This document shows, piece by piece, positions 1 to 64,000 of a DNA stretch of 64,000 bases. Location of the stretch: positions 124,001 through 188,000 of the forward strand of contig BJHL01000002.1 of assembly GCA_014192545.1 (NCBI GenBank). The letters run 5' to 3'. The stretch is from Phycisphaerae bacterium. Its GTDB lineage: Bacteria > Planctomycetota > Phycisphaerae > Phycisphaerales > UBA1924. A program made the translations under genes and the position numbers. Below the pieces are notes generated by a model, which did not search any database, had not been told where the DNA came from, and saw only the letters and a program-made list of their open reading frames with translations. How positions within the stretch are numbered: position 1 is the stretch's first letter; every line of letters begins with the position of its first letter.

Positions 1-125
1 GCGCGTTCCTTCCCACCGACGGCAACGCTTTTTCAGACTACTTCCTGCGCGTGATTGTCCCCGCGCCCGGCGCGGTGGCGGTCACGGGATTGGCTGTCCT
101 TTTTGCCGCACGCCGACGTCGCTGA
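1..125 (+). CDS. C-terminal end of a PEP-CTERM-type secreted protein (5' end outside window)
   Basis: Only the last 40 codons are inside the window, in the frame whose codons begin at position 3 and end at the TGA 123-125. The tail reads VPAPGAVAVTGLAVLFAA followed by four arginines. That is a short VPxP motif, a hydrophobic helix and a basic terminus, the tripartite layout of PEP-CTERM sorting tags, which are thought to be processed by an exosortase after export. The rest of the protein, and so its function, cannot be seen. A second protein with the same tail type is encoded at 53149-53832. Confidence 0.7.
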   Translation, partial: AFLPTDGNAFSDYFLRVIVPAPGAVAVTGLAVLFAARRRR

Positions 126-205
126 TTCGCGCGTTTCAGCACGCTCCTTCTGTTCCTCATTCACGGGCCGTCGCGTACTCGCGGCGGCCCTTATCCTGTG
201 CCCCT

Positions 206-1984
206 ATGGCTCTCTCGCACATCACGCGCTTCGCCCCCAGTCCCACCGGCCACCTCCACATCGGCGGCGCCCGCACCGCCCTCTTCTGCTGGGCCTTCGC
301 CAAGCGATACGGCGGCAAGTTCCTGCTGCGCATCGAAGACACCGACGCCGCTCGCAGCAGCGAAGAGAGCGCGCGGGGCATCATGGAAGATCTCGCATGG
401 CTCGGCATTGATTGGGACGAAGGGCCTGTCCTGAAGTATGAAACCAGCGGGAATACTGCCGCCCCGCAGGCGCGGCCCACCAGAACCATCGGCGGCGACC
501 CTCGCGGCGTTGGTCCATTCTTTCAAGCCCAGCGTCTCGCCAAGTACAACGACGCCATCATGCGCCTCGTCGAACTCGGCCGCGCATATCCGGCTTTTGA
601 AACCAGCGAAGAACTCGAAGCACAACGCAGAGTTGTTGTCGCTGCGAAGCAGACGTACCGCTACGACCGCGCGAGCTATAACAAAGTTCCCGATATCGCC
701 GAGCGCATCCGCCGCATGAACGCAGGCGAGCCGCACGTCGTGCGTTTCTACGCGCCGCACGAACCAATCGTCGTCGTCGATCAAGTGCTGGGCGATGTGA
801 AGACCGCCGCGGGCGAACTCGACGACTTCGTCATCCGCAAGCAAGACGGCTTGCCCACGTATCACTTCGCCGTCGTGTGCGATGATGAAGCCATGGGCGT
901 CACGCACGTGCTCCGCGCGCAAGAACACCTCGCCAACACACCTCGCCACGTCGCGCTGCAAAAAGCTCTGGGCTTCCGCACGCCCAATTACGCCCACATG
1001 CCGCTCATCTTCAACGTCGACGGCACCAAGATGAGCAAACGCGACAAAGCCAAGTTCGCGCGCAAGTCGCTCAAAGACGCCATCGCGAAGAATGGCCCAG
1101 ATTTCATCGCGAGCGTTGTAGCCGCGACACATGTCGACGAAAAGTCGCTCAAAGACTTTCTCGCCGCCGAGAACGACAGCCTCGACACCGCTGAGAAAAT
1201 CGCCGCACATCTCAAGATCGCCCTGCCGGAAATCGAAGTTGCCGACTTCCGCAGCAGTGGCTACCTGCCCGAAGCCATCCTCTGCTATGTCGCGCTGCTG
1301 GGCTGGAATCCCGGCCTCAAACTCGCCGACGGCAAGGACCGCGAAAAGTTCACGATGACCGAAATCGGCGAGCACTTCACCGTTGATCGCATCGGCAAAA
1401 CCAACAGCAAGTTCGATCGCGCCAAGCTGCTCGCCTTCAACGCCGACTACGTCGCGCAGCTACCCGACGACCAATTCGCGCAGCGGTGGTGGGCTTGGTG
1501 CATCGAAGAAAAAGATTCCGCCGAGGATGTTCGCACGCTCGTCAGTAAGTTCACTGACGCATCGCACGCAGCAAGCCCCGCCAAGCCAATTGCCGCCTTC
1601 GCGCTGCTTGCAACGGCCGTCAAGCCCCGCGCCAAAACCTTCCGCGATGCCGTCAAATCCAGCAAGTTCGCACTACTCACCGACGACCTGCAAATCGATC
1701 CCGCCGCCCGCGAGAAAAATCTCAACGCCAACAACCAGCAAGGCCTCACGCTGCTGCGCGAGTTCCTGCCGCTGCTGCAATCACAAAAGCCCTGGCACGC
1801 CCACGAACTCCACGCCCTCATGGAGCAATTCGTGAAAGACAAATCCCTCCCCAACCCCGGCCCCATCGCCCAAGCCCTCCGCGTCGCCCTCACCGGCACC
1901 AGCGTGAGCCCGGGAATGGGCGAAACGCTGGAACTGATCGGGCGGGAAAGCGTGCTCGCACGGATCAGCCGCGTGGTGGGGTGA
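206..1984 (+). CDS. gltX: Glutamyl-tRNA synthetase
   Basis: Class I aminoacyl-tRNA synthetase charging tRNA-Glu (or tRNA-Glx) in the cytoplasm. The HIGH-type motif HLHIG is at residues 16-20 and the KMSKR motif at residues 275-279; the N-terminus RFAPSPTGHLHIGGARTAL is diagnostic. At 592 residues it is about 100 longer than usual GltX. The extra length comes from two places: residues about 83-102, which contain the peptide AAPQARPT encoded by a copy of a palindromic repeat, and about 55 residues between KMSKR and GYLPEAILCYVALLGW. No clear Shine-Dalgarno precedes the ATG at 206. It is followed by repeat-rich DNA, so it is probably monocistronic. Identity is secure; the effect of the insertions is unknown. 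Confidence 0.97.
   Translation: MALSHITRFAPSPTGHLHIGGARTALFCWAFAKRYGGKFLLRIEDTDAARSSEESARGIMEDLAWLGIDWDEGPVLKYETSGNTAAPQARPTRTIGGDPRGVGPFFQAQRLAKYNDAIMRLVELGRAYPAFETSEELEAQRRVVVAAKQTYRYDRASYNKVPDIAERIRRMNAGEPHVVRFYAPHEPIVVVDQVLGDVKTAAGELDDFVIRKQDGLPTYHFAVVCDDEAMGVTHVLRAQEHLANTPRHVALQKALGFRTPNYAHMPLIFNVDGTKMSKRDKAKFARKSLKDAIAKNGPDFIASVVAATHVDEKSLKDFLAAENDSLDTAEKIAAHLKIALPEIEVADFRSSGYLPEAILCYVALLGWNPGLKLADGKDREKFTMTEIGEHFTVDRIGKTNSKFDRAKLLAFNADYVAQLPDDQFAQRWWAWCIEEKDSAEDVRTLVSKFTDASHAASPAKPIAAFALLATAVKPRAKTFRDAVKSSKFALLTDDLQIDPAAREKNLNANNQQGLTLLREFLPLLQSQKPWHAHELHALMEQFVKDKSLPNPGPIAQALRVALTGTSVSPGMGETLELIGRESVLARISRVVG
458..481 (+). repeat. Diverged 24-bp palindromic repeat inside gltX
   Basis: This 24-bp stretch begins GCCGCCCCG and ends GCGGCCCACC. 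It differs at two positions from the repeat copy at 6992-7015 in the UbiD gene. It is read in the same frame as one of the UbiD copies, giving AAPQARPT here and AAPEGRPT there. The palindrome is imperfect in this copy. Confidence 0.6.
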
Positions 1985-2053
1985 AGTGTAAAGACATTTT
2001 CACCACAGAGGCGCAGAGAGCGCAGAGAAAGACAGGAAGAAAGGGTCGGGTAC

Positions 2054-2072
2054 CTCGGCACTCCGTGCCGAG
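2054..2072 (+). repeat. 19-bp hairpin, stem CTCGGCAC, loop TCC
   Basis: A perfect 8-bp stem (CTCGGCAC paired with GTGCCGAG) closes a TCC loop. Other hairpins at 3777-3795, 6934-6952, 6992-7010 and 60916-60934 have the same 8-3-8 size and the same TCC/GGA loop but different stem sequences. Here it is followed after 2 bp by the CCTTCCATCTTCTACAC motif. Confidence 0.65.
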
Positions 2073-2074
2073 CC

Positions 2075-2098
2075 CTTCCATCTTCTACACGTCGCTCC
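2075..2098 (+). repeat. Inverted flanking repeat, left copy
   Basis: The 24 bp beginning CCTTCCATCTTCTACAC match the reverse complement of 3754-3777 at 22 of 24 positions. Both copies sit directly beside a 19-bp TCC-loop hairpin, so hairpin plus motif is one repeated unit. The two units point toward each other and enclose the gene at 2383-3141. Confidence 0.65.
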
Positions 2099-2382
2099 TG
2101 ACGCCAGGTGTGGTTGGTCACGCCGTGCAGCGGCATGCGTGGGGAATACGCGGCATGTGTGATGAGGGATACGGCATTCGGCAAGCTTGATTCGGCATTC
2201 TTGGAAAGCCAACGAACCCGAGCGCGAGCGAGGGCCACCAGCGACGCACACCATCACGCTCGCAAAGCCACGCGTGAAAAGACGTAGCATTTGCCCGTAC
2301 AGTTTGAGTAAGCTGCGAAATGTTGCCGGGTTCACGAGATCTCGTCTAATTCGCAAAGTGTCTCCGAGTGGAGGTAGCGAAA

Positions 2383-3141
2383 ATGCCACGTCGTCGAAAT
2401 CGCGCAGTTGATCAGATCTTGACGCGGGAGAGTTTGCCAGTTCAGTTGAATCGGTGTTCCGCTTGTAGGCGTGAGTTCGAGATCGCCAGCCTTCGACAGA
2501 TCGAAGGGTGTCCCGTTTGTCCGCAGTGCGAGATCACCGTTAAACAACGACTAAGTGAGCGCGCCATTGAACAGCAGGTGCGGCAGCGGGATCTGAAATC
2601 CTTCGCAGCAGCTTTCGAAACGACGGTAGATGCAATCCGAGAAGTAGCAATGCTACTGCTCATCCCAAGATCAGTCCGTTGGCGGCCCGACGAAGAGATT
2701 AGCCTCCAGGATCGCCAAGTTGTCTATCACGGAATGAAGCGATGGACCGACTATTCCGCGAGTGGCGCTGTTACCGTTCATAGCGGATTCCTCGCAACGG
2801 TTGATGAGCATGCGCGCCTTGCATCCCGTGGGATGCGGATGCGTGCGCTGGCACGTCGAGAGTCGCTACCGCGAGATGAGCGAGAGCAAGCCTTTGCACG
2901 GGCGTTCGCTAAACCAGGAAAAGATTGCGATGACTCGAAGCTCTGGCGTCGATATGTGGCATGGTGCGAATCGGAGTGCCGGCGAATTGACGAGCACGAC
3001 CGTGCGCGCGCTGCACAGAGAAGTGAGAACTTCAACCGTGTGCGGCAGGAGCGTCGTGACAATGCCTCAAGCAACATAGAAGACCCGTTAGCCCATGCGG
3101 AATGGCGCGAACTTGATCGAAATAAGAATGACCATAGTTGA
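2383..3141 (+). CDS. Hypothetical protein with N-terminal zinc ribbon
   Basis: No family was recognised. A start at ATG 2383 (MPRRRNRAVD) is preferred because GGAGG lies at 2370-2374 at normal spacing; a GTG at 2368 overlaps that site. The roughly 252-residue product has CSAC near residue 27 and CPQC near residue 46, a likely four-cysteine zinc site. A hydrophobic patch (VAMLLLIP) follows, then a long charged, Arg/Glu-rich region that is probably helical. There is no signal peptide. Its base composition is less biased than in gltX or the UbiD gene. It is isolated, with repeat-rich DNA on both sides enclosed by an inverted repeat pair, which hints at acquisition. A nucleic-acid-binding role is conceivable but unproven. 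Confidence 0.7.
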   Translation: MPRRRNRAVDQILTRESLPVQLNRCSACRREFEIASLRQIEGCPVCPQCEITVKQRLSERAIEQQVRQRDLKSFAAAFETTVDAIREVAMLLLIPRSVRWRPDEEISLQDRQVVYHGMKRWTDYSASGAVTVHSGFLATVDEHARLASRGMRMRALARRESLPRDEREQAFARAFAKPGKDCDDSKLWRRYVAWCESECRRIDEHDRARAAQRSENFNRVRQERRDNASSNIEDPLAHAEWRELDRNKNDHS

Positions 3142-3257
3142 CAAAGGCATGTGGCATAACCTCCCGCAGGAAACGCTTATGTGCTATGTGGCACAGGCTG
3201 CCTCCTTCAAGGCTGCCTGTGTGCGTTTGTGCGGGTGCCGCCAATGCAGGATGGGGT

Positions 3258-3286
3258 GCCGGGGAAGGGCGGCAGCCCTTCCCGGC
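3258..3286. repeat. Intergenic G/C hairpin
   Basis: GCCGGGGAAGGGC pairs with GCCCTTCCCGGC across a GGCA loop with one bulge. No T-tract follows, so it is not a typical intrinsic terminator. It looks like a member of the short palindromes common in this region. Confidence 0.5.
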
Positions 3287-3469
3287 GTCGGTCGCCACCC
3301 AGCGCGGCGGTGTCAGCAGATCGTTGGCACGCGAATCCAATTGGCCGCAACACGGGAACGCTGCTTCGCGGGTCTGGCCCGCGGTGATCGAAGGTGCATG
3401 CTGGTCGCGGCGAGGCATGTGGCTGTCGGCGTCACGTCCAACGGCGCCAGAATTGGCATGCTTTGGCCC

Positions 3470-3569
3470 CGTTGCGTTGTTTCTCGCGCCGTTGCATTGT
3501 TTCTCCCGCCGTTGGGTCGTTTTTCACGCCGTTGCGTCGTTTCTCGCGCCGTTGCATCGATCTTGGCGG
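3470..3569 (+). repeat. Five tandem copies of a 20-bp unit
   Basis: Five consecutive 20-bp units each begin CGTTG and mostly end in GC-rich CGC. The pattern is about CGTTGCRTYGTTTCTCGCGC, and the fifth unit is degenerate after CGTTGCATCG. There are no spacers between units, so it is a minisatellite and not a CRISPR. Confidence 0.8.
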
Positions 3570-3753
3570 CGCAATACACAACGGCGCGGCGTGAACCCAG
3601 CATCTTGAGGCGTGAGTCTGTGCCGCCTGCGCGAGCCGTAACGGCTGTGCGCGTCCATCTGCATAGTTATCTGCGACGATGCACAGATGCATTCAACCAG
3701 ACGCAGTGTTATGTCGATGATTCGTCACAAGGTTCATCACGTTCACATGGCCG

Positions 3754-3777
3754 GAGCGATGTGTAGAAGATAGAAGG
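3754..3777 (-). repeat. Inverted flanking repeat, right copy
   Basis: On the minus strand this reads CCTTCTATCTTCTACAC and so on, matching 2075-2098 with two changes in 24 bp and lying in the opposite orientation. It abuts the hairpin at 3777-3795, as the left copy abuts 2054-2072. Confidence 0.65.
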
Positions 3778-3795
3778 CGGCGTTTCCAACGCCGC
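3777..3795 (+). repeat. 19-bp hairpin, stem GCGGCGTT, loop TCC
   Basis: A perfect 8-bp stem (GCGGCGTT with AACGCCGC) closes a TCC loop. Its architecture matches 2054-2072 while its stem sequence is different and self-complementary, so the variation is compensatory. Confidence 0.65.
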
Positions 3796-3813
3796 ACCAC
3801 CGCAAAACGCAAC

Positions 3814-3865
3814 ACTTCGGTACTCCGGTACTGCGGTACTCCGGTACTTCGGTACTTCGGTACTG
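3814..3865 (+). repeat. Tandem 8-bp repeat ACTNCGGT
   Basis: Six full units of ACTNCGGT (N is T, C or G) are followed by a degenerate seventh. The same unit in reverse complement forms another tract at 51115-51146. The tract lies just behind the stop codon of the superoxide dismutase gene. Confidence 0.8.
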
Positions 3866-3868
3866 CCT

Positions 3869-4615
3869 TCACGCCCTCGCCTGCTCAAACAACCACGAGC
3901 AGAACTTCCACTGCACCACATTCCGAAACGCCTTGATGTAGTCGCTCCGCTTGTTCTGATACTTCAAGTAGTACGCGTGCTCCCACACATCCACGCCCAG
4001 AATCGGCACGGCTCCCGCGATAAACCGATCCTGCTGGCTCTCCATCTGAATCAGCATCAGCCGCCGCGAGATGCGATCAAACACCAGCCAGCCCCAGCCG
4101 CCGCCTTCAACCTGAGCGGCGTTGGCCTCAAAGTGTGCCCAGAACTTTTCGATGCTGCCAAAGTCGTTCGTAATCGCGTCGGCGATCGCACCTTCAGGCT
4201 GCCCGCCGCCGCCTTTGCCAACCGGTGCCATCATGTTCCAAAAGAGCGTGTGATTGACGTGCCCGCCCACGTGAAACGAAAGCTCGCGCGCCCAATGCCG
4301 CACCAGGCCCGCATCGCCGCCCTCGCGAATGCCCGCAAGTTCTTTCATCGCGCGATTCGCGCCCGTGACATACGCCGCATGATGGCGACCGTGATGAATC
4401 TCCATCGTCTGCTTGTCAATATGCGGCTCGAGTTCCTCGGGCTTGTAAGGCAGCGCGGGCAACACATACTCGCCCTTGCTCGCGTCAAATCCGCCAATCT
4501 CAAACGCCGGCTTGGGCTTGCCCGAAACAATCTTCGATGGCAAATCTTGAGCCGCCGCGGCGAGCGTGATGCCAGCGACCGACAACAAACCGATAGTTTC
4601 GCGACGTGTGTGCAT
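3869..4615 (-). CDS. Fe/Mn superoxide dismutase with Tat-type signal
   Basis: It converts superoxide to oxygen and hydrogen peroxide. With the start at 4615 (MHTRRETIGLLSVAG) the protein has 248 residues. Metal ligands match the family: His74 (EIHHGRHH), His122 (GGHVNHTLFW), Asp209 and His213 (DVWEHAYYL). GGHVNH and the later QQD resemble the manganese form, but metal choice cannot be fixed by reading alone. The N-terminus has a twin arginine before a hydrophobic stretch and AAAAQ, suggesting Tat export, possibly folded with its metal. A longer frame starting at 4675 would hide this signal, so the shorter start is preferred. Probably monocistronic and divergent from the gene at 4720. Confidence 0.93.
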   Translation of the reverse strand: MHTRRETIGLLSVAGITLAAAAQDLPSKIVSGKPKPAFEIGGFDASKGEYVLPALPYKPEELEPHIDKQTMEIHHGRHHAAYVTGANRAMKELAGIREGGDAGLVRHWARELSFHVGGHVNHTLFWNMMAPVGKGGGGQPEGAIADAITNDFGSIEKFWAHFEANAAQVEGGGWGWLVFDRISRRLMLIQMESQQDRFIAGAVPILGVDVWEHAYYLKYQNKRSDYIKAFRNVVQWKFCSWLFEQARA

Positions 4616-4719
4616 GCATAAATGTACTCGCCCCGCAACGCGCGTGAAACCACATTCGTGCCTGCACGCACGCATTCACAAACCCGCCGCACCCGCGTTT
4701 TCTCCCTCTATCCTTCCTC

Positions 4720-5811
4720 ATGCGTGTCCTCATCCTCGCCGATTCCCTCTTCGCCGCACGAGAGCGCACGCTGCTCTCCCGGCTTGAACTGGGCCTCGCC
4801 GACGAAGGATTCGTGGTGCTGCAAGCCGTGCCCGAAAGCGTGAAGAGCGGCCTGGGCGCATCGTTGCAAGAGGTCTACGCGCGCGGCATCACCTACAACC
4901 CGCACACCTTCCCGCTCTTCAAAGGCCTCGCGGTTCGCACCATCGTCAAAGCACTCGCCGAAGCCGACCAACTTGACCAACCGCAAGACATCGACATCGT
5001 CCACGTCTTCGGCGGCTCGGCGTGGCAACTGGGCCGCGACCTAGCGCGCGAACTTGACGCTGGCCTCGCGCTCGAAGTGTGGCGATACGGCCTTGCCGCG
5101 CGAACGTCAGAACTCACGCTCGATCCCAGCGACCGCGTCATCTACGTCGCACCCGATCCACTCACGCAGCAACAACTCACCAAACGCCAACCGCAGCAGC
5201 GCGTGCATCTGGCAGAGTGGGGCGTCATCGCCAGCGACGCTCGCGACATCCTCGCGCCGGGCAAAGCTGCCAGTTTTATGCTCGCCGGCACAGGCCGCGA
5301 CGCCGCCGCCTTCGCCGCCGCACTCTCCGGGCTTGCTCCCGTCCTGCGCGAAAACGAACTGTCGCTCGCCTTTTGCGACGCAACCGCCGCACGCCGCGCG
5401 GAGTTGTGGCCTATTGCAAAAAAGCTCGGAATCCTGCACAAAATCAGCCTGATCGAAGACCTCGAAGGCCGCCGCGACCTGCTCTTGCAAGGCGACGTGC
5501 TCGTGCTGCCCGAAGCTGCGGGCGAACAACGCGGCATCGCTCTCGAAGCAATGGCCAACGCGCTTGTGGTCATCGCCGCACGCGATCCGCAAGTGAGCAT
5601 TCTTCAAGACACCATCACCGCGCGACTCGTCGAAGCACGCGTCGCAAGTGCATGGGAAGACGCGTTTCGGCAGACCCTCGCCGATGTGCCCGCATCGCGC
5701 GCACTCGGCAAGCGTGCGTTCGAGCATGTTGCCCAGCATCGCCGAGCGAGCGCGTATGTACGCAGTGTGCTCAAGGCGTATGACTCATTGCTTGAGCAAG
5801 CATCCGTGTGA
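4720..5811 (+). CDS. Glycosyltransferase-like protein (GT4 type)
   Basis: A 363-residue protein with two Rossmann-like halves. It begins MRVLILADSLF with a conserved-looking N-terminal strand. Residues about 90-110 read DIVHVFGGSAWQLG, as in GT4 acceptor domains. The C-terminal half has DVLVLPEAAGEQRGIALEAMANALVVIA, like the donor-binding E-x7-E region of GT4 enzymes. No signal peptide or membrane segment is seen. Substrate is unknown. It is divergent from the superoxide dismutase gene, and the UbiD-family gene ends against it from the other strand. The call rests on fold-level likeness. Confidence 0.65.
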   Translation: MRVLILADSLFAARERTLLSRLELGLADEGFVVLQAVPESVKSGLGASLQEVYARGITYNPHTFPLFKGLAVRTIVKALAEADQLDQPQDIDIVHVFGGSAWQLGRDLARELDAGLALEVWRYGLAARTSELTLDPSDRVIYVAPDPLTQQQLTKRQPQQRVHLAEWGVIASDARDILAPGKAASFMLAGTGRDAAAFAAALSGLAPVLRENELSLAFCDATAARRAELWPIAKKLGILHKISLIEDLEGRRDLLLQGDVLVLPEAAGEQRGIALEAMANALVVIAARDPQVSILQDTITARLVEARVASAWEDAFRQTLADVPASRALGKRAFEHVAQHRRASAYVRSVLKAYDSLLEQASV

Positions 5812-5845
5812 TTAGCAGTCAACCACGAGTATCGCGAACCGCGCG

Positions 5846-8056
5846 TCACTTCGTGTTCGCCTTCGGAATGCCATACTCCGCCCAGCGCTTCTCCACGTTC
5901 GCAACAACATCCTCGCTCATCTTGAGAATGGGCGGCCATGCCCGCACCGGATAGCCGTTGCGTTCGTCGCCCGCACGCTTCGCCGTCGCATCAAACGCCA
6001 CGCGCCTGCCGCACACGCTCACAACGCGATCTCGCTCAAACGCCCCATTCGCCAGCCAGTGAAAGAAGACATCATCAGCGTTCGCGATATCGCAATCATC
6101 ACCCACAACCACCGTCCAAATCGGCAGCGTCACTTCATCCGCCAGCGCACCAAGTTCCTTGATCACCCGCAATCCATCGCCCGCTTCGCGCTTATTCACG
6201 CGAATAAACAGCCACCAACCCGCAAGTTCATCGCCGCCGTCCGCTATCCGCGCATGCGTCACACCGCGAATCTGCATCACCCGCTGCTCCGTCGCTCGCG
6301 CCGCATCACCGACAACGCTGCCAAGTTCGCCCGTCTTGCAAAGCTCCGCCGCAAGTCCCTCAACATGCAGATGCAGTTCCGCATCGCCCTTCTTCCGCGT
6401 CGTGTCCAGCCCCATCTTCACACTCGCTCCCAAGTGCGGCGCGGCATGATCCAAAATATCCACAGGCCCACGCGCAAACTCCACATCGCGCGTCGGATGA
6501 CACCGCTCGCCCACAACTCGCATCACCTGCATCGTGTCGTGCACATCAACATCATCATCAACCACAATCACGCACTTGGTCCACGCCATCTGCCCCGCGC
6601 CCCAAATGCTGTGCATCACGCGCCGGCCCTGCAACGGATACGCCTTCTTGATCTTGATGCACGCACAATTATGAAACGCCCCAAACATCGGCAAGTCATA
6701 ATCCTCAATGTCATGCACAATGGTCTTCAACAGTGGCAGAAAAATCCGCTCCGTCGCCTTGCCCAAGTAGTAATCTTCCTGCGGCGGCAACCCCACAATC
6801 GTCGTCGGATACACCGCATTCCGTCGATGCGTAATCGCCGTCACCTCCAGCAATGGATACCGATCCGGCATCGAGTAAAACCCGGTGTGATCACCAAACG
6901 GCCCCTCAAAAACCGCACCTTTCCCAACCGTGGGCCGCCCCTCCGGGGCGGCAGGTTCGCCCCTGCGCAAGCGATCAATCTCAGCGTCACTGCCGCCCCG
7001 GAGGGGCGGCCCACCAACGCGCGGATCCCACCCAATAAACCCCGCTTCATCACTCACAAATCCCTCAATCACAATCTCCGCATTCGCCGGCACCCACAGC
7101 GGCACCGTCACCCCGCGAACCATCGGAATGCCCTTGCCATTCAAAAATCCCGCCAGCAGCAACTCACTAATCCCAGGTGGCAGCGGCGCAGTCGCCGCAT
7201 AAGGCATGATGCTCTCGCCCCCCAGCACAATCGCCACCGGCATGCGCTGCCCCTTGGCTTTCCAACTACGCCAATGCCTCGCGCCATCGTGGTGCATGTG
7301 CCAGTGCATGCTCATCGTGCGCGTGCCAAACAGTTGGACGCGATACATCCCAATGTTGTGACTCGCAGGCTTTGGGTCGTCGATGTCATCCGCATGAATC
7401 GTGTGAATGCCCGACAGCGTGATGTACCGCCCGCGATATCGCGCGTTCCACGCCGCATCTGTGCGCACGCCAGGAATGTTGTCATTGATTCCCGCCGGAT
7501 ATCCAACCGCCTCGAAGTCTCCATCATGCGGCCAGCACCGCAAAATCGGTAACTGCGTCAAGTCAATCTGCTCACCTTGCAACAAAACTTCCTGACAAGC
7601 CCCGCGCCCCGACATGCGCTTGGGCGGAATCCGCAGCAGCGGCAAAAACTCTTTCCCCTTCGCAATCAACTCACTCAGCGATCGCGGCGGCTGCGGCTTC
7701 GTCAGCGAAGCAATCCGCGCCGCCAACGCCTCGAACCCATCGGGCTCACCGCCGTTTGCAGACTGCCGCGCCACACCCAGCGCCATCTCCATCCGCGAAT
7801 AACTTCCCCACGCATTGATCAGCAGCGGAAACTTCGCTCCTTCCACATTCTCAAACAGCAACGCTGGCCCGCCGTTCATCCAAAATCGCGGATCATTCCG
7901 CCGCGCACTCGCGCTCGGCGTTTTCGGCGCACGGCTCTTGCTCACCAAGTCCGCAATCTGCGAAATCTCCAACACCGGATCAACCTTCGCGCGCACCCGC
8001 ACCAATTCGCCAGCTGATTCAAGAGCCTGAATGAAGGTTGCAAGGTTTGGATACAT
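5846..8056 (-). CDS. UbiD-family decarboxylase (menaquinone-type), with in-frame repeat insertion
   Basis: A 736-residue member of the prenylated-FMN-dependent UbiD family, which decarboxylates aromatic acids in quinone synthesis or aromatic metabolism. Family signatures are YPAGINDNIPGVRTDAAWN, EIVIEGFVSDEAGFIGWDPR, GPFGDHTGFYS and the late HSIWGAGQMAWTKCVIVVDD. Length exceeds the usual 480-620 because of a C-terminal extension of about 110 residues and an insert at residues about 348-376, encoded by two inverted copies of a palindromic repeat. With mqnE at 60295-61785 a role in the futalosine menaquinone pathway (MqnL-like) is plausible, though the genes are 52 kb apart here. It stands alone on the minus strand. 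Confidence 0.88.
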   Translation of the reverse strand: MYPNLATFIQALESAGELVRVRAKVDPVLEISQIADLVSKSRAPKTPSASARRNDPRFWMNGGPALLFENVEGAKFPLLINAWGSYSRMEMALGVARQSANGGEPDGFEALAARIASLTKPQPPRSLSELIAKGKEFLPLLRIPPKRMSGRGACQEVLLQGEQIDLTQLPILRCWPHDGDFEAVGYPAGINDNIPGVRTDAAWNARYRGRYITLSGIHTIHADDIDDPKPASHNIGMYRVQLFGTRTMSMHWHMHHDGARHWRSWKAKGQRMPVAIVLGGESIMPYAATAPLPPGISELLLAGFLNGKGIPMVRGVTVPLWVPANAEIVIEGFVSDEAGFIGWDPRVGGPPLRGGSDAEIDRLRRGEPAAPEGRPTVGKGAVFEGPFGDHTGFYSMPDRYPLLEVTAITHRRNAVYPTTIVGLPPQEDYYLGKATERIFLPLLKTIVHDIEDYDLPMFGAFHNCACIKIKKAYPLQGRRVMHSIWGAGQMAWTKCVIVVDDDVDVHDTMQVMRVVGERCHPTRDVEFARGPVDILDHAAPHLGASVKMGLDTTRKKGDAELHLHVEGLAAELCKTGELGSVVGDAARATEQRVMQIRGVTHARIADGGDELAGWWLFIRVNKREAGDGLRVIKELGALADEVTLPIWTVVVGDDCDIANADDVFFHWLANGAFERDRVVSVCGRRVAFDATAKRAGDERNGYPVRAWPPILKMSEDVVANVEKRWAEYGIPKANTK
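6929..7015. repeat. 87-bp composite inverted repeat inside the UbiD gene
   Basis: Two copies of a 24-bp palindrome, at 6929-6952 and 6992-7015, are arranged head to head with 39 bp between them. Each contains an 8-bp stem (GCCGCCCC/GGGGCGGC) around a TCC or GGA loop. The total is 87 bp, or 29 codons, so it keeps the reading frame. On the coding strand the two copies read GGPPLRGGS and AAPEGRPT. Confidence 0.75.
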
Positions 8057-8138
8057 GGGTGGAACTGCGAATCAAAAATCACGTTTGAAGATCAGGCACT
8101 GACGCATACGAAAGTGGCCGGCACAAAACTCACCGGCA

Positions 8139-8158
8139 CGAATACGCTCACGTATTCG
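8139..8158 (+). promoter_or_regulatory. Perfect inverted repeat upstream of methyltransferase gene
   Basis: CGAATACG and CGTATTCG flank CTCA, a perfect 8-bp inverted repeat 37 bp before the proposed GTG start at 8195. It could be an operator or a leader hairpin. There is no direct evidence for either. Confidence 0.35.
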
Positions 8159-8194
8159 TCACGCACGCCCCAATCGACGCACGCGGAGGATAGT

Positions 8195-8929
8195 GTGAGT
8201 CACGCAGACCATCCCGCCAATCCGCCCGCACAACCCGAAGCGCAGCCAACTCCCCAGCCCCGCGTTGTCCCCAGCACCAAGCGTTCCACGCTCACGCCCG
8301 ACTACCAACGCGACTGGCCGCAGTACTTCGACGCCGTGAAAGACCAGCCCCCGCGCGACACCTGCCTGCGAGCTCTCGCCGCTTTCGCAGTCGAACCACG
8401 TCGTCCACGCACCGCCCTCGACATCGCAACCGGCGAAGGCCGCGACACGCGCGCAATCCTTGCAAGCTGCGAATCCTGGCGCGTCATCGCGACCGATTCA
8501 TCAATCGAAGGTCTCCGCCGCCTGCGCGAAAGCATCTCGCACGCGCCCAACCTCACCACCCGCGTCCAACTCGTCGAAGTCACCATGGAAGCTCTCCCCG
8601 CGTGGGCTGCTCGCACACAAACCACCACCATTGACTTCATCAACGCCAGCTTCGCCCTCCCCTTCTGCAACCCCGCAAACTTCCCCGACCTCTGGTCATG
8701 GATCGAGCAAACCCTCGCCCCCCAAGGCCGATTCGCCGGCCAGTTTTTCGGCGACCGCGACGACTGGGCCTGCGTCCGCCCCAAAAGCCACTTCACGCGC
8801 GAGCAAGTCACGCAGCTACTCGCAAACTTCGACATCGAACACTTTGAAGAAGTCGAAAAAGAAGGCTCCGACGCCATGGGCGGCACCAAAAAGCACCACG
8901 TCTTCCACGTCGTCGCCAGAAAACGCTAA
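8195..8929 (+). CDS. Class I SAM-dependent methyltransferase
   Basis: The product of about 244 residues carries motif I as ALDIATGEGRDTRAIL and the acidic end of strand 2 in VIATDSSIEGLRRLRE. An aromatic-rich motif IV-like stretch, FINASFALPFCNP, follows. The GTG at 8195 is chosen because GGAGG sits at 8185-8189; an upstream in-frame start at 8114 would add a low-complexity leader and no ribosome site. The first 40 residues are Pro/Gln-rich and probably disordered. The layout resembles TehB-like small-molecule methyltransferases, but the substrate cannot be read. The gene for a secreted FG-GAP protein begins 94 bp downstream in another frame. Confidence 0.8.
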   Translation: MSHADHPANPPAQPEAQPTPQPRVVPSTKRSTLTPDYQRDWPQYFDAVKDQPPRDTCLRALAAFAVEPRRPRTALDIATGEGRDTRAILASCESWRVIATDSSIEGLRRLRESISHAPNLTTRVQLVEVTMEALPAWAARTQTTTIDFINASFALPFCNPANFPDLWSWIEQTLAPQGRFAGQFFGDRDDWACVRPKSHFTREQVTQLLANFDIEHFEEVEKEGSDAMGGTKKHHVFHVVARKR

Positions 8930-9023
8930 CCGCTGCGACCGTCCAGCATCCATCACGCGACCCAATCCGCCACACCTCGTAAGCTCACGAAGTCTCACCT
9001 CGCTCGCCGCGGAGTTCAACGTG

Positions 9024-11144
9024 ATGCACCCATACAACCACAATTTCGTCCCACATCGCCACGCTCACTCGAGCCCGCTACACATCGCCGCGTCGCTCGC
9101 ATGCATCTTCATCACCGCAGCCACCCACGCCCAGCAACTCGCCTTCATCGACGCCACCGCGCAAGCCAACCTCGCCAACATCACCGCTGGTCGCCTCTGT
9201 TTCGCTGATCTCAACAACGACACCCGCCCCGATGCCATCATCCGCGCAATCGAACCCGGCAAGCCCGACCGCTACCGCGTCTTCCTCAACACTCCGCGCG
9301 AGCCCGACGCCGCCAACGCTCTCGCATTCTCCTTCATCGAGCACGATTCCAACCTTCCCACGCCCGCCGCCGGCGATTGCTTGGTCTTCGCCGACCTCGA
9401 CAACGACGGCAACACCGACGCCATCATCACGCGCTACCTCGACGTCAACAAAGCCACCGCCGACGCACCTTTGCGCCCAGATCGCACTGGCTACCTGCTT
9501 AGCAAAGGCAACGCCACTTTCGCTGACCTTGTCGCCCCCGAAGGCGTCACCCCCGCAACCACCGCCGCAATAGCAGTGGGGGACGTTGATCTTGACGGTT
9601 TGCTCGATCTCTACCTCGGCAATTGGTACACAAATTACGGCGAGAGTAACGACGCATTCGAAAATCAATTGCTTGTGCAAAGCCGTGATAGCGAGATCGC
9701 AATGACGGATTGGACAAAGCCCGGCATGCGCGAGTTCAAGTCGCTGACATGGCTTGGCTGCGACAGTCGAGGCGGCGCACCCGCGCCCGACGACTGCGCC
9801 GGTCGTCCGACCTACGGCGTCATGATTCTGCATCAATTCATGCCGCCCGGTCCTCTGCGTAGTCGCGAATACACCGATGACAAGTTGCCACCCGCACCCT
9901 GGCTGCTCGAACTCAATTACGGACGCCGCGCCAATCGCGTCTGGCGCGTCAGTGCCTTTGTGTCAGACCTAGAACCCATTTTGCTCACAGCTGGCGACAT
10001 GCATGGCGAACCGCTCGATCCAAAGCTTCCGGCATCCTACCAGTGGGCGTTCGGCTGTTGCTACCAAGACCTCACCCCCGACGCCATCGCCGGCGACGCC
10101 GACCGCTCCGGCGTCTACCCCGACTGGCTCACCGAGCGCGCCAAGACCGACCCGCGCTTCGCCCGCGAAACCGAACAACCCTTCCGCACCCACGGCAACA
10201 CCTTCGATGCAGCCGTGGGCGACATCGACAACGATGGCGACTTCGATCTCTTTCTCACCGAGATCACCCACGCCTGGGCTGGCCCTTCCTCTGACCGCTC
10301 TCGATTCATCGTGCAAAACACCACCCGCATTCGCGATTCGAACGGCGCCGAAAACGTCTCCAGCCGCTTCCTCGTCAAGCCCGAACTCTCCGTCGACCGC
10401 ATCCCGCGCGACCCCACCATCCGCAACTGGAACCAAGGCGATCTGTTCGCCGAACTCGCCGATTTCGATCACGACGGCCGCCTCGATCTTCTCCTCAGCA
10501 GTGGCGACTACCCCGACGACCAGCGACTTCGTCTCTATCGCCAGCAAACCGACGGCACCTTCGCCGATATCACGCCTTACACGGGTCTAAATAACGAAGG
10601 CAGCCAGCAAATCTCTCTCGCCGATGTTGATCTCGATGGCGACATCGACATCCTCGTGGGCCAGAGTTTCAATCGCCTCTCGGCCGCACAAATCGCAGGC
10701 CGCACACCGACGGTGAAGTTGTACCTCAATCAAACCGTCGAACGCCGTCGCGAGCGTGTGCGCACACAACTACCTCTCGCCGGCGTTGAGCAAAACTCCC
10801 TCACGCTCATCTTGCAAGGCGATCCCACCCGTGGCTGCACCACCGACGCACTCGGTGCAATCGTCCGCGTCACCGCCGACCTCGACAACGATCCCGCGAC
10901 CCCCGACATCACACAAACCCGCCAGCTCATCGGCATAGGCGGCCACGCCGGCAAGCAACACGAGTTCCTCATCCACGTCGGCCTGGGCTCTGCGATAAGC
11001 GCAAACGTCGAAATCAGTTGGCCCATGCGTGACGGTCAGCGCTCAACCAGCATCCCCGGACTGCAGCCCGGTCGTCACACAATTAATCAACAGTGGGATC
11101 AGCCCGACGCCGTGCCCGAAGCCAACCCCGACACCGGACCCTGA
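9024..11144 (+). CDS. Secreted FG-GAP repeat protein with ASPIC/UnbV domain
   Basis: ATG 9024 gives 706 residues with a signal peptide (LHIAASLACIFITAATHAQ). Six FG-GAP calcium-loop motifs of the form DxDxDGxxD are visible at about residues 58, 122, 184, 397, 478 and 531, for example DIDNDGDFDLFL and DVDLDGDIDILV, which predict an integrin-alpha-like propeller. The last 110 residues match the ASPIC/UnbV (CRTAC1-like) domain: GCTTDALGAIVRV, then GIGGHAGKQHEFLIHVGLG. Such proteins are extracellular, and their molecular task in planctomycetes is unknown. The final codons DTGP and the stop TGA come from a dispersed repeat (11134-11162), so the C-terminus may have been changed by repeat insertion. 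Confidence 0.85.
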   Translation: MHPYNHNFVPHRHAHSSPLHIAASLACIFITAATHAQQLAFIDATAQANLANITAGRLCFADLNNDTRPDAIIRAIEPGKPDRYRVFLNTPREPDAANALAFSFIEHDSNLPTPAAGDCLVFADLDNDGNTDAIITRYLDVNKATADAPLRPDRTGYLLSKGNATFADLVAPEGVTPATTAAIAVGDVDLDGLLDLYLGNWYTNYGESNDAFENQLLVQSRDSEIAMTDWTKPGMREFKSLTWLGCDSRGGAPAPDDCAGRPTYGVMILHQFMPPGPLRSREYTDDKLPPAPWLLELNYGRRANRVWRVSAFVSDLEPILLTAGDMHGEPLDPKLPASYQWAFGCCYQDLTPDAIAGDADRSGVYPDWLTERAKTDPRFARETEQPFRTHGNTFDAAVGDIDNDGDFDLFLTEITHAWAGPSSDRSRFIVQNTTRIRDSNGAENVSSRFLVKPELSVDRIPRDPTIRNWNQGDLFAELADFDHDGRLDLLLSSGDYPDDQRLRLYRQQTDGTFADITPYTGLNNEGSQQISLADVDLDGDIDILVGQSFNRLSAAQIAGRTPTVKLYLNQTVERRRERVRTQLPLAGVEQNSLTLILQGDPTRGCTTDALGAIVRVTADLDNDPATPDITQTRQLIGIGGHAGKQHEFLIHVGLGSAISANVEISWPMRDGQRSTSIPGLQPGRHTINQQWDQPDAVPEANPDTGP

Positions 11145-11162
11145 GGCCCTGCGAAGGTCCGG
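11134..11162 (+). repeat. 3'-end hairpin repeat, copy 1 (supplies a stop codon)
   Basis: Arms CCGGACC(C)T and AGGTCCGG enclose GAGGCCCTGCGA. The copy is preceded by CCCCGACA and followed by ATC, like the other three copies at 18871, 42863 and 46138. This copy has one extra C. The TGA of the upstream FG-GAP gene (11142-11144) lies inside it. Confidence 0.85.
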
Positions 11163-11203
11163 ATCGACCCACACAAATCAAGATTCTCCCGCCAACTTCC
11201 CAC

Positions 11204-12289
11204 TCACCCGCAGCAAGGCCCACCCGCCAAAATCGTAAAGAAATCAATCACATCCTGATCTTCCGGAAACACCCCATTGCCGTTCACATCAATGGTCCGG
11301 CACGTATCACACTCCGCCCCCGCCAACACATTGAAGAAGTCAATCACGTCTTGATCTTCGGGAAACACAGTGTTGTTGTTGAAGTCAATCACGTTGCCAA
11401 TCGTCACCGTGAAGTCGATCTTGGGTTGCAATCCCAGCGCAACCGCCGTGATGTTTTCCTTGGTGTAAAACGCCGGATACGTCGCATCACCAACCCCGCC
11501 GCCAGGCCCGCCCGCCGCCAAGTGCAACCCGCTGATCAGCACCGCCACGCGCCCCTGATCAAACCCGCGCGCGAAATACGCCTTCGCCGCTGGTGAAGAA
11601 AGATCGATGTCAAACACAATCTCGCTCCCCTGCGGCACCAATTGCCCCGCCGGAACCGCAGTCATCGTACCAATCGCAATCGGCGCAGCCTCAAACCGAT
11701 CGCGCACCTGATTCGACACGTCAGTCGTCGCCTGTCCCGCCGCATTCAGCAGCGCGGGATACACCCGGCGAACTCCCTCCGCAAACGACGGCACACCCGT
11801 CATGCCAAACGTGCTGTTCTCCGCCCACGTCGCAAGCTGCGCCCCGCTTCGGAACCCCGCTGCAAACAACTCGATGGGCTTGCCCGCGTCGCTATCGCTC
11901 ACAAACTGCGAATCACTGCTCGCATAGCACGTGCGCACACTGTCGAATGATGGGTCATACTCAAACCGCGGCTCGTTGCTCGTGTACACCCGCACGCGCA
12001 GACTCGTCACGTCATACGTGCCATACCCCCGTCCAGCAGAAACCAGCGACGAGGTGTTGAAAATCAGCAAGAACTCGGCGTCTCGGTCGTCAAACGCTGG
12101 TTGGTTCTGAATAGTCGCATCAGCCGGCGTGCGGAAGATCGACGCAGAAGACTCCGAACCGGGCGTGCCCGCGAACGGATACATCCAGCGATCGATGGTC
12201 GGAGAACCGAATCCACCGGAGATGGTTGTTTGACCAAGTGAAGCTGAAGCGACGATTCCGAGGGCGAGAAGACTGGTTGCTGAGTTCAT
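11204..12289 (-). CDS. Secreted protein with C-terminal GC-type dockerin repeats
   Basis: About 361 residues starting at ATG 12289 (TTG 12295 is an in-frame alternative; AAGGA lies upstream). A signal peptide is visible (SLLALGIVASASLGQ). The middle is a beta-rich extracellular region of unknown fold. The last 65 residues hold two near-identical calcium-loop motifs, DFNNNTVFPEDQDVIDFFNV and DVNGNGVFPEDQDVIDFFTI, each ending in LAG plus cysteines. This is the GC-type dockerin tail typical of Phycisphaerales, thought to anchor proteins at the cell surface. The tandem motifs differ at few positions, which suggests duplication. The gene converges on the FG-GAP gene. Confidence 0.85.
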   Translation of the reverse strand: MNSATSLLALGIVASASLGQTTISGGFGSPTIDRWMYPFAGTPGSESSASIFRTPADATIQNQPAFDDRDAEFLLIFNTSSLVSAGRGYGTYDVTSLRVRVYTSNEPRFEYDPSFDSVRTCYASSDSQFVSDSDAGKPIELFAAGFRSGAQLATWAENSTFGMTGVPSFAEGVRRVYPALLNAAGQATTDVSNQVRDRFEAAPIAIGTMTAVPAGQLVPQGSEIVFDIDLSSPAAKAYFARGFDQGRVAVLISGLHLAAGGPGGGVGDATYPAFYTKENITAVALGLQPKIDFTVTIGNVIDFNNNTVFPEDQDVIDFFNVLAGAECDTCRTIDVNGNGVFPEDQDVIDFFTILAGGPCCG

Positions 12290-12368
12290 GTTCAAGAGTT
12301 CCTTATCCGATTATGCAAATGCTGACGTCTGAATCCTTCCGCCCGCGAGTCCTGTCAAACAAGAATCA

Positions 12369-12397
12369 TTGCTGTCCCACGGGATTGTGTCTACAAT
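12369..12397 (+). promoter_or_regulatory. Sigma-70-type promoter for pseudopilin gene
   Basis: TTGCTG (12369-12374) and TACAAT (12392-12397) are separated by 17 bp. AAGGA at 12414-12418 and ATG 12426 follow. This ordered set supports the long form of the downstream protein. Confidence 0.6.
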
Positions 12398-12425
12398 GGT
12401 TTTCAGATTCAGCAAGGATTGCCGA

Positions 12426-13427
12426 ATGTCCGTGAAAACGACCACCGCCAACTCCAGTTCTCAATCGAGCCTCTGCCCCTTCACCCGTTTGATGGGCTCT
12501 GTGGGCCTCGCCAACTGCCCGGTCATGTCCGGCCTGCGCGAAGCACGCGCCACCATGCTTTCGCTGCGCAAGCGGGCTTTCACGCTCATCGAGTTGCTCG
12601 TGGTCATCGCTGTGATCGCCGTGCTTATCGGGTTGCTGCTGCCAGTTCTCGGCAAGGCTCGCGCTGTCGGTCGACAAACCACAGAACTCGCAGCCGGGCA
12701 ACAGATGATGCTCGCGTTTCACGTGTATGCCAACGAGAATCGCGACAACGTATTGCCTGGATATCCAACTGCTTCAATGGTGAATTCGAAGATTCAGGTC
12801 TTCAACGACGTGGGAGAGCGACTTTACAACGAAGAGGCTCAGCGCTACCCCTATCGCCTCGCGCCGCAAGTCAACTACGACTTCCGAGGTCTTTATCCCA
12901 ATCCCAAACTACTCCGCGAAATCCGCGAAAATCCCGAGGAATATTCGTCCTATGGCGTGACCTACGACTACATGGTCACGCTCTTCCCATCACTTGGAAT
13001 GAACGTTGCCTTCGTCGGCGGCAGCGAACGCTTCGGCGCCTTTGACCCCTTCTTCCAACGCGCATTCGGACGTCAACACGTCGCGCGCCTCGACCAATCC
13101 ATCCGCCCCAGTCAACTCATCACCTTCGCCAGCGCCCGCGGCAACCCGCCCGCCGAAATCTCCGTCTTCCGCAACCTCGACGGCTTCTTCCGCGTCGAGC
13201 CCCCCTTCTTCGCGTCCAACCAAGGCCGACGCTGGGCAACCGCCTACGACGCTGCCACCACCGACCCCGGCCCCAACAGCGGCTTTATCTCCCTGCGGCA
13301 CGGTAACAAAGCCGTCGCCGCCCAACTCGACGGCCACGGCAGCCTGCTTTCGTGGGATGAGGTGCAAGACATGCGCCGCTGGGCCGATCAGGCGATAAAG
13401 GCGGATTGGGTGTTTGGCGGAAACTGA
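12426..13427 (+). CDS. Pseudopilin-like protein with prepilin N-methylation motif
   Basis: About 333 residues. The motif [20 protein letters not shown] gives the type II/IV pilin-like transmembrane helix with the conserved Glu5. The residue before the cleavage site is Ala instead of the usual Gly. The basic leader before it is long (about 51 residues) if translation starts at ATG 12426, which has a promoter and AAGGA at good spacing; ATG 12555 would give a short leader but has no ribosome site. The rest is a large globular domain, as in the many DUF1559-like planctomycete proteins. The end, [14 protein letters not shown], is shared with the protein at 14044. Likely exported and membrane-anchored; role unknown. 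Confidence 0.8.
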
Positions 13428-13499
13428 TCGCAAAATGTTGGCAAGTTTGAATCGTTCACACGACATATAATCCTTTGAGCGGACTCAAAGGGACAATTC

Positions 13500-13886
13500 G
13501 TGGCATCATCAGGTAGCTTGGGCAACAAATTCGGCCAGATTGCAGATCGCGTGCTCGCGCCTGTGCCAGAACAACATCGCAAGTTGGTTCTGATCGCGGC
13601 CCCGTTGCTGCTGGTGGTCGCAGTGGTATGGATTCGCCCTCTCATGCAGTTGTTGGGAAGCTCCCAGAACGCGGATGCGATTGATCCAATCAAGTTGCAG
13701 GCCTCGTTGGAGCAGGAAGATCGCGATCGTCTCAATCAAATGACGCGCGAGCAACTCAAATCCGAGAAACAGGCTCGAGAGTCAGCCATCGCGATGGCGA
13801 AATACGAAAAGAACGACAAAGCCATTCCGGACGCAGAGGCCGCACTCAAACGGGTGATCGATGTGATGGCGTCGAAAGGACACTAA
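13500..13886 (+). CDS. Small single-pass membrane protein with coiled coil
   Basis: 128 residues from a GTG start, with AAAGGGA just upstream and a TATAAT at 13466-13471 as a possible -10 element. Residues about 29-47 (VLIAAPLLLVVAVVWIRPL) form one transmembrane helix. The remainder is charged and strongly helical (SLEQEDRDRLNQMTREQLKS), likely a coiled coil. No family was recognised. It lies between two pseudopilin-like genes in the same direction, which allows a role in the same surface structure, but nothing else supports that. Confidence 0.65.
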   Translation: MASSGSLGNKFGQIADRVLAPVPEQHRKLVLIAAPLLLVVAVVWIRPLMQLLGSSQNADAIDPIKLQASLEQEDRDRLNQMTREQLKSEKQARESAIAMAKYEKNDKAIPDAEAALKRVIDVMASKGH

Positions 13887-13913
13887 TTTTGTTTCTTCTT
13901 GGACGCAACTGGC

Positions 13914-13941
13914 TTGCGGTGGAGCCCGTTTCCAGTACAAT
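13914..13941 (+). promoter_or_regulatory. Sigma-70-type promoter for second pseudopilin gene
   Basis: TTGCGG and TACAAT are separated by 16 bp. The start codon at 14044 is about 95 bp beyond the expected transcription start, leaving a fairly long leader in which no clear structure was seen. Confidence 0.5.
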
Positions 13942-14043
13942 GCACAGGTGAGTTCTGTCCGTTGTCTCGGCGTGTTCACGCTAACGTTTGCATTCTTCGT
14001 CGTGCATTCGCACACTCGCGGGTAGGTACAAAGGGAGAGTTGC

Positions 14044-15201
14044 ATGGTGCCCAACACCGGTCTTCTGTCGCAACGTCGTACTGGCTTTACGCTCATCGAA
14101 CTGCTGGTGGTCATCGCGATCATCGCGCTGCTCATCGGTTTGCTGCTGCCCTCGCTGGGCAAAGCACGCGATCAAGCTCGCGCGCTCAAGGAACTCGTCC
14201 AAGGCAAGAGCTTGCAGGTCACTTATTCGTCCTATTACACCGACAGCCGCGATCAGCTCATTCCGGCTAATCCACACTGGACTTGGAACCATGTTCACCC
14301 GGGCGGCGCTCACGCACCCAACGGCTTCTATCCGTCTGACCCGCTGAACAACGGACAGCGAATGGAAGGGTCCATTGCGAAAGTTTGGGGGTGGAATTTG
14401 TACTCCTACGCCAACATTCCGTGGGAAGCGATTCAGAGCGACAAGAATACACTCTCTACATTCTTGAGCCGACAACAAGCTGGAACACAGAACGGCCCAT
14501 TCATCGGTCACGCTGCGAACTCGTTTCACGCAGCGATCGCGTGGCACCCGACTTTCGGCATGAACGGCATTTACGTTGGCGGGAGTTACCAGCACGGTGC
14601 GTACCGCAGCCAGCCGGGACCATCTGGAGGATGGGGTTGGGGTGCGGCGCCTATTCCTGCAAACCGTCAGCGCCAAGAGCACGGCGGCATGTTCTACGTT
14701 GATCGTATTGACCGCGTTCGGCAACCTTCAAGCCTGATCGTTTTCTCGTCAGCGCGCGGGACAGACATTATCAACAGTGGAACCTACTGGGGCTACGGCG
14801 GGACTAACCCAGACGCTACGAACGCAACGCAGCAGGTTGTTCCTGGATACTACCTCGTCCGCCCGCCGGGACGACACCCCACGGGTATGGGCAACGGCAG
14901 CCCAGCCGCGCTTACTGCTTACGGATGGGGTTTGCCCGCTGCGTCACCGACATTTCCGTTGTTGCAAGGTAGCAACGACCGCACTGCAACGAGCACGGGC
15001 GACAACGTGTACGATCCTCGTAAGGGCGTGAGCTGGTTTGGCAATATCCGTGCACAATACGGCAATACGGCTGCCGTTGTGAACATGGACCTGAGCGCCA
15101 AGCGAGAGCAACTCTCAGCATTGCGTGACATGCGCCGCTGGAACAACTTCGCCGATCGTGCAGATTGGCAGCACCCCACTCCCTGGAACGTCAACTACTA
15201 A
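14044..15201 (+). CDS. Pseudopilin-like protein with prepilin N-methylation motif
   Basis: 385 residues with an excellent ribosome site (GGGAGAG) before the ATG. The leader is RRTG, and the cleaved helix begins [20 protein letters not shown]. The large C-terminal domain is rich in Gly, Trp and Tyr. It shares a block with the protein at 12426: SARG, then a G-Y/F-Y/F-x-V-x-P-P stretch, then DMRRW followed by ADW near the C-terminus. That marks the two as paralogues. Solitary pseudopilin-like genes of this type are numerous in planctomycetes and are not obviously tied to a type IV pilus locus here. It ends before a strong terminator at 15275-15304. Confidence 0.85.
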
Positions 15202-15274
15202 GCACTGCATTTGAGCGCAAGTGGCGAACCCGTTTTCGTCCATCGCTGTTGAGCATCCAACTAGCAATGCAATG

Positions 15275-15304
15275 AAAAACGGCACTGGAAAGTGCCGTTT
15301 TTTC
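15275..15304 (+). terminator. Intrinsic terminator after pseudopilin gene
   Basis: AACGGCACT and AGTGCCGTT pair over a GGAA loop, followed by a T-run. An A-run precedes the stem, so it could also work for the convergent ugd gene. Confidence 0.85.
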
Positions 15305-15365
15305 TTTTGCATCATTCTTTTGATCGCTCGATTGGCGATCGCTTGATTTGTCGTTGCAGTTGTGT

Positions 15366-16736
15366 TTACCGCTTGCCCGCCACCGCACGCCGGCCCACGC
15401 TGTGATACGTGAAGCCTTGCTCTTCCATCGCCGCGAGGCGATAGAGGTTGCGGCCGTCGAAGATCACCGGGCTCTTCATGAGGCTCTTGACCTTCGCGAA
15501 GTCAGGGCTCTTGAACTCGTCCCAGTCGGTGCTGATGACCAGCGCATCGGCGTCCTTGATGGCTTCGTACATGTCATCAACGATCTTGAAATTGCCGCCC
15601 AGTTCGGCTCGGGCGTTCTCGTTGGCAACGGGGTCAAAGGCTGTGCACGTTGCCCCGTAGCCGTTGGCCTTGCGCATCAGCGTGAGGGCCGGAGCTTCGC
15701 GGATGTCGTCGGTCTTGGGCTTGAAGGCGATGCCCCAGAAGGCGATCTTCTTGCCTTGCATGCCAGCCGCGCCGCCGCCTACGCCGGTCTTGCCACCAAA
15801 GTGGGCGACAATCTTGTCGAAGAAGCGATCGCGCTGCTTTTGGTTGACGTCGTGGACGCTCTTGCTGAGCTTGGCTTCGATGCCGCACTTGTCGCCCATC
15901 ATGATGCAGGCGAGGGTGTCCTTGGGGAAGCACGAGCCGCCGTAACCGAGACCGGGATACAAGAACGCATTGCCGATGCGCTTGTCGCTGCACATGCCTT
16001 CGCGGACGCGGTTGATGTCCGCGCCATAGGCCTCGCAGAGATTCGCCATTTCGTTGATGAAGCTGATCTTGGTGGCGAGGAAGTTGTTGGCGCAGTACTT
16101 GACCATTTCCGCGCTGGGCACATCCATCAGATAGATCGGGTGGCCGTTGCGCACAAAGGGGTCGTAGAGCTGCTTGAAGGCTTCGCCCACGCTTTCGTCT
16201 TCGATGCCCACCACCACGCGGTCGGGCTTCATGAAGTCATCGATAGCCGCACCTTCCTTCAGGAATTCGGGATTATCGGCGACCTTGAAGGGAATGCTGG
16301 GGCCAACGCGGTCGCGAATGCGGTCGCGCACACTGAGCGTGGTGCCCACGGGCACGGTGCTCTTCATGACGATGACTTTGGTCTTCTGGTTGGGGCCAAG
16401 AGCCTTGAGCACGTCGGCGATTTCGTCGGCGGCACTGTGGATGTACTTCAGGTCGGTGTGGCCGCGTTCATCGCTGGGGGTGCCAACGCAGATGAAGATC
16501 ATCTCGGCATCGCGGTAGGCTTCCTGCTTGTCGAGCGTGTAATGGAGGCGCCCTGCCTTGTAGTTGCGCTCCATCATTTCTTCGAGTCCCGGTTCGTAAA
16601 TCGGGCAGACGCCCTTCTTGAGCTTCTCGATCTTGCGCGGGTCAACGTCGAGGCATGTGACGTTATTACCAGTGTTGCTGAAGCACACACCTGTGACCAA
16701 ACCGACGTATCCCGTACCGACCATTGTGAGCTTCAT
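15366..16736 (-). CDS. ugd: UDP-glucose 6-dehydrogenase
   Basis: It oxidises UDP-glucose to UDP-glucuronate with NAD, supplying acidic sugars for exopolysaccharide. ATG 16736 (MKLTMVGTGYVGL) is chosen because GGAG lies about 9 bp upstream; a longer frame to 16766 has no such site. It has 456 residues, normal for the family. Visible motifs are GTGYVGLVTG for NAD binding, FICVGTP, PEFLKEGAAIDDFMKPDR, CANNFLATKISFINE, and the catalytic cysteine in GLGYGGSCFPKDT. It is divergent from the methyltransferase gene at 16970. Confidence 0.95.
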   Translation of the reverse strand: MKLTMVGTGYVGLVTGVCFSNTGNNVTCLDVDPRKIEKLKKGVCPIYEPGLEEMMERNYKAGRLHYTLDKQEAYRDAEMIFICVGTPSDERGHTDLKYIHSAADEIADVLKALGPNQKTKVIVMKSTVPVGTTLSVRDRIRDRVGPSIPFKVADNPEFLKEGAAIDDFMKPDRVVVGIEDESVGEAFKQLYDPFVRNGHPIYLMDVPSAEMVKYCANNFLATKISFINEMANLCEAYGADINRVREGMCSDKRIGNAFLYPGLGYGGSCFPKDTLACIMMGDKCGIEAKLSKSVHDVNQKQRDRFFDKIVAHFGGKTGVGGGAAGMQGKKIAFWGIAFKPKTDDIREAPALTLMRKANGYGATCTAFDPVANENARAELGGNFKIVDDMYEAIKDADALVISTDWDEFKSPDFAKVKSLMKSPVIFDGRNLYRLAAMEEQGFTYHSVGRRAVAGKR

Positions 16737-16969
16737 CGACGCTTCTCCACGCATTTGGGCTCGCACGCGTTCGCTGCGGCGGGCCGTTTGACCTTCCCCT
16801 ATTGCAAATCTCTCGGCTATGGTTGCCGAAAGGGGCGGGAGTATAAACCCGTCCTGGAAGGGTTACACCTTTCCATCGGCGAAAGTTCAGTTCGGATTTC
16901 GTGGGCGTTTGTAAGTACTGGCAAGTAGCCGGATAACGCTTGCGAGATGTCCAAGAAAGGCACTGCGGT

Positions 16970-17923
16970 ATGGCGTCGGCGGTTGAAGTTGCAGCGGGCC
17001 GAAAGGCAAAGACTCAGGCGCACCAGCAATTGGAGGGGAAACCCGCCAAGAAAGCCGCGACGGCGAAGGCTGTGAAAACGCCCGGGAAGCCGGCGAAGAA
17101 CGCCAAGGGTCCGATTACGCGCGACAACACAGACAAACTCTGGTTGTATATCTGGTCGGTGCAGTGCCCCGAGGCCGAGATTGACTTTGTGACCGACCGC
17201 TTCAAGAAATTGACGGACCGGCCCCTGCGGCGGCTGCGCGAGGATTTTTGCGGTGCGGCGGCGACCAGCGCTTACTTCGTGCAGCAGCACAAAGAGAACG
17301 TGGCAATTGGCGTCGATCTGCACAAGCCCACGCTCTCGTGGGGGCTCAAGAATCTGACCAAGGACTTCACGCCCGAGCAGCGCGAGCGGCTGATTTTGCT
17401 CAACAAAAACGTGCTGGATGCTGGGCCGCAAGCCCAGGGGGCGGATGCGATTCTGGCGATGAATTTCAGCTACTGGATTTTCCAGGAGCGCGAGACGATG
17501 CTGCGTTACTTCCGCAGCGTGAAGCAGAGTTTGAAGCCTGATGGCGTGTTGTTCATGGATATTCACGGGGGCTACGAGACCACCAAAGAACAGCAAGAGC
17601 CGCGATGGATCAAGGCTCCTGATGGCCGGCGATTCCGGTACATCTGGGACCAGCACAAGTTCAATCCGGTGACCAGCCAAACGCAGTGCTACATCCACTT
17701 TGAGTTTGAAAAAGGGCCGGCGATGCACAAGGCCTTCAACTACACCTGGCGGGTGTGGACGGTGCGGGAAATTCGCGAATTGCTGCTGGAAGCGGGCTTC
17801 AAGCACGCCACGTTCTATGGCGAGAATGAGGACGAAAAGGGCAAGGGCAACGGCATTTACACAGCGAAGACTTCGTACGACGCTGACGCGAGTTTTATCG
17901 CGTACTTGAGCGCACATGGTTGA
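16970..17923 (+). CDS. SAM-dependent methyltransferase with basic N-terminal tail
   Basis: About 317 residues from ATG 16970, preceded by GAAAGG. Residues about 10-50 are Lys/Ala/Pro-rich (KKAATAKAVKTPGKPAKNAK), like a histone-H1-type tail, and may bind nucleic acid or acidic polymers. The catalytic domain starts with LREDFCGAAATSAYF as a degenerate motif I, then GVDLHKPTLSWGL with the acidic residue that binds ribose. ILAMNFSYWIFQERETMLRYF and GVLFMDIHGGYE correspond to motifs IV and V. The substrate is unknown. The lipoprotein gene follows in the same direction within about 55 bp, so they may be cotranscribed. Confidence 0.8.
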   Translation: MASAVEVAAGRKAKTQAHQQLEGKPAKKAATAKAVKTPGKPAKNAKGPITRDNTDKLWLYIWSVQCPEAEIDFVTDRFKKLTDRPLRRLREDFCGAAATSAYFVQQHKENVAIGVDLHKPTLSWGLKNLTKDFTPEQRERLILLNKNVLDAGPQAQGADAILAMNFSYWIFQERETMLRYFRSVKQSLKPDGVLFMDIHGGYETTKEQQEPRWIKAPDGRRFRYIWDQHKFNPVTSQTQCYIHFEFEKGPAMHKAFNYTWRVWTVREIRELLLEAGFKHATFYGENEDEKGKGNGIYTAKTSYDADASFIAYLSAHG

Positions 17924-17977
17924 TGCGAAGTGTCGCAGCTTGTGAAACTACGCACGAGTTGGAGCGAAACATATTCC

Positions 17978-18847
17978 ATGCGAAGCGGACTGGCGATTTT
18001 CGCGGCGGCAGCACTCACGGGCATCAGCGTGCTCACGGGTTGTTCGCGCACCGACTACTCGCAGGGCACGCCCGAAGAAACCATCGCCAGCGCGAACAAG
18101 ATGGTGGAAGCGGGTGATGCCGAGAAGCTTCCCAATTTGGTGTACGCGGAAAATCCGGACATGCGCAAGTTGCTCAATACCCTGGGCCGGATGACCGGAC
18201 ATCTTGAGGAACTCGCGAAGGAAATCAACACGCGGTATCCGCAGGAAACGGCGGAACTGGCGAAGAAAGCAGAAGAAGCGGCCAAGCAAGGCAAGAGCAC
18301 GAGCTTGATCGGCCAACTCGCGCAGCAAGGGCGTAGGCAAGGTGGTCGGCGCAATCGCAATGCGAAGCCTAGTGAGAGGCCAGGCGAGCGACAAGAACAA
18401 CGCGAGCAGTTTGATGATGCCATCACGCGATTGTTCGCCGATCCGTACTCGTTCTTGCGTGACAATCAAGGCCGCTTGACGACGGCGTACCTGACCGATG
18501 ACAGCGTGGCCCTGCTGTGGGATGGCAAACCCGTGCTGCAGCCCATTGGCATGGTGATGAACAAAGCCGAAGATGGCAAGTGGTATTTTGTGCTGCCGAC
18601 GAATACACCGGGCATCAGCGGCTTTATGCCCAAAACACCCGAGCAGTACAAGCTCATGGGGCAGATGGTTGCCGTGCTCGACAAGGTGGTCATCGACCTG
18701 CGCAAGGAAGTTGCAAGCGGCCAACACTCATCGCTCGAGTCAGTGAGTCGGCGCGCAGGCGAGATGACGTTCCTGCCCGCCGTGCTCACGTTCTACGCAT
18801 ACTCGCAACTGCGCGACGAACAACAAAAAACCCCTGGCGGCAACTGA
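17978..18847 (+). CDS. Putative lipoprotein, function unknown
   Basis: From ATG 17978 (MRSGLAIFAAAALTG) the protein has about 289 residues and a lipobox ending LTGC, so lipid anchoring after signal peptidase II cleavage is likely. GGAG lies somewhat far upstream; an in-frame start at 17930 would bury the signal. After the anchor come a helical charged region (AELAKKAEEAAKQGK), a basic Arg/Gln/Gly linker (about 115-150), and a globular part with LTDDSVALLWDGKPVLQPIG. No family was recognised. A 3'-end hairpin repeat begins 24 bp after the stop. Confidence 0.7.
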   Translation: MRSGLAIFAAAALTGISVLTGCSRTDYSQGTPEETIASANKMVEAGDAEKLPNLVYAENPDMRKLLNTLGRMTGHLEELAKEINTRYPQETAELAKKAEEAAKQGKSTSLIGQLAQQGRRQGGRRNRNAKPSERPGERQEQREQFDDAITRLFADPYSFLRDNQGRLTTAYLTDDSVALLWDGKPVLQPIGMVMNKAEDGKWYFVLPTNTPGISGFMPKTPEQYKLMGQMVAVLDKVVIDLRKEVASGQHSSLESVSRRAGEMTFLPAVLTFYAYSQLRDEQQKTPGGN

Positions 18848-18870
18848 AATATCGCACTTGCAACCCGACG

Positions 18871-18898
18871 CCGGACCTGAGGCTCTGCGAAGGTCCGG
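18871..18898 (+). repeat. 3'-end hairpin repeat, copy 2
   Basis: CCGGACCT and AGGTCCGG enclose GAGGCTCTGCGA. It lies 24 bp behind the stop of the plus-strand lipoprotein gene and is preceded by CCCGACG. It differs from copies 3 and 4 by one loop base. Confidence 0.85.
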
Positions 18899-18972
18899 AT
18901 CGAACTTCTCTGCACTCACTTCCATGCACTCACTATCCCGCACTCACCACCGGCGTGTCGAGGCGTTACTCG

Positions 18973-20292
18973 TTATGGCTTGGGCGGTGGCAGAGCCGGG
19001 CTGGCCGCGGGAGTCTGCATCGTCCAAAACGTCTGGCCCCGTTCATTTCGCGTGATGCGCAAGCCGCCGCGTTCGCGCGGTGCCGGGTTTGTGCGAGTCA
19101 GTGCGGCGATGTCGGCCAGCATAAGTTCGCTTTCAGCCGCGTAGCCATGACGCAACACGCTCACATCGATGCTCGTGACTTCAACCGTGTCAATGTTCGG
19201 CACGACCGTCACTGGCGGCATGTATCCCGCTCGCGGAAAGTCATGCACCCAGTTGCTGGCTTCGAGAGCCATGTCTTTCTTGCTCACGTACAGCGTCGTG
19301 CGCTCGCTGAGCTTGGGGTACGCCTGCGCGAGGTCTTCAAACGCTTCGGCATCAACATCGGCCGCGGCGAGAATGATCTGGCCGAATCTGCGGTCAGGCT
19401 TTTCAAGCAGTTTCTGAGCCACGCGAGCCATCACGCGGTTGCCCATGCTGTGAGCGATAACGTGAACCTTCTCGGCACCGGTTTCATCCAGCATGCGCTC
19501 GAGAAACTTTAGCACGTGCTTCTCGCTGGCTTCAACAGATGCCGCATCGGCGGTGTACCCACCCGCTGCGTCTTTGCTGGGCCAACTGTAAAACGCCGTC
19601 ACGCCTGGCACTTCAAGATCAATCGCCAGTTGAGCGGCTCGCATCGCCGAACACTCGATCGAATTCTTGTAGCCGTGAATGTAGACGAGCACGCACTTCT
19701 GACCAGCAGGAGCATTCGCCAAGTTGGTGCGGATATGGTTGTACAACGAACCCTCGGCGAGGTCATTGGTTTCCTTGATCGTGATCTCGTCATCTTCCCA
19801 CTTGGCAATTTGCTTGTGCCAAGGCGAGCCGAGCGTGCCATTGGGCCGACTATTGGGCACCCGGTAAACAACGGTGCCGAAGAAAGCGTCGCCTCGCAAA
19901 CTGCGTTCGTTGGTAAAGCCCTTGTTGATATCGCTGCGATCAACCGGCTCGCGGTTGGTGCCGTATCAGACGCGCACTAACTTGGCTTTGTCGTTGCTTG
20001 TGGTGTCGATGGGTGATTGGGGCTTCCCCGGATTGCCGTTGCCGGGGGCAGTGCCCGCAGCCGCCTCGGGTTCGTCAGGCGGGCTGCCGACGGGTTCTTC
20101 GGGTACTGGTGGCTCGTTGCCCCCAGGCTGAGGTTTTACGCTCGAGCCGCCTTCCATGTCGTCGGGGTTTGGCTGCGTGCTGCCGGGAGCGGGTGCAGAC
20201 TTTGCGTCGCCCTTCGTGCCGCACGAACTAATGGAAAGCAAAAACGCAGCCACAACGACCAGCGACACAAAAAACAACCCAACCACGAACAC
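18973..20292 (-). pseudogene. DUF900-type alpha/beta hydrolase lipoprotein interrupted by an in-frame TGA
   Basis: One reading frame runs from a GTG at 20292 to 18973 with a single TGA at 19966-19968. Before it are a signal with lipobox-like LSISSC and a Pro/Gly/Glu-rich linker ending KLVRV. After it the frame continues YGTNREPVDRSDINKGFTNE into the hydrolase: VLVYIHGYKNS, FYSWPSKDAAGGYTAD, the nucleophile elbow VIAHSMGNRVM, and DVDAEAF. DUF900 proteins usually begin this domain with V-(W/F)-Y-(G/A)-T-(N/D)-R, so the TGA stands where TGG (Trp) is expected. No frameshift is needed. It may be a recent nonsense mutation, a sequencing error, or a read-through site. The part after the stop alone (from 19899) would lack export signals. 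Confidence 0.75.
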
Positions 20293-20331
20293 GCAGCATC
20301 TGGTTTTCCTCGCCCCTTCGAAAACGAAAAT

Positions 20332-20811
20332 TCAGACTGGTTCAGACAGATCAGCCTCACCAAGCAGTCTGAAATCTTTGCGACGCAGAATTTGGCCCGC
20401 AAGCGTGAGATCATCAACAGCGAGCGCAATAGTGGGGCAGTGGGCCGCGCGCGACATGAGCGGGTAGGCGAAGTGAATCGAAAGTTCGGCACGCAGCAGG
20501 CTCAGACACATGCTGCTCAGCGTGTGATTGCCCGACAGCTCGACGACAAGCACATCGCGCATCGTGTACGCAAGCCCGCTGTCATCCAGCACCCGGCGGG
20601 CCAGCGCGGCCTTCGTCGGAATGATCCGAACCACAGCGTGATCGCTCGCTTCGTTGACGCTGATCGCCGCAAGTTCGGCATGCCGCAACTCAAAGACCTC
20701 TACCAAGTCGTGCAGCTTGCCGACCTTGTTGTGCAAGAAGATAGAGAACTGCGTCACGCTCGGGGGCGAGTATCCATGGGCGGTTTCGAGAGGGGTGGCA
20801 GCTTGGCTCAT
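20332..20811 (-). CDS. ACT-domain protein
   Basis: About 159 residues from ATG 20811 (MSQAATPLETAHGYSPPS). Residues about 20-90 form an ACT domain: QFSIFLHNKVGKLHDLVEVF, then LAAISVNEASDHAVVRIIP. The remainder (VLVVELSGNHTLSSMCLSLL) resembles a second ACT unit. ACT domains bind amino acids or related small ligands and regulate metabolic enzymes, and stand-alone pairs act as regulators. The ligand cannot be read. It ends 39 bp before the DUF900 hydrolase gene on the same strand, so they are probably cotranscribed. No clear ribosome site was seen, so the start is provisional. Confidence 0.75.
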   Translation of the reverse strand: MSQAATPLETAHGYSPPSVTQFSIFLHNKVGKLHDLVEVFELRHAELAAISVNEASDHAVVRIIPTKAALARRVLDDSGLAYTMRDVLVVELSGNHTLSSMCLSLLRAELSIHFAYPLMSRAAHCPTIALAVDDLTLAGQILRRKDFRLLGEADLSEPV

Positions 20812-20919
20812 GACGTTGGGAAAGGTAGCCCGGAGAACGTGCAACGCGACGGTTCCACCGAACACGGGATCAGGGCGGTTGCAAGCAAGATAGTCCTCCA
20901 AGGGTGCTACCGTCGGCGC

Positions 20920-22050
20920 GTGAGGTCAGACGCCCGCCCAGCCACAAGCCCATTGCCAACGACCAAGTCCGCGCCGCTCAAGCCCGTTCTCCCGCGAGAG
21001 ATCGTGAGGAACCGTTGGACTTTCGGCGCTGCGTTGGTCGCAATCGCACTCGTGATCGTTGGCTACTTGCAGGTGACATATGTCACGCGTTCACTGGTGA
21101 TGGCGTGCCTTGTGATTGGGGGAATCGTTGCGATGTTCTGCACGCTGGTATTTGTTTGGGCGCAAATGAGCGCGGCCAAGGCGTTCCTGCTTCCGCACGC
21201 GGGGTTTGTGTGTCCGGTCTGTCACTTCGGGCTGCACGCGCTCCCCGATGAGACCACATGCCCCGAGTGCGGGACAAGCGTCACTCGCGCGGGCGCAGTG
21301 GCGATGTGGGAGCGTGCGCTTTACATGCGGCCACGCTTTCCGCGCACGAACCGACATACGCGCGGGCACGTTACGATTGTGCCAGAACAGAGTGCCGAGG
21401 TCTCGCCTTGGCAATCCTGGACGTGGCGTGAGGCACTGTTGGCGATCGAAGCAGGCGCGGCGCTGCGTGGGTTCAAAGGTGTTCGACTTGCGCCGGACCC
21501 CGTTGCGTTTGATGCGCCGCTGGTGGGGAAGGGCAAGCGCCCGCTGCCTCCGGGGGTGTATTCGTTGCTCGCTTGGGCGGACGAGCGTCAATGGCGTGCG
21601 TTCATTGCGGCTGGACCCGCGGGAACGAGCGACGAAGATGTCGCACCGTCGGTAACGCTGCGGTCGTCGGATCGCATCCGGGTCCTGACGGTGTTGGAGC
21701 ATGCCGAAAACGACGCTGACTTACTGTCATTCCTCAACGGTGCCCGCGGCGAGCAATCTGCGGGCTGGCGCGAAACCCAACTGATTGCATTCGCCGATGC
21801 ATGCGACGGACGCGTGATCTACTTCGCAACCGACCCGCCCGTCGCGAGAGCTGGCTCGATCTTCGCGATCGAGCGTTCGCGAGGCCAACTCGTGTGCCTA
21901 GGCGAGGGCATGGGGCAGTGGCTTACGCGTTTGGCGGTGTGCGATGGCATCGATGCCGCGCTGTTTCCTAGTATGCTTACGCAGGTGCCCGAGCGTGCTC
22001 GATTCTTTCTTCGGAAGGAGTTTTCGAGCGTATTTGCCGGGCAGGCATGA
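20920..22050 (+). CDS. Membrane protein with zinc ribbon, function unknown
   Basis: The preferred start is GTG 20920, giving 376 residues; the frame stays open far upstream, but that part is antisense to the ACT gene. Two transmembrane helices lie at residues about 29-48 (TFGAALVAIALVIVGYLQV) and 55-77. A CPVC...CPEC zinc ribbon follows near residues 97-115, then a soluble domain of about 250 residues with no recognised family. The pattern of two helices plus a zinc ribbon at the membrane face is common among uncharacterised Phycisphaerae proteins. It converges on the IscA-type gene through a shared terminator. Confidence 0.7.
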   Translation: MRSDARPATSPLPTTKSAPLKPVLPREIVRNRWTFGAALVAIALVIVGYLQVTYVTRSLVMACLVIGGIVAMFCTLVFVWAQMSAAKAFLLPHAGFVCPVCHFGLHALPDETTCPECGTSVTRAGAVAMWERALYMRPRFPRTNRHTRGHVTIVPEQSAEVSPWQSWTWREALLAIEAGAALRGFKGVRLAPDPVAFDAPLVGKGKRPLPPGVYSLLAWADERQWRAFIAAGPAGTSDEDVAPSVTLRSSDRIRVLTVLEHAENDADLLSFLNGARGEQSAGWRETQLIAFADACDGRVIYFATDPPVARAGSIFAIERSRGQLVCLGEGMGQWLTRLAVCDGIDAALFPSMLTQVPERARFFLRKEFSSVFAGQA

Positions 22051-22052
22051 AA

Positions 22053-22076
22053 AACGCCCGCAGTCGCGCGGGCGTT
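22053..22076. terminator. Bidirectional terminator hairpin
   Basis: AACGCCCGC and GCGGGCGTT pair over AGTCGC, with A-rich sequence on the left (good for minus-strand genes) and TCGTT on the right. It separates the convergent genes ending at 22050 and 22102. Confidence 0.7.
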
Positions 22077-22101
22077 CGTTGAAGGTTAACGTGCGTGCCG
22101 T

Positions 22102-22476
22102 TCACACGCTGAAACTGCTGCCACATCCGCAACTGCTACTCGCGTTGGGGTTGTGGAAGACAAACCCGCGGCCCATGATCTCGTCCTTGAAGTCCACCGT
22201 CACGCCGCCCAGATAGAGCAGGCTCTTGGGGTCAACGATGATGCGAATGCCGTGCTGCTCGAAGGTTTCGTCGGTGTCCTTCTTTGTCTCGGTCAAGTCC
22301 AAGATATAGCTGAAGCCGCTGCAACCGCCCCCCTTGACGCCCACGCGCAGACAAACCTTGTCGGCGTCGAGCTCTTGCTGCTGAATAATGGACCGGATTT
22401 CGCGTGCAGCGGTCTCGCTGAGGATGACACTCTGCATGCTGGTTTGGTCGCCCGTCTGGGGGATGGTGGTTGCCAT
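22102..22476 (-). CDS. HesB/IscA-type iron-sulfur cluster carrier
   Basis: 124 residues from ATG 22476, with AAGGAG about 8 bp upstream; a longer frame to 22503 lacks this. A-type carriers hold or deliver iron-sulfur clusters to apoproteins. The three family cysteines are present: Cys52 in GGGCSGF and Cys116 and Cys118 in SCGCGSSF. The match to IscA/ErpA is close, but which of these it is cannot be decided. HscB, another cluster-assembly factor, is encoded at 35638. The gene has its own ribosome site and a terminator behind it. Confidence 0.93.
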   Translation of the reverse strand: MATTIPQTGDQTSMQSVILSETAAREIRSIIQQQELDADKVCLRVGVKGGGCSGFSYILDLTETKKDTDETFEQHGIRIIVDPKSLLYLGGVTVDFKDEIMGRGFVFHNPNASSSCGCGSSFSV

Positions 22477-22624
22477 AGTTGAGACTCCTTCGCAATTGGT
22501 CACGACATTCTACGCGCGTGCCTCGCGATTGTTCGTATTCGGAAAAGAATTAGATGCCTGTCTGGTGAGAGCGTTGCGGCAGTACAGTCGAAAATGCGCG
22601 TCGGCAGTTGGTGAAACCAACCAC

Positions 22625-22656
22625 GAAAAAAGCCGTGGCGAACGATTCGCCACAGC
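22625..22656 (-). terminator. Intrinsic terminator of the redoxin gene
   Basis: On the minus strand GTGGCGAA pairs with TTCGCCAC over TCG, extended by GC pairs, and is followed by TTTTTT. It lies about 50 bp behind the redoxin stop codon. Confidence 0.8.
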
Positions 22657-22705
22657 TGAGGAAACCTTCTCGCAAGTTTAAGGACGTAGCAATTGACTGC
22701 GTCAT

Positions 22706-23446
22706 TCAATACTTGACGCTGCAGCCGTAGGGCTGCGTTTCAGCCTTGGTCACAGTCTGGCCAGCCAGCAGTTCGTCCAGAGCCTTGGCAACGTAGTTAG
22801 TCGAGCCGGGTTTTTCCGTCTTGCTGTCATCGTCGATGGCGCCGTGATACGCGACCTTGCCTTCCTTGCCGATGATGAACATCTCGGGCGTGCGCTTGGC
22901 GTCGTACTGCTTGCCGACGGTGCCGGACATGTCCATAAGGATCGGGTACTCAATCTTCCAGTCCTTGACGAACTTTTGGTTCTTCTCCAGCCCCGCGCCT
23001 TGCTTGCCTTCGGCACCGCTGTTGATTCCCAGGAAGACCACGCCCTTGTCCTTGTACTTCGTGTACAGATCGTTGAAGGTGTTGCCGGCTTTGCCATAGT
23101 GCTTGACCACGAAGGGGCACTCGGGGTTGAACCACTGGATCACGACGATCTTGTCGCCGCCCTTGGTCAAATCGGCGAGCGCGTGTTCCTTGCCTGCGGT
23201 GTCCTTGAGGGTAAAGCTGGGAGCAGCCTCGCCGACTTTCACGCCCTTCTTGTCAGCCTTGTCCATATTCTTTTCGACGTCTTTCTTGGTTTTGTCGATC
23301 TGCTTCTCAGCTTCTTTCTGCACTTCTTTGGTCGTGTCCTTGATCGAATCGGGCACTTTGGGCTTGTCGTCAGCCCAGGCAATTGCCGATCCTGCCAGCG
23401 CGAGTGTCGCAGCCGCCAGACCCATCACAAGCGTGTTCTTCTTCAT
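22706..23446 (-). CDS. Exported redoxin (AhpC/TSA-like) protein
   Basis: 246 residues with GGAG before the ATG. A signal peptide (VMGLAAATLALAGSAIAWA) is followed by a charged helical spacer of about 45 residues (Lys/Asp/Glu repeats, likely a coiled coil). A thioredoxin-fold redoxin domain starts near residue 70 (VGEAAPSFTLKDTAGKEHAL). The peroxidatic-type cysteine is Cys110 in WFNPECPFVVKHY, which has no CxxC partner; a second Cys lies near the C-terminus in PYGCSVKY. This favours a peroxiredoxin-like or thiol-binding role in the periplasm over disulfide exchange. The DsbD-N gene lies 105 bp upstream on the same strand. Confidence 0.85.
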   Translation of the reverse strand: MKKNTLVMGLAAATLALAGSAIAWADDKPKVPDSIKDTTKEVQKEAEKQIDKTKKDVEKNMDKADKKGVKVGEAAPSFTLKDTAGKEHALADLTKGGDKIVVIQWFNPECPFVVKHYGKAGNTFNDLYTKYKDKGVVFLGINSGAEGKQGAGLEKNQKFVKDWKIEYPILMDMSGTVGKQYDAKRTPEMFIIGKEGKVAYHGAIDDDSKTEKPGSTNYVAKALDELLAGQTVTKAETQPYGCSVKY

Positions 23447-23551
23447 GCGTCATCTCCAAAGTTGCGGCAAGACGTCATCCTCTCGGTGCACGCGCCTTGC
23501 CAAGTTGCAGTCAACAAAAGTCGGTGTCAACGTGACAACCGCACCAGTACA

Positions 23552-24484
23552 TTACTCCGGATTGGTCGCCGGCTTTGAGGTCGATTCGGTCTTTGATTCA
23601 GAGACAACCGGCGTTTCAGGCGTGAAATCAAACGAGTGCCAGCTTGTCTGCAGTGTTTTGTTTTTACTCATGCGAGTTACCTCGATCACGCCGCAAACCG
23701 TCAGCGGCTCGCCCGTGCGTTGATGCATCGGAATCCTTAGCGTGTTGCCTTCAGTTTCGCCGTCAGCAATCAAGTCCTCGGCAGGAGATGAACCCCTGCC
23801 CGGGAAGAAAGCCAGCTTCGTCGCACCCGGAACATGCACGTGCAACACCGCTTCTTCAAGTTTCGTAGTGGGTGCCAGCGTTGGGGCTTGCTGCGACAAT
23901 TCGCCCCAACCGCGTGTGATTGCCCTGCCGCGCGATTTCGCGATGGCTTCGGGCACGACAGATGCCTGCAACTCTGCCACAACCTTCACCGTCAGAGTTG
24001 CGTCGCCTTTCTCGGGAATACACGCCTCCTCGCACACCAGCCATTTGCTTGACACCCGAATATTCGCCTCGCCGGGTTGTGTGCTCGTTGGCACGGTGAT
24101 CGGAATCAATATCGTCGCTTCGTCCATGTAGACGTGATCGACAACGCCGTTCTCTATGCCATACCGCACCGGTGCCGGCCACTGCGCTTCGCCCGCTGTC
24201 CAACCGTCGGGCAGTTCCAGTTGCCACGACGCCGGCATTCCCGTGTCGTTGAGGCCATCCCAATACGTGTGCCAGCCCTTGGCGATCTTATATCGCAAAC
24301 CCAGCGTGAATGTGCCACTTGGAACTGGCGAACCGTCAGCAACGAGCGAGAAATTGACCATGGTTTTACGCTCGGTCGTTGCAGCAGGTGAGCCAGGCTG
24401 CGCTCGCACCGAAGCAGAAGGCAGCGAACCGGCGATAAGTGCAGCCAGCAAAACACGAACGCGAGCGGGAGACAATTTGAGCAT
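23552..24484 (-). CDS. DsbD N-terminal-domain protein without transmembrane part
   Basis: 310 residues. A signal peptide (VLLAALIAGSLPSASVRAQ) is followed by an immunoglobulin-like DsbD alpha-type domain with HTYWDGLNDTGMPASW and the redox pair Cys151 and Cys155 in LVCEEACIPEKG. In DsbD this domain passes electrons to periplasmic partners, but the membrane and C-terminal thioredoxin domains are absent here. So either a separate CcdA-like protein elsewhere reduces it or it works alone. Neighbouring genes for a redoxin and a rhodanese-like lipoprotein fit a periplasmic thiol theme. It is divergent from the rhodanese gene. Confidence 0.82.
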   Translation of the reverse strand: MLKLSPARVRVLLAALIAGSLPSASVRAQPGSPAATTERKTMVNFSLVADGSPVPSGTFTLGLRYKIAKGWHTYWDGLNDTGMPASWQLELPDGWTAGEAQWPAPVRYGIENGVVDHVYMDEATILIPITVPTSTQPGEANIRVSSKWLVCEEACIPEKGDATLTVKVVAELQASVVPEAIAKSRGRAITRGWGELSQQAPTLAPTTKLEEAVLHVHVPGATKLAFFPGRGSSPAEDLIADGETEGNTLRIPMHQRTGEPLTVCGVIEVTRMSKNKTLQTSWHSFDFTPETPVVSESKTESTSKPATNPE

Positions 24485-24624
24485 GCCGACTTTCTACGCG
24501 TGAGACGCGAAGGTGTTCTCAAATAGAAACGCCCGAACGCCTTACAGATTACAATCAAATGTGAGATGCCGGAGATGTTCGCAGGGTTCGCGCGCATCGG
24601 GCCAAGTTCGTGCAACAATGCAGC

Positions 24625-25227
24625 ATGCAAGACGCTCTGGTCGTTGTTCGCAAGGCATGCGTGATTGGATTGGTCGCACTGCTGGCCTGTGCCGGGGGTG
24701 CGTGTACAGGCAAAGGCGAGAAACGTAGCAATACGATTCTCGACTCTGGCGTGGATGACCGCGAACTGCGGATGCTGACTGCCGAAAAAGCCAACGAGAA
24801 GATTCTCGAAAGTTGGGACGAAGACGAAGCAATGTCGCTCATCATCATCGATCCGCGCCCAGCCGAGCAGTGGCGGGCGCAGCGAATCGCGGGCGCGCGA
24901 AATCTCTCTCTTGCCGACATTCGAATCGGCGCTTTGCAGGTGCCCAACTGGGACCGCAGCGACTTGGTGAAAGCCAAAGCGAAAAACGCAAACGAGCCGC
25001 GCAGCAATCGTCTTGCAGATTACGACGAAATTCTGATCTACGGCACCGACCCCGCCAGCGCAACCCCCCTGGCGATGGCGAAGAAACTCAAAGGCCTCAA
25101 CTACACCAATGTCTACATTCTCGATGGAGGCTTGTACGCATGGCGTGCCGCCGGTGGTGATGTTGTGGGAACCGACACCAGCGATGCCGCGCTCATGAAC
25201 GATGCGAAGACGCCAGCCAGTCAGTGA
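24625..25227 (+). CDS. Rhodanese-like lipoprotein lacking the catalytic cysteine
   Basis: About 200 residues from ATG 24625 (GTG 24610 is an alternative). The signal ends in VALLACAGGAC, so Cys22 or Cys27 may be lipidated. The rhodanese fold is recognised by LIIIDPRPAEQWRAQRIAGA, then YDEILIYGTDPASATPLAMA and VYILDGGLYAWRAAGGDV. The active-site loop, normally starting with Cys after the fourth strand, reads Y-G-T-D-P-A-S-A, so the cysteine is missing and sulfur transfer is not expected. It may bind a ligand or partner at the membrane surface. It stands between divergent and convergent minus-strand genes and looks monocistronic. Confidence 0.8.
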   Translation: MQDALVVVRKACVIGLVALLACAGGACTGKGEKRSNTILDSGVDDRELRMLTAEKANEKILESWDEDEAMSLIIIDPRPAEQWRAQRIAGARNLSLADIRIGALQVPNWDRSDLVKAKAKNANEPRSNRLADYDEILIYGTDPASATPLAMAKKLKGLNYTNVYILDGGLYAWRAAGGDVVGTDTSDAALMNDAKTPASQ

Positions 25228-25258
25228 ACATCATTCGCGAGTAACCTGAGCGTGTCCA

Positions 25259-26185
25259 TCAACGCGGTGCATACGTACCTGCAAAGACGAACGCTGCCGG
25301 GCCTTGTTTGAAAACGTGGTTGATTGCCTTGTCCCATCGCACCCGAAGCGGCCCGCCCGGCACCTGCACAGCTGCAGTATGCACGAGCTTGTTTGCGACA
25401 ACACCCGCCACCAGCACAGCGCACGCACCCGTGCCGCACGCAAGCGTCACGCCACTGCCGCGTTCGTAAGTCCACATGAGGGCGCGTGTGCGAGAAGTTA
25501 CGCACGCGACATGCACATTCACGCTTTGCGGAAAGTGCGGGGACCGCTGCAAGACGGGTCCAGCAGCCGCGACAAGCTCTCGCGTCGGCTCTTTGCACCA
25601 CAGCACAGCGTGCGGATTGCCCATGCTGACGCATGTCATCGCGGAAACATGCCTCGCGGCGTCGCCCAGTTGCTTGCGAAGCGCCGCAGGCAAAGCAGCA
25701 TCAACAACTGCGGGCTGATTGTCGTGGCTTGTGTTCACAAGCGACAAACTGCATGGGACGCGCGACGGCGAGAGCAAAGGCTCGCCCATATCTACTTCCG
25801 CTGCCACGAACGCACGAGACTTCTTGACGATGCGAATGCTGCGAGCACCGACATCGAAAACACCAACATGCAGCGTCTCTCTCGCGAATGCGTGGCGTTC
25901 AACCATGTGTTTGGCGATGCAGCGAATGCCATTGCCGCACATGCCCCCATCAGTGCCATCGGCGTTGAAGACACGCATCGTGACATCATGCGGCTTGGCA
26001 GCTTTGCAAATCAGCAGCAGTTCGTCAGCACCCACGCCAAATTGCCGATTGCACAGTTGGCTCGCGATTTTGTGCCAGTTCCGCTTGAGTAACGCGGGCT
26101 GCGCGAGGGCGTCTATGACAACAAAGTCGTTGCCCAGACCATGGTACTTGAAAAACGGCAGCGTCCCTGCTGGCGAGTTTGGCAT
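25259..26185 (-). CDS. dapF: Diaminopimelate epimerase
   Basis: It interconverts LL- and meso-diaminopimelate for lysine and peptidoglycan synthesis. From ATG 26185 (MPNSPAGTLPF) it has 308 residues; a TTG 26191 is also in frame. The start of the domain, FFKYHGLGNDFVVID, is diagnostic. The two catalytic cysteines are Cys83 in GGMCGNGIRC and Cys250 in LACGTGACAV. It is slightly longer than the usual 270-280 because of a loop with PSRVPCSLSLVNTSHDNQ. The gene stands alone on the minus strand, with the terminator of the giant gene just upstream. Confidence 0.95.
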   Translation of the reverse strand: MPNSPAGTLPFFKYHGLGNDFVVIDALAQPALLKRNWHKIASQLCNRQFGVGADELLLICKAAKPHDVTMRVFNADGTDGGMCGNGIRCIAKHMVERHAFARETLHVGVFDVGARSIRIVKKSRAFVAAEVDMGEPLLSPSRVPCSLSLVNTSHDNQPAVVDAALPAALRKQLGDAARHVSAMTCVSMGNPHAVLWCKEPTRELVAAAGPVLQRSPHFPQSVNVHVACVTSRTRALMWTYERGSGVTLACGTGACAVLVAGVVANKLVHTAAVQVPGGPLRVRWDKAINHVFKQGPAAFVFAGTYAPR

Positions 26186-26224
26186 GTACAAAAGTAGTCG
26201 CGATTGCGCAGCACTCGCGAAAGA

Positions 26225-26254
26225 AAAACCCCCGACGCTGCTGCGCCGGGGGCT
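26225..26254 (-). terminator. Intrinsic terminator of the giant surface-protein gene
   Basis: On the minus strand GCCCCCGGCG pairs with CGTCGGGGG over CAGCAG and is followed by TTTTTCTTT. It lies 40 bp behind the stop at 26294 and is a strong candidate. Confidence 0.85.
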
Positions 26255-26293
26255 GGTATTGTGAATCAGATTCGATCCGCGAAGCTCTGGGAA

Positions 26294-29200
26294 TCAGAGA
26301 ATATCGCTGACCGGCGTCTTGATGCCGAAAGGCACCGGAGCCGCGCTCCAGCCGCCGCCCAGGAACAAGTCGTAGTGCTCCATCGTCACTTGGAAGGGCA
26401 GTGCACCCACGATGTCGATGGCGAAGAAGCTGGGCAGACCACCGCCGACGATGGCTTGCAGTTCGTGCAGGCGCAACTGCTGGAAGCCGTTGGCCGGAAT
26501 AGTGATGTTGACCGAGGTATTGGGCCGCGGCGTCGCACCAGGCTCGTTGTAGAACAGAATGTTGACCGTGGCGTTGTTGGTTGTTGCCGTGGGGTTGTAG
26601 AAGTAGAGCGTCTCGAAGTACAGTCGGCCCGCCGACGCACCGTTGATGAACGCATCGCCGAAGAAGAAGCGAGTGCCTGCCTCGTACTGCGGGCTGCTCG
26701 CGTCGGCATCGCCGCGTTGAGCTTGGTAGCCCAGCACGCTCACGGGCAGATCGCTGGAGTAACGGATGCCCGCAGCATCGCCCGCGACAAGGCCCAGCGA
26801 GGCGCCAGTCACGATGACTGAGCGACCTGCGGGAACTTGAATGGTGCGCTGGCTGGCGGTGATGTTGTTGCGGATGTAAGTTGCCGACAGACTGACTGTG
26901 GCAGGTGCAGTGGAGGGGTTAAAGAACGTGATTTCGCTGGTCACGCCATTGCCGTTCGTGATGTTGGTGATGGCACCTTGGGTGTTGCCACCTTCTGAGT
27001 CACCCAGCGCTCCGAACGCACTTTCGTTGCCGCCACCAAAGCGGTAAGCAGTAATGCTCGCGACGATGCCTTCAAACGGCTGGGCAAGCAGCTGCGTGGG
27101 CGACGCGACCGGAGTTGCGTTGAGCTGCACGCCGAAGATGCCCGTACCGAGCTGAGCAAAGTCATTGATCGCGAAGCCTTCGCGGCCCAACGGGCGGACG
27201 CGACGAACTTCAGTCAGCGTGACGCGAGAGCCGTCGGCGAGGAAGCCGGTGAGTGTCACATCCACTTCGTAGTTTTGTGGGTTCCAGAAGAGGATGAAGT
27301 TGAGTGCCGCGCCCGGGTTGCGTTCCACACGCGGGAAGCTCCAAGTGGGAGCAACCTTGTCCGTGAACGCATCGCCCGTGCTGCTGCCGAAGTCGTAGTG
27401 GCTCAGCGTTGCACCGAGCGGCTGGATGCTTGCAGGATCAACCGGCACCGTCTGGCCTTGGCTGTTGCTATACGTTGTGGGCACGGTCCAGTCGATGACG
27501 ACTGAGTAAGGCTTGTTGGGAATAACGCCTGGAGCGCGGACGATCTGGCCATCAATGACGGCAGTGATCGTGTACCCATCGCGGCTGTTGGGCTGCATGG
27601 TGCCGCCGGGAAGCTGCGTGGGCGCGGTGCCGTCGTCGTAGTAGAGGGTGATGCGGAAGTCGATCGGGAACACATTGGGATTGACGATGGGCACAAACTC
27701 GCTGACCGTGTCGCCCGAGAAACCTTCGGGATAAACCAATCGGTTGACAGCAGGCTCGGTCATGATGTCAAGCTTGTAGCCGCCGACGCTATCGCCCAAG
27801 CCATCAACGATGACAAAGTAACGAACGTTGGCAGCCGAGCCGAAGGAGAGCTGCGCGGTTGAGCCAGGCAAACCGTCCGCGTCGGTTGCAATCGTGGTCC
27901 GGGTACTGTCGCCGTTGTCACGCAAGACCTGAATCTGTGCGTCCAGCGTCGAGCCGGTCGATGTTGAGAGGCGGAGGAAGACACGGCCCGGGGCAATTGT
28001 GCGGAAGTCGTATAGGTCGCGGTCGCCAGCGGGCTGAATGATGCTCGCTTGCGGGTTGGTCGTCGTGCCAACGCTGCTGCCGTCGCCAGTGCGGGTATTG
28101 AGCACGAGCGTGGTGGGGCTGTTGAAGTCGATGAAGCCCGGGTCGCCACCGCCGCCGCCACCGCCGCTGCCGGTGGGACCTTGGATGGTGATGCGATACT
28201 CGCCGATGGGCGTGGCGGAAGCAACACCATTTTGTGCATCAACCAGCACGAAGTAGCGCTGACCTGCGGTTGTGTTGTTGATGGTAAACACCGCGGCTTG
28301 TGCTGCGGCAGAAGCGTTGACCGTGCCAATCAGAGTAAAAGTGCTGCTGCCATCATCGCGGTAGACGCGGATGCGAGGCGCAATGGTGCCCAGATTGCTG
28401 ACAAACGGCGTCAGCGTGACGTTGTGAACGCCAGCGTTGAGGACCGTGAACGAGAACAGGTCATCGTCCGACTGCGGGTTGATGCGCGGGTTGCTGATGT
28501 CGTTGGGAAGATCAGTACCAACTTGACCTCGGCCTGTCGTGCCATCGATCGTGATAGGTGTTGCGAGGTCCCACTCGGTGCGGTTCGCGTGATCGTCAAG
28601 CACTGGAGCAGCGACATCGAGGATGTATTCTCCAGTGAGTGCGGTGTTGGCATTGGTGCCGAAGCCGAAGCTCTCGACAGCGATGTAAATGTTCTCGCCA
28701 CGGTTCACGTTGCTCAGTGTTGAAGAATCAAATGATGCCGTGACGCTATTGGTCGTGAGGTTGTCTGGCAGCTCCGCCGTTGCAAGAACTGTAAAGGTGC
28801 CGTTTGTGAGCTTCAGCAGTGACAATCGGCCACGCAGGAAGCTGCCTGCCGCGCGGGTGAGCGTCACGCTGACGTTGCCTTCGCTGGGCAACACGAACCG
28901 AAGCAGATCTGTATCGGCGGCGACTTCAATATTGCCGGGCGTCGATGCAAGACCAGTGAGGGAATCAAGAACGATGGGAGTCGCCGCAGTTGCCTGACCG
29001 TTGTCGAAGGTGCCATCACCGTTGGTGTCTGCGTCGGCGTGGTCATCAGTAGAGTCAAACGCAGCAGTCAACGTGTAGTTGCCGATGTCAGCAACGCCGT
29101 CGGTGCCTTCAACCACGATGTAGTAGAATCGGTATTCGCGGAAGTCGCCGTTGTTGACCGAGCCGCGTGAACGCGCGGGCGTGATCGACGCGAGCGTTGT

Positions 29201-32200
29201 CGCGATGTCAGGCTGGCCCGGCGCGGGCGTTGTGGCTTCGCCGATGCCCACGCGCATCCGAATGACGCCGTTCACGCCGCTGGGGTTCTCCGTGACTTCG
29301 TACACCGAGATGCGCGGCGAAAGGTTCGTCGTCGCCGACTCGACGGTAAAGCGAACGCGCTGATATTCAGGGAATTCGAAGCGGAAGACATCCGTGTCGC
29401 CCGCAGCCTCAATGCGACCGGCGATGCTCGTTGAGCCCAGGAAGTCATCGAAGACGAAATCGGTGGCATTCCAGAACTGGTTCGAGTTCGCATGATCGTC
29501 GACAAACGGAACGCCCGAGACTTCGATCTGGTACGTACCTTCGCTGGTTCCTTGACCCGCGACATCGATCGCAAACGTTTCGCCCGCGTTGGCCGCGAAC
29601 GTGAGTGCGATCGTGCCGCCACCTTGCTGGATGCCGTCGCCGACTTGGGCTCCGTTTTCACGGAAGACCGTGAACTGTCCATTCAGAGTCGAGCCGCCAG
29701 TGCGCGTGAGCCGAACGGTAACGTTTCCACTGCCAGGCGTCGTGAACTTGAACGCGTCAAAATCCTGCAGTCGCGAGGGTGTGTTGTTAATAATGCCCGC
29801 AATCACGCCGCGACCGTTGTTGGGATCGCCCTGCACATCGCCGATCGGAATCGGTGTTGCCAGATCGATGTCAAGCGAATCGGTGTGATCATCAACCACA
29901 ACGTTGCCGCCCTCGAAATCGGTGATCTGCTCAGGCATTGCGTTGATGAGCAACTGATAGCTGCCAAACGCCCGGCTCCAGTCGATTTCAGGCTTCACGT
30001 TTGCGACACGGCTGTCAGCTTGGTTCGGCGCTGGCGGCGCAATGGAGCCGTCAACCCACTTCTGGCCGCTTTCGACCTGAATGAAGTAGACCTGGCCAGC
30101 AACCACCGGAATCAAAACACGGGGGTCTTCATTCCTGAACAGTGCATTAAGCGTGCCAGCGGACGATGCGTCCACCAGATCACGATTTGCACCGACGACC
30201 CCTTCATAACGATACGCCGGGTTGTCGTTATTGTAACCGATCTGCGTGAAGTCGTTCGCGAAGACGCGAAGAGCCGAGTCGAATCGGCTGTCGTAGGTGT
30301 TCGTCTTACCGTTGGGAATCCACGGACCGGTCACACCAGCGTTCGCATTGGGCGCACGGCGAGCCGCAGGGCCAGCATTCTGCTGACCGTACACATCGTT
30401 GAGCGCGGTCGTACCAACACGGATTTCAGCCACGCCGCTGAACTCGGCACGGAAGAAGTACACGTCCGTGTCGTTGATGTCTTGAATCAGACCCAACCCA
30501 CCAGCGAAGGTCGTACCGCCGTCAAGTGATGGATTGATGAACCGACCGGAAATGTCGTTTCCGGTAACAGCCTGGCTGGGCTGATTGGGATTGACGACGA
30601 TGTCGGTGTCGCCCGTTGCCAAAATGCCCGCAGTGCGAGCCTGCGTGGCGTTCGTGAAGTCGCCTTCGTCCGCGGTCTCACGGAACGTACCAACCGCGCG
30701 ACCCATGTTGTCACGCACGCCATCGGCATTCACATCCTGACCACCGGCATCTGCCGTGACGCTGAACTGGTAGCGACCGGTGCCGTTCGCCGAGACGGAG
30801 ATGTAGTAAGTCTCGCCGCCCCAGATGTCAGCCGAAAGAATGCGCTCAGGCAGAACCGAACCTGGCGCGGCAAGTGACGGGTCGATTGCGCCGGGCACGT
30901 CGTTGGGTGGGGCAATCGTGTCGTTGGTATAAAGCGTGTTGCCCTTACTGTCGTACACAGTGATGCTGAAGTTGCCCGTCGTGCCGCCACCGAACACGGG
31001 GTTCAGTGTAATAGCAAGCCTTGTGGCGGCACGGTCATGGCGATCCCACTCGCCCGCAACGCCATCATCAAACGATGTGAGAGCAAACACGGCGGCGTCC
31101 GGTGCAGGATTGCCCGTATTCACCACACCGCCGGGAATGGAGCCATCTCCGGCGCGGTTGTTACCAAGCGCTGTCAGGGCGAAGAAGTCATCGTTGGCAA
31201 ACTGGCGCGTCTGTGCGGCAAATTGAATAACGTTGTTTGCCGGAACTGGCGGCAACTGCGGGTTGGCCGGCTGCACGGCAGTGAACTGCCCGCCGATGTA
31301 GAGCACTTCCTGCGGGTTGCCACCGTCGAGTTCGTCTTCGATGCCCGGTTCCTGAGCATCCGTGAATGCGTGCAGCGAGAAGACCGGTCCATCAGGCGTA
31401 CCGATCACAAATTGGTCGACAATCTGTGCGGGTCGGTACGTGACGAGATTGGTCTGATCGTTCTCGAATACGAAGTCGCCGCCGACAACGAGAACGGGGG
31501 CGACTTCGTTGCCGTTGATGTCCGGCGGATTGTAAACTTCGAGCGCACGAATTGAGCCGACAAAGCCTGCTCCTGGGTTGGCGATCTCATCGACCCATGG
31601 GTTCCCGTACATCAGCCGCGGCGTGTAGACCGCACGAGCACTGTCTTGCAGGGCATCAGGAATGCCCCAGACAACCAGATCAGACGAACGCCTGTTCACG
31701 ATGGTGGGAGCCACTTCCGGATCGCCATTGGTTGGCGTGGAATACGTGAAGTTTGCCGTGAAGTCGCCACCGATGTAAAGCACCGGAATCGGCGCATCGT
31801 CCGACGTTGGGTCTTGGTCAAGATCAGAGTTGTCCAAGTCGATCTCGAAGACTTGCAGCGCAAAGACCGTCCCATTGATCGTATCGGTTGCCGGCACCGG
31901 TGTGCCCGTGTTGATCGGCTGTACCTCCGCGCCGTTGAAGCGGGCGATGCCGCCAGTGAACGCACCACCGATGTACAACGAAGGCGGCGGATTGCCAGGA
32001 TCAGCGACTGCGGGAATGACGGGCGGGCCCGCCTGGAAGGCGCGACCGTTGCCAGCGTCGGGCGCGTCATACACCGCCAGCGCGAACACTGGACCGTCAA
32101 CACCTTGAGCAGCAGGCAACCAGCCGAACTGGAAGCTGAAGAATGCAAGATTGTCCGCCGCAGTACCGTCAGCATCGGCAAAATCACCGCCGATGAAGAG

Positions 32201-34396
32201 GCTCCGCGGGAACGGAATGTCACCTTGCGTGAACGGAGGAGTGGGATCCGAATCATCCGGATCGAACGGCTCTGGGTCGTATTCCGTGATCGCATTCACG
32301 GGACCATCAGTGCTGCCCAGGAATGCGTTCCATTCGTAACGACCATTGTTGGGATTGAAAATCCATGCGGCGAGGTTGTCGAGCGTGGCCAACTGACCTT
32401 GCCCGTCAATGAAGTTCAATGTGAAATCGCCGCCCACGACGAGAACCGGTCCCAGGGCGGCGCCAGCGCCGTCTGGCAGCCAGTTGAACAGTGCTCGAAT
32501 CTCAGCGCGATCTGTGCCAACTGTTGCCGTGTTGTTCACAAAGCCCAATTGAACCGGGCCATTCTGCGTCTGAATTTCGTTCTGTGCACCGGTGAACCAG
32601 TAATCTGCAGCGTCCCAAACCGTCAGGTTGCGCGAGTCAACGGGGAACGGACTGTCAGGCTCGGCCCGGCCAAAGTCACCACCGATGTAAAGCGCGGTGC
32701 CGGTGTTATCGTCATTGCCTGCATAAGTGTCAAGCATGTCGTACGGAGCAGTGAACTGGAACAGATCGGTATCGCCCGCTTGGTAGATACGACCTTCGCC
32801 GGTTGCCGTCGTGCGCCAGTTGCGATCGCGGATTGGGTTGCCGTACGAGTCAACACTCAGGAACGGATCGCTCCAAGGCAAGGGCGTTGCCTGACGCAGA
32901 TCACGATTGGTATTCTGTCCTGTGGTGTTACCGGGGACAAACGGGCTGTCAAGATGGTCGTCATTGCCTTGGCCAGGCGTTTGCGAGAAGGTGTGGTTCG
33001 CTTCGATGAACAGTTGGAACTGCGGCCCGTTGCCAGTCGCAAAACCGTCCACAACCACGAAGTAGCGTTCATTGCCGACAAGTTGAACTTCAAGTTGTGG
33101 CACAAGCCCGCTGAAGTTGTTATTGAACGCAATCTGTTGGCCAGCGGAATTGTACAACCGCAGTGCAGGATCGGTGACGGGCGCAAGACCGGTTGGAACC
33201 GCCGTGATAATGGCTTGGCCGCTGCCTTGGGCAACGAACGAATAGCTCTTGCTCTGGAATGAAGGCGGATTCGTGTTGGGGGCAGGAACCGGATCAGGCG
33301 CGGGGTTTGCGGGGGCAAATCCATCGAAGGCATCCGTGATCGAAGGACTGCGACGCGTCAAACGATCAAGATCGATGGGCGATGCAATACCGTCAACCAG
33401 CAGATAAAACGCGCCAGTTGCAAGCTGCAAGTTGTTGCTGCGCACTTCGTCGCTGCGAACGCGGATGAAGAATGTCTCACCTGGACGTGCGCGGAACGTT
33501 GCAAACGCGTCGTTGAAACGTCCGGTCTGTTCATCCGACGTCACCAGCACGCCCTGAGCCGTGTACACATCGATGTGCGTATCAAGCCGGTTGTTGAGTG
33601 TGCTATTCGCGCCTTGCGCGTTCACCGTCACCAGACTGTCCCAATTCACCGTATTGGGCGCGTCATACCGGTACACGATCTCGTCTTGACGTGTCCTTGC
33701 ATTCAACGCGCCCAAACCGCCGAGTTGACCGACGATAGCTTGTGGCAGAATGGGCGGATTAACCGTTGAGTCAGGAGCAGGAGAGCCCAGCGCGCGAGCG
33801 ATGCCGGTATCCTCCGGAATGTCGCCGCCGAGCGTGAAGGTCGCATTCGTCGTAACGATGCGCAGTGTGTAGTTGCCCTGAGGCGAACCCGGGTCGCTCT
33901 TCACGACTATGCGATACTCAGTGGCAGCGGTTGCAACAAATCCCGCCCAGCCATCGCGCTGGAAGCCGCTGGTCAGCGTGCCGTTGTTGGTGCCGCTTGC
34001 AATCAGCGTGGTGCCTGCGGCGTTCCACACTTCAACAGCGGTGTCGAGATTGCTGACGGGATTTTCGTTGGCGGTGTCGCCAAGCACGGTCACAAAGCCC
34101 GACGCCGGCGCGACAAATCGGTACGTGTCGTTGTTCGTGCTGACCAGCGCAGGGTTGATGTCGCCCGCAACAACGATGCGACCGCTGCCGTTGGCTGCTG
34201 GCAGAGCCAGCGGAGCCGCAAAGCTGCCTTCGAGCAACTGGCGATCTTCAAGGCGCTCGACCTTCTCGTGGTTGGCTGCACTCAGTCCCAGCGCTCTGCC
34301 CATCGCGCGGCTAAGCAGTGAGGTCAATGAACTCCCGCGCGAGCGCGTCATGCGGCGGCGAAGGGAAAGGGTCGAACGAATGTCCCTGCTATCCAT
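26294..34396 (-). CDS. Giant LEPR-XLL-type extracellular protein with PPC domains and a seven-repeat propeller
   Basis: 2700 residues from ATG 34396 (GGAG 6 bp upstream; GTG 34408 less likely). Residues about 45-55 hold RLEDRQLLEGSF, the planctomycete extracellular N-terminal motif, behind an Arg/Ser-rich leader without a classic signal peptide. Then come at least three pre-peptidase C-terminal (PPC) beta domains (about 70-470), marked by blocks such as YRIVVKSDPGSPQGNYTLRI. About 565-1110 contain seven (L/V)-(Y/F/V)-(I/V)-G-G-(D/A/Q)-F repeats, interpreted as a seven-bladed propeller. More PPC units follow to about 2210, several beginning DDHA or DDHT. The last 490 residues carry four repeats with V/F-NPxxxxV (IVNPN, FWNPQ, FFNPS, FYNPT). 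Likely cell-surface or matrix adhesin; ligand unknown. Monocistronic, with a strong terminator. Confidence 0.85.
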   Translation of the reverse strand: MDSRDIRSTLSLRRRMTRSRGSSLTSLLSRAMGRALGLSAANHEKVERLEDRQLLEGSFAAPLALPAANGSGRIVVAGDINPALVSTNNDTYRFVAPASGFVTVLGDTANENPVSNLDTAVEVWNAAGTTLIASGTNNGTLTSGFQRDGWAGFVATAATEYRIVVKSDPGSPQGNYTLRIVTTNATFTLGGDIPEDTGIARALGSPAPDSTVNPPILPQAIVGQLGGLGALNARTRQDEIVYRYDAPNTVNWDSLVTVNAQGANSTLNNRLDTHIDVYTAQGVLVTSDEQTGRFNDAFATFRARPGETFFIRVRSDEVRSNNLQLATGAFYLLVDGIASPIDLDRLTRRSPSITDAFDGFAPANPAPDPVPAPNTNPPSFQSKSYSFVAQGSGQAIITAVPTGLAPVTDPALRLYNSAGQQIAFNNNFSGLVPQLEVQLVGNERYFVVVDGFATGNGPQFQLFIEANHTFSQTPGQGNDDHLDSPFVPGNTTGQNTNRDLRQATPLPWSDPFLSVDSYGNPIRDRNWRTTATGEGRIYQAGDTDLFQFTAPYDMLDTYAGNDDNTGTALYIGGDFGRAEPDSPFPVDSRNLTVWDAADYWFTGAQNEIQTQNGPVQLGFVNNTATVGTDRAEIRALFNWLPDGAGAALGPVLVVGGDFTLNFIDGQGQLATLDNLAAWIFNPNNGRYEWNAFLGSTDGPVNAITEYDPEPFDPDDSDPTPPFTQGDIPFPRSLFIGGDFADADGTAADNLAFFSFQFGWLPAAQGVDGPVFALAVYDAPDAGNGRAFQAGPPVIPAVADPGNPPPSLYIGGAFTGGIARFNGAEVQPINTGTPVPATDTINGTVFALQVFEIDLDNSDLDQDPTSDDAPIPVLYIGGDFTANFTYSTPTNGDPEVAPTIVNRRSSDLVVWGIPDALQDSARAVYTPRLMYGNPWVDEIANPGAGFVGSIRALEVYNPPDINGNEVAPVLVVGGDFVFENDQTNLVTYRPAQIVDQFVIGTPDGPVFSLHAFTDAQEPGIEDELDGGNPQEVLYIGGQFTAVQPANPQLPPVPANNVIQFAAQTRQFANDDFFALTALGNNRAGDGSIPGGVVNTGNPAPDAAVFALTSFDDGVAGEWDRHDRAATRLAITLNPVFGGGTTGNFSITVYDSKGNTLYTNDTIAPPNDVPGAIDPSLAAPGSVLPERILSADIWGGETYYISVSANGTGRYQFSVTADAGGQDVNADGVRDNMGRAVGTFRETADEGDFTNATQARTAGILATGDTDIVVNPNQPSQAVTGNDISGRFINPSLDGGTTFAGGLGLIQDINDTDVYFFRAEFSGVAEIRVGTTALNDVYGQQNAGPAARRAPNANAGVTGPWIPNGKTNTYDSRFDSALRVFANDFTQIGYNNDNPAYRYEGVVGANRDLVDASSAGTLNALFRNEDPRVLIPVVAGQVYFIQVESGQKWVDGSIAPPAPNQADSRVANVKPEIDWSRAFGSYQLLINAMPEQITDFEGGNVVVDDHTDSLDIDLATPIPIGDVQGDPNNGRGVIAGIINNTPSRLQDFDAFKFTTPGSGNVTVRLTRTGGSTLNGQFTVFRENGAQVGDGIQQGGGTIALTFAANAGETFAIDVAGQGTSEGTYQIEVSGVPFVDDHANSNQFWNATDFVFDDFLGSTSIAGRIEAAGDTDVFRFEFPEYQRVRFTVESATTNLSPRISVYEVTENPSGVNGVIRMRVGIGEATTPAPGQPDIATTLASITPARSRGSVNNGDFREYRFYYIVVEGTDGVADIGNYTLTAAFDSTDDHADADTNGDGTFDNGQATAATPIVLDSLTGLASTPGNIEVAADTDLLRFVLPSEGNVSVTLTRAAGSFLRGRLSLLKLTNGTFTVLATAELPDNLTTNSVTASFDSSTLSNVNRGENIYIAVESFGFGTNANTALTGEYILDVAAPVLDDHANRTEWDLATPITIDGTTGRGQVGTDLPNDISNPRINPQSDDDLFSFTVLNAGVHNVTLTPFVSNLGTIAPRIRVYRDDGSSTFTLIGTVNASAAAQAAVFTINNTTAGQRYFVLVDAQNGVASATPIGEYRITIQGPTGSGGGGGGGDPGFIDFNSPTTLVLNTRTGDGSSVGTTTNPQASIIQPAGDRDLYDFRTIAPGRVFLRLSTSTGSTLDAQIQVLRDNGDSTRTTIATDADGLPGSTAQLSFGSAANVRYFVIVDGLGDSVGGYKLDIMTEPAVNRLVYPEGFSGDTVSEFVPIVNPNVFPIDFRITLYYDDGTAPTQLPGGTMQPNSRDGYTITAVIDGQIVRAPGVIPNKPYSVVIDWTVPTTYSNSQGQTVPVDPASIQPLGATLSHYDFGSSTGDAFTDKVAPTWSFPRVERNPGAALNFILFWNPQNYEVDVTLTGFLADGSRVTLTEVRRVRPLGREGFAINDFAQLGTGIFGVQLNATPVASPTQLLAQPFEGIVASITAYRFGGGNESAFGALGDSEGGNTQGAITNITNGNGVTSEITFFNPSTAPATVSLSATYIRNNITASQRTIQVPAGRSVIVTGASLGLVAGDAAGIRYSSDLPVSVLGYQAQRGDADASSPQYEAGTRFFFGDAFINGASAGRLYFETLYFYNPTATTNNATVNILFYNEPGATPRPNTSVNITIPANGFQQLRLHELQAIVGGGLPSFFAIDIVGALPFQVTMEHYDLFLGGGWSAAPVPFGIKTPVSDIL

Positions 34397-34829
34397 AGTC
34401 GGCTCCACCGACGGACTCGTGCTGGTTCGTCATACGTCACGACGAACCAGCGTCCGCCAACATCACTCAACGAGTCGGCTCACGCTCTATCCCAACGTGT
34501 CGGCTCGAGATTCCGCATCTCGAACTCTTGCCCTGGTGGGCAGCGTACTTTCGCACGCTCCCGGGCTAGGCCTGGGCTGTGCGTTGGTCAGCACGGTAGC
34601 CCTCTGCCTGTTGGGTCGTTACAGGATACAAACTCTGGTGGGGGTCTGTCTAGTCCCCCCCTACCAAGAATGAACCAAATAACTTGGCATTCGTCCGGTA
34701 GGGGTTGGGGGTCGCCTTCGCCCACTCGTCCGGGCGCACCTCTGGCGCGTCCGGGTCTATCCCGTTGGCAACTATTCGTGGCTCGCTGGCGCGGGTTGCG
34801 TCGTTCTTACCAGATGGACTTCCATGCAA
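34397..34829. other. Intergenic region upstream of the giant gene
   Basis: 433 bp between the giant gene and the racemase-like gene, both on the minus strand. No gene is supported. A short GGGGG/CCCCC inverted pair around 34640-34665 and C/G-rich stretches are present. A TATCCT on the minus strand near 34625 could be a weak -10, but no matching -35 was found, so the giant gene's promoter is not assigned. Confidence 0.45.
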
Positions 34830-35537
34830 TCAGTTCGCACCGGGCGTCGTTCGCTCCACCGCCGCATGCGCCAAGATTTCCGAACTGTCATAGATAGGCA
34901 GCACGCAATTGTCCACCCCAATCACCAGCGGCAGTTCGCTGCTTGCCAAAATCACCGCCTCACATCCGCCCTCATACATGTGCTGCACCATGCTCAACAC
35001 AGCTTCATGACTTTCAGGCCTCGTTGTGCCGTAAATCAACTCATCGAAAATGATCCGGTCCAATCGCTCGGCTTCATGCTCGCTAGGCGCATGCACCTGA
35101 ATGCCACGCAAACCCAGATGTGTCTGATACGTCGAGCTGCGCGTCACAAGTTTGGTTCCCAAAATGCCCACAACCTTGCGTTTGTCCTTCGCGAGCTGTT
35201 CGCCCACCAACTCCGGAATCGTCAGCCACGGAATCGGGCTGCCAACTTCCGCAAGTTGCACGCCGTATTGCACCGCGTTGTCGGGCGTCAAACAAATCCC
35301 CGCGCCGCATCGCGCAAGAATCTCCGCGCTCTTCCGCAACAGTTTTCCCACGCCATGCCAGTCATCCCGCCGAATGCAATCCAGATACGCCGACAACGGT
35401 TCGTTGTGAACACTAATCCGCGGCTGCTCGTTGGGCGACCGCCTTGTGCCCGCAAATCGAGTCACGAGGCGATAGAACAAAGCGCAGCCTTCTGAACTGA
35501 CGCCGACGATGCCGATGTGGTTGGTTGGTGTTGCCAT
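34830..35537 (-). CDS. Aspartate/glutamate racemase-family protein with altered active site
   Basis: About 235 residues from ATG 35537 (MATPTNHIGIVGVSSEG); the frame extends upstream antisense to hscB, which argues against a longer start. The two-lobed Asp/Glu racemase fold is recognised by GIVGVSSEGCALFYR, ILARCGAGICLTPDNAVQYG, VVGILGTKLV and EAVILASSELPLVIG. In active enzymes each lobe supplies a cysteine, in C-(P)-x-N-T and G-C-T-E-x-P. Here these places read TPDNA and SSELP, so both appear replaced; a Cys lies two residues before the first site. Catalytic racemisation is therefore doubtful. It is divergent from hscB at 35638. Confidence 0.75.
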   Translation of the reverse strand: MATPTNHIGIVGVSSEGCALFYRLVTRFAGTRRSPNEQPRISVHNEPLSAYLDCIRRDDWHGVGKLLRKSAEILARCGAGICLTPDNAVQYGVQLAEVGSPIPWLTIPELVGEQLAKDKRKVVGILGTKLVTRSSTYQTHLGLRGIQVHAPSEHEAERLDRIIFDELIYGTTRPESHEAVLSMVQHMYEGGCEAVILASSELPLVIGVDNCVLPIYDSSEILAHAAVERTTPGAN

Positions 35538-35637
35538 GGTGTTCACGCGAAGCCGTCCATCAATATAAGTAGTTGCTCGCCACGACGCGAGGATTCTTTT
35601 CGGTATTCCGCGCGCAGGTCCGTTATGATCGGTCGCT

Positions 35638-36225
35638 ATGGCCTCCGCTCCTACAGATGATCCATTCGACACGCTGGGCCTTCCGGCGGTCTTTGCGCTG
35701 GATACCGCAAGTATCGAACGCGCCGCACTGTCGAAACTTTCACGCCTGCACCCAGATATGGGAGGCAACATGGGCGCCAACGCTGCATCTGCAGACGCAA
35801 ACGCCGATGCCGATTTGGATCAAGCCGTGCAAGCTGCACGCATCAACGCCGCTCGTGACACGCTTCTCTTCACACTCGCGCGGGCCGAAGCACTGCTCAA
35901 ACGCCTGGGCGGCCCCGCAAAAGAAGCCGACAAATCGCTCCCCCCCGGCTTCCTCGTCGAGATCATGTCGGTGCGCGAGCAAGCCGAAGAAGCTCTCGCG
36001 AGTAACGACGTATCCAGCAGAGCAACATGGACCCAGTGGGCGCTCGAAGAGCGCGGACAAGCTGAGTCCCGCGCCAACGCGCTCTTCACGCAAGCAGCCA
36101 GCAATCCCGCCGCCCTTCGCGACCTTCGCACTCACCTCAACAAATGGCGATACATCGAGCGACTGATCGAACAACTCGATCCTGCGTATCACCAAGGTCG
36201 CAGCGACGTCGGAGGCGTGGCATAA
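35638..36225 (+). CDS. hscB: HscB-like J-domain co-chaperone
   Basis: 195 residues. DPFDTLGLPAVFALD opens a J domain, with the HPD motif at residues 38-40 (SRLHPDMGG) that stimulates an Hsp70 partner. A linker rich in Ala/Asp/Asn (about 43-62) is longer than usual. The C-terminal three-helix part, with LPPGFLVEIMSVREQAEEAL and KWRYIERLIEQL, matches HscB, which brings IscU to HscA in iron-sulfur cluster assembly. No isc genes are adjacent; the nearest related gene is the IscA type at 22102. It is followed after 3 bp by a CNNM-type gene, so cotranscription is very likely. Confidence 0.88.
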   Translation: MASAPTDDPFDTLGLPAVFALDTASIERAALSKLSRLHPDMGGNMGANAASADANADADLDQAVQAARINAARDTLLFTLARAEALLKRLGGPAKEADKSLPPGFLVEIMSVREQAEEALASNDVSSRATWTQWALEERGQAESRANALFTQAASNPAALRDLRTHLNKWRYIERLIEQLDPAYHQGRSDVGGVA

Positions 36226-36228
36226 GTC

Positions 36229-37539
36229 ATGTCAACCCTGTCGATCATCATGTTGGCTCTCTTGCCGTTGCTGTTGCTGTTTAGTGCCGCATGCAGCGCG
36301 GGCGAAACCGCTCTCTTCAGCCTCACGCAAGCTGACCGCATTCGTCTTCGCAAAAACTACGAAACCGCTTCCAACGCCGCTGAGTCCATGCTCTCCCAGC
36401 CGCGCTCGCTGCTGATTGCCATTCTGCTCGCCAACGTCACCGTCAACACCGCCTTCTTCACCCTCGCCGGCCTTGCTGGCAAAGAGTTATTCGGCACCAT
36501 CGGCGCCGCAGCGTTCAGCATCGGCAGTGTCCTCGCCATGATCCTCGGCGCCGAAGTCTTGCCCAAAGCCATCGCATCCGTCCACCGGGTTACCGTCTGC
36601 CGCGTGCTCGCTGTGCCGGTCTTCGCCTGGTTCACACTCATCTCGCCGCTTCGCATCGTGCTTGATCGCCTCGTCATCGCGCCGCTCTCACGCCTCTTCC
36701 GCCCCGCCGGCGCGGGCGAAGCCGAACCCCTCACCGCCGATGACTTGTCAAACCTCGTTTCGCTCAACGCCCAGCAAGGCGTGCTGCACGAGGGCGAAGA
36801 ACAACTGCTCGCCGATGTCTTGCAACTCTCAACCCTTCGCGTGCGCGACATCATGATTCCCCGCGTCGATGTCAAGTGGCTCGACGCCATCAACACCAGC
36901 CAAGAACTCCTCCAAATCTCCCGCGAAACCGGCTACACGCGTTTCCCTGTCTGCCGAGGCCGCCTCGATGAACGCCAACTCGTCGGCATCGTCAACGTGC
37001 AGCGCGTCTTGCCACGACTCGCCAAGCAAGGCATCGCCGCACGCTTGCCTTTGCCCGGACTTGTTGACAACGTGCAGTTTGTTCCCGCCCGCGCCCGCGT
37101 CGATCAACTCATCGAGTTGTTCCGCGCCAATCACTGCGACGCCGCCATCGTCGTCAACGAAACAGGCGAAATCGCAGGCTTCGTACAAGTCGACAACGTC
37201 GTGAATGAACTCGTCAAGTTCGCCGCCAGCAGCGACGAAACCCCGCGCCAGCAGGTGCGCATGGTGGGCCTTGGCGAATGGGAAGTGCCAGGCAGATTGT
37301 CCGTCCACCACTGGGAAGAGTTCTTCGAGCCCATGGAAGGCACCCGTCGCGAAGGCGTGAGCACCGTCGCTGGCCTCGTTCTCATGCGCCTTGGTCGCGT
37401 CCCGCGAGTGGGAGACATGGTCATCATCGGCAATGTGCAACTGCGCGTCGATGTCATGAGCGGGCGCAACATCGAACTCGTCCGCGTCTCCATTCGCGAT
37501 ATTGCAACTCCCGCAACGCAGAAGGGGGCTGCCTCATGA
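36229..37539 (+). CDS. CNNM/CorC-type membrane protein (DUF21, CBS pair, CorC_HlyC)
   Basis: 436 residues. An N-terminal DUF21 domain has three or four transmembrane helices (IIMLALLPLLLLFSAACSAG, LLIAILLANVTVNTAFFTL, and the VLAMILGAEVLPKAIA segment). A CBS pair at about 200-330 (VRDIMIPRVDVKWLDA, YTRFPVCRGRLDERQLVGIV) comes next, then a CorC_HlyC domain (WEVPGRLSVHHWEEF) to the end. This family moves or senses Mg2+ or Co2+. The full domain set suggests a functional transporter. It lies 3 bp after hscB and overlaps the next gene by 4 bp (ATGA), so it is part of one operon. Confidence 0.9.
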   Translation: MSTLSIIMLALLPLLLLFSAACSAGETALFSLTQADRIRLRKNYETASNAAESMLSQPRSLLIAILLANVTVNTAFFTLAGLAGKELFGTIGAAAFSIGSVLAMILGAEVLPKAIASVHRVTVCRVLAVPVFAWFTLISPLRIVLDRLVIAPLSRLFRPAGAGEAEPLTADDLSNLVSLNAQQGVLHEGEEQLLADVLQLSTLRVRDIMIPRVDVKWLDAINTSQELLQISRETGYTRFPVCRGRLDERQLVGIVNVQRVLPRLAKQGIAARLPLPGLVDNVQFVPARARVDQLIELFRANHCDAAIVVNETGEIAGFVQVDNVVNELVKFAASSDETPRQQVRMVGLGEWEVPGRLSVHHWEEFFEPMEGTRREGVSTVAGLVLMRLGRVPRVGDMVIIGNVQLRVDVMSGRNIELVRVSIRDIATPATQKGAAS

Positions 37540-38525
37540 GCACGTGGGAATTCCTTATCTGGTGGTCGCTCATCGTCCTCACATTCCTGGGCTCGTTCTT
37601 ATGCTCGGGCCTTGAAATCGGTAGCTACTCGCTCAACCGCGTGCGTCTGGACCTCAAAGCCTCGCGCCCTAACGCGGGCGAAGACGTGCGCATCCTTCGC
37701 CGCGAACTCGAAAAGCCCGCGCGCTTGCTCGCCACGCTGCTCATCAGCAACAACATCGTCAACGCCATCGCTGCCGAAGCGACCACCAACATTCTCAACG
37801 ACATCGGCAAAGCCCCGTGGATGATCGCGATCATCAACACGGTCGTTCTTGGGCCGTTGCTGTTCGTGCTGGGCGACGCTTTGCCCAAAGAACTCTTCCG
37901 CGTCGAAGCTGATCGCCTCATGCCCATCTTCGCGCGTTCGCTCCGCCTCGTCCGCTGGCTGCTCACCATCACAGGCGTGTTGCCGCTGGTCCAGTGGTTC
38001 GCGCACCTCGCCGAGCGACTGCTCAAACTGCCGCAAGACTCCGCAAGTGACGCCCGCCAGCGCATCGCGAACCTGCTCAAGGAAGGCGCTGGCTCAGGTG
38101 TTCTCAGCGATGCACAAGTCAGCATGCTCGACCGCGCCTTGCTCTTCCGCAATCTCACAGCAGGCGACGAAATGACGCCATGGGACAAAGTCTTCGTCGT
38201 CCCCGCAAGTGCCGAGCGCGGGCGCGTCTTTGATCTTGTCGCAGGCAAAGAACACGCGTTCTTCCCCGTTGTTGATCGTGCCGGAAAAGTAGTGGGGGTG
38301 CTCCGGCATCTTGATCTTTACACACAAACACGCAAAACGCTGGGCGAACTCATTCAGCCTGTGCCGCGTATCGCCATCAAGACTCCCGCCCGCGAGGCTC
38401 TCGCCACGCTCCGCCTCAAAAAGTCCCGCGTCGCAATTGTGGAAGACGCCACCGGAAGGCCGATTGGATTAGTGACGGCGAAAGACCTCGTCGCCCCGCT
38501 CACAGGTGAACTCGCAGGTTTATGA
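37536..38525 (+). CDS. CNNM-type membrane protein, short form (DUF21 plus CBS pair)
   Basis: 329 residues from ATG 37536, whose ATGA overlaps the stop of the preceding gene, so translation is probably coupled. DUF21-type helices are seen at LIWWSLIVLTFLGSFLCSG, ATLLISNNIVNAIAAEAT and LGPLLFVLGDALPKELF. A CBS pair follows (FRNLTAGDEMTPWDKVFVVP, then RVAIVEDATGRPIGLVTAKD). Unlike its neighbour it ends after the CBS pair and lacks the CorC_HlyC domain. The two different lengths in tandem suggest a heteromeric complex, which is an inference. Confidence 0.88.
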   Translation: MSTWEFLIWWSLIVLTFLGSFLCSGLEIGSYSLNRVRLDLKASRPNAGEDVRILRRELEKPARLLATLLISNNIVNAIAAEATTNILNDIGKAPWMIAIINTVVLGPLLFVLGDALPKELFRVEADRLMPIFARSLRLVRWLLTITGVLPLVQWFAHLAERLLKLPQDSASDARQRIANLLKEGAGSGVLSDAQVSMLDRALLFRNLTAGDEMTPWDKVFVVPASAERGRVFDLVAGKEHAFFPVVDRAGKVVGVLRHLDLYTQTRKTLGELIQPVPRIAIKTPAREALATLRLKKSRVAIVEDATGRPIGLVTAKDLVAPLTGELAGL

Positions 38526-38600
38526 ACACAGCAGATGCAACGAACGCAAACTTTTCGAACGCAAACTACCCAACACGATTCTGACCACAGGAGTATCGCG

Positions 38601-39062
38601 ATGCAAACCTTCTCACGACGCACTGGCAACGGCACCGGAACCGTCATTCTCATCGCCGCCGTGCTCGCACTCGTCGTCATCGCGTTCGTCCGTTCACGCA
38701 GCAGCGGTGATGCTGGCCACACCACGCTCGTCGGCTTCGACGCCGCAGTTCCAATCGAAACCGCCCTCGCCAACGGCAAGCAAGCCGGCAAGCCCACGCT
38801 CCTCTTCTTCACCGCAAACTGGTGCCCGCCCTGCAAGCAAATGAAGAAAGAAGTGCTGCCCCAAGAAGCCATCGCCAACACCATCCGCGATCAATTCGTG
38901 GGCGTGTATGTCGACATCGACAACCGCGCCGCCGACGCCCAGTCCTACGGCATCACAGGCGTGCCCACGTTCATCATCATGGACAAAGACGGCAAAGAAA
39001 TCGCCCGCACCAGCGGCGGCATGCCAGCCAGCGAATTCCAGCAGTTCCTCACCGCCCGCTGA
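38601..39062 (+). CDS. Membrane-anchored thioredoxin-like protein (WCPPC)
   Basis: 153 residues from ATG 38601, with AGGAG 7 bp upstream. One transmembrane helix lies at residues about 13-30 (GTVILIAAVLALVVIAFV), so the domain faces the periplasm. The thioredoxin domain carries W-C-P-P-C at 74-78 (FFTANWCPPCKQMKKEVL) and the cis-proline loop GVPTFIIMD. The CPPC form is common in reducing thioredoxin-like proteins such as TlpA and DsbD-gamma relatives. The gene lies 75 bp after the second CNNM gene and 53 bp before a second thioredoxin gene. Confidence 0.88.
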   Translation: MQTFSRRTGNGTGTVILIAAVLALVVIAFVRSRSSGDAGHTTLVGFDAAVPIETALANGKQAGKPTLLFFTANWCPPCKQMKKEVLPQEAIANTIRDQFVGVYVDIDNRAADAQSYGITGVPTFIIMDKDGKEIARTSGGMPASEFQQFLTAR

Positions 39063-39115
39063 GTTTTCAGCCGCCGCCGCAAACGCCATATCCTTCTGGC
39101 AACAGGAGGGTGCCC

Positions 39116-39649
39116 ATGAGGACTTCACGTTTGCTCATCGATTCCCGTCGTGCTGGTCGTTCGCAGGTTGGCATGCTGGCGGTCGCCTTGGTCATTGGCC
39201 TGGCAGCCGCTGTCGTCATCGCGATGAAGTTCAAGAAGCCGGCGGAAGAAGCCAGTCCAGCCGAAGAGCAGCCGATTGCGATCGCCCCAACGCCCGTCGC
39301 ACCCTCCGACATCTCCTACTTCGACCACGACATCTCGCTGATGAACGCCAAGAACAAGGCAATCAACGACAATAACAAAGACGTGCTGCTCTACTTCACG
39401 GCAACGTGGTGCGGCCCTTGCAAACTCATGAAGAGCGACGTGCTCCCGCAGCCCGAAGTGAGTGATCTGATCAAATCCAAGTACGTCGCAGTCTACATCG
39501 ATATCGATAAGCGCCCCGAAGACGCCCGCAAGTTCGGCATCAACTCCGTGCCCGCATTTGTCATCACGCGCAAGGGCGAGGAACTCTCTCGGCGCAAGGG
39601 CTTCCAGATGCAGCAAGGTTTCATCGAGTGGCTCAAGGAAGCCCGCTAG
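39116..39649 (+). CDS. Membrane-anchored thioredoxin-like protein (WCGPC)
   Basis: 177 residues from ATG 39116, with AGGAGGG just upstream. A transmembrane helix lies at about 18-37 (QVGMLAVALVIGLAAAVVIA), then a Pro/Glu-rich linker to about 65. The thioredoxin domain has W-C-G-P-C with cysteines at 99 and 102 (YFTATWCGPCKLMKSDVL) and SVPAFVITRKGEEL with the cis-proline. It resembles the preceding protein in design but has the classic thioredoxin active site and a longer spacer, as expected of a diverged tandem duplicate. Confidence 0.88.
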   Translation: MRTSRLLIDSRRAGRSQVGMLAVALVIGLAAAVVIAMKFKKPAEEASPAEEQPIAIAPTPVAPSDISYFDHDISLMNAKNKAINDNNKDVLLYFTATWCGPCKLMKSDVLPQPEVSDLIKSKYVAVYIDIDKRPEDARKFGINSVPAFVITRKGEELSRRKGFQMQQGFIEWLKEAR

Positions 39650-39675
39650 CGAAACCAAGCCCGTTATGAAGCTCA

Positions 39676-41031
39676 TCACGCCAACGCGTGCACAAACAAC
39701 CCCGTCGCCAGCTTCGGATAGAAAAACGTGCTCTTCTGCGGCATGAGCTGGTTCGCCCGGCTCACATCCCGCACCGCACTCAGCGGCGTAGGCCGCACAA
39801 TCACCGCAAGCTGCGCAAACCCCTTGCCGCCGCCCGCACCGGTCTCCTCGCCGCTGCCAATGGCTTCAACTTCTGGAATCGTGTGCGGAAACGCCCACTT
39901 CACCGGCTGCCCGCCATTCAGCTTGCCCTGACACATCTGCTCAACAATCACATACTGGCAAAACGCAACCGAAAGCTCGCGCCACGCACGAGGCTTCTCC
40001 GGAAACCGCGCCGCAAGCATGTCAGGCTTCGCCGGCTGCGCGAGGTAACCGCGCTTGCTCGCAAAATCCCACAACGCAAATCGCTCATCGCCCAAATCAC
40101 TGCGAGTTGCCAGAGCCGCATCAAGCTCCTTCATGCTCCCCGCAAACGCCGTCACGCGAATCGCATCACTACTCGCCTTCGCGAAGTTCTCCCACGAGTA
40201 ATCCTTCATCCCGCCCAGCACCCGGTGCGTGGGCCAAATCACCAGCCCCGGATCACTCATGCTCACCAGCACCATCATGCTCCGCTTCGCGGGATGATCC
40301 GCCGCCAGCGCGCCTTGTTCTTCCAACTGCTTCAAATAACTTAACCCCGTCGTATACCGATGGTGCCCATCCGCAATAAAAATATCCTCGCCCTTCAGCG
40401 CCGACTGATACGCCCCGATCGTCGCCGCATCAGACACCGTCCACAACTCATGCAGCACGCCATCCCCACCCAGTTCCTTGCTCATCGTCGCCGTCATGTC
40501 CGGCGCACGTTTGCTCATCACCTCGCGAACCAGCTTCGTCGCAACCCCCTGCTCATCCGCATGCAATCCAAAAATCGGCGACAACTGCGTCTTGGTCGCC
40601 TTCATCAGCGCCATCCGATCTTCCTTCGGACCGCTGAAAGTCTCCTCGTGCGGCAACACCCCGCCGCCCGCCCGCGGCCCAAACGCCACCACATCTGTCG
40701 TGCAAGCCATGCCGCATCGCTGAATCAACTTGCCATCCGCCATGAATGACTGCCGATACGCAAACATCGCCGGCGTCCCGCGCTTGCTCAACACCCCGCG
40801 CGCAAGCAACTCGCTCAATGCCTTCGCCGCACCCTCATACGCTGCCGCCGGCCCCAGCTCCTTCGCCGGCGTGTGAGGCAAATCAATCCCCACAATGTTC
40901 GCCGCGTTCTTCGCCAGCAGTCGCGCCTTGCCCTGCCCATCCAGCACGTCATAAGGCGGCGCAATCAGCGCCGAAGCATCGCCAGAACCAGACAGATATT
41001 GCATCGCATGAAACGGGTAAACAGTCGCCAT
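39676..41031 (-). CDS. DUF1015 family protein
   Basis: 451 residues from ATG 41031 (MATVYPFHAMQYLSGSG); the frame extends to 41073 without support. Family features are IAPPYDVLDGQGKARLLAKN, YGxH-like FIADGHHRYTTGLSYLKQL, and PTHRVL. DUF1015 proteins are cytoplasmic, and some relatives (SerK/SbnI type) phosphorylate serine, but that function cannot be assumed here. The gene converges on the thioredoxin gene and is divergent from purQ, whose ATG lies 60 bp away. Confidence 0.85.
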   Translation of the reverse strand: MATVYPFHAMQYLSGSGDASALIAPPYDVLDGQGKARLLAKNAANIVGIDLPHTPAKELGPAAAYEGAAKALSELLARGVLSKRGTPAMFAYRQSFMADGKLIQRCGMACTTDVVAFGPRAGGGVLPHEETFSGPKEDRMALMKATKTQLSPIFGLHADEQGVATKLVREVMSKRAPDMTATMSKELGGDGVLHELWTVSDAATIGAYQSALKGEDIFIADGHHRYTTGLSYLKQLEEQGALAADHPAKRSMMVLVSMSDPGLVIWPTHRVLGGMKDYSWENFAKASSDAIRVTAFAGSMKELDAALATRSDLGDERFALWDFASKRGYLAQPAKPDMLAARFPEKPRAWRELSVAFCQYVIVEQMCQGKLNGGQPVKWAFPHTIPEVEAIGSGEETGAGGGKGFAQLAVIVRPTPLSAVRDVSRANQLMPQKSTFFYPKLATGLFVHALA

Positions 41032-41091
41032 GCCACAAGCGTAGCTGGAACTCACGCTCACGCCCTCCCCCACGCGTCCCTATCGTCCCTC

Positions 41092-41934
41092 ATGCCCTCC
41101 GCCCTCGTCATCCGCGCCCCAGGCACCAACTGCGACCAAGAAATGCTCCGCGGCTTCACCCTTGCCGGCGCATCCGCAGAACTCCACCACATCGACGCCG
41201 TCATCGCCAGCCCCGCGATGCTCGACCGCTTCGATCTCATCGGTTTTCCAGGCGGATTCTCCTACGGCGACGACATCGCCAGTGGCCGCATCTTCGCCAT
41301 GAAACTCCGCGAGCGCCTCTACCCCGCCCTCCGCCGCGCTCTTGATCGCAGCGTCCCCATGATCGGCGCCTGCAACGGCTTTCAAACCCTCGTCCAAGTC
41401 GGTCTCCTCCCCGGCCCCGAAATCGCCCGTAATTGGCCCGACACACCCCCCGCCCAATCCCTCGCCCTCTCTGACAACACCACAGGCCGCTTCGCTGACC
41501 GCTGGGTGGGCGTCACCTATGAACCTTGCAGCGTCTGCGTCTGGACGCGAGGCCTGGCCGAAACCTTCGCACCAAACGCCGCCGACGTCCAGCAACTCCC
41601 CGTGGCCCACGGCGAAGGCCGACTCGTCGCCGCCGAACCCAAAGTCCTCGACGCCCTCGAACACCGCGGCCAAGTCGCACTGCGATACACCGACAACTTC
41701 AACGGCAGCGAACGAGCCATCGCCGGCATCTGCGACTCCAGCGGCCTGGTCTTCGGACTGATGCCCCACCCCGAACGCTACCTGACCTGGCACAACCACC
41801 CCTACTGGACCCGCCTGCCCGCCGGCATCAAACAAGGCGACACGCCGGGCCTGATGATGTTCAAAAACGCCGTCGCCGCCGTAATTAGTCGCGGCGCCAG
41901 CCGGGTCGCCGCAGGCTCGCCGGTACTTGCTTGA
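41092..41934 (+). CDS. purQ: Phosphoribosylformylglycinamidine synthase, glutamine amidotransferase subunit
   Basis: 280 residues from ATG 41092 (MPSALVIRAPGTNCDQE). It supplies ammonia from glutamine for FGAM synthesis in purine biosynthesis, working with PurL and PurS. The class I amidotransferase triad is visible: Cys94 in MIGACNGFQTL, His226 and Glu228 in LMPHPERYL. GFPGGFSYGDDIASGRIFA is the PurQ signature. It is somewhat longer than the usual 220-265. purL and purS are not in the window, so the genes are dispersed. The rest of the open frame upstream is antisense to the DUF1015 gene. Confidence 0.93.
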   Translation: MPSALVIRAPGTNCDQEMLRGFTLAGASAELHHIDAVIASPAMLDRFDLIGFPGGFSYGDDIASGRIFAMKLRERLYPALRRALDRSVPMIGACNGFQTLVQVGLLPGPEIARNWPDTPPAQSLALSDNTTGRFADRWVGVTYEPCSVCVWTRGLAETFAPNAADVQQLPVAHGEGRLVAAEPKVLDALEHRGQVALRYTDNFNGSERAIAGICDSSGLVFGLMPHPERYLTWHNHPYWTRLPAGIKQGDTPGLMMFKNAVAAVISRGASRVAAGSPVLA

Positions 41935-42157
41935 GCCTGAACCGCCAGCTTTTTCCACTCCCGCAAAAATTGATCGCGTAAATTTCCTGATTCGGCAGAC
42001 TTTGCCGATATCATGTCTTGCCGCGTTTTGGGTTCCTTGTCGACACGGAGGTCGGCACCCGACTCGGCTTGTTCGCCGGCTTTTGGCGTTCGAGCCCGTC
42101 GTGCCCCATGCGCAAGAGCACGGCGGCTCAACGGTTCTGGAAGGACCGGAAGGAAGG

Positions 42158-42838
42158 ATGGATCCGATGAAGATGCATAAGGGAATGTTCGGTGTTGCGT
42201 TGGCCCTCGGGCTGACCGGTCTCATGCTCGGCGGCTGCAGCAACAAGAAGAAAGCAGGCGACCTGGCTGCTCAGGAGTCTGTTGAACTTCGCGAACGCAA
42301 CGCCACCCTCGAGCAAGGCAACCGCGAGAAAGACTCGCGCATTGCAGAACTCGAAACCAAGCTCGCGGAATGCAGCACCGTTGCAGTGGCGCCCGTACCC
42401 ACTCAGCCGACTTGGCCAACCACAGTCGGCGCGCCAGTGCAAACCCGTCCCACGGTTTCAAACGCAGATCAGGACTTCCAGATCAACGAACGTGGCGAAG
42501 CACAAGCCACCATCGCTGGCAGCGCTCTGTTTGACTCCGGCAAGACCACGATCAAGGACAGCGCCAAGCGCCAACTCGATCGCATCGCCAAGGAACTCAA
42601 CAGCAACTACCGCGGTGCAGCCATCCGTATCGAAGGCCACACCGACAGCGACCCCATCAAGAAGAGCAAGTGGGCCAACAACGACGCACTCAGCCAAGCT
42701 CGCGCTGATGCCGTCAAGCAATATCTCGCCAGCAAGGGCGTGAGCGCAGGCCGCATGAACAGCATCGGCTACGGCAGCACCCAACCCAAGGGCACCAAAG
42801 CCGCCAGCCGCCGCGTCGAAATCGTCGTGACTAAGTAA
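42158..42838 (+). CDS. OmpA/Pal-type peptidoglycan-binding lipoprotein
   Basis: 226 residues from ATG 42158; ATG 42167 is an alternative with AAGGA 10 bp before it. The signal ends in a lipobox with Cys27 (LGLTGLMLGGC). A coiled coil follows (about 35-70, LRERNATLEQGNREKDSRIA), then a Pro/Thr-rich linker, then the OmpA C-terminal domain (about 115-226). The latter has FDSGKTTIKDSAKRQLDRIA, the GHTDSDPIKKSKW peptidoglycan-binding loop, LSQARADAVKQYL and NSIGYGSTQPKGT. It tethers the outer envelope to peptidoglycan. The coiled coil is unlike classical Pal and suggests oligomerisation. Repeat copy 3 and a terminator follow. Confidence 0.9.
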   Translation: MDPMKMHKGMFGVALALGLTGLMLGGCSNKKKAGDLAAQESVELRERNATLEQGNREKDSRIAELETKLAECSTVAVAPVPTQPTWPTTVGAPVQTRPTVSNADQDFQINERGEAQATIAGSALFDSGKTTIKDSAKRQLDRIAKELNSNYRGAAIRIEGHTDSDPIKKSKWANNDALSQARADAVKQYLASKGVSAGRMNSIGYGSTQPKGTKAASRRVEIVVTK

Positions 42839-42862
42839 TTTGGCTCGTAGACCGCCCCGACG

Positions 42863-42890
42863 CCGGACCTGAGGCCCTGCGAAGGTCCGG
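42863..42890 (+). repeat. 3'-end hairpin repeat, copy 3
   Basis: CCGGACCT and AGGTCCGG enclose GAGGCCCTGCGA, preceded by CCCCGACG and followed by ATC. It lies 24 bp behind the OmpA-type stop codon and 19 bp before the terminator hairpin, so it is not itself the terminator. Confidence 0.85.
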
Positions 42891-42908
42891 ATCAAAGTTG
42901 ATAAGAAA

Positions 42909-42937
42909 AGCCCACGCCCCCGCGCGTGGGCTTTTTC
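42909..42937 (+). terminator. Intrinsic terminator of the OmpA-type gene
   Basis: AGCCCACGC pairs with GCGTGGGCT over CCCCGC, followed directly by TTTTT. A strong candidate. Confidence 0.9.
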
Positions 42938-43263
42938 TATTTCTCCTCCTTCTTTACACCCCCTCACGTTCTCACCTCTTCACACTCCGTCACTTCATCA
43001 CTGTCTCCCAAGAAACTCCCAGCCCCCACTCCTGATGCAATTCTTCCAACATCATTTCATCCGAATTCTCGCGAACAATCAGCACTTTCCACTTGACACG
43101 TCTGCATCTACGCCGCAAACCTTCACGAAGCAATACACGTTCCCCCACGGGCAATTCAGTGCTCTTGTTCAGAGCAGCCGTGGACGAAACCCAGCGATTC
43201 TGGGTGCCTGTGACCTAGCCCGATTCATTCGCGGCTCGATATCACGTTTGGAGATTCTGTCTC

Positions 43264-44223
43264 ATGTTGAAACTTGCTTCCTTTACCGTTGTCGCTCTCG
43301 CTGGCTCCATCGCTTCCGCTCAATGCAGCGAGAAGTCCTACACCAAGTCAGACTGCGGCGACAAGAACAAGACCGCCCAAGTGACGCATGCCAGCTACGA
43401 CACGCAGGCCACCAAGGACATCGTCGACACCGCCATCGGCGCTGGTTCATTCAAGACCCTCGTCGCCGCCGTGCAAGCTGCCGGCTTGGTTGACGCCCTC
43501 AAGGGCCCAGGCCCCTTCACCGTCTTCGCCCCCAGCGACGAAGCCTTCGCCAAGTTGCCCGCCGGCACCGTCACTGAACTGCTCAAGCCAGAAAACAAGG
43601 CCAAGCTCGCCAACATTCTCAAGTACCACGTCGTCAGCGGCAAGGTTCTCGCCGCCGACGTCAAGACCAGCAGCGTCGTGACCCTCGCCGGTCAACGCGT
43701 TGACCTCAAGGCTGACAAGGGTGTGATGGTCGACGGCGCGAAGGTCGTGACCGCCGACGTCATGGCCAGCAACGGCGTCATCCACGTCATCGACACCGTC
43801 ATCATCCCCAGCGACAAGAACATCGTCGAAACCGCCGTCGCTGCCGGTTCCTTTAAGACTCTCGCCCGCCTGCTCGAGCAAGCCGACCTCGTCGGCGCCC
43901 TCACCGGCGAAGGCCCCTTCACCGTCTTCGCGCCCACCGACGAAGCCTTCGCCAAGCTCCCCAAGGAAACCGTCGAAAGCCTCCTCAAGCCTGAGAACAA
44001 GGACAAGCTCGCAGCCATCCTCAAGTTCCACGTCATCCAAGGCCGCGTCTTCAGCGATGCCGCTGCCAAGGGCGCAACCGTCAAGACTCTCAATGGCCAA
44101 GAGCTCACCACCAAGAGCGAAGGCGGCAAGGTCCTCGTTGGCAACGCCACCGTGACCGCCGCCGACCTTGACACCAGCAACGGCACGATCCACGTGATCG
44201 ATACCGTCCTGCTGCCCAAGTAA
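43264..44223 (+). CDS. Secreted protein with two fasciclin (FAS1) domains
   Basis: 319 residues. The signal peptide is [18 protein letters not shown], followed by a short Cys-containing spacer ([16 protein letters not shown]). The two FAS1 domains span about 50-180 and 185-319. Each has the H1 block [17 protein letters not shown] or its [11 protein letters not shown] twin, the [19 protein letters not shown] block and the terminal [15 protein letters not shown]1 domains mediate adhesion to proteins or polysaccharides. The coding sequence is unusually regular in codon use (AAG, GCC, GTC), which suggests high expression. The gene stands alone with a long leader. Confidence 0.93.
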
Positions 44224-44582
44224 TCCCTCGCTTGCGTAAGCCGTTCAAGCGAACGCAAGTTCTCCGACCATACTCGCACGAAAGTGCGACCACCAATCGG
44301 GCGTGGCCAGTGCTCCACTGGGGTACAGGCCGCGATTATCCAGCACATCCCATCCGTTTGTGAGTAATTTTTCAGATGGCACATCCACGCACACCCAAAC
44401 CACGAAGCGACTTTCGGAGAAGGAACTCCACAAACTCGCGTCGCACGTTGCGCGCGGTTGTGCGGAACACAGGAATTGGCAAACGCCGGAACGTGGCTGC
44501 GATTTCTTCACCAACTCCGATCACAACGCGAGCGAAGGCTTATAATGCCCGCGTTGACGTTGCTCGTCGTGTCTCTCGCACG
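44224..44582. other. Intergenic region before ECF sigma gene
   Basis: 359 bp with no gene supported. At 44228-44259 two overlapping inverted pairs (TCGCTTG/CAAGCGA and CTTGCGT/ACGCAAG) could form alternative hairpins behind the fasciclin gene; there is no T-run. A TATAAT at 44541-44546 is a possible -10 for the sigma factor gene, without a clear -35. Confidence 0.45.
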
Positions 44583-45197
44583 ATGACGCAACCGTTGGCC
44601 AAGTCGGAGGCCCCAGTCATTTCCGAGTATCTTCTCCATCGCGTAAGTCGTGGTGACTCTGAAGCAGTCAAAGAGTGCATCGCGCGTTTCGGCGGCCTCA
44701 TCTGGACGCTCGCTCGCCGAGTAGGCTTGCCCGAAAGCGAATCCGAAGACGCCGTCCACGAAATCTTCACCGAACTCTGGCGCCACGGCGGCAAGTACGA
44801 CCCGACCATCGCGAGTGAAACCGCTTTCGTCGCAACCATCGCGCGCCGCCGACTCATCGACCGCCGCCGCAAAATCGGCCGCCAACCCATCAAGCAACAA
44901 CTGCTCGAAGAAACCTCGCCGGGCGAAAGCAATGCCTCCAGCGATCGCGCCTTCGTCGTCGAAGAAGCCGGCCGCGCCGAACGCGCACTCGAGCAACTCT
45001 CCAACGAACAACAACGCGTCCTTCGCCTCAGCGTCTACGAAGGCCTCTCGCATGAACTCATCGCGCGCTCAACCGGCCTGCCTCTGGGAACAGTGAAGAC
45101 CCACGCTCGCCGCGGCCTCATCAAGCTGCGCGAAATGCTGGGCGTCGAAGGTGGCCCCGTCGCCCCCGTCGATGGCAGTGAAGGAGGTGCTAAGTGA
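44583..45197 (+). CDS. ECF-type RNA polymerase sigma factor
   Basis: 204 residues from ATG 44583 (MTQPLAKSEAPVISEYL). Region 2 runs about 18-90, with the conserved acidic EDAVHEIFTELWR and ETAFVATIARRRLIDRRRK for core and -10 contact. Region 4 runs about 130-190, with LEQLSNEQQRVLRLSVYEGL and the helix-turn-helix GLPLGTVKTHARRGLIKLRE. It overlaps the anti-sigma gene by 4 bp, so the pair is translationally coupled. The pair resembles SigK/RskA. The signal sensed is unknown. Confidence 0.92.
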   Translation: MTQPLAKSEAPVISEYLLHRVSRGDSEAVKECIARFGGLIWTLARRVGLPESESEDAVHEIFTELWRHGGKYDPTIASETAFVATIARRRLIDRRRKIGRQPIKQQLLEETSPGESNASSDRAFVVEEAGRAERALEQLSNEQQRVLRLSVYEGLSHELIARSTGLPLGTVKTHARRGLIKLREMLGVEGGPVAPVDGSEGGAK

Positions 45198-46114
45198 ACA
45201 CCTCTTCGCAACAATACAACAACCCGCCCGAGCGATACCTCGAACTCGCAGCCGACGCCGCCGTGGGCGAACTCGACGCCAGCGAAATCGCGGAGTTTGA
45301 TCGTTACGTCGCCGAAAACGGCGACATCACACCCGAGATGGACCGCACCGCCGCAATGCTGCAACTCGCGTTGCTCAAGACCGCCGATGTGCAGTCCATG
45401 CCCAAGTCGCTCGAAGCACGGCTGATCGAGTCCGCCGACAAGTTCATCAAACAAAAATCAACCGCATCAACCAACGGCACCAGCTATACCAACGGCCCCA
45501 GCTATACCAACGGCCAAGCAGCAACTCGCAACAGCTACGCCACCCCCGCACGCACCAACGCGACTGCAACGCCCACTCCCGACCGCAATCTCGCACACCG
45601 CGACATCGCTGGCCGCATCGCGCCCACGCGCATGTCGCCCCTCCCCTGGGTTCTCGCCGCCGCCGCTCTCACCATCGCCGCCGTCGGCTGGCTGCGCCCC
45701 AGCGGCAACATCACCATCCAACCGCGCGACGACCAACCATTCGCCGCCGCTCTCGAAACTTCCCCCGACCTGGTCAAGGCCTCATGGGGCGACTGGGACA
45801 ACCCCGAAATCAAAGGCGTTGTCGGCCAAGTCGCATGGAGCGACACCGCACAAACCGGCGTCATGACGTTCAAGGGCCTGCCCGTCCTCGACGAATCCAA
45901 AGAACGCTACCAACTCTGGATCATCGACAGCCGCGGCATGGAACAACGCATCTCAGGCGGCGTCTTCAACGGCGGCCCGGGCGAAACCAAAGTCCAAATT
46001 AAGCCCGGCATCCGCGTCGTCGGCGCCGCGGCCTTCGCCATCACCATCGAGCGCCCCGAAGGCACCTGGGTCAGCGACATGAAACGCCGCGTCGTCATCG
46101 CCAGCAAAGGCTGA
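45194..46114 (+). CDS. RskA-type anti-sigma factor
   Basis: 306 residues from GTG 45194, overlapping the sigma gene stop. The N-terminal part (about 10-85, LELAADAAVGELDASEIAEF) is the cytoplasmic sigma-binding region. A Ser/Thr/Asn linker includes tandem SYTNGPSYTNG. One transmembrane helix lies near 155-170 (PWVLAAAALTIAAVGWL). The exported C-terminal domain matches anti-sigma-K RskA: GVMTFKGLPVL, YQLWIIDS and GPGETKVQIKPGIRVVGA. No zinc-binding HxxxCxxC motif was seen, so it is not of the ZAS type. Repeat copy 4 lies 23 bp behind it. Confidence 0.9.
   Translation: MNTSSQQYNNPPERYLELAADAAVGELDASEIAEFDRYVAENGDITPEMDRTAAMLQLALLKTADVQSMPKSLEARLIESADKFIKQKSTASTNGTSYTNGPSYTNGQAATRNSYATPARTNATATPTPDRNLAHRDIAGRIAPTRMSPLPWVLAAAALTIAAVGWLRPSGNITIQPRDDQPFAAALETSPDLVKASWGDWDNPEIKGVVGQVAWSDTAQTGVMTFKGLPVLDESKERYQLWIIDSRGMEQRISGGVFNGGPGETKVQIKPGIRVVGAAAFAITIERPEGTWVSDMKRRVVIASKG
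45470..45515 (+). repeat. Tandem 18-bp repeat in anti-sigma gene
   Basis: CAGCTATACCAACGGCCC occurs twice in succession from 45481, with partial units on both sides. It encodes NGTSYTNGPSYTNGQ in the disordered linker. A multiple of three keeps the frame, so copy number can change without breaking the gene. Confidence 0.75.
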
Positions 46115-46137
46115 TGCCCGACGCCCCCTTCCCGACA

Positions 46138-46165
46138 CCGGACCTGAGGCCCTGCGAAGGTCCGG
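46138..46165 (+). repeat. 3'-end hairpin repeat, copy 4
   Basis: CCGGACCT and AGGTCCGG enclose GAGGCCCTGCGA, identical to copy 3 in the hairpin. It is preceded by CCCGACA and followed by ATCAAG. It lies 23 bp behind the anti-sigma stop codon, in the same orientation as the other three. Confidence 0.85.
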
Positions 46166-46230
46166 ATCAAGTTACCAGTAGTTCACACTCCATAGCACTC
46201 CACCCCAAGCCGCCCCCCCCAGCGGCTTTT

Positions 46231-46650
46231 TCATTGCACAAACGTAAACACCCTATACCCCCAACTCACCAAAACCACCCCCGCAATTCCCCACAACACC
46301 GCCGGCTTGAAAATCGAAACTGCAATCCGATCAACCCGGCTCCCCGTCACCGCCGCATACCCCGCTAACCACGCCGTCATCGCCGTCACGACGCACAGCA
46401 GCATCGCCGCCGGCTGATTCTTAAACGCCGTCACAAACGCGCCCTTCGCCGTCCACGCAAACGTCGTCGTATACCCGCACGTAATGCACGGCTTGCCAAA
46501 CATCGCCAACCACCCGCAAGGCGGCAGCCCCAGCCGCGTGTGCGACCCCATGCCGCGCGCGCTAGGCTCGAGCAAATACGCCGTAATCAGCACCGCCAAA
46601 CACGCAAGTGCAATTCCACCAGCCAAAATGCGAGCAGGAGCAGCGAGCAT
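46231..46650 (-). CDS. DUF2752 membrane protein
   Basis: 139 residues with helices at about 8-28 (ILAGGIALACLAVLITAYL), 78-100 and 112-135. Between the first and second is the DUF2752 signature GLPPCGWLAMFGKPCITCGY, with three cysteines (PC...PCITCG). Family members are small inner-membrane proteins of unknown function. It starts 27 bp after the fmt stop on the same strand, so it is probably in the fmt transcript. Confidence 0.82.
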   Translation of the reverse strand: MLAAPARILAGGIALACLAVLITAYLLEPSARGMGSHTRLGLPPCGWLAMFGKPCITCGYTTTFAWTAKGAFVTAFKNQPAAMLLCVVTAMTAWLAGYAAVTGSRVDRIAVSIFKPAVLWGIAGVVLVSWGYRVFTFVQ

Positions 46651-46677
46651 GCGTCATGGTATCACGCGAATAACTCA

Positions 46678-47682
46678 TCACTCCGGCGAAGCGCCGGCCA
46701 TGCTGCACAGCACCGCACCAACCGGCAATCGCGCCCCGTTCTGAAACGCCTGCCACGCCATCGGCTTCTTGTTCGCAGGTTGCACCTCAAGCAGTTGCAC
46801 GCACAGCCCATCGCCGCAGGCAACCCGCCCGCTTGCATCAACCAGCACGCCCGGCACTTCTTGAGTTGCCCCATTTGTCGCACCAGTCGTCGCACCCGTC
46901 ATCGCCGCTGCCCGCAGCAATTTCAAAGGCTGCTCATTCACCATCACCGTCACACCAGGCCACGGATTCAGCCCATTGATCTTCGCCCGAATCGCATCCG
47001 CTGGCATCGCCCAGTTGATCGCCCCATCAGCCTTCGTCATCTTGCTCGCAATCGTCACCAGCGATTCATCTTGCGTTTGCTGCGTCAGCGTTCCTGCCGC
47101 ATGTTCCTGCAGCACCTGCTCCACCAGCGCCGGCCCATCGCTCGCAAGTGCATCATGCAGTTCCCCCGTCGTCTGCGTCGGCCCGATCTGCCGCTTGGTT
47201 TGCCCCAGCACAAACCCCGCATCCATCTTGTCCGCCAGCGTAATCACGCTGTTGCCCGTCACGCTATCGCCCGCCACCAAGCTTGCATGAATCGGCGCCG
47301 CCCCGCGCCACTTGGGCAACAAACTCGCATGCAGGTTGATCGCAAACCGATCCGCGAGCAACTTCTTGCCCAAGTACTGCCCATACGCAATCACCACCCA
47401 CGCATCACGCGCGATGTCGTGCGGCATCGCACGAACCTGCTCAACAAACGCCGCGTCATTGCACTTCTCCGGCTTCAGCACCGGCACCAGCGGCAAGTGC
47501 TCCGCCGCAAACTGCGCAATAGGCGTGGGCGTCAACTTGCCACCCCGCCCCGCAGGTTTGTCAGGCTGCGTCACGATCGCATGCAGTTTGTGCGTTTGTG
47601 CGAGTTGCGCCAGTGTGGGCACGCCAAACGCGCCCGAGCCGAAGAAGACGAGGTTGAGCTGATCGCGCGTTGTTGTTGACAT
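46678..47682 (-). CDS. fmt: Methionyl-tRNA formyltransferase
   Basis: It formylates Met-tRNA-fMet with 10-formyl-THF to make the initiator. The start is ATG 47682 (MSTTTRDQLNLVFFGSG), giving 334 residues; a longer frame to 47832 crosses the terminator of the neighbouring gene and is rejected. Motifs: FFGSGAFGVPTL, VTQPDKPAGRGGKLTPTP, the active-site loop INLHASLLPKWRGAAPIHAS, and LADKMDAGFVL. The C-terminal domain contains a low-complexity insert (GATTGATNGAT) from a 9-bp-like repeat. Identity is secure. Confidence 0.95.
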   Translation of the reverse strand: MSTTTRDQLNLVFFGSGAFGVPTLAQLAQTHKLHAIVTQPDKPAGRGGKLTPTPIAQFAAEHLPLVPVLKPEKCNDAAFVEQVRAMPHDIARDAWVVIAYGQYLGKKLLADRFAINLHASLLPKWRGAAPIHASLVAGDSVTGNSVITLADKMDAGFVLGQTKRQIGPTQTTGELHDALASDGPALVEQVLQEHAAGTLTQQTQDESLVTIASKMTKADGAINWAMPADAIRAKINGLNPWPGVTVMVNEQPLKLLRAAAMTGATTGATNGATQEVPGVLVDASGRVACGDGLCVQLLEVQPANKKPMAWQAFQNGARLPVGAVLCSMAGASPE

Positions 47683-47703
47683 CTGTGTCAGCGTAGTGCA
47701 GTC

Positions 47704-47738
47704 AAAAAAAACAAACGGCTCGCCGAAGCGAGCCGTTT
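47704..47738 (-). terminator. Intrinsic terminator of the third pseudopilin gene
   Basis: On the minus strand AAACGGCTCG pairs with CGAGCCGTTT over CTTCGG, a stable UUCG-type loop, and is followed by GTTTTTTTT. A very strong terminator, 21 bp behind the stop at 47759. Confidence 0.92.
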
Positions 47739-47758
47739 GGGTTGAATGGCGATGAAAA

Positions 47759-48868
47759 TCAATACGGAGGTGAGATTTCCGTGCTTCCAGGTTGCGGGTA
47801 CGGGCGGTTGAACACACCTGGGAAGTCGACACCCTTCAAGCCACCACGAGTAAACTGATAATGCTTGTAAAGTTGAATGCCAACGGAGCTCTGAAGGTCA
47901 GCAAGATCCCAAGGCCTTGCATCGAGACTCGCTTGCGGAATCGTGGAGGGAATGGGCGGTGCTGTCGGGGACGCATTGGGGTCAGTACCGAGATTGGTGT
48001 CGCGCGTCCGCCGAGTCTGCACCGATTGATCGTAAGCCATCAGCGGTTGACGCGATTGCGGAACGGCGTAATAGAAGCGCCGCTTGCCATCGTGCCGGGC
48101 GACTGAGTCAAAAAGCTGCACCTTTTGAGCGGTGAATCGAACGTCAGTCAAGAGACGCTTGCCCATGAAGTTCACACGACCGGGCACACGGTATGCAAAG
48201 TACGTTCCGTCGGGTGCTGGCCCAACAGTTGCATCATCGTCATTGTTTGACCCAACGTCGGGCGAAAAGCTAGCTGGCACAACTTGATAAGACGAGCTGT
48301 ACGGCCAACGACGAACGTTGATGGGGGGCTGAAGCGGCAGGAACGCGCCTTGGGTGTATTCCCCAACGTTCTGCCAGCGCAGACGATTGGCGTCCTCAGG
48401 ACAGACCACCGCCTTTTCTGGGAGTCGGCTCGACACGTAATCCTGCAGCACAAGGTGGGTGTACAGAATGTGCGGAATCCATCCCGTGCCGCCTTCGCCA
48501 CCACCGCCGGTCAATGCGCCGACAGCAAGCGTCGAGGCATCTTCACCCGTGCGACGACGAATGATGTCGGCTGCTTGAAAAACAGCGGCTTCATTGTCGC
48601 TGCCGGGACTCTGCAAGTCCGCGAAAGTCGTAATGTTGGTCAGGTCGGCGCGCCAGCTGAAAGAATACAGCTTGTCTCGGTAGTCGGCTGCGTAGCTGTG
48701 AGTCGCGACGCCTTGGTTCTTCATGTTCGTCTGGCACACCAAGGTCCGGCCCGTCTGCCGCCACTGTCCAAGCGCCGGCAGGAGGAGGCTGATAAGCAAC
48801 GCGATGATGGCAATGACCACCAGCAGCTCAATCAGCGTGAAACCTGCGTTCTTCTTCTGACTCATCAT
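47759..48868 (-). CDS. Pseudopilin-like protein with prepilin N-methylation motif
   Basis: 369 residues from ATG 48868 ([17 protein letters not shown]) with GGAG about 9 bp upstream; the frame to 48952 lacks such a site. The leader is short and basic with Gly before the cleavage point, then [20 protein letters not shown]. The conserved block after the helix, [19 protein letters not shown], is typical of DUF1559-like planctomycete proteins. The C-terminus ([15 protein letters not shown]) lacks the DMRRW...ADW ending of the two proteins at 12426 and 14044. Likely an exported surface protein of unknown role. A strong terminator follows. Confidence 0.85.
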
Positions 48869-49312
48869 CGACCGTACTCCAATTGCTCGCCCACTACGCG
48901 AGCGGTGCTGGTCTGGGGACATCTGCCCCTTGGTTGCGAACGTCGCTCTCATCCGTGGAGCGGCATGTTTGATCTATAGCACATCGTGTACGGAGAACCC
49001 GTTTCGATGGCCCACGTCTACTGCCTTCCGCACTCTGTGCCGATTGGTTGCGAGTTTCTTCCGAGTTGCTGTAACTCGTTTTGAATCGCTCCGCCTCGCC
49101 ATCAGTCGAAAACGGTGGGATGACGTTTAGTATGTATGAAGATCGGCTGTTTGTCAAGCGCAACCTGAGCGCAATTGCCATCTTGCAAACGCGATGCAGA
49201 TGTCTGGAATCTCGCGAATGGCAACCCGCCGCGCAACTTTCGCAGCCGTGCGTGCATTTCTGCCACAGTCTCGCTATACTCTCACAAATTCACTCGTTCC
49301 ATGGAGGGAACT
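48869..49312. other. Divergent intergenic region
   Basis: 444 bp between the divergent pseudopilin and TPR lipoprotein genes. No gene or RNA gene was recognised. TATACT at 49275-49280 is a possible -10 for the lipoprotein gene, and TATAGA on the minus strand near 48975 a possible -10 for the pseudopilin gene; neither has a convincing -35. Strand composition changes around this region. Confidence 0.4.
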
Positions 49313-50047
49313 ATGGCTCGCATGCGTCTGTTCGTCGTCGGTTCGTTCGTTTGTTCGCTCGTGGTGGTCGCCCTGGCTGGAAGCCTGGTCGGCTGCAGTT
49401 CCACTCGCCCTCTTACGCTCGTGCAGCGCGACGGCGACCACTATTATGACACGAAGCGCTGGGATCTCGCCGTCGCCAACTACAGCGAGTACATCACTCG
49501 CGCTCCCGACAACAACGTTGTGCGCGCAAAACTTGGCGAGTCACAACTCAACAGCGGCGACCCGCGCACCGCCATCGAAACCCTCAAAATCGCGCTCGAT
49601 GTCGATCCGCTCAACGACCGCATCGCCGACCAGACCGCCGAGGCCCTCTATCAGGCTGGCGAACGCGAGGGGCTGACAACGTTTGTGCATCGCATGGCCA
49701 GCGAACGCGGCCGGGTGAAGGACTATTTGCGGATCGCCGACTACATGGGTCGCGTCGGACACGCCGACGAGGCGCAGACGGCGCTGGTCGCAGCAGCCAA
49801 GATCAGCCAAGGCAACAACTTCGAGGTGCAGATGGCACTGGTGGAGTTTTACGGCTCACGCGGCGACAACGAACGCGCCATCGAGCGCCTGCGCATGGCC
49901 TACTTCCTGCAGCCCGAGAACAAGGAACTGCTCAAAGCCATTCGCGATATCGGCGAGATTCCCGGACCCAGTTTCGCCCTCGCCCCGCGCGAGATGGAGG
50001 TACCACGGGTGACGAACGCGCTGGAGCCGGTGATTCAGACGAAGTGA
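49313..50047 (+). CDS. TPR-repeat lipoprotein
   Basis: 244 residues from ATG 49313, with GGAGG 6 bp upstream; an in-frame ATG at 49301 overlaps this ribosome site and is rejected. The signal ends in a lipobox with Cys28 (VALAGSLVGC). Tetratricopeptide helices follow: GDHYYDTKRWDLAVANYSEY, then VRAKLGESQLNSGDPRTAIE, then later pairs to about residue 215 (FYGSRGDNERAIERLRMAYF). It is probably an outer-envelope scaffold; the partner is unknown. Monocistronic in appearance. Confidence 0.85.
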   Translation: MARMRLFVVGSFVCSLVVVALAGSLVGCSSTRPLTLVQRDGDHYYDTKRWDLAVANYSEYITRAPDNNVVRAKLGESQLNSGDPRTAIETLKIALDVDPLNDRIADQTAEALYQAGEREGLTTFVHRMASERGRVKDYLRIADYMGRVGHADEAQTALVAAAKISQGNNFEVQMALVEFYGSRGDNERAIERLRMAYFLQPENKELLKAIRDIGEIPGPSFALAPREMEVPRVTNALEPVIQTK

Positions 50048-50117
50048 CAGAAGTGTTTTTGGGACAGTTGTTTACAGCACGGGCGGGCGGCTCGTGCTGT
50101 TTTGATTTGAAAGTTTC

Positions 50118-50167
50118 TTGACAGGACCGCAAACGATAGTATACTTCATCCGGCTAAACGGATGAAG
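50118..50167 (+). promoter_or_regulatory. Sigma-70 promoter overlapped by a palindromic operator
   Basis: TTGACA (50118-50123) and TATACT (50140-50145) are 16 bp apart. A perfect 9-bp inverted repeat, CTTCATCCG and CGGATGAAG with GCTAAA between, spans 50144-50167. It overlaps the end of the -10, the expected transcription start and the ATG at 50162. Occupation by a dimeric ArsR-type repressor would block transcription; in mRNA the same repeat could hide the start codon. Confidence 0.7.
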
Positions 50168-51109
50168 ACTGCCCCGGCCATTCCCCTGCTCGACCTGCTC
50201 GCGGCTCTGAGTGACCCGACGCGGTTGCGGCTTTTGCGGGTGCTGGATGCCAACGAGCTGTCGGTGGGGGAGCTTGGCAAGGCGTTGCAGTTGCCGCAGA
50301 GCACGGTGAGTCGGCACTTGAAGGTTTTGCTCGATGCGGGTTGGGTGGCTCGCCGGAGTGAGGGCACGGCGGGGCTTTTCTCGATGGGTGAGCTTGTCAG
50401 TGACGCGCGTGAGTTGTGGAAGACGATTCGCGTGAATGCGGTAGAGCAGTCTGAGGCTCGCGAGGATGATGCGCGGGTGCGGGCGGTAATGGCGGAGCGG
50501 AAGACTGACAGCTTGTCGTTCTTTGGTCGTTACAGCGATCAGTGGGATGCGATGCGGGCGGAGTTATTTGGGCCGCGATTTACGGGTGTGGCGATGCTGG
50601 CGCTGCTGAATCGGCAATGGCGTGTGGCGGATTTTGGGGCGGGGACGGGCATTGCGACGCATGCGATTGCGCCGTTTGTGCATCGGGTGGATGCCGTTGA
50701 GCAGAGTGAAGCGATGTTGGCGGTGGCGCGCGAACGCATGGGCGCGGCGGGGTTGAATAACGTGATGTTTCACCAGGCTCCGGTGGAAGCAACGCCCATT
50801 GATGCAGCGGTGATGGACGCGGCGGTGGCGGTCTTGGTGTTGCACCATGTGGATGAGCCGGCGGACGCGATGCGGGAGATGACGCGCGTTTTGGCGCGAG
50901 GCGGCATAGCCCTCATTGTCGATATGGTCGCGCACAATCGCGAGGACTACAAGCGCACGATGGGGCACAAGCATCTGGGCTTTTCGCGCGACGAAATGAA
51001 TTTGCTGATGGAGCGAGCGGGGCTGCGAGATGTTCGATATGTAGAGCTGCCGGTTGAGCCGATGGCGAAGGGGCCGGGATTGTTTGTGTGTGTTGGCGTA
51101 AAGAAGTGA
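50162..51109 (+). CDS. SahR-like ArsR-family regulator fused to a methyltransferase domain
   Basis: 315 residues. The N-terminal winged helix (about 8-95) has LLAALSDPTRLRLLRVLDAN and the recognition helix LPQSTVSRHLKVLLDAGWVA. The C-terminal class I methyltransferase domain (about 125-300) has VADFGAGTGIATHAI as motif I and AVLVLHHVDEP. This fusion next to ahcY matches SahR, the S-adenosylhomocysteine-sensing repressor known from Proteobacteria, in which the methyltransferase fold is a ligand sensor. No metal-binding cysteine pair of ArsR type was seen. The leader is very short, with no real ribosome site, and lies inside a palindrome, so autoregulation is likely. Confidence 0.85.
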   Translation: MKTAPAIPLLDLLAALSDPTRLRLLRVLDANELSVGELGKALQLPQSTVSRHLKVLLDAGWVARRSEGTAGLFSMGELVSDARELWKTIRVNAVEQSEAREDDARVRAVMAERKTDSLSFFGRYSDQWDAMRAELFGPRFTGVAMLALLNRQWRVADFGAGTGIATHAIAPFVHRVDAVEQSEAMLAVARERMGAAGLNNVMFHQAPVEATPIDAAVMDAAVAVLVLHHVDEPADAMREMTRVLARGGIALIVDMVAHNREDYKRTMGHKHLGFSRDEMNLLMERAGLRDVRYVELPVEPMAKGPGLFVCVGVKK

Positions 51110-51114
51110 AGCAA

Positions 51115-51146
51115 AGTACCCGAGTACCGAAGTACCGGAGTACCGA
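51115..51146 (-). repeat. Tandem 8-bp repeat, second tract
   Basis: Four units AGTACCNG/AGTACCGA on the plus strand are the reverse complement of the ACTNCGGT units at 3814-3865. The tract lies just behind the regulator stop codon, between it and ahcY. Confidence 0.8.
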
Positions 51147-51222
51147 AGGAAAGACTGTACCGACAGGTTTGATTTCGTGGGATTGCACACCGCAAGACCA
51201 AAGAATTGAAAGGAACTGAGCA

Positions 51223-52743
51223 ATGACGATGACTGCGACGACGATGAAGCCCAGCCAGTCCACTGGCGATTTCAAGGTGAAGGATTTGAGCCTGGCTGAA
51301 CTGGGCCGGCACGAGCTGCGTTTGGCGGAGCATGAAATGCCCGGCCTGATGGCGCTTCGCGCGAAGTATGGTCAGTCCAAGCCTTTGACTGGCGCGAAGA
51401 TCGCTGGCAGCCTGCACATGACGGTGCAGACGGCTGTGCTGATTGAAACGCTGGTTGAACTCGGTGCGGACGTGCGCTGGTGCTCGTGCAACATCTTCAG
51501 CACGCAAGACAGCGCGGCGGCGGCGGTTGTTGTGGGCAAGAACGGCACCGTGGTTGACCCCAAGGGGATTCCGGTCTTTGCTTGGAAGGGTGAGACGCTG
51601 GAAGAATATTGGTGGTGCACCGAGCGCACGCTGAGCTGGCCCGACGGCAGCGGCCCCAACATGATCCTCGATGACGGCGGCGACCTCACGCTGCTCGTTC
51701 ACAAGGGTGCGGAATATGAAAAGGCTGGCAAGGTGCCGGCGTTCAACGCGGCGAGCGAGCCCGAAGAGTGGGGCGTGATTCTGCAACTGCTCAACGCGCA
51801 GATGAAGCTCAACCCCACGCGCTTCACCAAGATGCTCGCGGGCATCAAGGGCGTGAGCGAAGAAACCACCACGGGCGTGCACCGCTTGTACGAGATGGAA
51901 AAGAAGGGCGAACTCAAGATTCCCGCCATCAACGTCAACGACAGCGCGACGAAGGCGAAGTTCGATAACCTGTACGGCTGCCGGCACTCGCTGATTGACG
52001 GCCTGAACCGCGCGACCGACGTCATGCTCAGCGGCAAGATTTGCGTTGTGCTGGGTTACGGTGACGTGGGCAAGGGCTGCTGCCAGGCACTCAAGGGACA
52101 GGGCGCCCGCGTGGTTGTGACGGAGATCGATCCGATCTGTGCGCTGCAAGCGGCGATGGAAGGTTACCAAGTCACGACGCTCGAAGACATGCTCGCGACT
52201 GCGGATATCTTCATCACGACGACGGGCAACAAGAATGTCATCACCACCGATCACATGCGGATGATGAAGGACAAGGCCATCGTCGCGAACATCGGCCACT
52301 TCGACAACGAAATCGACATGGCTGGTATGTACCACGACAAGACCGTGCAGCGCGTGAACATCAAGCCTCAGTACGATGAGTTTGTGTTCACCAAGTCAAG
52401 CGGCGGTCGCCGTGAGCACAGCGTGCTGGTGCTGGCGGAAGGTCGCCTGATGAATCTGGGCTGCGCCACGGGCCACCCCAGCTTCGTGATGAGCGCGAGC
52501 TTCACGAACCAGGTGGTTGCTCAGATTGATCTGTGGGCCAACGGCAACGGCAAGCCCACGATGGCTGGCATCAAGTATGAAGCGGGCAAGGTCTACGTGC
52601 TTCCCAAGAAGCTCGATGAGATGGTCGCTCGCTTGCACCTTGACAAGCTGGGCGTGAAGCTGACGGTTTTGACGGACGATCAGGCGGCGTACCTCAACGT
52701 GCCGAAGGATGGACCGTATAAGCCGAATCACTATCGGTATTGA
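51223..52743 (+). CDS. ahcY: Adenosylhomocysteinase
   Basis: It hydrolyses S-adenosylhomocysteine to adenosine and homocysteine with bound NAD. 506 residues, longer than the 430-470 typical form, with a loop around residues 130-190 as in other long bacterial enzymes. AAGGA precedes the ATG by 8 bp. Motifs: [28 protein letters not shown], the NAD loop [27 protein letters not shown], and the C-terminal KPNHYRY with the conserved Lys-Tyr pair that reaches the neighbouring subunit. It follows the SahR-like regulator by 113 bp. A terminator lies at 52796. Confidence 0.97.
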
Positions 52744-52795
52744 AGACAGAGGGATTAGGGACTAGGGATTGGGCATTAGGGTCAAGACAGGGACG

Positions 52796-52824
52796 CGGGC
52801 GTGCTGGGCACGCCCGTGTTTTTT
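52796..52824 (+). terminator. Intrinsic terminator of ahcY
   Basis: CGGGCGTG pairs with CACGCCCG over CTGGG, followed by TGTTTTTTG. It lies 52 bp behind the ahcY stop and 20 bp before the next start. Confidence 0.85.
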
Positions 52825-52843
52825 GTTTTGCTACTGTTGCAGC

Positions 52844-53074
52844 ATGATCGAGGAGATTCGTACGCTGATTCGGGCGGTTGACTTCAAGCCATTTGTGATT
52901 CAACTGGTGAATGGGCGGGTGATACGCGTGGATCATCGCGATTTTATTTCGGTGCCGCCCAATCCGCGGCAGCAGTATGTGATTGTGTATGACAAGCAGG
53001 GGCGGTTTGAGATTGTGAATACGACGCTGGCGGTTTCGATTCGGCCAGTGAATGGAAAGCGGCGGGCGGGGTGA
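52844..53074 (+). CDS. Small conserved-looking hypothetical protein
   Basis: 76 residues from ATG 52844 (MIEEIRTLIRAVDFKPF). The body, VIQLVNGRVIRVDHRDFISV and YVIVYDKQGRFEIVNTTLAV, alternates in a way that predicts a small beta barrel, similar to SH3-like or Sm-like folds. No family was named with confidence. There is no signal or membrane segment. It lies between two terminators, so it should have its own promoter, which was not identified. Confidence 0.65.
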   Translation: MIEEIRTLIRAVDFKPFVIQLVNGRVIRVDHRDFISVPPNPRQQYVIVYDKQGRFEIVNTTLAVSIRPVNGKRRAG

Positions 53075-53097
53075 AGCGTCTACGAAATTGCCCATGA

Positions 53098-53123
53098 AAA
53101 CGCCCCGCGCGGGGCGGGGCGTT
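53098..53123. terminator. Bidirectional terminator hairpin
   Basis: AACGCCCCGC pairs with GCGGGGCGTT, over a G/C loop, between the convergent genes ending at 53074 and 53149. An A-run precedes it. Confidence 0.65.
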
Positions 53124-53148
53124 GTGTGACTGTGGTAAACATTTTTGC

Positions 53149-53832
53149 TTAGCGTTTGCGGCGCGACGCGGCACCTGCGGCAAGGGCCAAGATGAGCGCG
53201 CTCGCGGGTGCGGGGATGTAGACGCCTGGGTTGGCGAGGTCGATGTATTCGGGGCCAGCGGGGAAGATGGGGTTGGGTGCGAGGCGGGACTGGTAAATGT
53301 CGCCCACAGAGGAGATGACCCAGTTGTCGTTGGCGGTCGGGCCAGTGGTGCCGTTGAAGGGACGGTTGCGGGAGACGCCGCTGCCGCGAGCGAGTTCGGT
53401 GTAGCTGAGCGAGTCGACGAGCGTGCTGGCGTTTTGCGTGAAGGAGTTGTAGATGTTGATGGTGTCGGCGTTGCCGAGGTTGGAGAGTTGGGCGTAGGAA
53501 ACGACGCGGACGGATGTTGGGAGATTCCAGTAGGAGCGGAAGTTCTCTGGCGTCATTTGGGTGAAGACGATGCTCTCGCCCGCCGCGATGGAGCCAAGAG
53601 AAGGGCCGAAGCTGTTGGGATCGTTGACGTTGTTGTCGTTGTAAGACCAGGTCGAAACGTCGACGGCGGTCGTGCCGAGGTTGGTGATTTCGAAGAACTC
53701 ACGCTGGCGATTCGCGCCGGTGCCGGGTCCTGTGAGGCCTTGGCCTTCGGACATGAATTCAGTGATGCGGACGTTGGCGTGGGCGCAGGTGGCTGCGGCG
53801 AGCCCGATCAGGGCGAAACTGAAGAAACGCAT
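53149..53832 (-). CDS. Secreted lamin-tail-domain protein with PEP-CTERM tail
   Basis: 227 residues with GAGGAGAG before the ATG. The signal is FALIGLAAATCAHA, followed directly by VRITEFMSEGQG. A beta-rich domain runs through FFEITNLGTTAVDVSTWSYN and ESIVFTQMTPENFRSYW, which is the lamin-tail domain (LTD) pattern. The tail IPAPASALILALAAGAAS plus RRKR is a PEP-CTERM sorting signal. The protein should be exported and processed by an exosortase; no exosortase is in the window. Confidence 0.85.
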   Translation of the reverse strand: MRFFSFALIGLAAATCAHANVRITEFMSEGQGLTGPGTGANRQREFFEITNLGTTAVDVSTWSYNDNNVNDPNSFGPSLGSIAAGESIVFTQMTPENFRSYWNLPTSVRVVSYAQLSNLGNADTINIYNSFTQNASTLVDSLSYTELARGSGVSRNRPFNGTTGPTANDNWVISSVGDIYQSRLAPNPIFPAGPEYIDLANPGVYIPAPASALILALAAGAASRRKR

Positions 53833-54110
53833 ACTTTCTCTCCTCTTGAAGCGCCGATTTGGCGGTTCTATGGAGAAAGAAAGGCGATGTGGAGTGCGTT
53901 TTCAAATCTGGGAGCGACAAGAGTTGATGAAGTTTGGAGCGCATCGCGGGCGTGGGCGGCAGGTTTTCCACCGCCGGACGAATGAGAGTTACAGGTCCGT
54001 TCGGCCCCTTTCGCGGTGCCTTCATATGCACTAAACTAACGGTTCCTCGGAAGCTGCCGCGTCATGGATGGCGGGTGGCTGGTTTGATCCGCTTTGGATG
54101 AAGGATGCAC

Positions 54111-55019
54111 ATGGCTACTCCTGCAAGCGCGTCGGTTGGTACGCCGGCTTTGGGTTCGGAAAACGGTGGTGCGGCTGCGAAGGCGAAGGTGCCTCAGCGG
54201 ACGTGGGCGATGGTGCGCGAGCGCAAGAGCGGGGTGCCTGAAGGGGTGTGGCTGCGGTGCGAAAGCTGTGAGAACATGGTGTATCGCGGGAATCTGGAGA
54301 AGAACCTCCATGTGTGCCCCGAGTGCCAGTTTCACCATCGGATTTCGGCGTCAACGCGGGTGGAGCAGTTGGCGGATGAGGGGTCGTTTGTGGAGTTGCA
54401 TGCGGGGTTACAGCCTGCGGACCCGCTGAAGTTCAAGGACCTGAAGGCGTATCCGGATCGGCTGCTCGCGGAGCAGATCAAGACGGGGCAGCGGGATGCG
54501 ATCAAGGTGGGGCGGATGTTTATCAAAGGCCGGGCGGCGATGGTTGCTTGCTTGGATTTGACGTTCATGATGGGGAGCATGGGGAGCGTCGTTGGCGAGG
54601 CGATTACGCGGGCGATCGAAGAAGCGACGCGCGATAACTTGCCCATGATCATCGTGAGTTGCTCGGGTGGGGCACGGATGCAGGAAGCCGGGTTGAGCCT
54701 CATGCAGATGGCGAAGACTTCGGCGGCGCTGGCGCGGTTTGATGATGCGGGTGGGTTGTTTATCAGCGTGTTGACGGACCCGACCACGGGCGGGGTGACG
54801 GCGAGCTTTGCGATGCTGGGGGACGTCATCATCGCGGAGCCCAATGCGTTGATTGGATTTGCTGGGCCTCGCGTGATTCAGCAGACGATTCGGCAGGATC
54901 TGCCTGAGGGGTTTCAGCGGAGCGAGTTTCTGATGAAGAGCGGGATGGTGGATAGGGTGGTGAGCCGGTTGCAGTTGCGGAATGAGTTGGCGCGGTTGAT
55001 TGACTATGCGGGGAAGTGA
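54111..55019 (+). CDS. accD: Acetyl-CoA carboxylase carboxyltransferase, beta subunit
   Basis: 302 residues from ATG 54111, with AAGG 7 bp upstream (ATG 54105 is also in frame). It moves carboxyl from biotin to acetyl-CoA with AccA, the first step of fatty-acid synthesis. An N-terminal Ala/Gly leader is followed by the AccD zinc ribbon CESCENMVYRGN and CPECQFHH. The crotonase-fold core has FMGGSMGSVVGE-type FMMGSMGSVVGEAITRAIEE, SCSGGARMQEAGLSLMQMAK, and GVTASFAMLGDVIIAEPNAL. accA is not in the window. Confidence 0.96.
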   Translation: MATPASASVGTPALGSENGGAAAKAKVPQRTWAMVRERKSGVPEGVWLRCESCENMVYRGNLEKNLHVCPECQFHHRISASTRVEQLADEGSFVELHAGLQPADPLKFKDLKAYPDRLLAEQIKTGQRDAIKVGRMFIKGRAAMVACLDLTFMMGSMGSVVGEAITRAIEEATRDNLPMIIVSCSGGARMQEAGLSLMQMAKTSAALARFDDAGGLFISVLTDPTTGGVTASFAMLGDVIIAEPNALIGFAGPRVIQQTIRQDLPEGFQRSEFLMKSGMVDRVVSRLQLRNELARLIDYAGK

Positions 55020-55065
55020 GTTGAGCGGCTGATTGGGTTGAGGCCCGTGGCGTATGCTGCGATAT

Positions 55066-56886
55066 ATGTCAGAGTCGCAAGCACATCAACTCGGAGCAAG
55101 GGCGAAGCCCGCGTGGTGGCGTGAGGCGTTGTTCTATGCGAGCATGGGAGTTTACTGCTCGGGTGGGGTGATTGCTGGGAGCCGTTGGGCTGTTATTGCC
55201 ATAGTGAGTGTTGGAGTGGCGACGATGCTGAGCATGCGAGCGATTTCGGTGCGAGGGTATCTCTTTGCATGGTTGGGATCAGCGGTAGTTTGGGCGATTT
55301 CGCAGTGGTGGACGTTTCAAGTTGCTTCGCTGGGATTTGTGCCGCTCGTGGCGATTCAGTCGGCATGGTTGGTGCTGTGTCTGTGGAGCTTGCAGCAGGT
55401 GCGAAAGGCTTGGGGTTGGCAAGGCGTCGCGCTTGCGAGTGCGTTCGTGTGGACTGGCGTGGAGTTCATGCGCGCGGAAGTCTTTATGGGTGGTTACGCG
55501 TGGGGATTGACATCGCAGAGTTTGATTGACAGCTTCCTTGCACGCTTTGCGCCTTGGGCGGGGGTATACGGCGTTACGTTCGCGTGTGCTGCAATCGCCG
55601 CTGTGTTGGCGTATTTCGCGGAGAGGTATATCCGCACTCGCGATTTCACCGTCTATGGTGTGCCGATCCCTGAGACGGCGATGAAGCTCCTCGAAATAAA
55701 AGCGCGGAGGTTCGGGTTCGCGCTTGCCTTTGTGGGTATCGGTCTTGGTGCTGCGCTTCGCGTGGGAACGCCTGGAGCTGTCGAAACCTTCAACAACATC
55801 CGCATCGCTTCGGTCCAAACAAACATCTCGCAGTCGAACAAGACGTACTGGACGTTGGAGCAGGAGATTCGGGATTACCGGCGGATGCAGGAGCTGAATG
55901 AGAAGGCGGCGGCGGCGGTTGTTGTGCCGAAGCTGATTGTTTGGCCGGAGACGATGATGCCGGGGATTAGTATTGAGCCGGCGGTGGTGGCGGAGATGAA
56001 GGCGAAGGAGCTGGTGTTCAATTTGAAGGAGCCGATGCCGGCGGAACTGGGGACGAATGAGACCCGGGTGAAGGCGACGGCGTTTTGGGAGGCGTTGTCG
56101 GCGATGTCGGTTCGGACGCAGGTGCCGATGTTGATTGGGGAAGAGGGGCTGGAGGGATTTACGATCAAGGTGGATGACAAGGGGGCGGTGGAGATGGATC
56201 AGCGAGCGCGGTTCAATAGCGCGTACTTGGTGCGCGATGGCGAGGTGGTGGGGGAGCGGTATGACAAGATGGAGTTGACGCCGTTTGGGGAGTACATGCC
56301 GGTGATTAGTCGGTTTCCGTGGTTGGAGAAGCAACTGCTTTCGCTCGCGGCGGAGGGGATGAGTTTTGATTTGTCGGCGGGGACGAAGAAGGTTGTGTTT
56401 CCGATTGCGAACGGCGAAAGTGAAGTGCAGGTGGTGACGCCGATTTGCTTTGAGATTACGGAGAGCACGGTTTGCCGAGGGCTGGTGTTTGATGGTGACA
56501 AGCGGCGTGCGGATGTGATGATCAACTTGAGTAATGATGGGTGGTTTCAGGGCAGTGATGCGGCGCGCGAGCAGCACTTGCGGATTGCACGGTGGCGGTG
56601 CTTGGAATTGGGCACGCCCATGGTGCGGAGTGCGAATACGGGGATTAGTGCGGTGATTGATGCGAATGGGCGGGTGGTGGCGCGGGGTGTTGAGGGGGAC
56701 AAGGTGGGGTGCCAGGTTGAGGGTGTGATGGCCGCGGATGTGCCGCTGACGATGCGTGCTGATGGGGGCGGTGCGACGTTCTATGCTCGAACAGGCAATT
56801 GGGCGGGGTGGGGGAGCATGGGTATTTGGGTGATTGTGACTGGTGCGGCGGTCGTACGATGTCGCAAACTGCGAAAATCGGCGTGA
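55066..56886 (+). CDS. lnt: Apolipoprotein N-acyltransferase
   Basis: 606 residues from ATG 55066; ATG 55054 is also in frame. It N-acylates the lipid-modified cysteine of lipoproteins, many of which are encoded in this window. About six to eight hydrophobic segments cover residues 20-250 (for example FAWLGSAVVWAISQWWTF). A nitrilase-like periplasmic domain follows, with the triad Glu295 (WPET), Lys401 (YDKMELTPFGEY) and Cys461 (ICFEITES), then MINLSNDGWF. A last helix lies near the C-terminus (MGIWVIVTGAAVV). It is longer than the E. coli type (about 510) because of extra loops. It follows accD by 46 bp. Confidence 0.93.
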   Translation: MSESQAHQLGARAKPAWWREALFYASMGVYCSGGVIAGSRWAVIAIVSVGVATMLSMRAISVRGYLFAWLGSAVVWAISQWWTFQVASLGFVPLVAIQSAWLVLCLWSLQQVRKAWGWQGVALASAFVWTGVEFMRAEVFMGGYAWGLTSQSLIDSFLARFAPWAGVYGVTFACAAIAAVLAYFAERYIRTRDFTVYGVPIPETAMKLLEIKARRFGFALAFVGIGLGAALRVGTPGAVETFNNIRIASVQTNISQSNKTYWTLEQEIRDYRRMQELNEKAAAAVVVPKLIVWPETMMPGISIEPAVVAEMKAKELVFNLKEPMPAELGTNETRVKATAFWEALSAMSVRTQVPMLIGEEGLEGFTIKVDDKGAVEMDQRARFNSAYLVRDGEVVGERYDKMELTPFGEYMPVISRFPWLEKQLLSLAAEGMSFDLSAGTKKVVFPIANGESEVQVVTPICFEITESTVCRGLVFDGDKRRADVMINLSNDGWFQGSDAAREQHLRIARWRCLELGTPMVRSANTGISAVIDANGRVVARGVEGDKVGCQVEGVMAADVPLTMRADGGGATFYARTGNWAGWGSMGIWVIVTGAAVVRCRKLRKSA

Positions 56887-56958
56887 TTGCTGGTGGATTG
56901 CCGATTCATGCAGTGCGTTTGACGTGAGTGGACCTGTGTGCAACTGGAGTGGTGAGTC

Positions 56959-58173
56959 ATGCTGCAAGCCTGTGTGTATCGCGTGTCGGTGGTGGGGTTG
57001 GTGGTTGCGTGTGGTTGCGCCATGAGTGCGTGCAGCACGATGGGGTCGCGCAAGCCGTTGCCATCGCGTGAGGCTTCGCGGCAAGCAGCGGTGAGCGAGC
57101 AGGAAGCACCAAAGGCAGAGAAGCCGATTGCACAGGCGTTTGCGGAGCCGCGTGAAGAGCGCGTGATTGGGGCGCGCGTGCCGCAATCGCAGCCGGTGAG
57201 TGTGCCGGTGGTGAATGCGGAGAGTGCGGACCTGCCTGTGCAGACGACGGATGTCCGCGTGACGTCGTCGGCGGTGCGTGAGCAGGCGATGGTGATGATT
57301 GAGAAGCTTTCTCGCGATGAGAACGCGCAGGTGCGCGGCATGGCGGTGGAAGCAGCGGCGATGAGTCCGCAGCGGCTGCGCGACATCATCGAGGCGGGGC
57401 TGAAGGATGACAACACGGGTGTGCGCAGCATCGCGGCGATGGCGGTGGGCAAGAACCAGTTGCGCGATTTGCGGCCGCAGGTTGAGAAGCTGATGAACGA
57501 TGGCAACAACCATGTGCGCGCGAGCGCGATTTATGCAACGCTGCGCACGGGTGGGAAGGCTGATCAATCGCCGCTGGCGGAGATGTTGTTTAGCGATGCG
57601 AGCCCGATGATTTCGCGGCATGCGGCGTTTTTGCTGGGTGAGATTGGGAACAAGAGCGCGGTGCCACTGCTGCGAAGTGCGGCGATTGATCGCACGAAGC
57701 AGTTGCCGCCTGATCAGCAGCCGATTTTTCAGTTGATGGTCACGGAGTCGCTGGTGAAGCTGGGCGAGACGAAAGAGAAGGCGGCGATTCAGGCGGCGTT
57801 GTATCCCAGCCAGCCGGGCGAGATGGAGTCGATGGCGCTGGCGGTGCAAATGCTGGGCGAGATGAAGGATCGTGATTCGCAGGGGCAGTTGATCAATCTG
57901 GCGAGCTATCGCGATAATGCCGGGCAGCCTTATCCGCCGGAAATTCGGCTGGGTATTGCACTCGCGCTGGCGCGGATGGGTGTTGTGGGCAGTGAGGGCG
58001 TGGTGATTGCGGATGAGTTTGCGAAGAACGACAATGCTGCGCTGCGGAGTCAGGCGGCGTTTGTGTATGGGGCGCAGGGCGCGTCGTCGCTGGACAAGTT
58101 GGCGGAGATGATGAAGGACCCGAATCCGCAGGTGCGCGTGTCGGCGGCGGCGAGTGTGATGCGGAATCGGTGA
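56959..58173 (+). CDS. HEAT-repeat lipoprotein
   Basis: 404 residues, GGAG before the ATG. The signal contains possible lipidation cysteines at 18-25 (VVACGCAMSAC), with Cys25 the best lipobox. A Pro/Glu-rich spacer runs to about 90. The remainder consists of HEAT-like helix pairs: QVRGMAVEAAAMSPQRL, GVRSIAAMAVGKNQLRDL, HVRASAIYATLRTG, SRHAAFLLGEIGNKSAVPLL and, at the end, QVRVSAAASVMRNR. Such alpha-solenoids bind proteins. It lies 72 bp after lnt and may be in the same transcript. Confidence 0.85.
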   Translation: MLQACVYRVSVVGLVVACGCAMSACSTMGSRKPLPSREASRQAAVSEQEAPKAEKPIAQAFAEPREERVIGARVPQSQPVSVPVVNAESADLPVQTTDVRVTSSAVREQAMVMIEKLSRDENAQVRGMAVEAAAMSPQRLRDIIEAGLKDDNTGVRSIAAMAVGKNQLRDLRPQVEKLMNDGNNHVRASAIYATLRTGGKADQSPLAEMLFSDASPMISRHAAFLLGEIGNKSAVPLLRSAAIDRTKQLPPDQQPIFQLMVTESLVKLGETKEKAAIQAALYPSQPGEMESMALAVQMLGEMKDRDSQGQLINLASYRDNAGQPYPPEIRLGIALALARMGVVGSEGVVIADEFAKNDNAALRSQAAFVYGAQGASSLDKLAEMMKDPNPQVRVSAAASVMRNR

Positions 58174-58187
58174 GTGTTGTCGACTCG

Positions 58188-59435
58188 CTACAGGTCTTTC
58201 ATGCGGCGCACTTGTGGGATGGCGAAGGCGACGACGGCGGCGACGAGGATGGTGCCGATTCCGCCGCTGACGACGCTGGCGACGGGGCCGAAGAACTTGG
58301 CGACCAGGCCACTCTCGAAGCCGCCGAGCTCGTTGCTGCATTCGATGAAGACGCTGTTGACGGCGCCGACGCGGCCTCGGAGGTGATCGGGGGTTCGGTT
58401 TTGCACGAGGACGTGGCGGATGACGACGGAGATGTTGTCGAGTGCGCCGCTGGCGGCGAGGGCGAAGATGCTGATCCAGAAGTTGGTGGAGAGGCCGAAG
58501 GTGATCATGCAGACGCCAAAGCCCACGACGGACCAGAGGAGGACGGGGCCTGTGTTGCGAAAGGGTGGGCGATGGGCGAGGTAGAGGCCCATGAGCAGTG
58601 CGCCGACGTAGGTTGCTGAGCGGAGTGCGCCGAGGCCGACCGGGCCGACTTGCAGGATGTCTTTGGCGAAGATGGGGAGCAGGGCGGTTGCGCCGCCTAG
58701 CAAGACGGCGAAGAGATCGAGGGTGATGGCGCCGAGAATTTCTTTTTGGGTCCAGATGTGTTTTGCGCCGGCGAGCGTGGAGGTGACGCTGATGGGTTCG
58801 GTGCTGAGGATTTGTGGTTTGGGGCGCGTGAGCAGGATGCAGAGTGAGAAGAGCAGCGTGCCAGCGGCGGTTGCGGTGTAGGCGGGCCAGGCGGCGTTTT
58901 GTGAGGCGATGAGCACGCCAGCGAGGAGTGGGCCCAGCGTGGCGGCGAGTTGGAAGAGGACGCTGTTCCAGGTGACGGCGTTGTGAAAGAGGGATTGCGG
59001 GACGAGTTGGGGAAGGTAGCTGTTGCGCGCGGGGCCAGCGAAGGCGCGGACGACGCCGCTGACGGCGAGGAGGATGTAGAGCCAGATGATGGGGGCGCTG
59101 ACGAAGCTGGCGTAGGCGAGGATGCCGGCGATGAGGGCGAAGCCGCCTTGGGTGAGAGCGATGATTTGTTTGCGTTTGAAGCGATCGGCGACTTGGCCTG
59201 CGATGAGGGCGAAGAGGAGGACGGGCAAGGCGCGGGCGAGGCCAGCGTAACCGAGTTGGAGCGGGTCGTGGGTGCGCTCGTAGATTTCCCAGCCGATAGC
59301 GGTGCCGAGGATTTGCAGGCCTGTGCCGGAGGTGAGAAAGCCAGCGGCGTACCAGCGGTAGTTGGCGATGCGGAGGGCAGCGATAGCGTCGTGCTTTGGG
59401 TGCTGCGCGGAGGGAGTTGATTCGTCAGCGGCCAT
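58188..59435 (-). CDS. Major facilitator superfamily transporter (EntS-like)
   Basis: 415 residues with about 12 hydrophobic helices. The start of the fold, ALRIANYRWYAAGFLTSGTG, and the loop after helix 2, GQVADRFKRKQIIALTQ, match the MFS_3 group of exporters (EntS/EnrY-like). In the second half FLVQNRTPDHLRGRVGAV-type HVLVQNRTPDHLRGRVGAVN is the equivalent loop. The substrate is unknown. It begins 12 bp after the small membrane gene at 59448 and is the last of a four-gene minus-strand operon headed by mqnE, which may hint at export of a pathway-linked compound. Confidence 0.87.
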   Translation of the reverse strand: MAADESTPSAQHPKHDAIAALRIANYRWYAAGFLTSGTGLQILGTAIGWEIYERTHDPLQLGYAGLARALPVLLFALIAGQVADRFKRKQIIALTQGGFALIAGILAYASFVSAPIIWLYILLAVSGVVRAFAGPARNSYLPQLVPQSLFHNAVTWNSVLFQLAATLGPLLAGVLIASQNAAWPAYTATAAGTLLFSLCILLTRPKPQILSTEPISVTSTLAGAKHIWTQKEILGAITLDLFAVLLGGATALLPIFAKDILQVGPVGLGALRSATYVGALLMGLYLAHRPPFRNTGPVLLWSVVGFGVCMITFGLSTNFWISIFALAASGALDNISVVIRHVLVQNRTPDHLRGRVGAVNSVFIECSNELGGFESGLVAKFFGPVASVVSGGIGTILVAAVVAFAIPQVRRMKDL

Positions 59436-59447
59436 GCCTGAGCGACA

Positions 59448-59702
59448 TTAGGGGGCAGGCGGCGGCGGGGGACTATTTGGTGATTGTGGTTTTGTGTAGG
59501 CGATGTCTTTGGTGTTGACTTGTTTGAGCGGCGCGTTGGTGGTGGGGTCGTAGGGCGAGTGGGGGCCGTCGCCAGTTCGAAGGCGGTAGAGGCGGATGAT
59601 GCCGTAGACAGCGATGATGACGATGAAGGGAGCGGCGCAGAAGGCGACGCATGGGGAGAACCATGAGAGGGATTGTTCGAGGGATTGGAAGCGGGTGGTC
59701 AT
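59448..59702 (-). CDS. Small single-pass membrane protein
   Basis: 84 residues from ATG 59702, whose ATGA overlaps the stop of the preceding gene by 4 bp. One transmembrane helix lies at about 18-38 (VAFCAAPFIVIIAVYGIIRL). The C-terminal 45 residues are polar and Pro-rich (SPNSPPPPPAP) and probably disordered. No family was recognised. The coupling to neighbours makes it a real gene despite its size. Confidence 0.68.
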   Translation of the reverse strand: MTTRFQSLEQSLSWFSPCVAFCAAPFIVIIAVYGIIRLYRLRTGDGPHSPYDPTTNAPLKQVNTKDIAYTKPQSPNSPPPPPAP

Positions 59703-60298
59703 GGATCATGCCTTTGACGAGACTGTAGTTGTAGCAACCGTTGTGTTGCGACATGTCGAACTTCTTTGCTCGTACCGACAGTCTTTAGTGCTTCCAAGAC
59801 CCATGGAACGTCACACTTTTTCACGAGGAAGAGATGAATTGCGGCAATGCCACTGTCGACACTCGCTCGTAGATACTCGTCGTTGGGGATTCCTTCGCTC
59901 CAAGTCCGCAAGAATCGCTCGAACGCAGCCGTTTTGCTACCCAACCCTTTTGAACATGCGGCTTCGAGTATGCGATCAAATTGTTGGTCCGTGAGTGCTT
60001 CTTGAAGCAGAGATAGCAGCAAACTTGATGTGCTGAACAGATCAGTGTCGGTCATCAACACGGCAATGGCATCCTCGATCTCGGCGTCCGTGAACTGGTA
60101 GCGCATGATGCGCCATGCGTGAAAGGCGTTGATGTGAAAATGTTCGAGGTCAGTGGACCAAGGTACCTTCGCACAAAAGTCCTGATGCTGCCTGAGCAGA
60201 TTCTCTGGACTCAGTAAGCCGCGCGTAAGCCATGATCGGTCATAACGCAAGTCGCGCAGGGCGATCTCGATTGCGTCAGGTGACGCATTTTCGCTCAC
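59699..60298 (-). CDS. Uncharacterised alpha-helical protein coupled to mqnE
   Basis: 199 residues from GTG 60298, whose GTGA overlaps the mqnE stop; an upstream in-frame GTG at 60310 is possible. No domain was recognised. The sequence looks fully helical (IEDAIAVLMTDTDLFSTSSL, SLLQEALTDQQFDRILEAAC) in about eight helices, like a small repeat solenoid. No signal or membrane segment is seen. Double coupling, to mqnE before it and to a small membrane protein after it, suggests a linked role, but none is known. Confidence 0.68.
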   Translation of the reverse strand: MSENASPDAIEIALRDLRYDRSWLTRGLLSPENLLRQHQDFCAKVPWSTDLEHFHINAFHAWRIMRYQFTDAEIEDAIAVLMTDTDLFSTSSLLLSLLQEALTDQQFDRILEAACSKGLGSKTAAFERFLRTWSEGIPNDEYLRASVDSGIAAIHLFLVKKCDVPWVLEALKTVGTSKEVRHVATQRLLQLQSRQRHDP

Positions 60299-61785
60299 TC
60301 CGCCCACCACTTTCTGCCGTCGCGTTTCACGCGGCGGTAGAGGGTGTCGCGTTCGACGGGGGTGAAGCCGGCTTCGCGGATGGCTTTTTGGAGGGTCCAG
60401 GTATTGACTTCCTGGTGGGTTGCGACGGCGTCGCTGCCGCTGCCTTGGCCTGAGCCGTGGTTGAGTTTGGTGATGTCGTACCAGACGACGGTGCCGTCGA
60501 TGTCGTCGGCTCCGCTTTGGAGCATGATCTGGGCCATGGGCAGGGTTTGCATGATCCAGAAGGCTTTGACGTGGGGGAAGTTGTCGAGCATCAGGCGGGC
60601 GATGGCGAGGGTGCGGTAGTTTTCGAGGCCGCTGGGGCCTGGAAGGTGTTCGAGATCGCAGCCGTCGGGGAAGAAGGGGAGGGGGATGATGGTTTGGTAG
60701 TAGCCGGAGGCATTGGGGATTGGGGATTGGGCATTGGGGGAGGAGTTGGTACCGAAAGCGAAGTGTTCGGGCAGAATTGCGCCGGGTTTGGTGAGCGTGA
60801 TGATGGGGGCTTTGGCGAGTTCTTCGCGGTAGCCCAAGTGGCCGCCTTCGGTGGTGGTGAGGTCGTCGGCGTCGGTCGTTGATGGTTGTTCGGAGGGCGT
60901 GAAGGATTGGAAGGGGTCGGCTCGGAGAGCCGACGTAACGCCGAACAGGCGCGCGAGGGCTTCGTCTTGAGCGCGGCGGAGCATGTCCATGTGGACGAGG
61001 CGGTCGTGGCGTTGTTCGATGTGGCCGTAGAGGAGGGTGGCGTTGGTGTTGAGGCCTAGTTCGTGGGCGACGCGGTGGACGTCGAGCCAGACGTCGCTGC
61101 GGATTTTTCCTTTGTAGGCTTCGTCGTGAACGCGATCGTCGAAGACTTCGGCTCCGCCGCCTGGGAGGCTGCCGAGGCCGGCTTTTTTGAGCTCGCTGAG
61201 AACGAAGCGAATGGCTTCGCGGCGGGCGCTTCGGCCTTCTTCGCCTGGTGCGCTTGCGCCTTTGTAGACTTTGGCGATCTTGCAGAGGTGGACGATTTCA
61301 ACGGCGGTGAAGGCTTTGACGTGGAGGTCGCTGCCCATTTGCTGGGCTTCATCACGGAGGGTGGCGATGAGGTCGGTGTAGTAGCTGAAGGGGAGCGTGG
61401 GGTGGAGGCCGCCGACGGAGTGGATTTCGGTTGCGCCGCTTTCGACGGCTTTGCGGGCTTGCTCGCGGACGTAGGCCATGTCGCGCGTATAGGCTTTTTC
61501 TTCGTTGGCTTTGGCGAAGAAGTCGCAGAACTTGCACGAGAGGGCGCAGACGTTGGAATAGTTGAGGTGGCGGTTGATGTTGTAGTAGGCGTTGGTGCCG
61601 TGGAGGCGACGGCGGACGCTGTCGGCGAGTTCGATGACGGTCCAGATGTCGGGGGTGGTGAAGAGGAGGTCGCCATCGGCGAGGGAGAGGCGCTCGCCGC
61701 GTGCAACTTTGTCGGCGATGGCGTCGAGGCGTGGGTCGCGGCGGGGGAGGGAGGGGCGGATGGCGGGGGCGGTTGCGGCGGGCAT
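60295..61785 (-). CDS. mqnE: Aminofutalosine synthase (radical SAM)
   Basis: It joins 3-enolpyruvylbenzoate and SAM to form aminofutalosine in the futalosine menaquinone route. The start is ATG 61785 (MPAATAPAIRPSLPRR); the frame upstream is antisense to the HD-GYP gene. 496 residues. The cluster cysteines are Cys80, Cys84 and Cys87 (NVCALSCKFCDFFA). ATEIHSVGGLHPTLPFSYY and the C-terminal GADDIDGTVVWYDIT and PVERDTLYRR identify MqnE over MqnC. Residues about 282-362 are extra relative to the usual 370-400-residue enzyme and are encoded by repeat-rich DNA (hairpin 60916-60934 and a GGGGATT tract near 60715). Confidence 0.92.
   Translation of the reverse strand: MPAATAPAIRPSLPRRDPRLDAIADKVARGERLSLADGDLLFTTPDIWTVIELADSVRRRLHGTNAYYNINRHLNYSNVCALSCKFCDFFAKANEEKAYTRDMAYVREQARKAVESGATEIHSVGGLHPTLPFSYYTDLIATLRDEAQQMGSDLHVKAFTAVEIVHLCKIAKVYKGASAPGEEGRSARREAIRFVLSELKKAGLGSLPGGGAEVFDDRVHDEAYKGKIRSDVWLDVHRVAHELGLNTNATLLYGHIEQRHDRLVHMDMLRRAQDEALARLFGVTSALRADPFQSFTPSEQPSTTDADDLTTTEGGHLGYREELAKAPIITLTKPGAILPEHFAFGTNSSPNAQSPIPNASGYYQTIIPLPFFPDGCDLEHLPGPSGLENYRTLAIARLMLDNFPHVKAFWIMQTLPMAQIMLQSGADDIDGTVVWYDITKLNHGSGQGSGSDAVATHQEVNTWTLQKAIREAGFTPVERDTLYRRVKRDGRKWWAE
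60714..60742. repeat. G-rich microrepeat inside mqnE
   Basis: Plus strand shows (G)CATTGGGGATT repeated: ATTGGGG, ATTGGGG, ATTGGGC, ATTGGGGG. On the coding strand it reads SPNAQSPIPNA. A diverged tract of the same words (ATTAGGG, ACTAGGG, ATTGGGC, ATTAGGG) lies between ahcY and its terminator at 52751-52781. Four G-runs could form a quadruplex. Confidence 0.65.
60916..60934 (-). repeat. 19-bp hairpin inside mqnE, stem GTCGGCTC, loop TCC/GGA
   Basis: GTCGGCTC and GAGCCGAC close a GGA loop (TCC on the coding strand). It has the same 8-3-8 architecture as the intergenic hairpins at 2054 and 3777 and those in the UbiD gene. It encodes part of TSALRADP in the extra segment of MqnE. Confidence 0.7.
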
Positions 61786-61934
61786 GGGAAATGATAGGCG
61801 GCGAAGTTTCAATGTGGATTGAAAGTTGTGAATTGCGTGGTTTATGTGGGTTATGAGGAGGATTTTACCCGTTGAGGGGTATTGGAACTGGTGGGCGTGC
61901 AAACGCGGAGGGATATGGCCGATGTCAACGGCAC

Positions 61935-63308
61935 ATGCGCGGTTCTGGGCAATCAAAGAACGGTGGCGGTCGACGCGAAAGCTATCGCTTGGTCGCGGTG
62001 TTGACCGTGCAGGCGTTGCTGGTGGTTGCGGGGTTGGCGGTGGTGCTGATGCCTTTGCAGTCGCGGCTGAAGTGGCTGACCAGCGAGCGGATTGAAAGTG
62101 AGAACTTGGCGGAGTCATATCGGCTGGCGAATGCGATGCAGCAGGTGTCGCAGGAACTTGATCCGAGTGAGCCGGTGTGGCGCGATGCGGTTTCGATGAT
62201 TTTGGCGACGGGGTCGTTTGGGGCGAAGGCGCGCGTGGTGGTGCTGGGCGATGATGGGCGCGTGGTGGCGACGACGGGCGGCGCGACGCATGCGGATGCG
62301 GCGTTGTTTGACTCGCGCGTGCGAGTGGCGGGGGCTGACTTGCGCGTGCGCGATGCGAATGTGGGCAAGGCACTGCTGGGGACTGACGAAAACGACAACT
62401 GGATGTTTGTGCAGGCGATGCCCAATGGGGCAGTTGTGGTTGTGGAGCAAGAGCAGTCGCAGGTAGCGCTGCAATCGCAGGCGAGTTCTCGCATGATGCT
62501 GGGGTGGGCGGCTGGGAGTTTGACGGTTGCGCTGTCGCTGGGGGCAATGCTGGTATATGCCGTCATTCGCCGGCAGCATGTGGTGCTGGAACATCGCAAC
62601 GATGACTTGGCGGTGACGCTGGAGAAGAGACTGACGCAGAGTTTGTCGGCGCGGACGGCGCTGATTTTGGGACTGGCGAAGCTGGCGGACTACCGCGATA
62701 CGGATACGGGTTCGCACCTGGAGCGCATTTGTGCGTATAGCGAATTGCTGGCGAAGGAACTGAAGGCGACGCATGCGGAGATCAATGACACGTGGATCAC
62801 GCACTTGAAGCCTGCGGCGAGCTTGCATGACATTGGCAAAGTGGGGGTGCCTGATCCGGTGCTGCTCAAGCCTGGCAAGTTGACGCCCGCAGAGCGCAAG
62901 TTGGTGGAACGGCACACGTATATGGGCGCGGATACGCTCATTGCGATTCGTGCGAAGTTGGGCGATGACGAGCTGATCAACTTGGCGATTCAGATTGCAT
63001 TGTTTCACCATGAACGATGGGATGGCAGCGGTTATCCGCTGGGGCTGCGGGGTGAACAGATTCCGCTTTCGGCCCGCATCGTTTCGTTGGCGGATGTGTA
63101 TGACGCGCTCACGAGCCGGCGGGTATACAAGAAGGCGATGGCGCACGAGAAGGCCTGCGAATTGATTTGTGATTTGCGGGCAACGCACTTTGATCCGGAA
63201 GTGGTGGATGCGTTTTTACGAGCCAAAGATGACTTTGATCGAGTGCGCAACAAGTTACAGTCGTTTGGGGACTTGATGGAAGCAGCGCACACGAAAGCCG
63301 CAGCGTGA
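61935..63308 (+). CDS. Membrane HD-GYP domain protein (putative c-di-GMP phosphodiesterase)
   Basis: About 457 residues from ATG 61935; an alternative TTG at 61872 has GGAGG 10 bp upstream, so the start is uncertain. Helices at about 20-42 (VLTVQALLVVAGLAVVLM) and 190-215 flank a periplasmic sensor region with VVVLGDDGRVVATTGGATHA. The HD-GYP domain follows, with DYRDTDTGSHLERICAYS, the metal motif HDIGK at 298-302, and the HHERWDGSGYPLGL block at 359-372 that includes GYP. DVYDALTSRRVYKKA follows. All key residues are present, so c-di-GMP hydrolysis is likely. No GGDEF partner is nearby. Confidence 0.9.
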   Translation: MRGSGQSKNGGGRRESYRLVAVLTVQALLVVAGLAVVLMPLQSRLKWLTSERIESENLAESYRLANAMQQVSQELDPSEPVWRDAVSMILATGSFGAKARVVVLGDDGRVVATTGGATHADAALFDSRVRVAGADLRVRDANVGKALLGTDENDNWMFVQAMPNGAVVVVEQEQSQVALQSQASSRMMLGWAAGSLTVALSLGAMLVYAVIRRQHVVLEHRNDDLAVTLEKRLTQSLSARTALILGLAKLADYRDTDTGSHLERICAYSELLAKELKATHAEINDTWITHLKPAASLHDIGKVGVPDPVLLKPGKLTPAERKLVERHTYMGADTLIAIRAKLGDDELINLAIQIALFHHERWDGSGYPLGLRGEQIPLSARIVSLADVYDALTSRRVYKKAMAHEKACELICDLRATHFDPEVVDAFLRAKDDFDRVRNKLQSFGDLMEAAHTKAAA

Positions 63309-63338
63309 TGATGGCGGCGGTGAACGACGCGATGGCCT

Positions 63339-64000
63339 TCACGAGCGGGATGTGTTTCGCAATTGAATGAGAAGCAGCGCGGGGCGGATGGGGCCTGTGA
63401 GGAGCGTGCTGGCTTCTTGCTGGCGGCGGAGGATTTCGCGCAGGATGGGTTTGGAGCGAGGATGACGGGCGGCGATGGTGCGGGCTTGGCGGGCGATGCG
63501 GGTGTAGAGGTTCGCGTCGAGTGCGCGGACTTCGCGGGGTGTCATGGTGTGGGTGCGCAGGACGCGGTCGCCTTGCGAGGTGATCGCTTCGCAGAGGTCT
63601 TTGAGTGATTGCGGGAGGTCATCTGCTGGTGGCTCGCGCGGGGTGCGGACGGCGTCGTCGATGATGAGCAGGCCGCCTGGGGTGATGAGCTTTCGCATGA
63701 AGGCGATGCCTTCAAGGGCGGGGAGGAGGCTGAGCATCATGCCGGCTGAGAATCGTTGACGGGGGCGGCAGGTGTGGATGTCTTGAGTGATGAAGTTGCA
63801 GCGGTCGGCGACGTGGGCGGCTGTTGCGGCAGCGACTGCGGATTGGATGAATGGTGCGAAGGCATCGACACCTGTGATGCGGCAGGCGCAGGCGCGAACG
63901 ACGGCAATGGCGGGGGCGCCTTTGCCGCAGCCCATGTCGATGAGGTGATCAGATTTGTTCACGCCGGCGGATTGGAACCAGCGGGCGACGCGTTTGGGCG
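63339..64000 (-). CDS. SAM-dependent methyltransferase, 5' end outside window
   Basis: The frame is open to the window edge on the minus strand, through PKRVARWFQSAGVNKSDHLI, so the start lies beyond 64000; a GTG at 63962 is in frame but would cut into motif I. Visible parts are LIDMGCGKGAPAIAVVRACA (motif I), ITGVDAFAPFIQSAV (motif II), and the GGLLIIDDAVRTPREPPADD block. The gene ends at 63339. Substrate unknown. It converges on the HD-GYP gene with a 30-bp gap. Confidence 0.82.
   Translation of the reverse strand, partial: PKRVARWFQSAGVNKSDHLIDMGCGKGAPAIAVVRACACRITGVDAFAPFIQSAVAAATAAHVADRCNFITQDIHTCRPRQRFSAGMMLSLLPALEGIAFMRKLITPGGLLIIDDAVRTPREPPADDLPQSLKDLCEAITSQGDRVLRTHTMTPREVRALDANLYTRIARQARTIAARHPRSKPILREILRRQQEASTLLTGPIRPALLLIQLRNTSRS

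Follow-up and report, generated by a model that had tools for sequence, protein, structure and literature searches.

In PMC11878206, DUF900 is described as an alpha/beta-hydrolase domain of unknown function, and a Rhizobium member of the family is described there as having a lipoprotein-type N-terminus, assigned with low probability. A similar N-terminus is found in the gene considered here, which lies in the window, the whole 64,000-nucleotide stretch analyzed (C2:124001-188000), from a source genome of 3.66 Mb in 15 contigs with a completeness of 94.13 and a contamination of 0.16. On the minus strand, a frame from 20292 to 18973 comprises 439 codons and a terminal stop and holds exactly one internal stop, a TGA at 19966-19968 (residue 109), as the first-pass annotation had reported. 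The N-terminal part of this frame (19969-20292, minus strand) begins at a GTG (20292) and encodes a hydrophobic segment, a Cys lipobox, and a linker with an MEGGS motif, with 108 codons before the TGA. The catalytic half 3' of the TGA (18973-19965, minus strand; 330 codons) has no further stop until its terminal TAA and contains the whole match to the PF05990 (DUF900) profile, which at E = 4.7e-36 and 124.8 bits, against a curated cut-off of 20.5, places it in the family. The HGYKN sequence and the nucleophile elbow, HSMGN, are both intact in this half, in agreement with the earlier description of the downstream hydrolase motifs. The residues His281, Ser282, Asp312, Asp340, and His382, which fall in the nucleophile elbow and the conserved downstream Asp and His columns and have putative catalytic roles, are invariant across the 15-row alignment A2. 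In the structure predicted for the read-through product (mean pLDDT of 73.9, pTM of 0.74), residue 109 falls within the first strand of the domain (residues 104-112). Another DUF900 gene, distant and intact, is present in the same genome outside the window (C2:106892-107674, L001), with an open frame of 535 aa.

Among 61 genomes searched at E ≤ 0.001, the source genome included, 17 have a match: the source genome itself, all three congeners, 8 of the 33 other family members, and 5 of the 24 genomes from the order. This patchy distribution makes loss of the gene plausible. The close homologs number four, three from the congeners (JALHOJ010000010.1, L004/L044; JAIYDA010000088.1, L005/L047; CALLYM010000130.1, L006/L045) and one from a lake genome (CAILKP010000116.1, L046; uncultured bacterium, isolate ErkenSummer_bin-5518). 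Like the window gene, all four have a lipoprotein-like signal, and their identity to it across the catalytic part is 52-56%; unlike the window gene, they are uninterrupted, have an in-frame ATG ahead of the signal, and have Trp (TGG) at the site of the TGA. The stop, which lies within V-R-V-stop-Y-G-T-N-R, is thus a disabling lesion absent from intact relatives, with a sense codon in its place in 4/4. More distant homologs, read by eye, mostly have Phe at this site, with other residues also seen, and the first-pass annotation was therefore right in expecting Trp or Phe at this point of V-x-Y-G-T-N-R. Trp in alphaproteobacterial matches is left out of the evidence, since the scan pattern itself demanded Trp. 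The linker is longer in the three congeners, and a deletion within it in the window gene was considered as an extra lesion; this was dropped because the intact L046 also has a short linker, with the motif MEGGSG. The internal TAA in L008 is probably the natural end of that gene, as its open frame looks complete.

The reading that best fits these observations is that an exported PF05990 hydrolase gene has become a young, recently inactivated pseudogene, probably with two lesions, and we consider this likely. The identity of 52-56% is near the median of 56.5% for 95 best-match stretches between the source genome and its sampled relatives, so the window protein appears typical of the gene pool of the genus. 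In a tree of the catalytic part, the window sequence lies outside the four homologs on a branch of 0.56 from the shared node, versus 0.50-0.82 for theirs; because this branch is not longer, constraint appears to have lasted until recently. By branch lengths against the four homologs, the part after the TGA has no signature of faster evolution or long decay, and the pseudogene is probably too young to show relaxed selection. The window sequence deviates at two columns that are the same in 13 of 14 relatives (Gly to Arg and Val to Met), which may be early decay or chance. It also deviates at 26 of the 154 columns that are uniform among the other four, while each of the other homologs does so at 5-10 of 133-138; this excess was rejected as a sign of decay, being accounted for by the position of the window sequence outside the four.

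The first-pass annotation had called the gene intact except for one TGA, so that a single base would divide it. This is probably wrong, because the best-placed start codon does not agree in frame with the rest of the gene. An ATG at 20297-20299 (minus strand) has an AGGA site 7 nt upstream, lies 7 bases upstream of GTG 20292, and is shifted by one frame relative to the hydrophobic segment and lipobox; its frame (20231-20299) points to a probable frameshift lesion between this ATG and the hydrophobic segment, and translation from the ATG would end after 23 codons. The ribosome-binding-site spacing of 7 nt for this ATG is the modal value of the genome, versus 14 nt for GTG 20292. With the first ATG taken as a rough proxy for the true start, 53 starts of long open reading frames bear a site (AGGA, GGAG, or GAGG), which is at 6-9 nt in 38 of them and at 14 nt in none; random internal positions, drawn without a fixed seed as a control, have a site at 6-9 nt in 2/196. 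A GTG without a ribosome-binding site would not be abnormal, because 143 of the 196 first-ATG starts have no recognized site within 3-16 nt.

Lipoprotein signals are usually positively charged ahead of the hydrophobic stretch. The ATG-started signal peptide of the homolog L004 has 26 residues up to the Cys with an Arg near the start, while the window's GTG-started form is free of charged residues ahead of the hydrophobic segment. The frame from GTG 20292 is itself open, and the second lesion is proposed from the mismatch in frame of the best-placed ATG. If that ATG is the true start, as we infer, a frameshift is very probably present between it and the hydrophobic segment, a stretch that includes a run of six T. 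The export signal that had been attributed to the upstream part is therefore there in one sense, as a hydrophobic segment and lipobox in the GTG frame, but judged from the sequence the real start is probably in another frame. The gene would then be disabled twice, by a nonsense codon where the first beta-strand of the domain is encoded and by a frameshift between start codon and signal peptide. Ribosomes starting at the fallback GTG 20292 would stop after 108 codons and leave a stub without the domain, and the catalytic half alone would lack most of the first strand and the export signal.

Whether such lesions belong to the organism depends on the quality of the assembly. Under a local sequence error, the organism would have an intact gene, and the assembly would contain one miscalled base and perhaps also a run of the wrong length. 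The species is represented by one genome among those found, the part after the TGA shows no acceleration, and the run of six T lies where the frame changes, homopolymer runs being a usual site of length errors; all of these are compatible with an error. Against it, 484 kb of the genome (the window, L042, and L061-L080) was compared with 4228 stop-to-stop open reading frames from stretches of the relatives, and 95 non-overlapping stretches (83.4 kb) were matched at >= 35% identity, that is, at least that value. Five of the 95 were flagged, of which four are alignments that extend past one end of a gene or track an antisense frame. The window gene is the only one with a stop inside a gene; the 94 other matched stretches (82.1 kb) have neither other internal stops nor frameshift pairs, and all 45 matches to the ABC_tran domain are free of stops. 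Frameshift pairs, meaning neighboring matches in different frames, are absent from all 592 match rows at E ≤ 1e-12, in a screen whose references are stop-to-stop open reading frames from parts of two congeners and a few loci and which is blind to frameshifts near gene starts, including the one proposed here. A generally poor assembly was accordingly rejected, with a stop inside a gene in 1/95 stretches and no frameshift pairs. Two errors within 1.3 kb would be unlucky at that rate unless local coverage were poor, and two lesions in one gene with none in the 94 other stretches argue for decay over scattered error. A sequence error is thus unlikely, although it deserves some weight as the chief rival of the pseudogene reading, and we infer that the organism itself carries the lesions and makes no active enzyme. 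Among the four options that had been offered for the stop, the young pseudogene is the best supported, given the intact homologs, the lack of acceleration after the TGA, the probable second lesion, and the absence of other breaks from the sample.

Functional read-through had been another of these options. Recoding of the UGA, as Trp or selenocysteine, would be consistent with a frame that stays open past the TGA and with a conserved Trp at the site, but the remainder of the evidence is contrary. TGA is the commonest terminator, ending 139 of 242 long open reading frames in 484 kb of the genome, and release factor 2 (RF2) is present (398 bits versus a cut-off of 370). The selA profile has no match in the genome, the best selB match has 164.8 bits, which is under the cut-off of 242.25, and no tRNA-Sec candidate is over the gathering score, the best 8 of 12 candidates being Leu, Ser, Cys, and Tyr tRNAs. 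Two overlapping stretches around and after the TGA show no stable RNA structure relative to shuffled sequences (z of 0.03 and -0.47). A TGA-as-Trp genetic code was rejected, as none of the 45 ABC_tran domain matches has an in-frame stop, RF2 is kept, and TGA is the commonest terminator; membership among selenoproteins or UGA read-through genes was likewise rejected, since selA, SelB, tRNA-Sec, and a structure after the UGA would be expected. The absence of selA, the sub-threshold tRNA-Sec, the presence of RF2, the usage of TGA, and the clean ABC_tran domains therefore make recoding very unlikely. Read-through would also leave the probable second lesion uncured, and no second case was found in the genome samples tested, so that with the selenocysteine machinery and post-stop structure also lacking, this option falls away; we regard it as extremely improbable. 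It is scarcely to be expected, in particular, that UGA is read as Trp at a useful rate under the standard code from the GTG start, which would give a low level of exported hydrolase as a natural dosage control. The decay of the gene is of an ordinary kind, and no signs of an unusual genetic code were found.

A difference of phase had also been suggested. No inverted repeats occur in 18700-20700 and the direct repeats there are weak and in two copies only; the run of six T is short for slippage. A phase-variable gene was rejected because the locus offers neither a suitable repeat tract nor an invertible pair of repeats, and the suggestion does not hold for 18700-20700, which has no such repeat or invertible element.

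The complete PF05990 match located 3' of the TGA, in a half with no added stop, might also be taken to mean that the gene has been split into functional parts, with the downstream half restarted internally (for example, at TTG 19899) as a cytosolic hydrolase, or with the stub having a role of its own. A protein restarted in this way, however, would be missing both the first strand (residues 104-112) and the export signal of the close homologs, and in all four of these the gene is in one piece. A functional split is for these reasons quite improbable, and inactivation of the whole gene is preferred.

Upstream of the hydrolase frame on the same strand is an intact gene for an ACT domain pair (20332-20901, minus strand; PF19571 by Pfam profile match). 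Its stop is approximately 30 nt before ATG 20299, and from this spacing the two probably share one transcript. A plus-strand open reading frame at 20017-22050 (677 aa) is antisense to the ACT-domain gene and the N-terminal stub; apparently only its later part, from approximately 20947, is a real, divergently transcribed gene, and this part has a hydrophobic segment followed by cysteine pairs of the CPVC/CPEC type. The convergent plus-strand neighbor at 17930-18847 has no Pfam match and reads as lipoprotein-like, with a hydrophobic segment and then LTGC. The longest open frame of the window is a single one of 2704 aa at 26294-34408 (minus strand).

For annotation, the catalytic half should be described as a piece of a broken gene and not as a cytosolic hydrolase. 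A start region of this kind is hidden when a gene is read frame by frame, and it needs to be checked before a gene is called intact but for one stop. The significance beyond annotation is small; read-through would be of interest if true, yet nothing found supports it.

In comparison with known systems, the window gene shares the general alpha/beta-hydrolase fold and the nucleophile region with solved lipases and polyester hydrolases, such as Bacillus subtilis lipase A and the PETase family. The likeness is weak, with a sequence match spanning approximately 31-47 profile positions for the lipase A entries and a query-normalized TM-score of approximately 0.3. The structural matches are of the general alpha/beta-hydrolase kind only and are silent on substrate. 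The nearest described counterparts are the intact members of PF05990 (DUF900), from which the window gene differs by its internal stop and the probable frameshift at its start.

Follow-up and report, generated by a model that had tools for sequence, protein, structure and literature searches.

The window, a stretch of 64,000 nucleotides, carried on its minus strand a gene for a giant protein with a GTG start codon, whose frame stayed open for seven further codons upstream. An Asp/Glu racemase-like gene (PF01177; 34830-35780, minus strand) was situated directly upstream and dapF (25259-26191) directly downstream; an ORF at 34824-35495 on the plus strand was rejected as a gene, being antisense to the racemase-like gene. 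A functional operon was sought among the neighbours, which were housekeeping genes (Asp/Glu racemase-like, HscB, CNNM, dapF, DsbD_N, AhpC/TSA) and gave no functional clue. The genome was of Phycisphaerales type, homologous loci coming mostly from MAGs named Phycisphaerales/Phycisphaeraceae. Searches of the whole giant protein against Pfam and NCBIfam returned a weak PPC match and nothing else. Its features, with residues numbered in the giant protein, were:

26294..34408, minus strand: giant protein, whole gene (2704 aa, one open 8.1-kb frame)
32705..32905, minus strand: host PPC-like domain, predicted first half (GRI..DTDLFQFTAP, strands 1-2), residues 502-568; positions 2-78 of the insert-free profile, E 3e-14
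31064..32698, minus strand: inserted seven-bladed GGDF propeller, residues 571-1115, as predicted by AlphaFold2 and matched by VIA
32672..32692, minus strand: strand B of blade 1, motif match LYIGGDF, residue 573
32423..32443, minus strand: strand B of blade 2, motif match LVVGGDF, residue 656
32180..32200, minus strand: strand B of blade 3, motif match LFIGGDF, residue 737
31958..31978, minus strand: strand B of blade 4, motif match LYIGGAF, residue 811
31760..31780, minus strand: strand B of blade 5, motif match LYIGGDF, residue 877
31472..31492, minus strand: strand B of blade 6, motif match LVVGGDF, residue 973
31283..31303, minus strand: strand B of blade 7, motif match LYIGGQF, residue 1036
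31064..31090, minus strand: strand A (VFALTSFDD), predicted to complete blade 1 as its Velcro strand, residues 1107-1115; found by the blade HMM as the eighth, half repeat and assigned by DSSP as a strand at model residues 619-627
30725..31060, minus strand: host PPC-like domain, predicted second half (strands 3-8), residues 1117-1228; insert-free profile positions 86-214, E 2e-21
29480..29827, minus strand: another, uninterrupted PPC-like unit, residues 1528-1643; PF04151 E 1.7e-4, 22.9 bits against a cut-off of 25.9
26297..27889, minus strand: C-terminal module, residues 2174-2704; PF18986 (DUF5719) E 2.6e-5, below cut-off, with paralogue matches

An earlier note on this DNA had listed seven strand motifs, and exactly those seven strings, of the form L-Y/V/F-I/V-G-G-x-F, were present in the one open frame at residues 573-1042 (window positions 32692 down to 31283). 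Over 20,000 rounds of composition shuffling, the giant protein never yielded more than one motif match, and the seven GGxF motifs were encoded by differing codons. The span proposed for them, 31070-32720, encodes residues 563-1113 or thereabouts; the propeller itself occupies 571-1115 (31064-32698). The flanking PPC-like segments AGDTDLFQFTAPYDMLD, NFSITVYDSKGNTLYTND and GETYYISVSANGTGRYQF lay where the note had placed them. The insert had the same GC and GC3 as the N-terminal part of the gene, and thus bore no sign of being a recent foreign insert. The C-terminal module (~480 aa, weak DUF5719) recurred in many proteins, 488-1888 aa long, of related genomes and, within the same genome, in an FG-GAP protein encoded on contig C7; it may be a widely used module for sorting or anchoring.

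To describe the repeats we used a blade HMM of 72 positions made from 242 segments of the protein family, the repeats of the window protein included. Its consensus read GPVRALTVWD (strand A), VLYVGGDFTTAGG (strand B), NNLAAWDG (strand C) and WAALGAG (strand D), and it found seven repeats in the giant protein at i-E of 2e-11 to 1e-14, values that express internal consistency, not independent homology, because these same repeats had trained the HMM. It also found an eighth half repeat, DAAVFALTSFDD, at residues about 1103-1115, which comprised strand A only and was absent from the earlier list. Eight matches, the last normally a half repeat, were obtained in 41 of the 46 insert-bearing homologues, the exceptions being G003, G001 and G032 with seven, G145 with nine and G087 with six. 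The first repeat began from HMM position ~23 and the last half repeat extended to ~26. Since the insert runs from strand B to a closing strand A, its register points to the classical Velcro arrangement of a seven-bladed propeller, in which the N- and C-terminal strands lie in one sheet (PMC8458387, PMC3797127). Six free-standing GGxF proteins examined from the same order began at strand A and finished at C or D; relative to their arrays, the inserted propeller was one strand out of phase.

AlphaFold2 prediction across the propeller and its flanks (residues 488-1232, with 65 homologues), a check that the earlier note had proposed, reached a mean pLDDT of 88.0 and a pTM of 0.90. The best chain in the VIA comparison was the designed seven-bladed propeller 7bid (Z 21.0, rmsd 3.8, 284/286 residues), aligned over model residues 84-628, which are residues 571-1115 of the protein; other VIA rows for this long-form model were WD40-type and other propellers, and the best matches had ~10% identity. 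Foldseek results for the 745-residue model were weak, with one domain occupying the list. The model thus predicts that seven four-stranded repeats close into one ring, as had been proposed, and both the whole-ring alignment and the Velcro strand in the sequence agree with that. An open array or another fold would suit homologue G087, with its five repeats and a half repeat, as well as the free-standing arrays with 7, 11, 13 or 14 repeats, but it would have to accommodate the alignment of the whole ring to a seven-bladed propeller at Z 21, a terminal half repeat that provides the missing strand, and the conserved count of seven and a half in 41/46. We find it very improbable and rejected it in favour of the closed propeller.

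Residues 571-1115 are most likely a propeller of the GGxF (DUF5122/Rax2-like) kind. Links to the DUF5122 and kelch families, which the earlier note had suggested checking, did not appear in the window protein itself, which matched neither of them, nor Rax2 (PF12768), in the Pfam search, and emerged for DUF5122 (PF17164) through its relatives: 13 of the 66 protein family members matched DUF5122 and nine Rax2, the DUF5122 cut-off being reached by homologue G145 only (27.2 vs 27 bits). Kelch affiliation was rejected, with a single family member in 66 matching the Kelch model at E 0.096. The inserted propeller shares the LYxGGxF..N.A.W repeat with DUF5122 and the Rax2 C-terminal propeller but has long, irregular loops, and differs from the free-standing arrays in being permuted by one strand and wholly inside another domain. 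A free-standing protein with 13 GGxF repeats and a signal-peptide-like start was encoded in the same genome (G000:C7:125000-128500, L206), and its relatives had dockerin-like repeats at the end.

Across full-length homologues, the linker between DLFxFxPPxDMLG and W...RPxTR was bimodal, at 19-38 aa in 22/68 and 323-951 aa in 46/68, so that relatives without the insert, which the earlier note had suggested looking for, do exist. A profile of 220 positions from 21 insert-free regions matched all 46 insert-bearing proteins in two separate segments, one covering roughly positions 2-78 and the other roughly 84-214. Because it split at the same point in every one of them, the flanks can be taken as two halves of one domain, as claimed beforehand, a conclusion borne out by the 22 orthologues that join the parts through 19-38 residues. 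The host was recognisable on both sides of the guest and also existed without it, which is the pattern of a domain insertion (A1-B-A2).

The further claim that this host is a PPC domain held for profile and fold but not for the Pfam PPC cut-off. Pfam gave no PF04151 match in the host domain of any protein family member at E <= 0.1, and none among insert-free forms, and PPC membership was therefore sought through profiles and fold. PDB sequence searches (A1 and A2) gave chance matches only. The host profile aligned by hhalign with the uninterrupted unit at residues 1528-1643 (A3) at a probability of 96.9 and E 1.5e-10, the main gap of the alignment being the insertion loop, and A3 matched PF04151 in 12 of 50 homologues (best E 2.9e-5). 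An AlphaFold2 model of one insert-free homologue was of moderate quality (pLDDT 62.8, core blocks 87-91). Its strands (58-67, 73-78 / 118-121, 129-134, 140-144, 202-208, 213-222) followed the same order as those of the long-form model (44-54, 60-66 / 645-650, 660-665, 671-675, 686-688, 713-720, 724-734). In VIA this short form matched ColG/ColH collagen-binding domains (Z 11.3-10.1, up to 111/114 residues; 1nqj at Z 11.3) and the collagenase pre-peptidase C-terminal domain 5sv5 (Z 9.6), and the match to whole PPC/collagen-binding domains covered model residues 12-221; Foldseek gave weak matches, the best of them at E 0.037 and those of PPC type at no better than E 0.07. The host thus appears PPC-like by profile and fold. 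It shares its strand order and the DxDxFxF and GxYxxxV signatures with PPC (PF04151) and the clostridial collagen-binding fold, but lies below Pfam detection and has a strand 2-3 loop that is either lengthened (19-38 aa) or replaced by the ~545-aa propeller. Profile and strand order suggest that the two host halves are in contact in the long form. Were the propeller merely placed between two complete domains, Pfam might well recognise PPC on neither side, as observed; yet insert-free orthologues join both parts directly, a single profile spans both, whole PPC/collagen-binding domains can be matched to the joined form, and the alignment with the profile of the second PPC unit continues through the junction. 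Two separate domains are on this evidence exceedingly improbable, and we rejected that arrangement in favour of one interrupted host.

When searched by its downstream part, the giant gene was found in 76 of the 163 genomes of its taxonomic family; the propeller was matched in 39, a few via free-standing propellers only. Elsewhere, in the other sampled families of the order, the full-length gene was not found and the propeller part alone was matched, in free-standing proteins. HscB, two CNNM/CBS genes, DsbD_N and AhpC/TSA flanked the gene both with the insert (L143) and without it (L192, L191, L177), so its presence or absence concerns one orthologous place. One orthologue (L124, G134) was split over several frames in a single-contig genome, and is possibly a pseudogene or the result of a sequencing error. 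On an unrooted tree of the flanks only (1822 columns), the presence of the propeller switched at least four times, the four state changes being forced by starred branches and comparing with 19 in shuffles.

The insert tree had 23 of 40 splits in common with the flank tree, most shallow groups agreeing and deep branches differing. Blade 1 was the best match of blade 1 in every cross-clade comparison and blade 7 was one-to-one in most; the middle blades 3-6 of distant clades were not clearly one-to-one, and since the deep trees differ as well, blades may have turned over or been exchanged to some extent. Parsimony on the tree without an outgroup made one gain and four losses as cheap as any history, and did not fix the direction of change because no homologue outside the family was available to root the tree. 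Sequence comparison favours one insertion with later losses, given the same junction, the out-of-phase register and the one-to-one pairing of blade 1 across all clades. Several independent insertions, or horizontal movement between orthologues, could also produce at least four switches and trees that disagree at depth, and free-standing GGxF propellers are frequent in these genomes. We nevertheless regard such a history as unlikely in view of the identical junction in 46/46, the shared register, and the one-to-one correspondence of blade 1 in all clades and of blade 7 in most comparisons.

Further plasticity was seen in relatives. In G145 (3022 aa, no stops), ~400 aa carrying six FG-GAP_3 stretches (PF13517, E 1.4e-16) broke into the GGDF propeller behind strand A of blade 4 (GPVFALETYDP), in the A-B loop of that blade, and the same FG-GAP insert was present in G146, of the same genus (phmmer 2e-108; FG-GAP/VCBS propeller loci L090 in G145 and L130 in G146). 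The G145 sequence would accordingly contain three nesting levels in one chain, an FG-GAP propeller within the GGDF propeller and the latter within the PPC-like domain. G087 (L104, 3380) lacked exactly two blades compared with its 92-93% identical sister G011 (L036, 3349 and 3715), and the junction fell inside a perfect direct repeat, ACGAACGGCCCGGTGTACGCGCT; either genuine recombination or a collapsed assembly (genome 60% complete) may account for the difference. In G183 (L127, near reference residue 102), a different PPC unit carried a small domain of 71 aa (GDRVTIAGATPSGFNGTF...) in its strand 2-3 loop. In L105 (G089), two extra tandem PPC-like units followed reference residue 254, an ordinary domain duplication.

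We think it probable that a Velcro-closed GGxF propeller in the strand 2-3 loop of the host, a single insertion with about four losses, and a binding platform together describe this protein. The propeller would occupy the strand 2-3 loop of an eight-stranded PPC-like sandwich (host about 502-568 and 1117-1228). Because its first strand (B) and its last (A) belong to the same blade sheet, the two ends of the propeller should be neighbours, fitting a hairpin loop and leaving the host undisturbed; adjacent ends would explain both the insertion and the later clean loss, and would allow guest and host to fold independently. For inserted domains, the median end distance is 14.3 A vs 29.8 A (PMC13114784). 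The most likely history would be one ancestral insertion, vertical inheritance and then about four losses.

Two tethers would hold the propeller disc rigidly and so fix its angle relative to the PPC array. The PPC arrays and the DUF5719-like C-terminal module suggest a putative secreted, surface or matrix protein, and the most likely role of the propeller would be that of an optional ligand-binding platform on a large, putatively secreted PPC-repeat surface protein, with some lineages dispensing with its putative ligand. Many secreted propellers are glycan enzymes, and some of the weak Foldseek matches were glycosidases, as a catalytic propeller (e.g., a glycan-active domain) would lead one to expect. 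However, the glycosidase rows aligned poorly (TMq about 0.13), the best fold matches were generic WD40/designer propellers at ~10% identity, and Pfam/NCBIfam searches matched no enzyme family; catalysis seems to us distinctly improbable, and we prefer a binding module.

Domain insertion is already well known, in nested form too, and so are propellers and PPC domains. Of multidomain proteins, 20% contain insertions; the termini of inserted domains lie close together, and nested A1-B1-C-B2-A2 cases are known. Our protein falls in the same architecture class (A1-B-A2, A1-B1-C-B2-A2), but a guest is usually smaller than its host (medians of 115 and 199 residues), whereas here a propeller of ~545 residues sits in a PPC-like host of ~180 (PMC13114784). 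Our search of open-licence papers found no propeller inside a PPC domain and no giant Planctomycetes proteins of such kind. Prolyl oligopeptidase likewise has a seven-bladed propeller interrupting another domain, but its host is a different one, an alpha/beta hydrolase, and its propeller, which is not known to have Velcro closure, gates an active site. Integrins have an I domain inserted in an FG-GAP propeller, and G145 and G146 similarly have a domain plugged into a propeller loop, but there the guest is itself a propeller. Within the reach of the search, what is new is the pairing of this host with this guest, their inverted size ratio, the recurrent presence and absence of the insert at a syntenic locus, and nesting to a third level; the unusual part is a guest much larger than its host, apparently lost repeatedly and once re-nested.

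We tentatively postulate, with somewhat more doubt than confidence, that in this family the strand 2-3 loop of PPC-like domains may be a socket for plugging and unplugging binding modules (the GGDF propeller, the FG-GAP guest that G145/G146 carry in turn within blade 4 of that propeller, the small domain of G183). The finding leaves knowledge of propeller or PPC function unchanged. If the loop is such a socket, these genomes would hold a natural evolutionary series of a larger-than-host domain entering, persisting and leaving. Both states at a syntenic locus amount to a natural experiment on which features (Velcro-adjacent termini, loop choice) permit insertion and clean loss, and protein engineers would gain a naturally tested insertion site.
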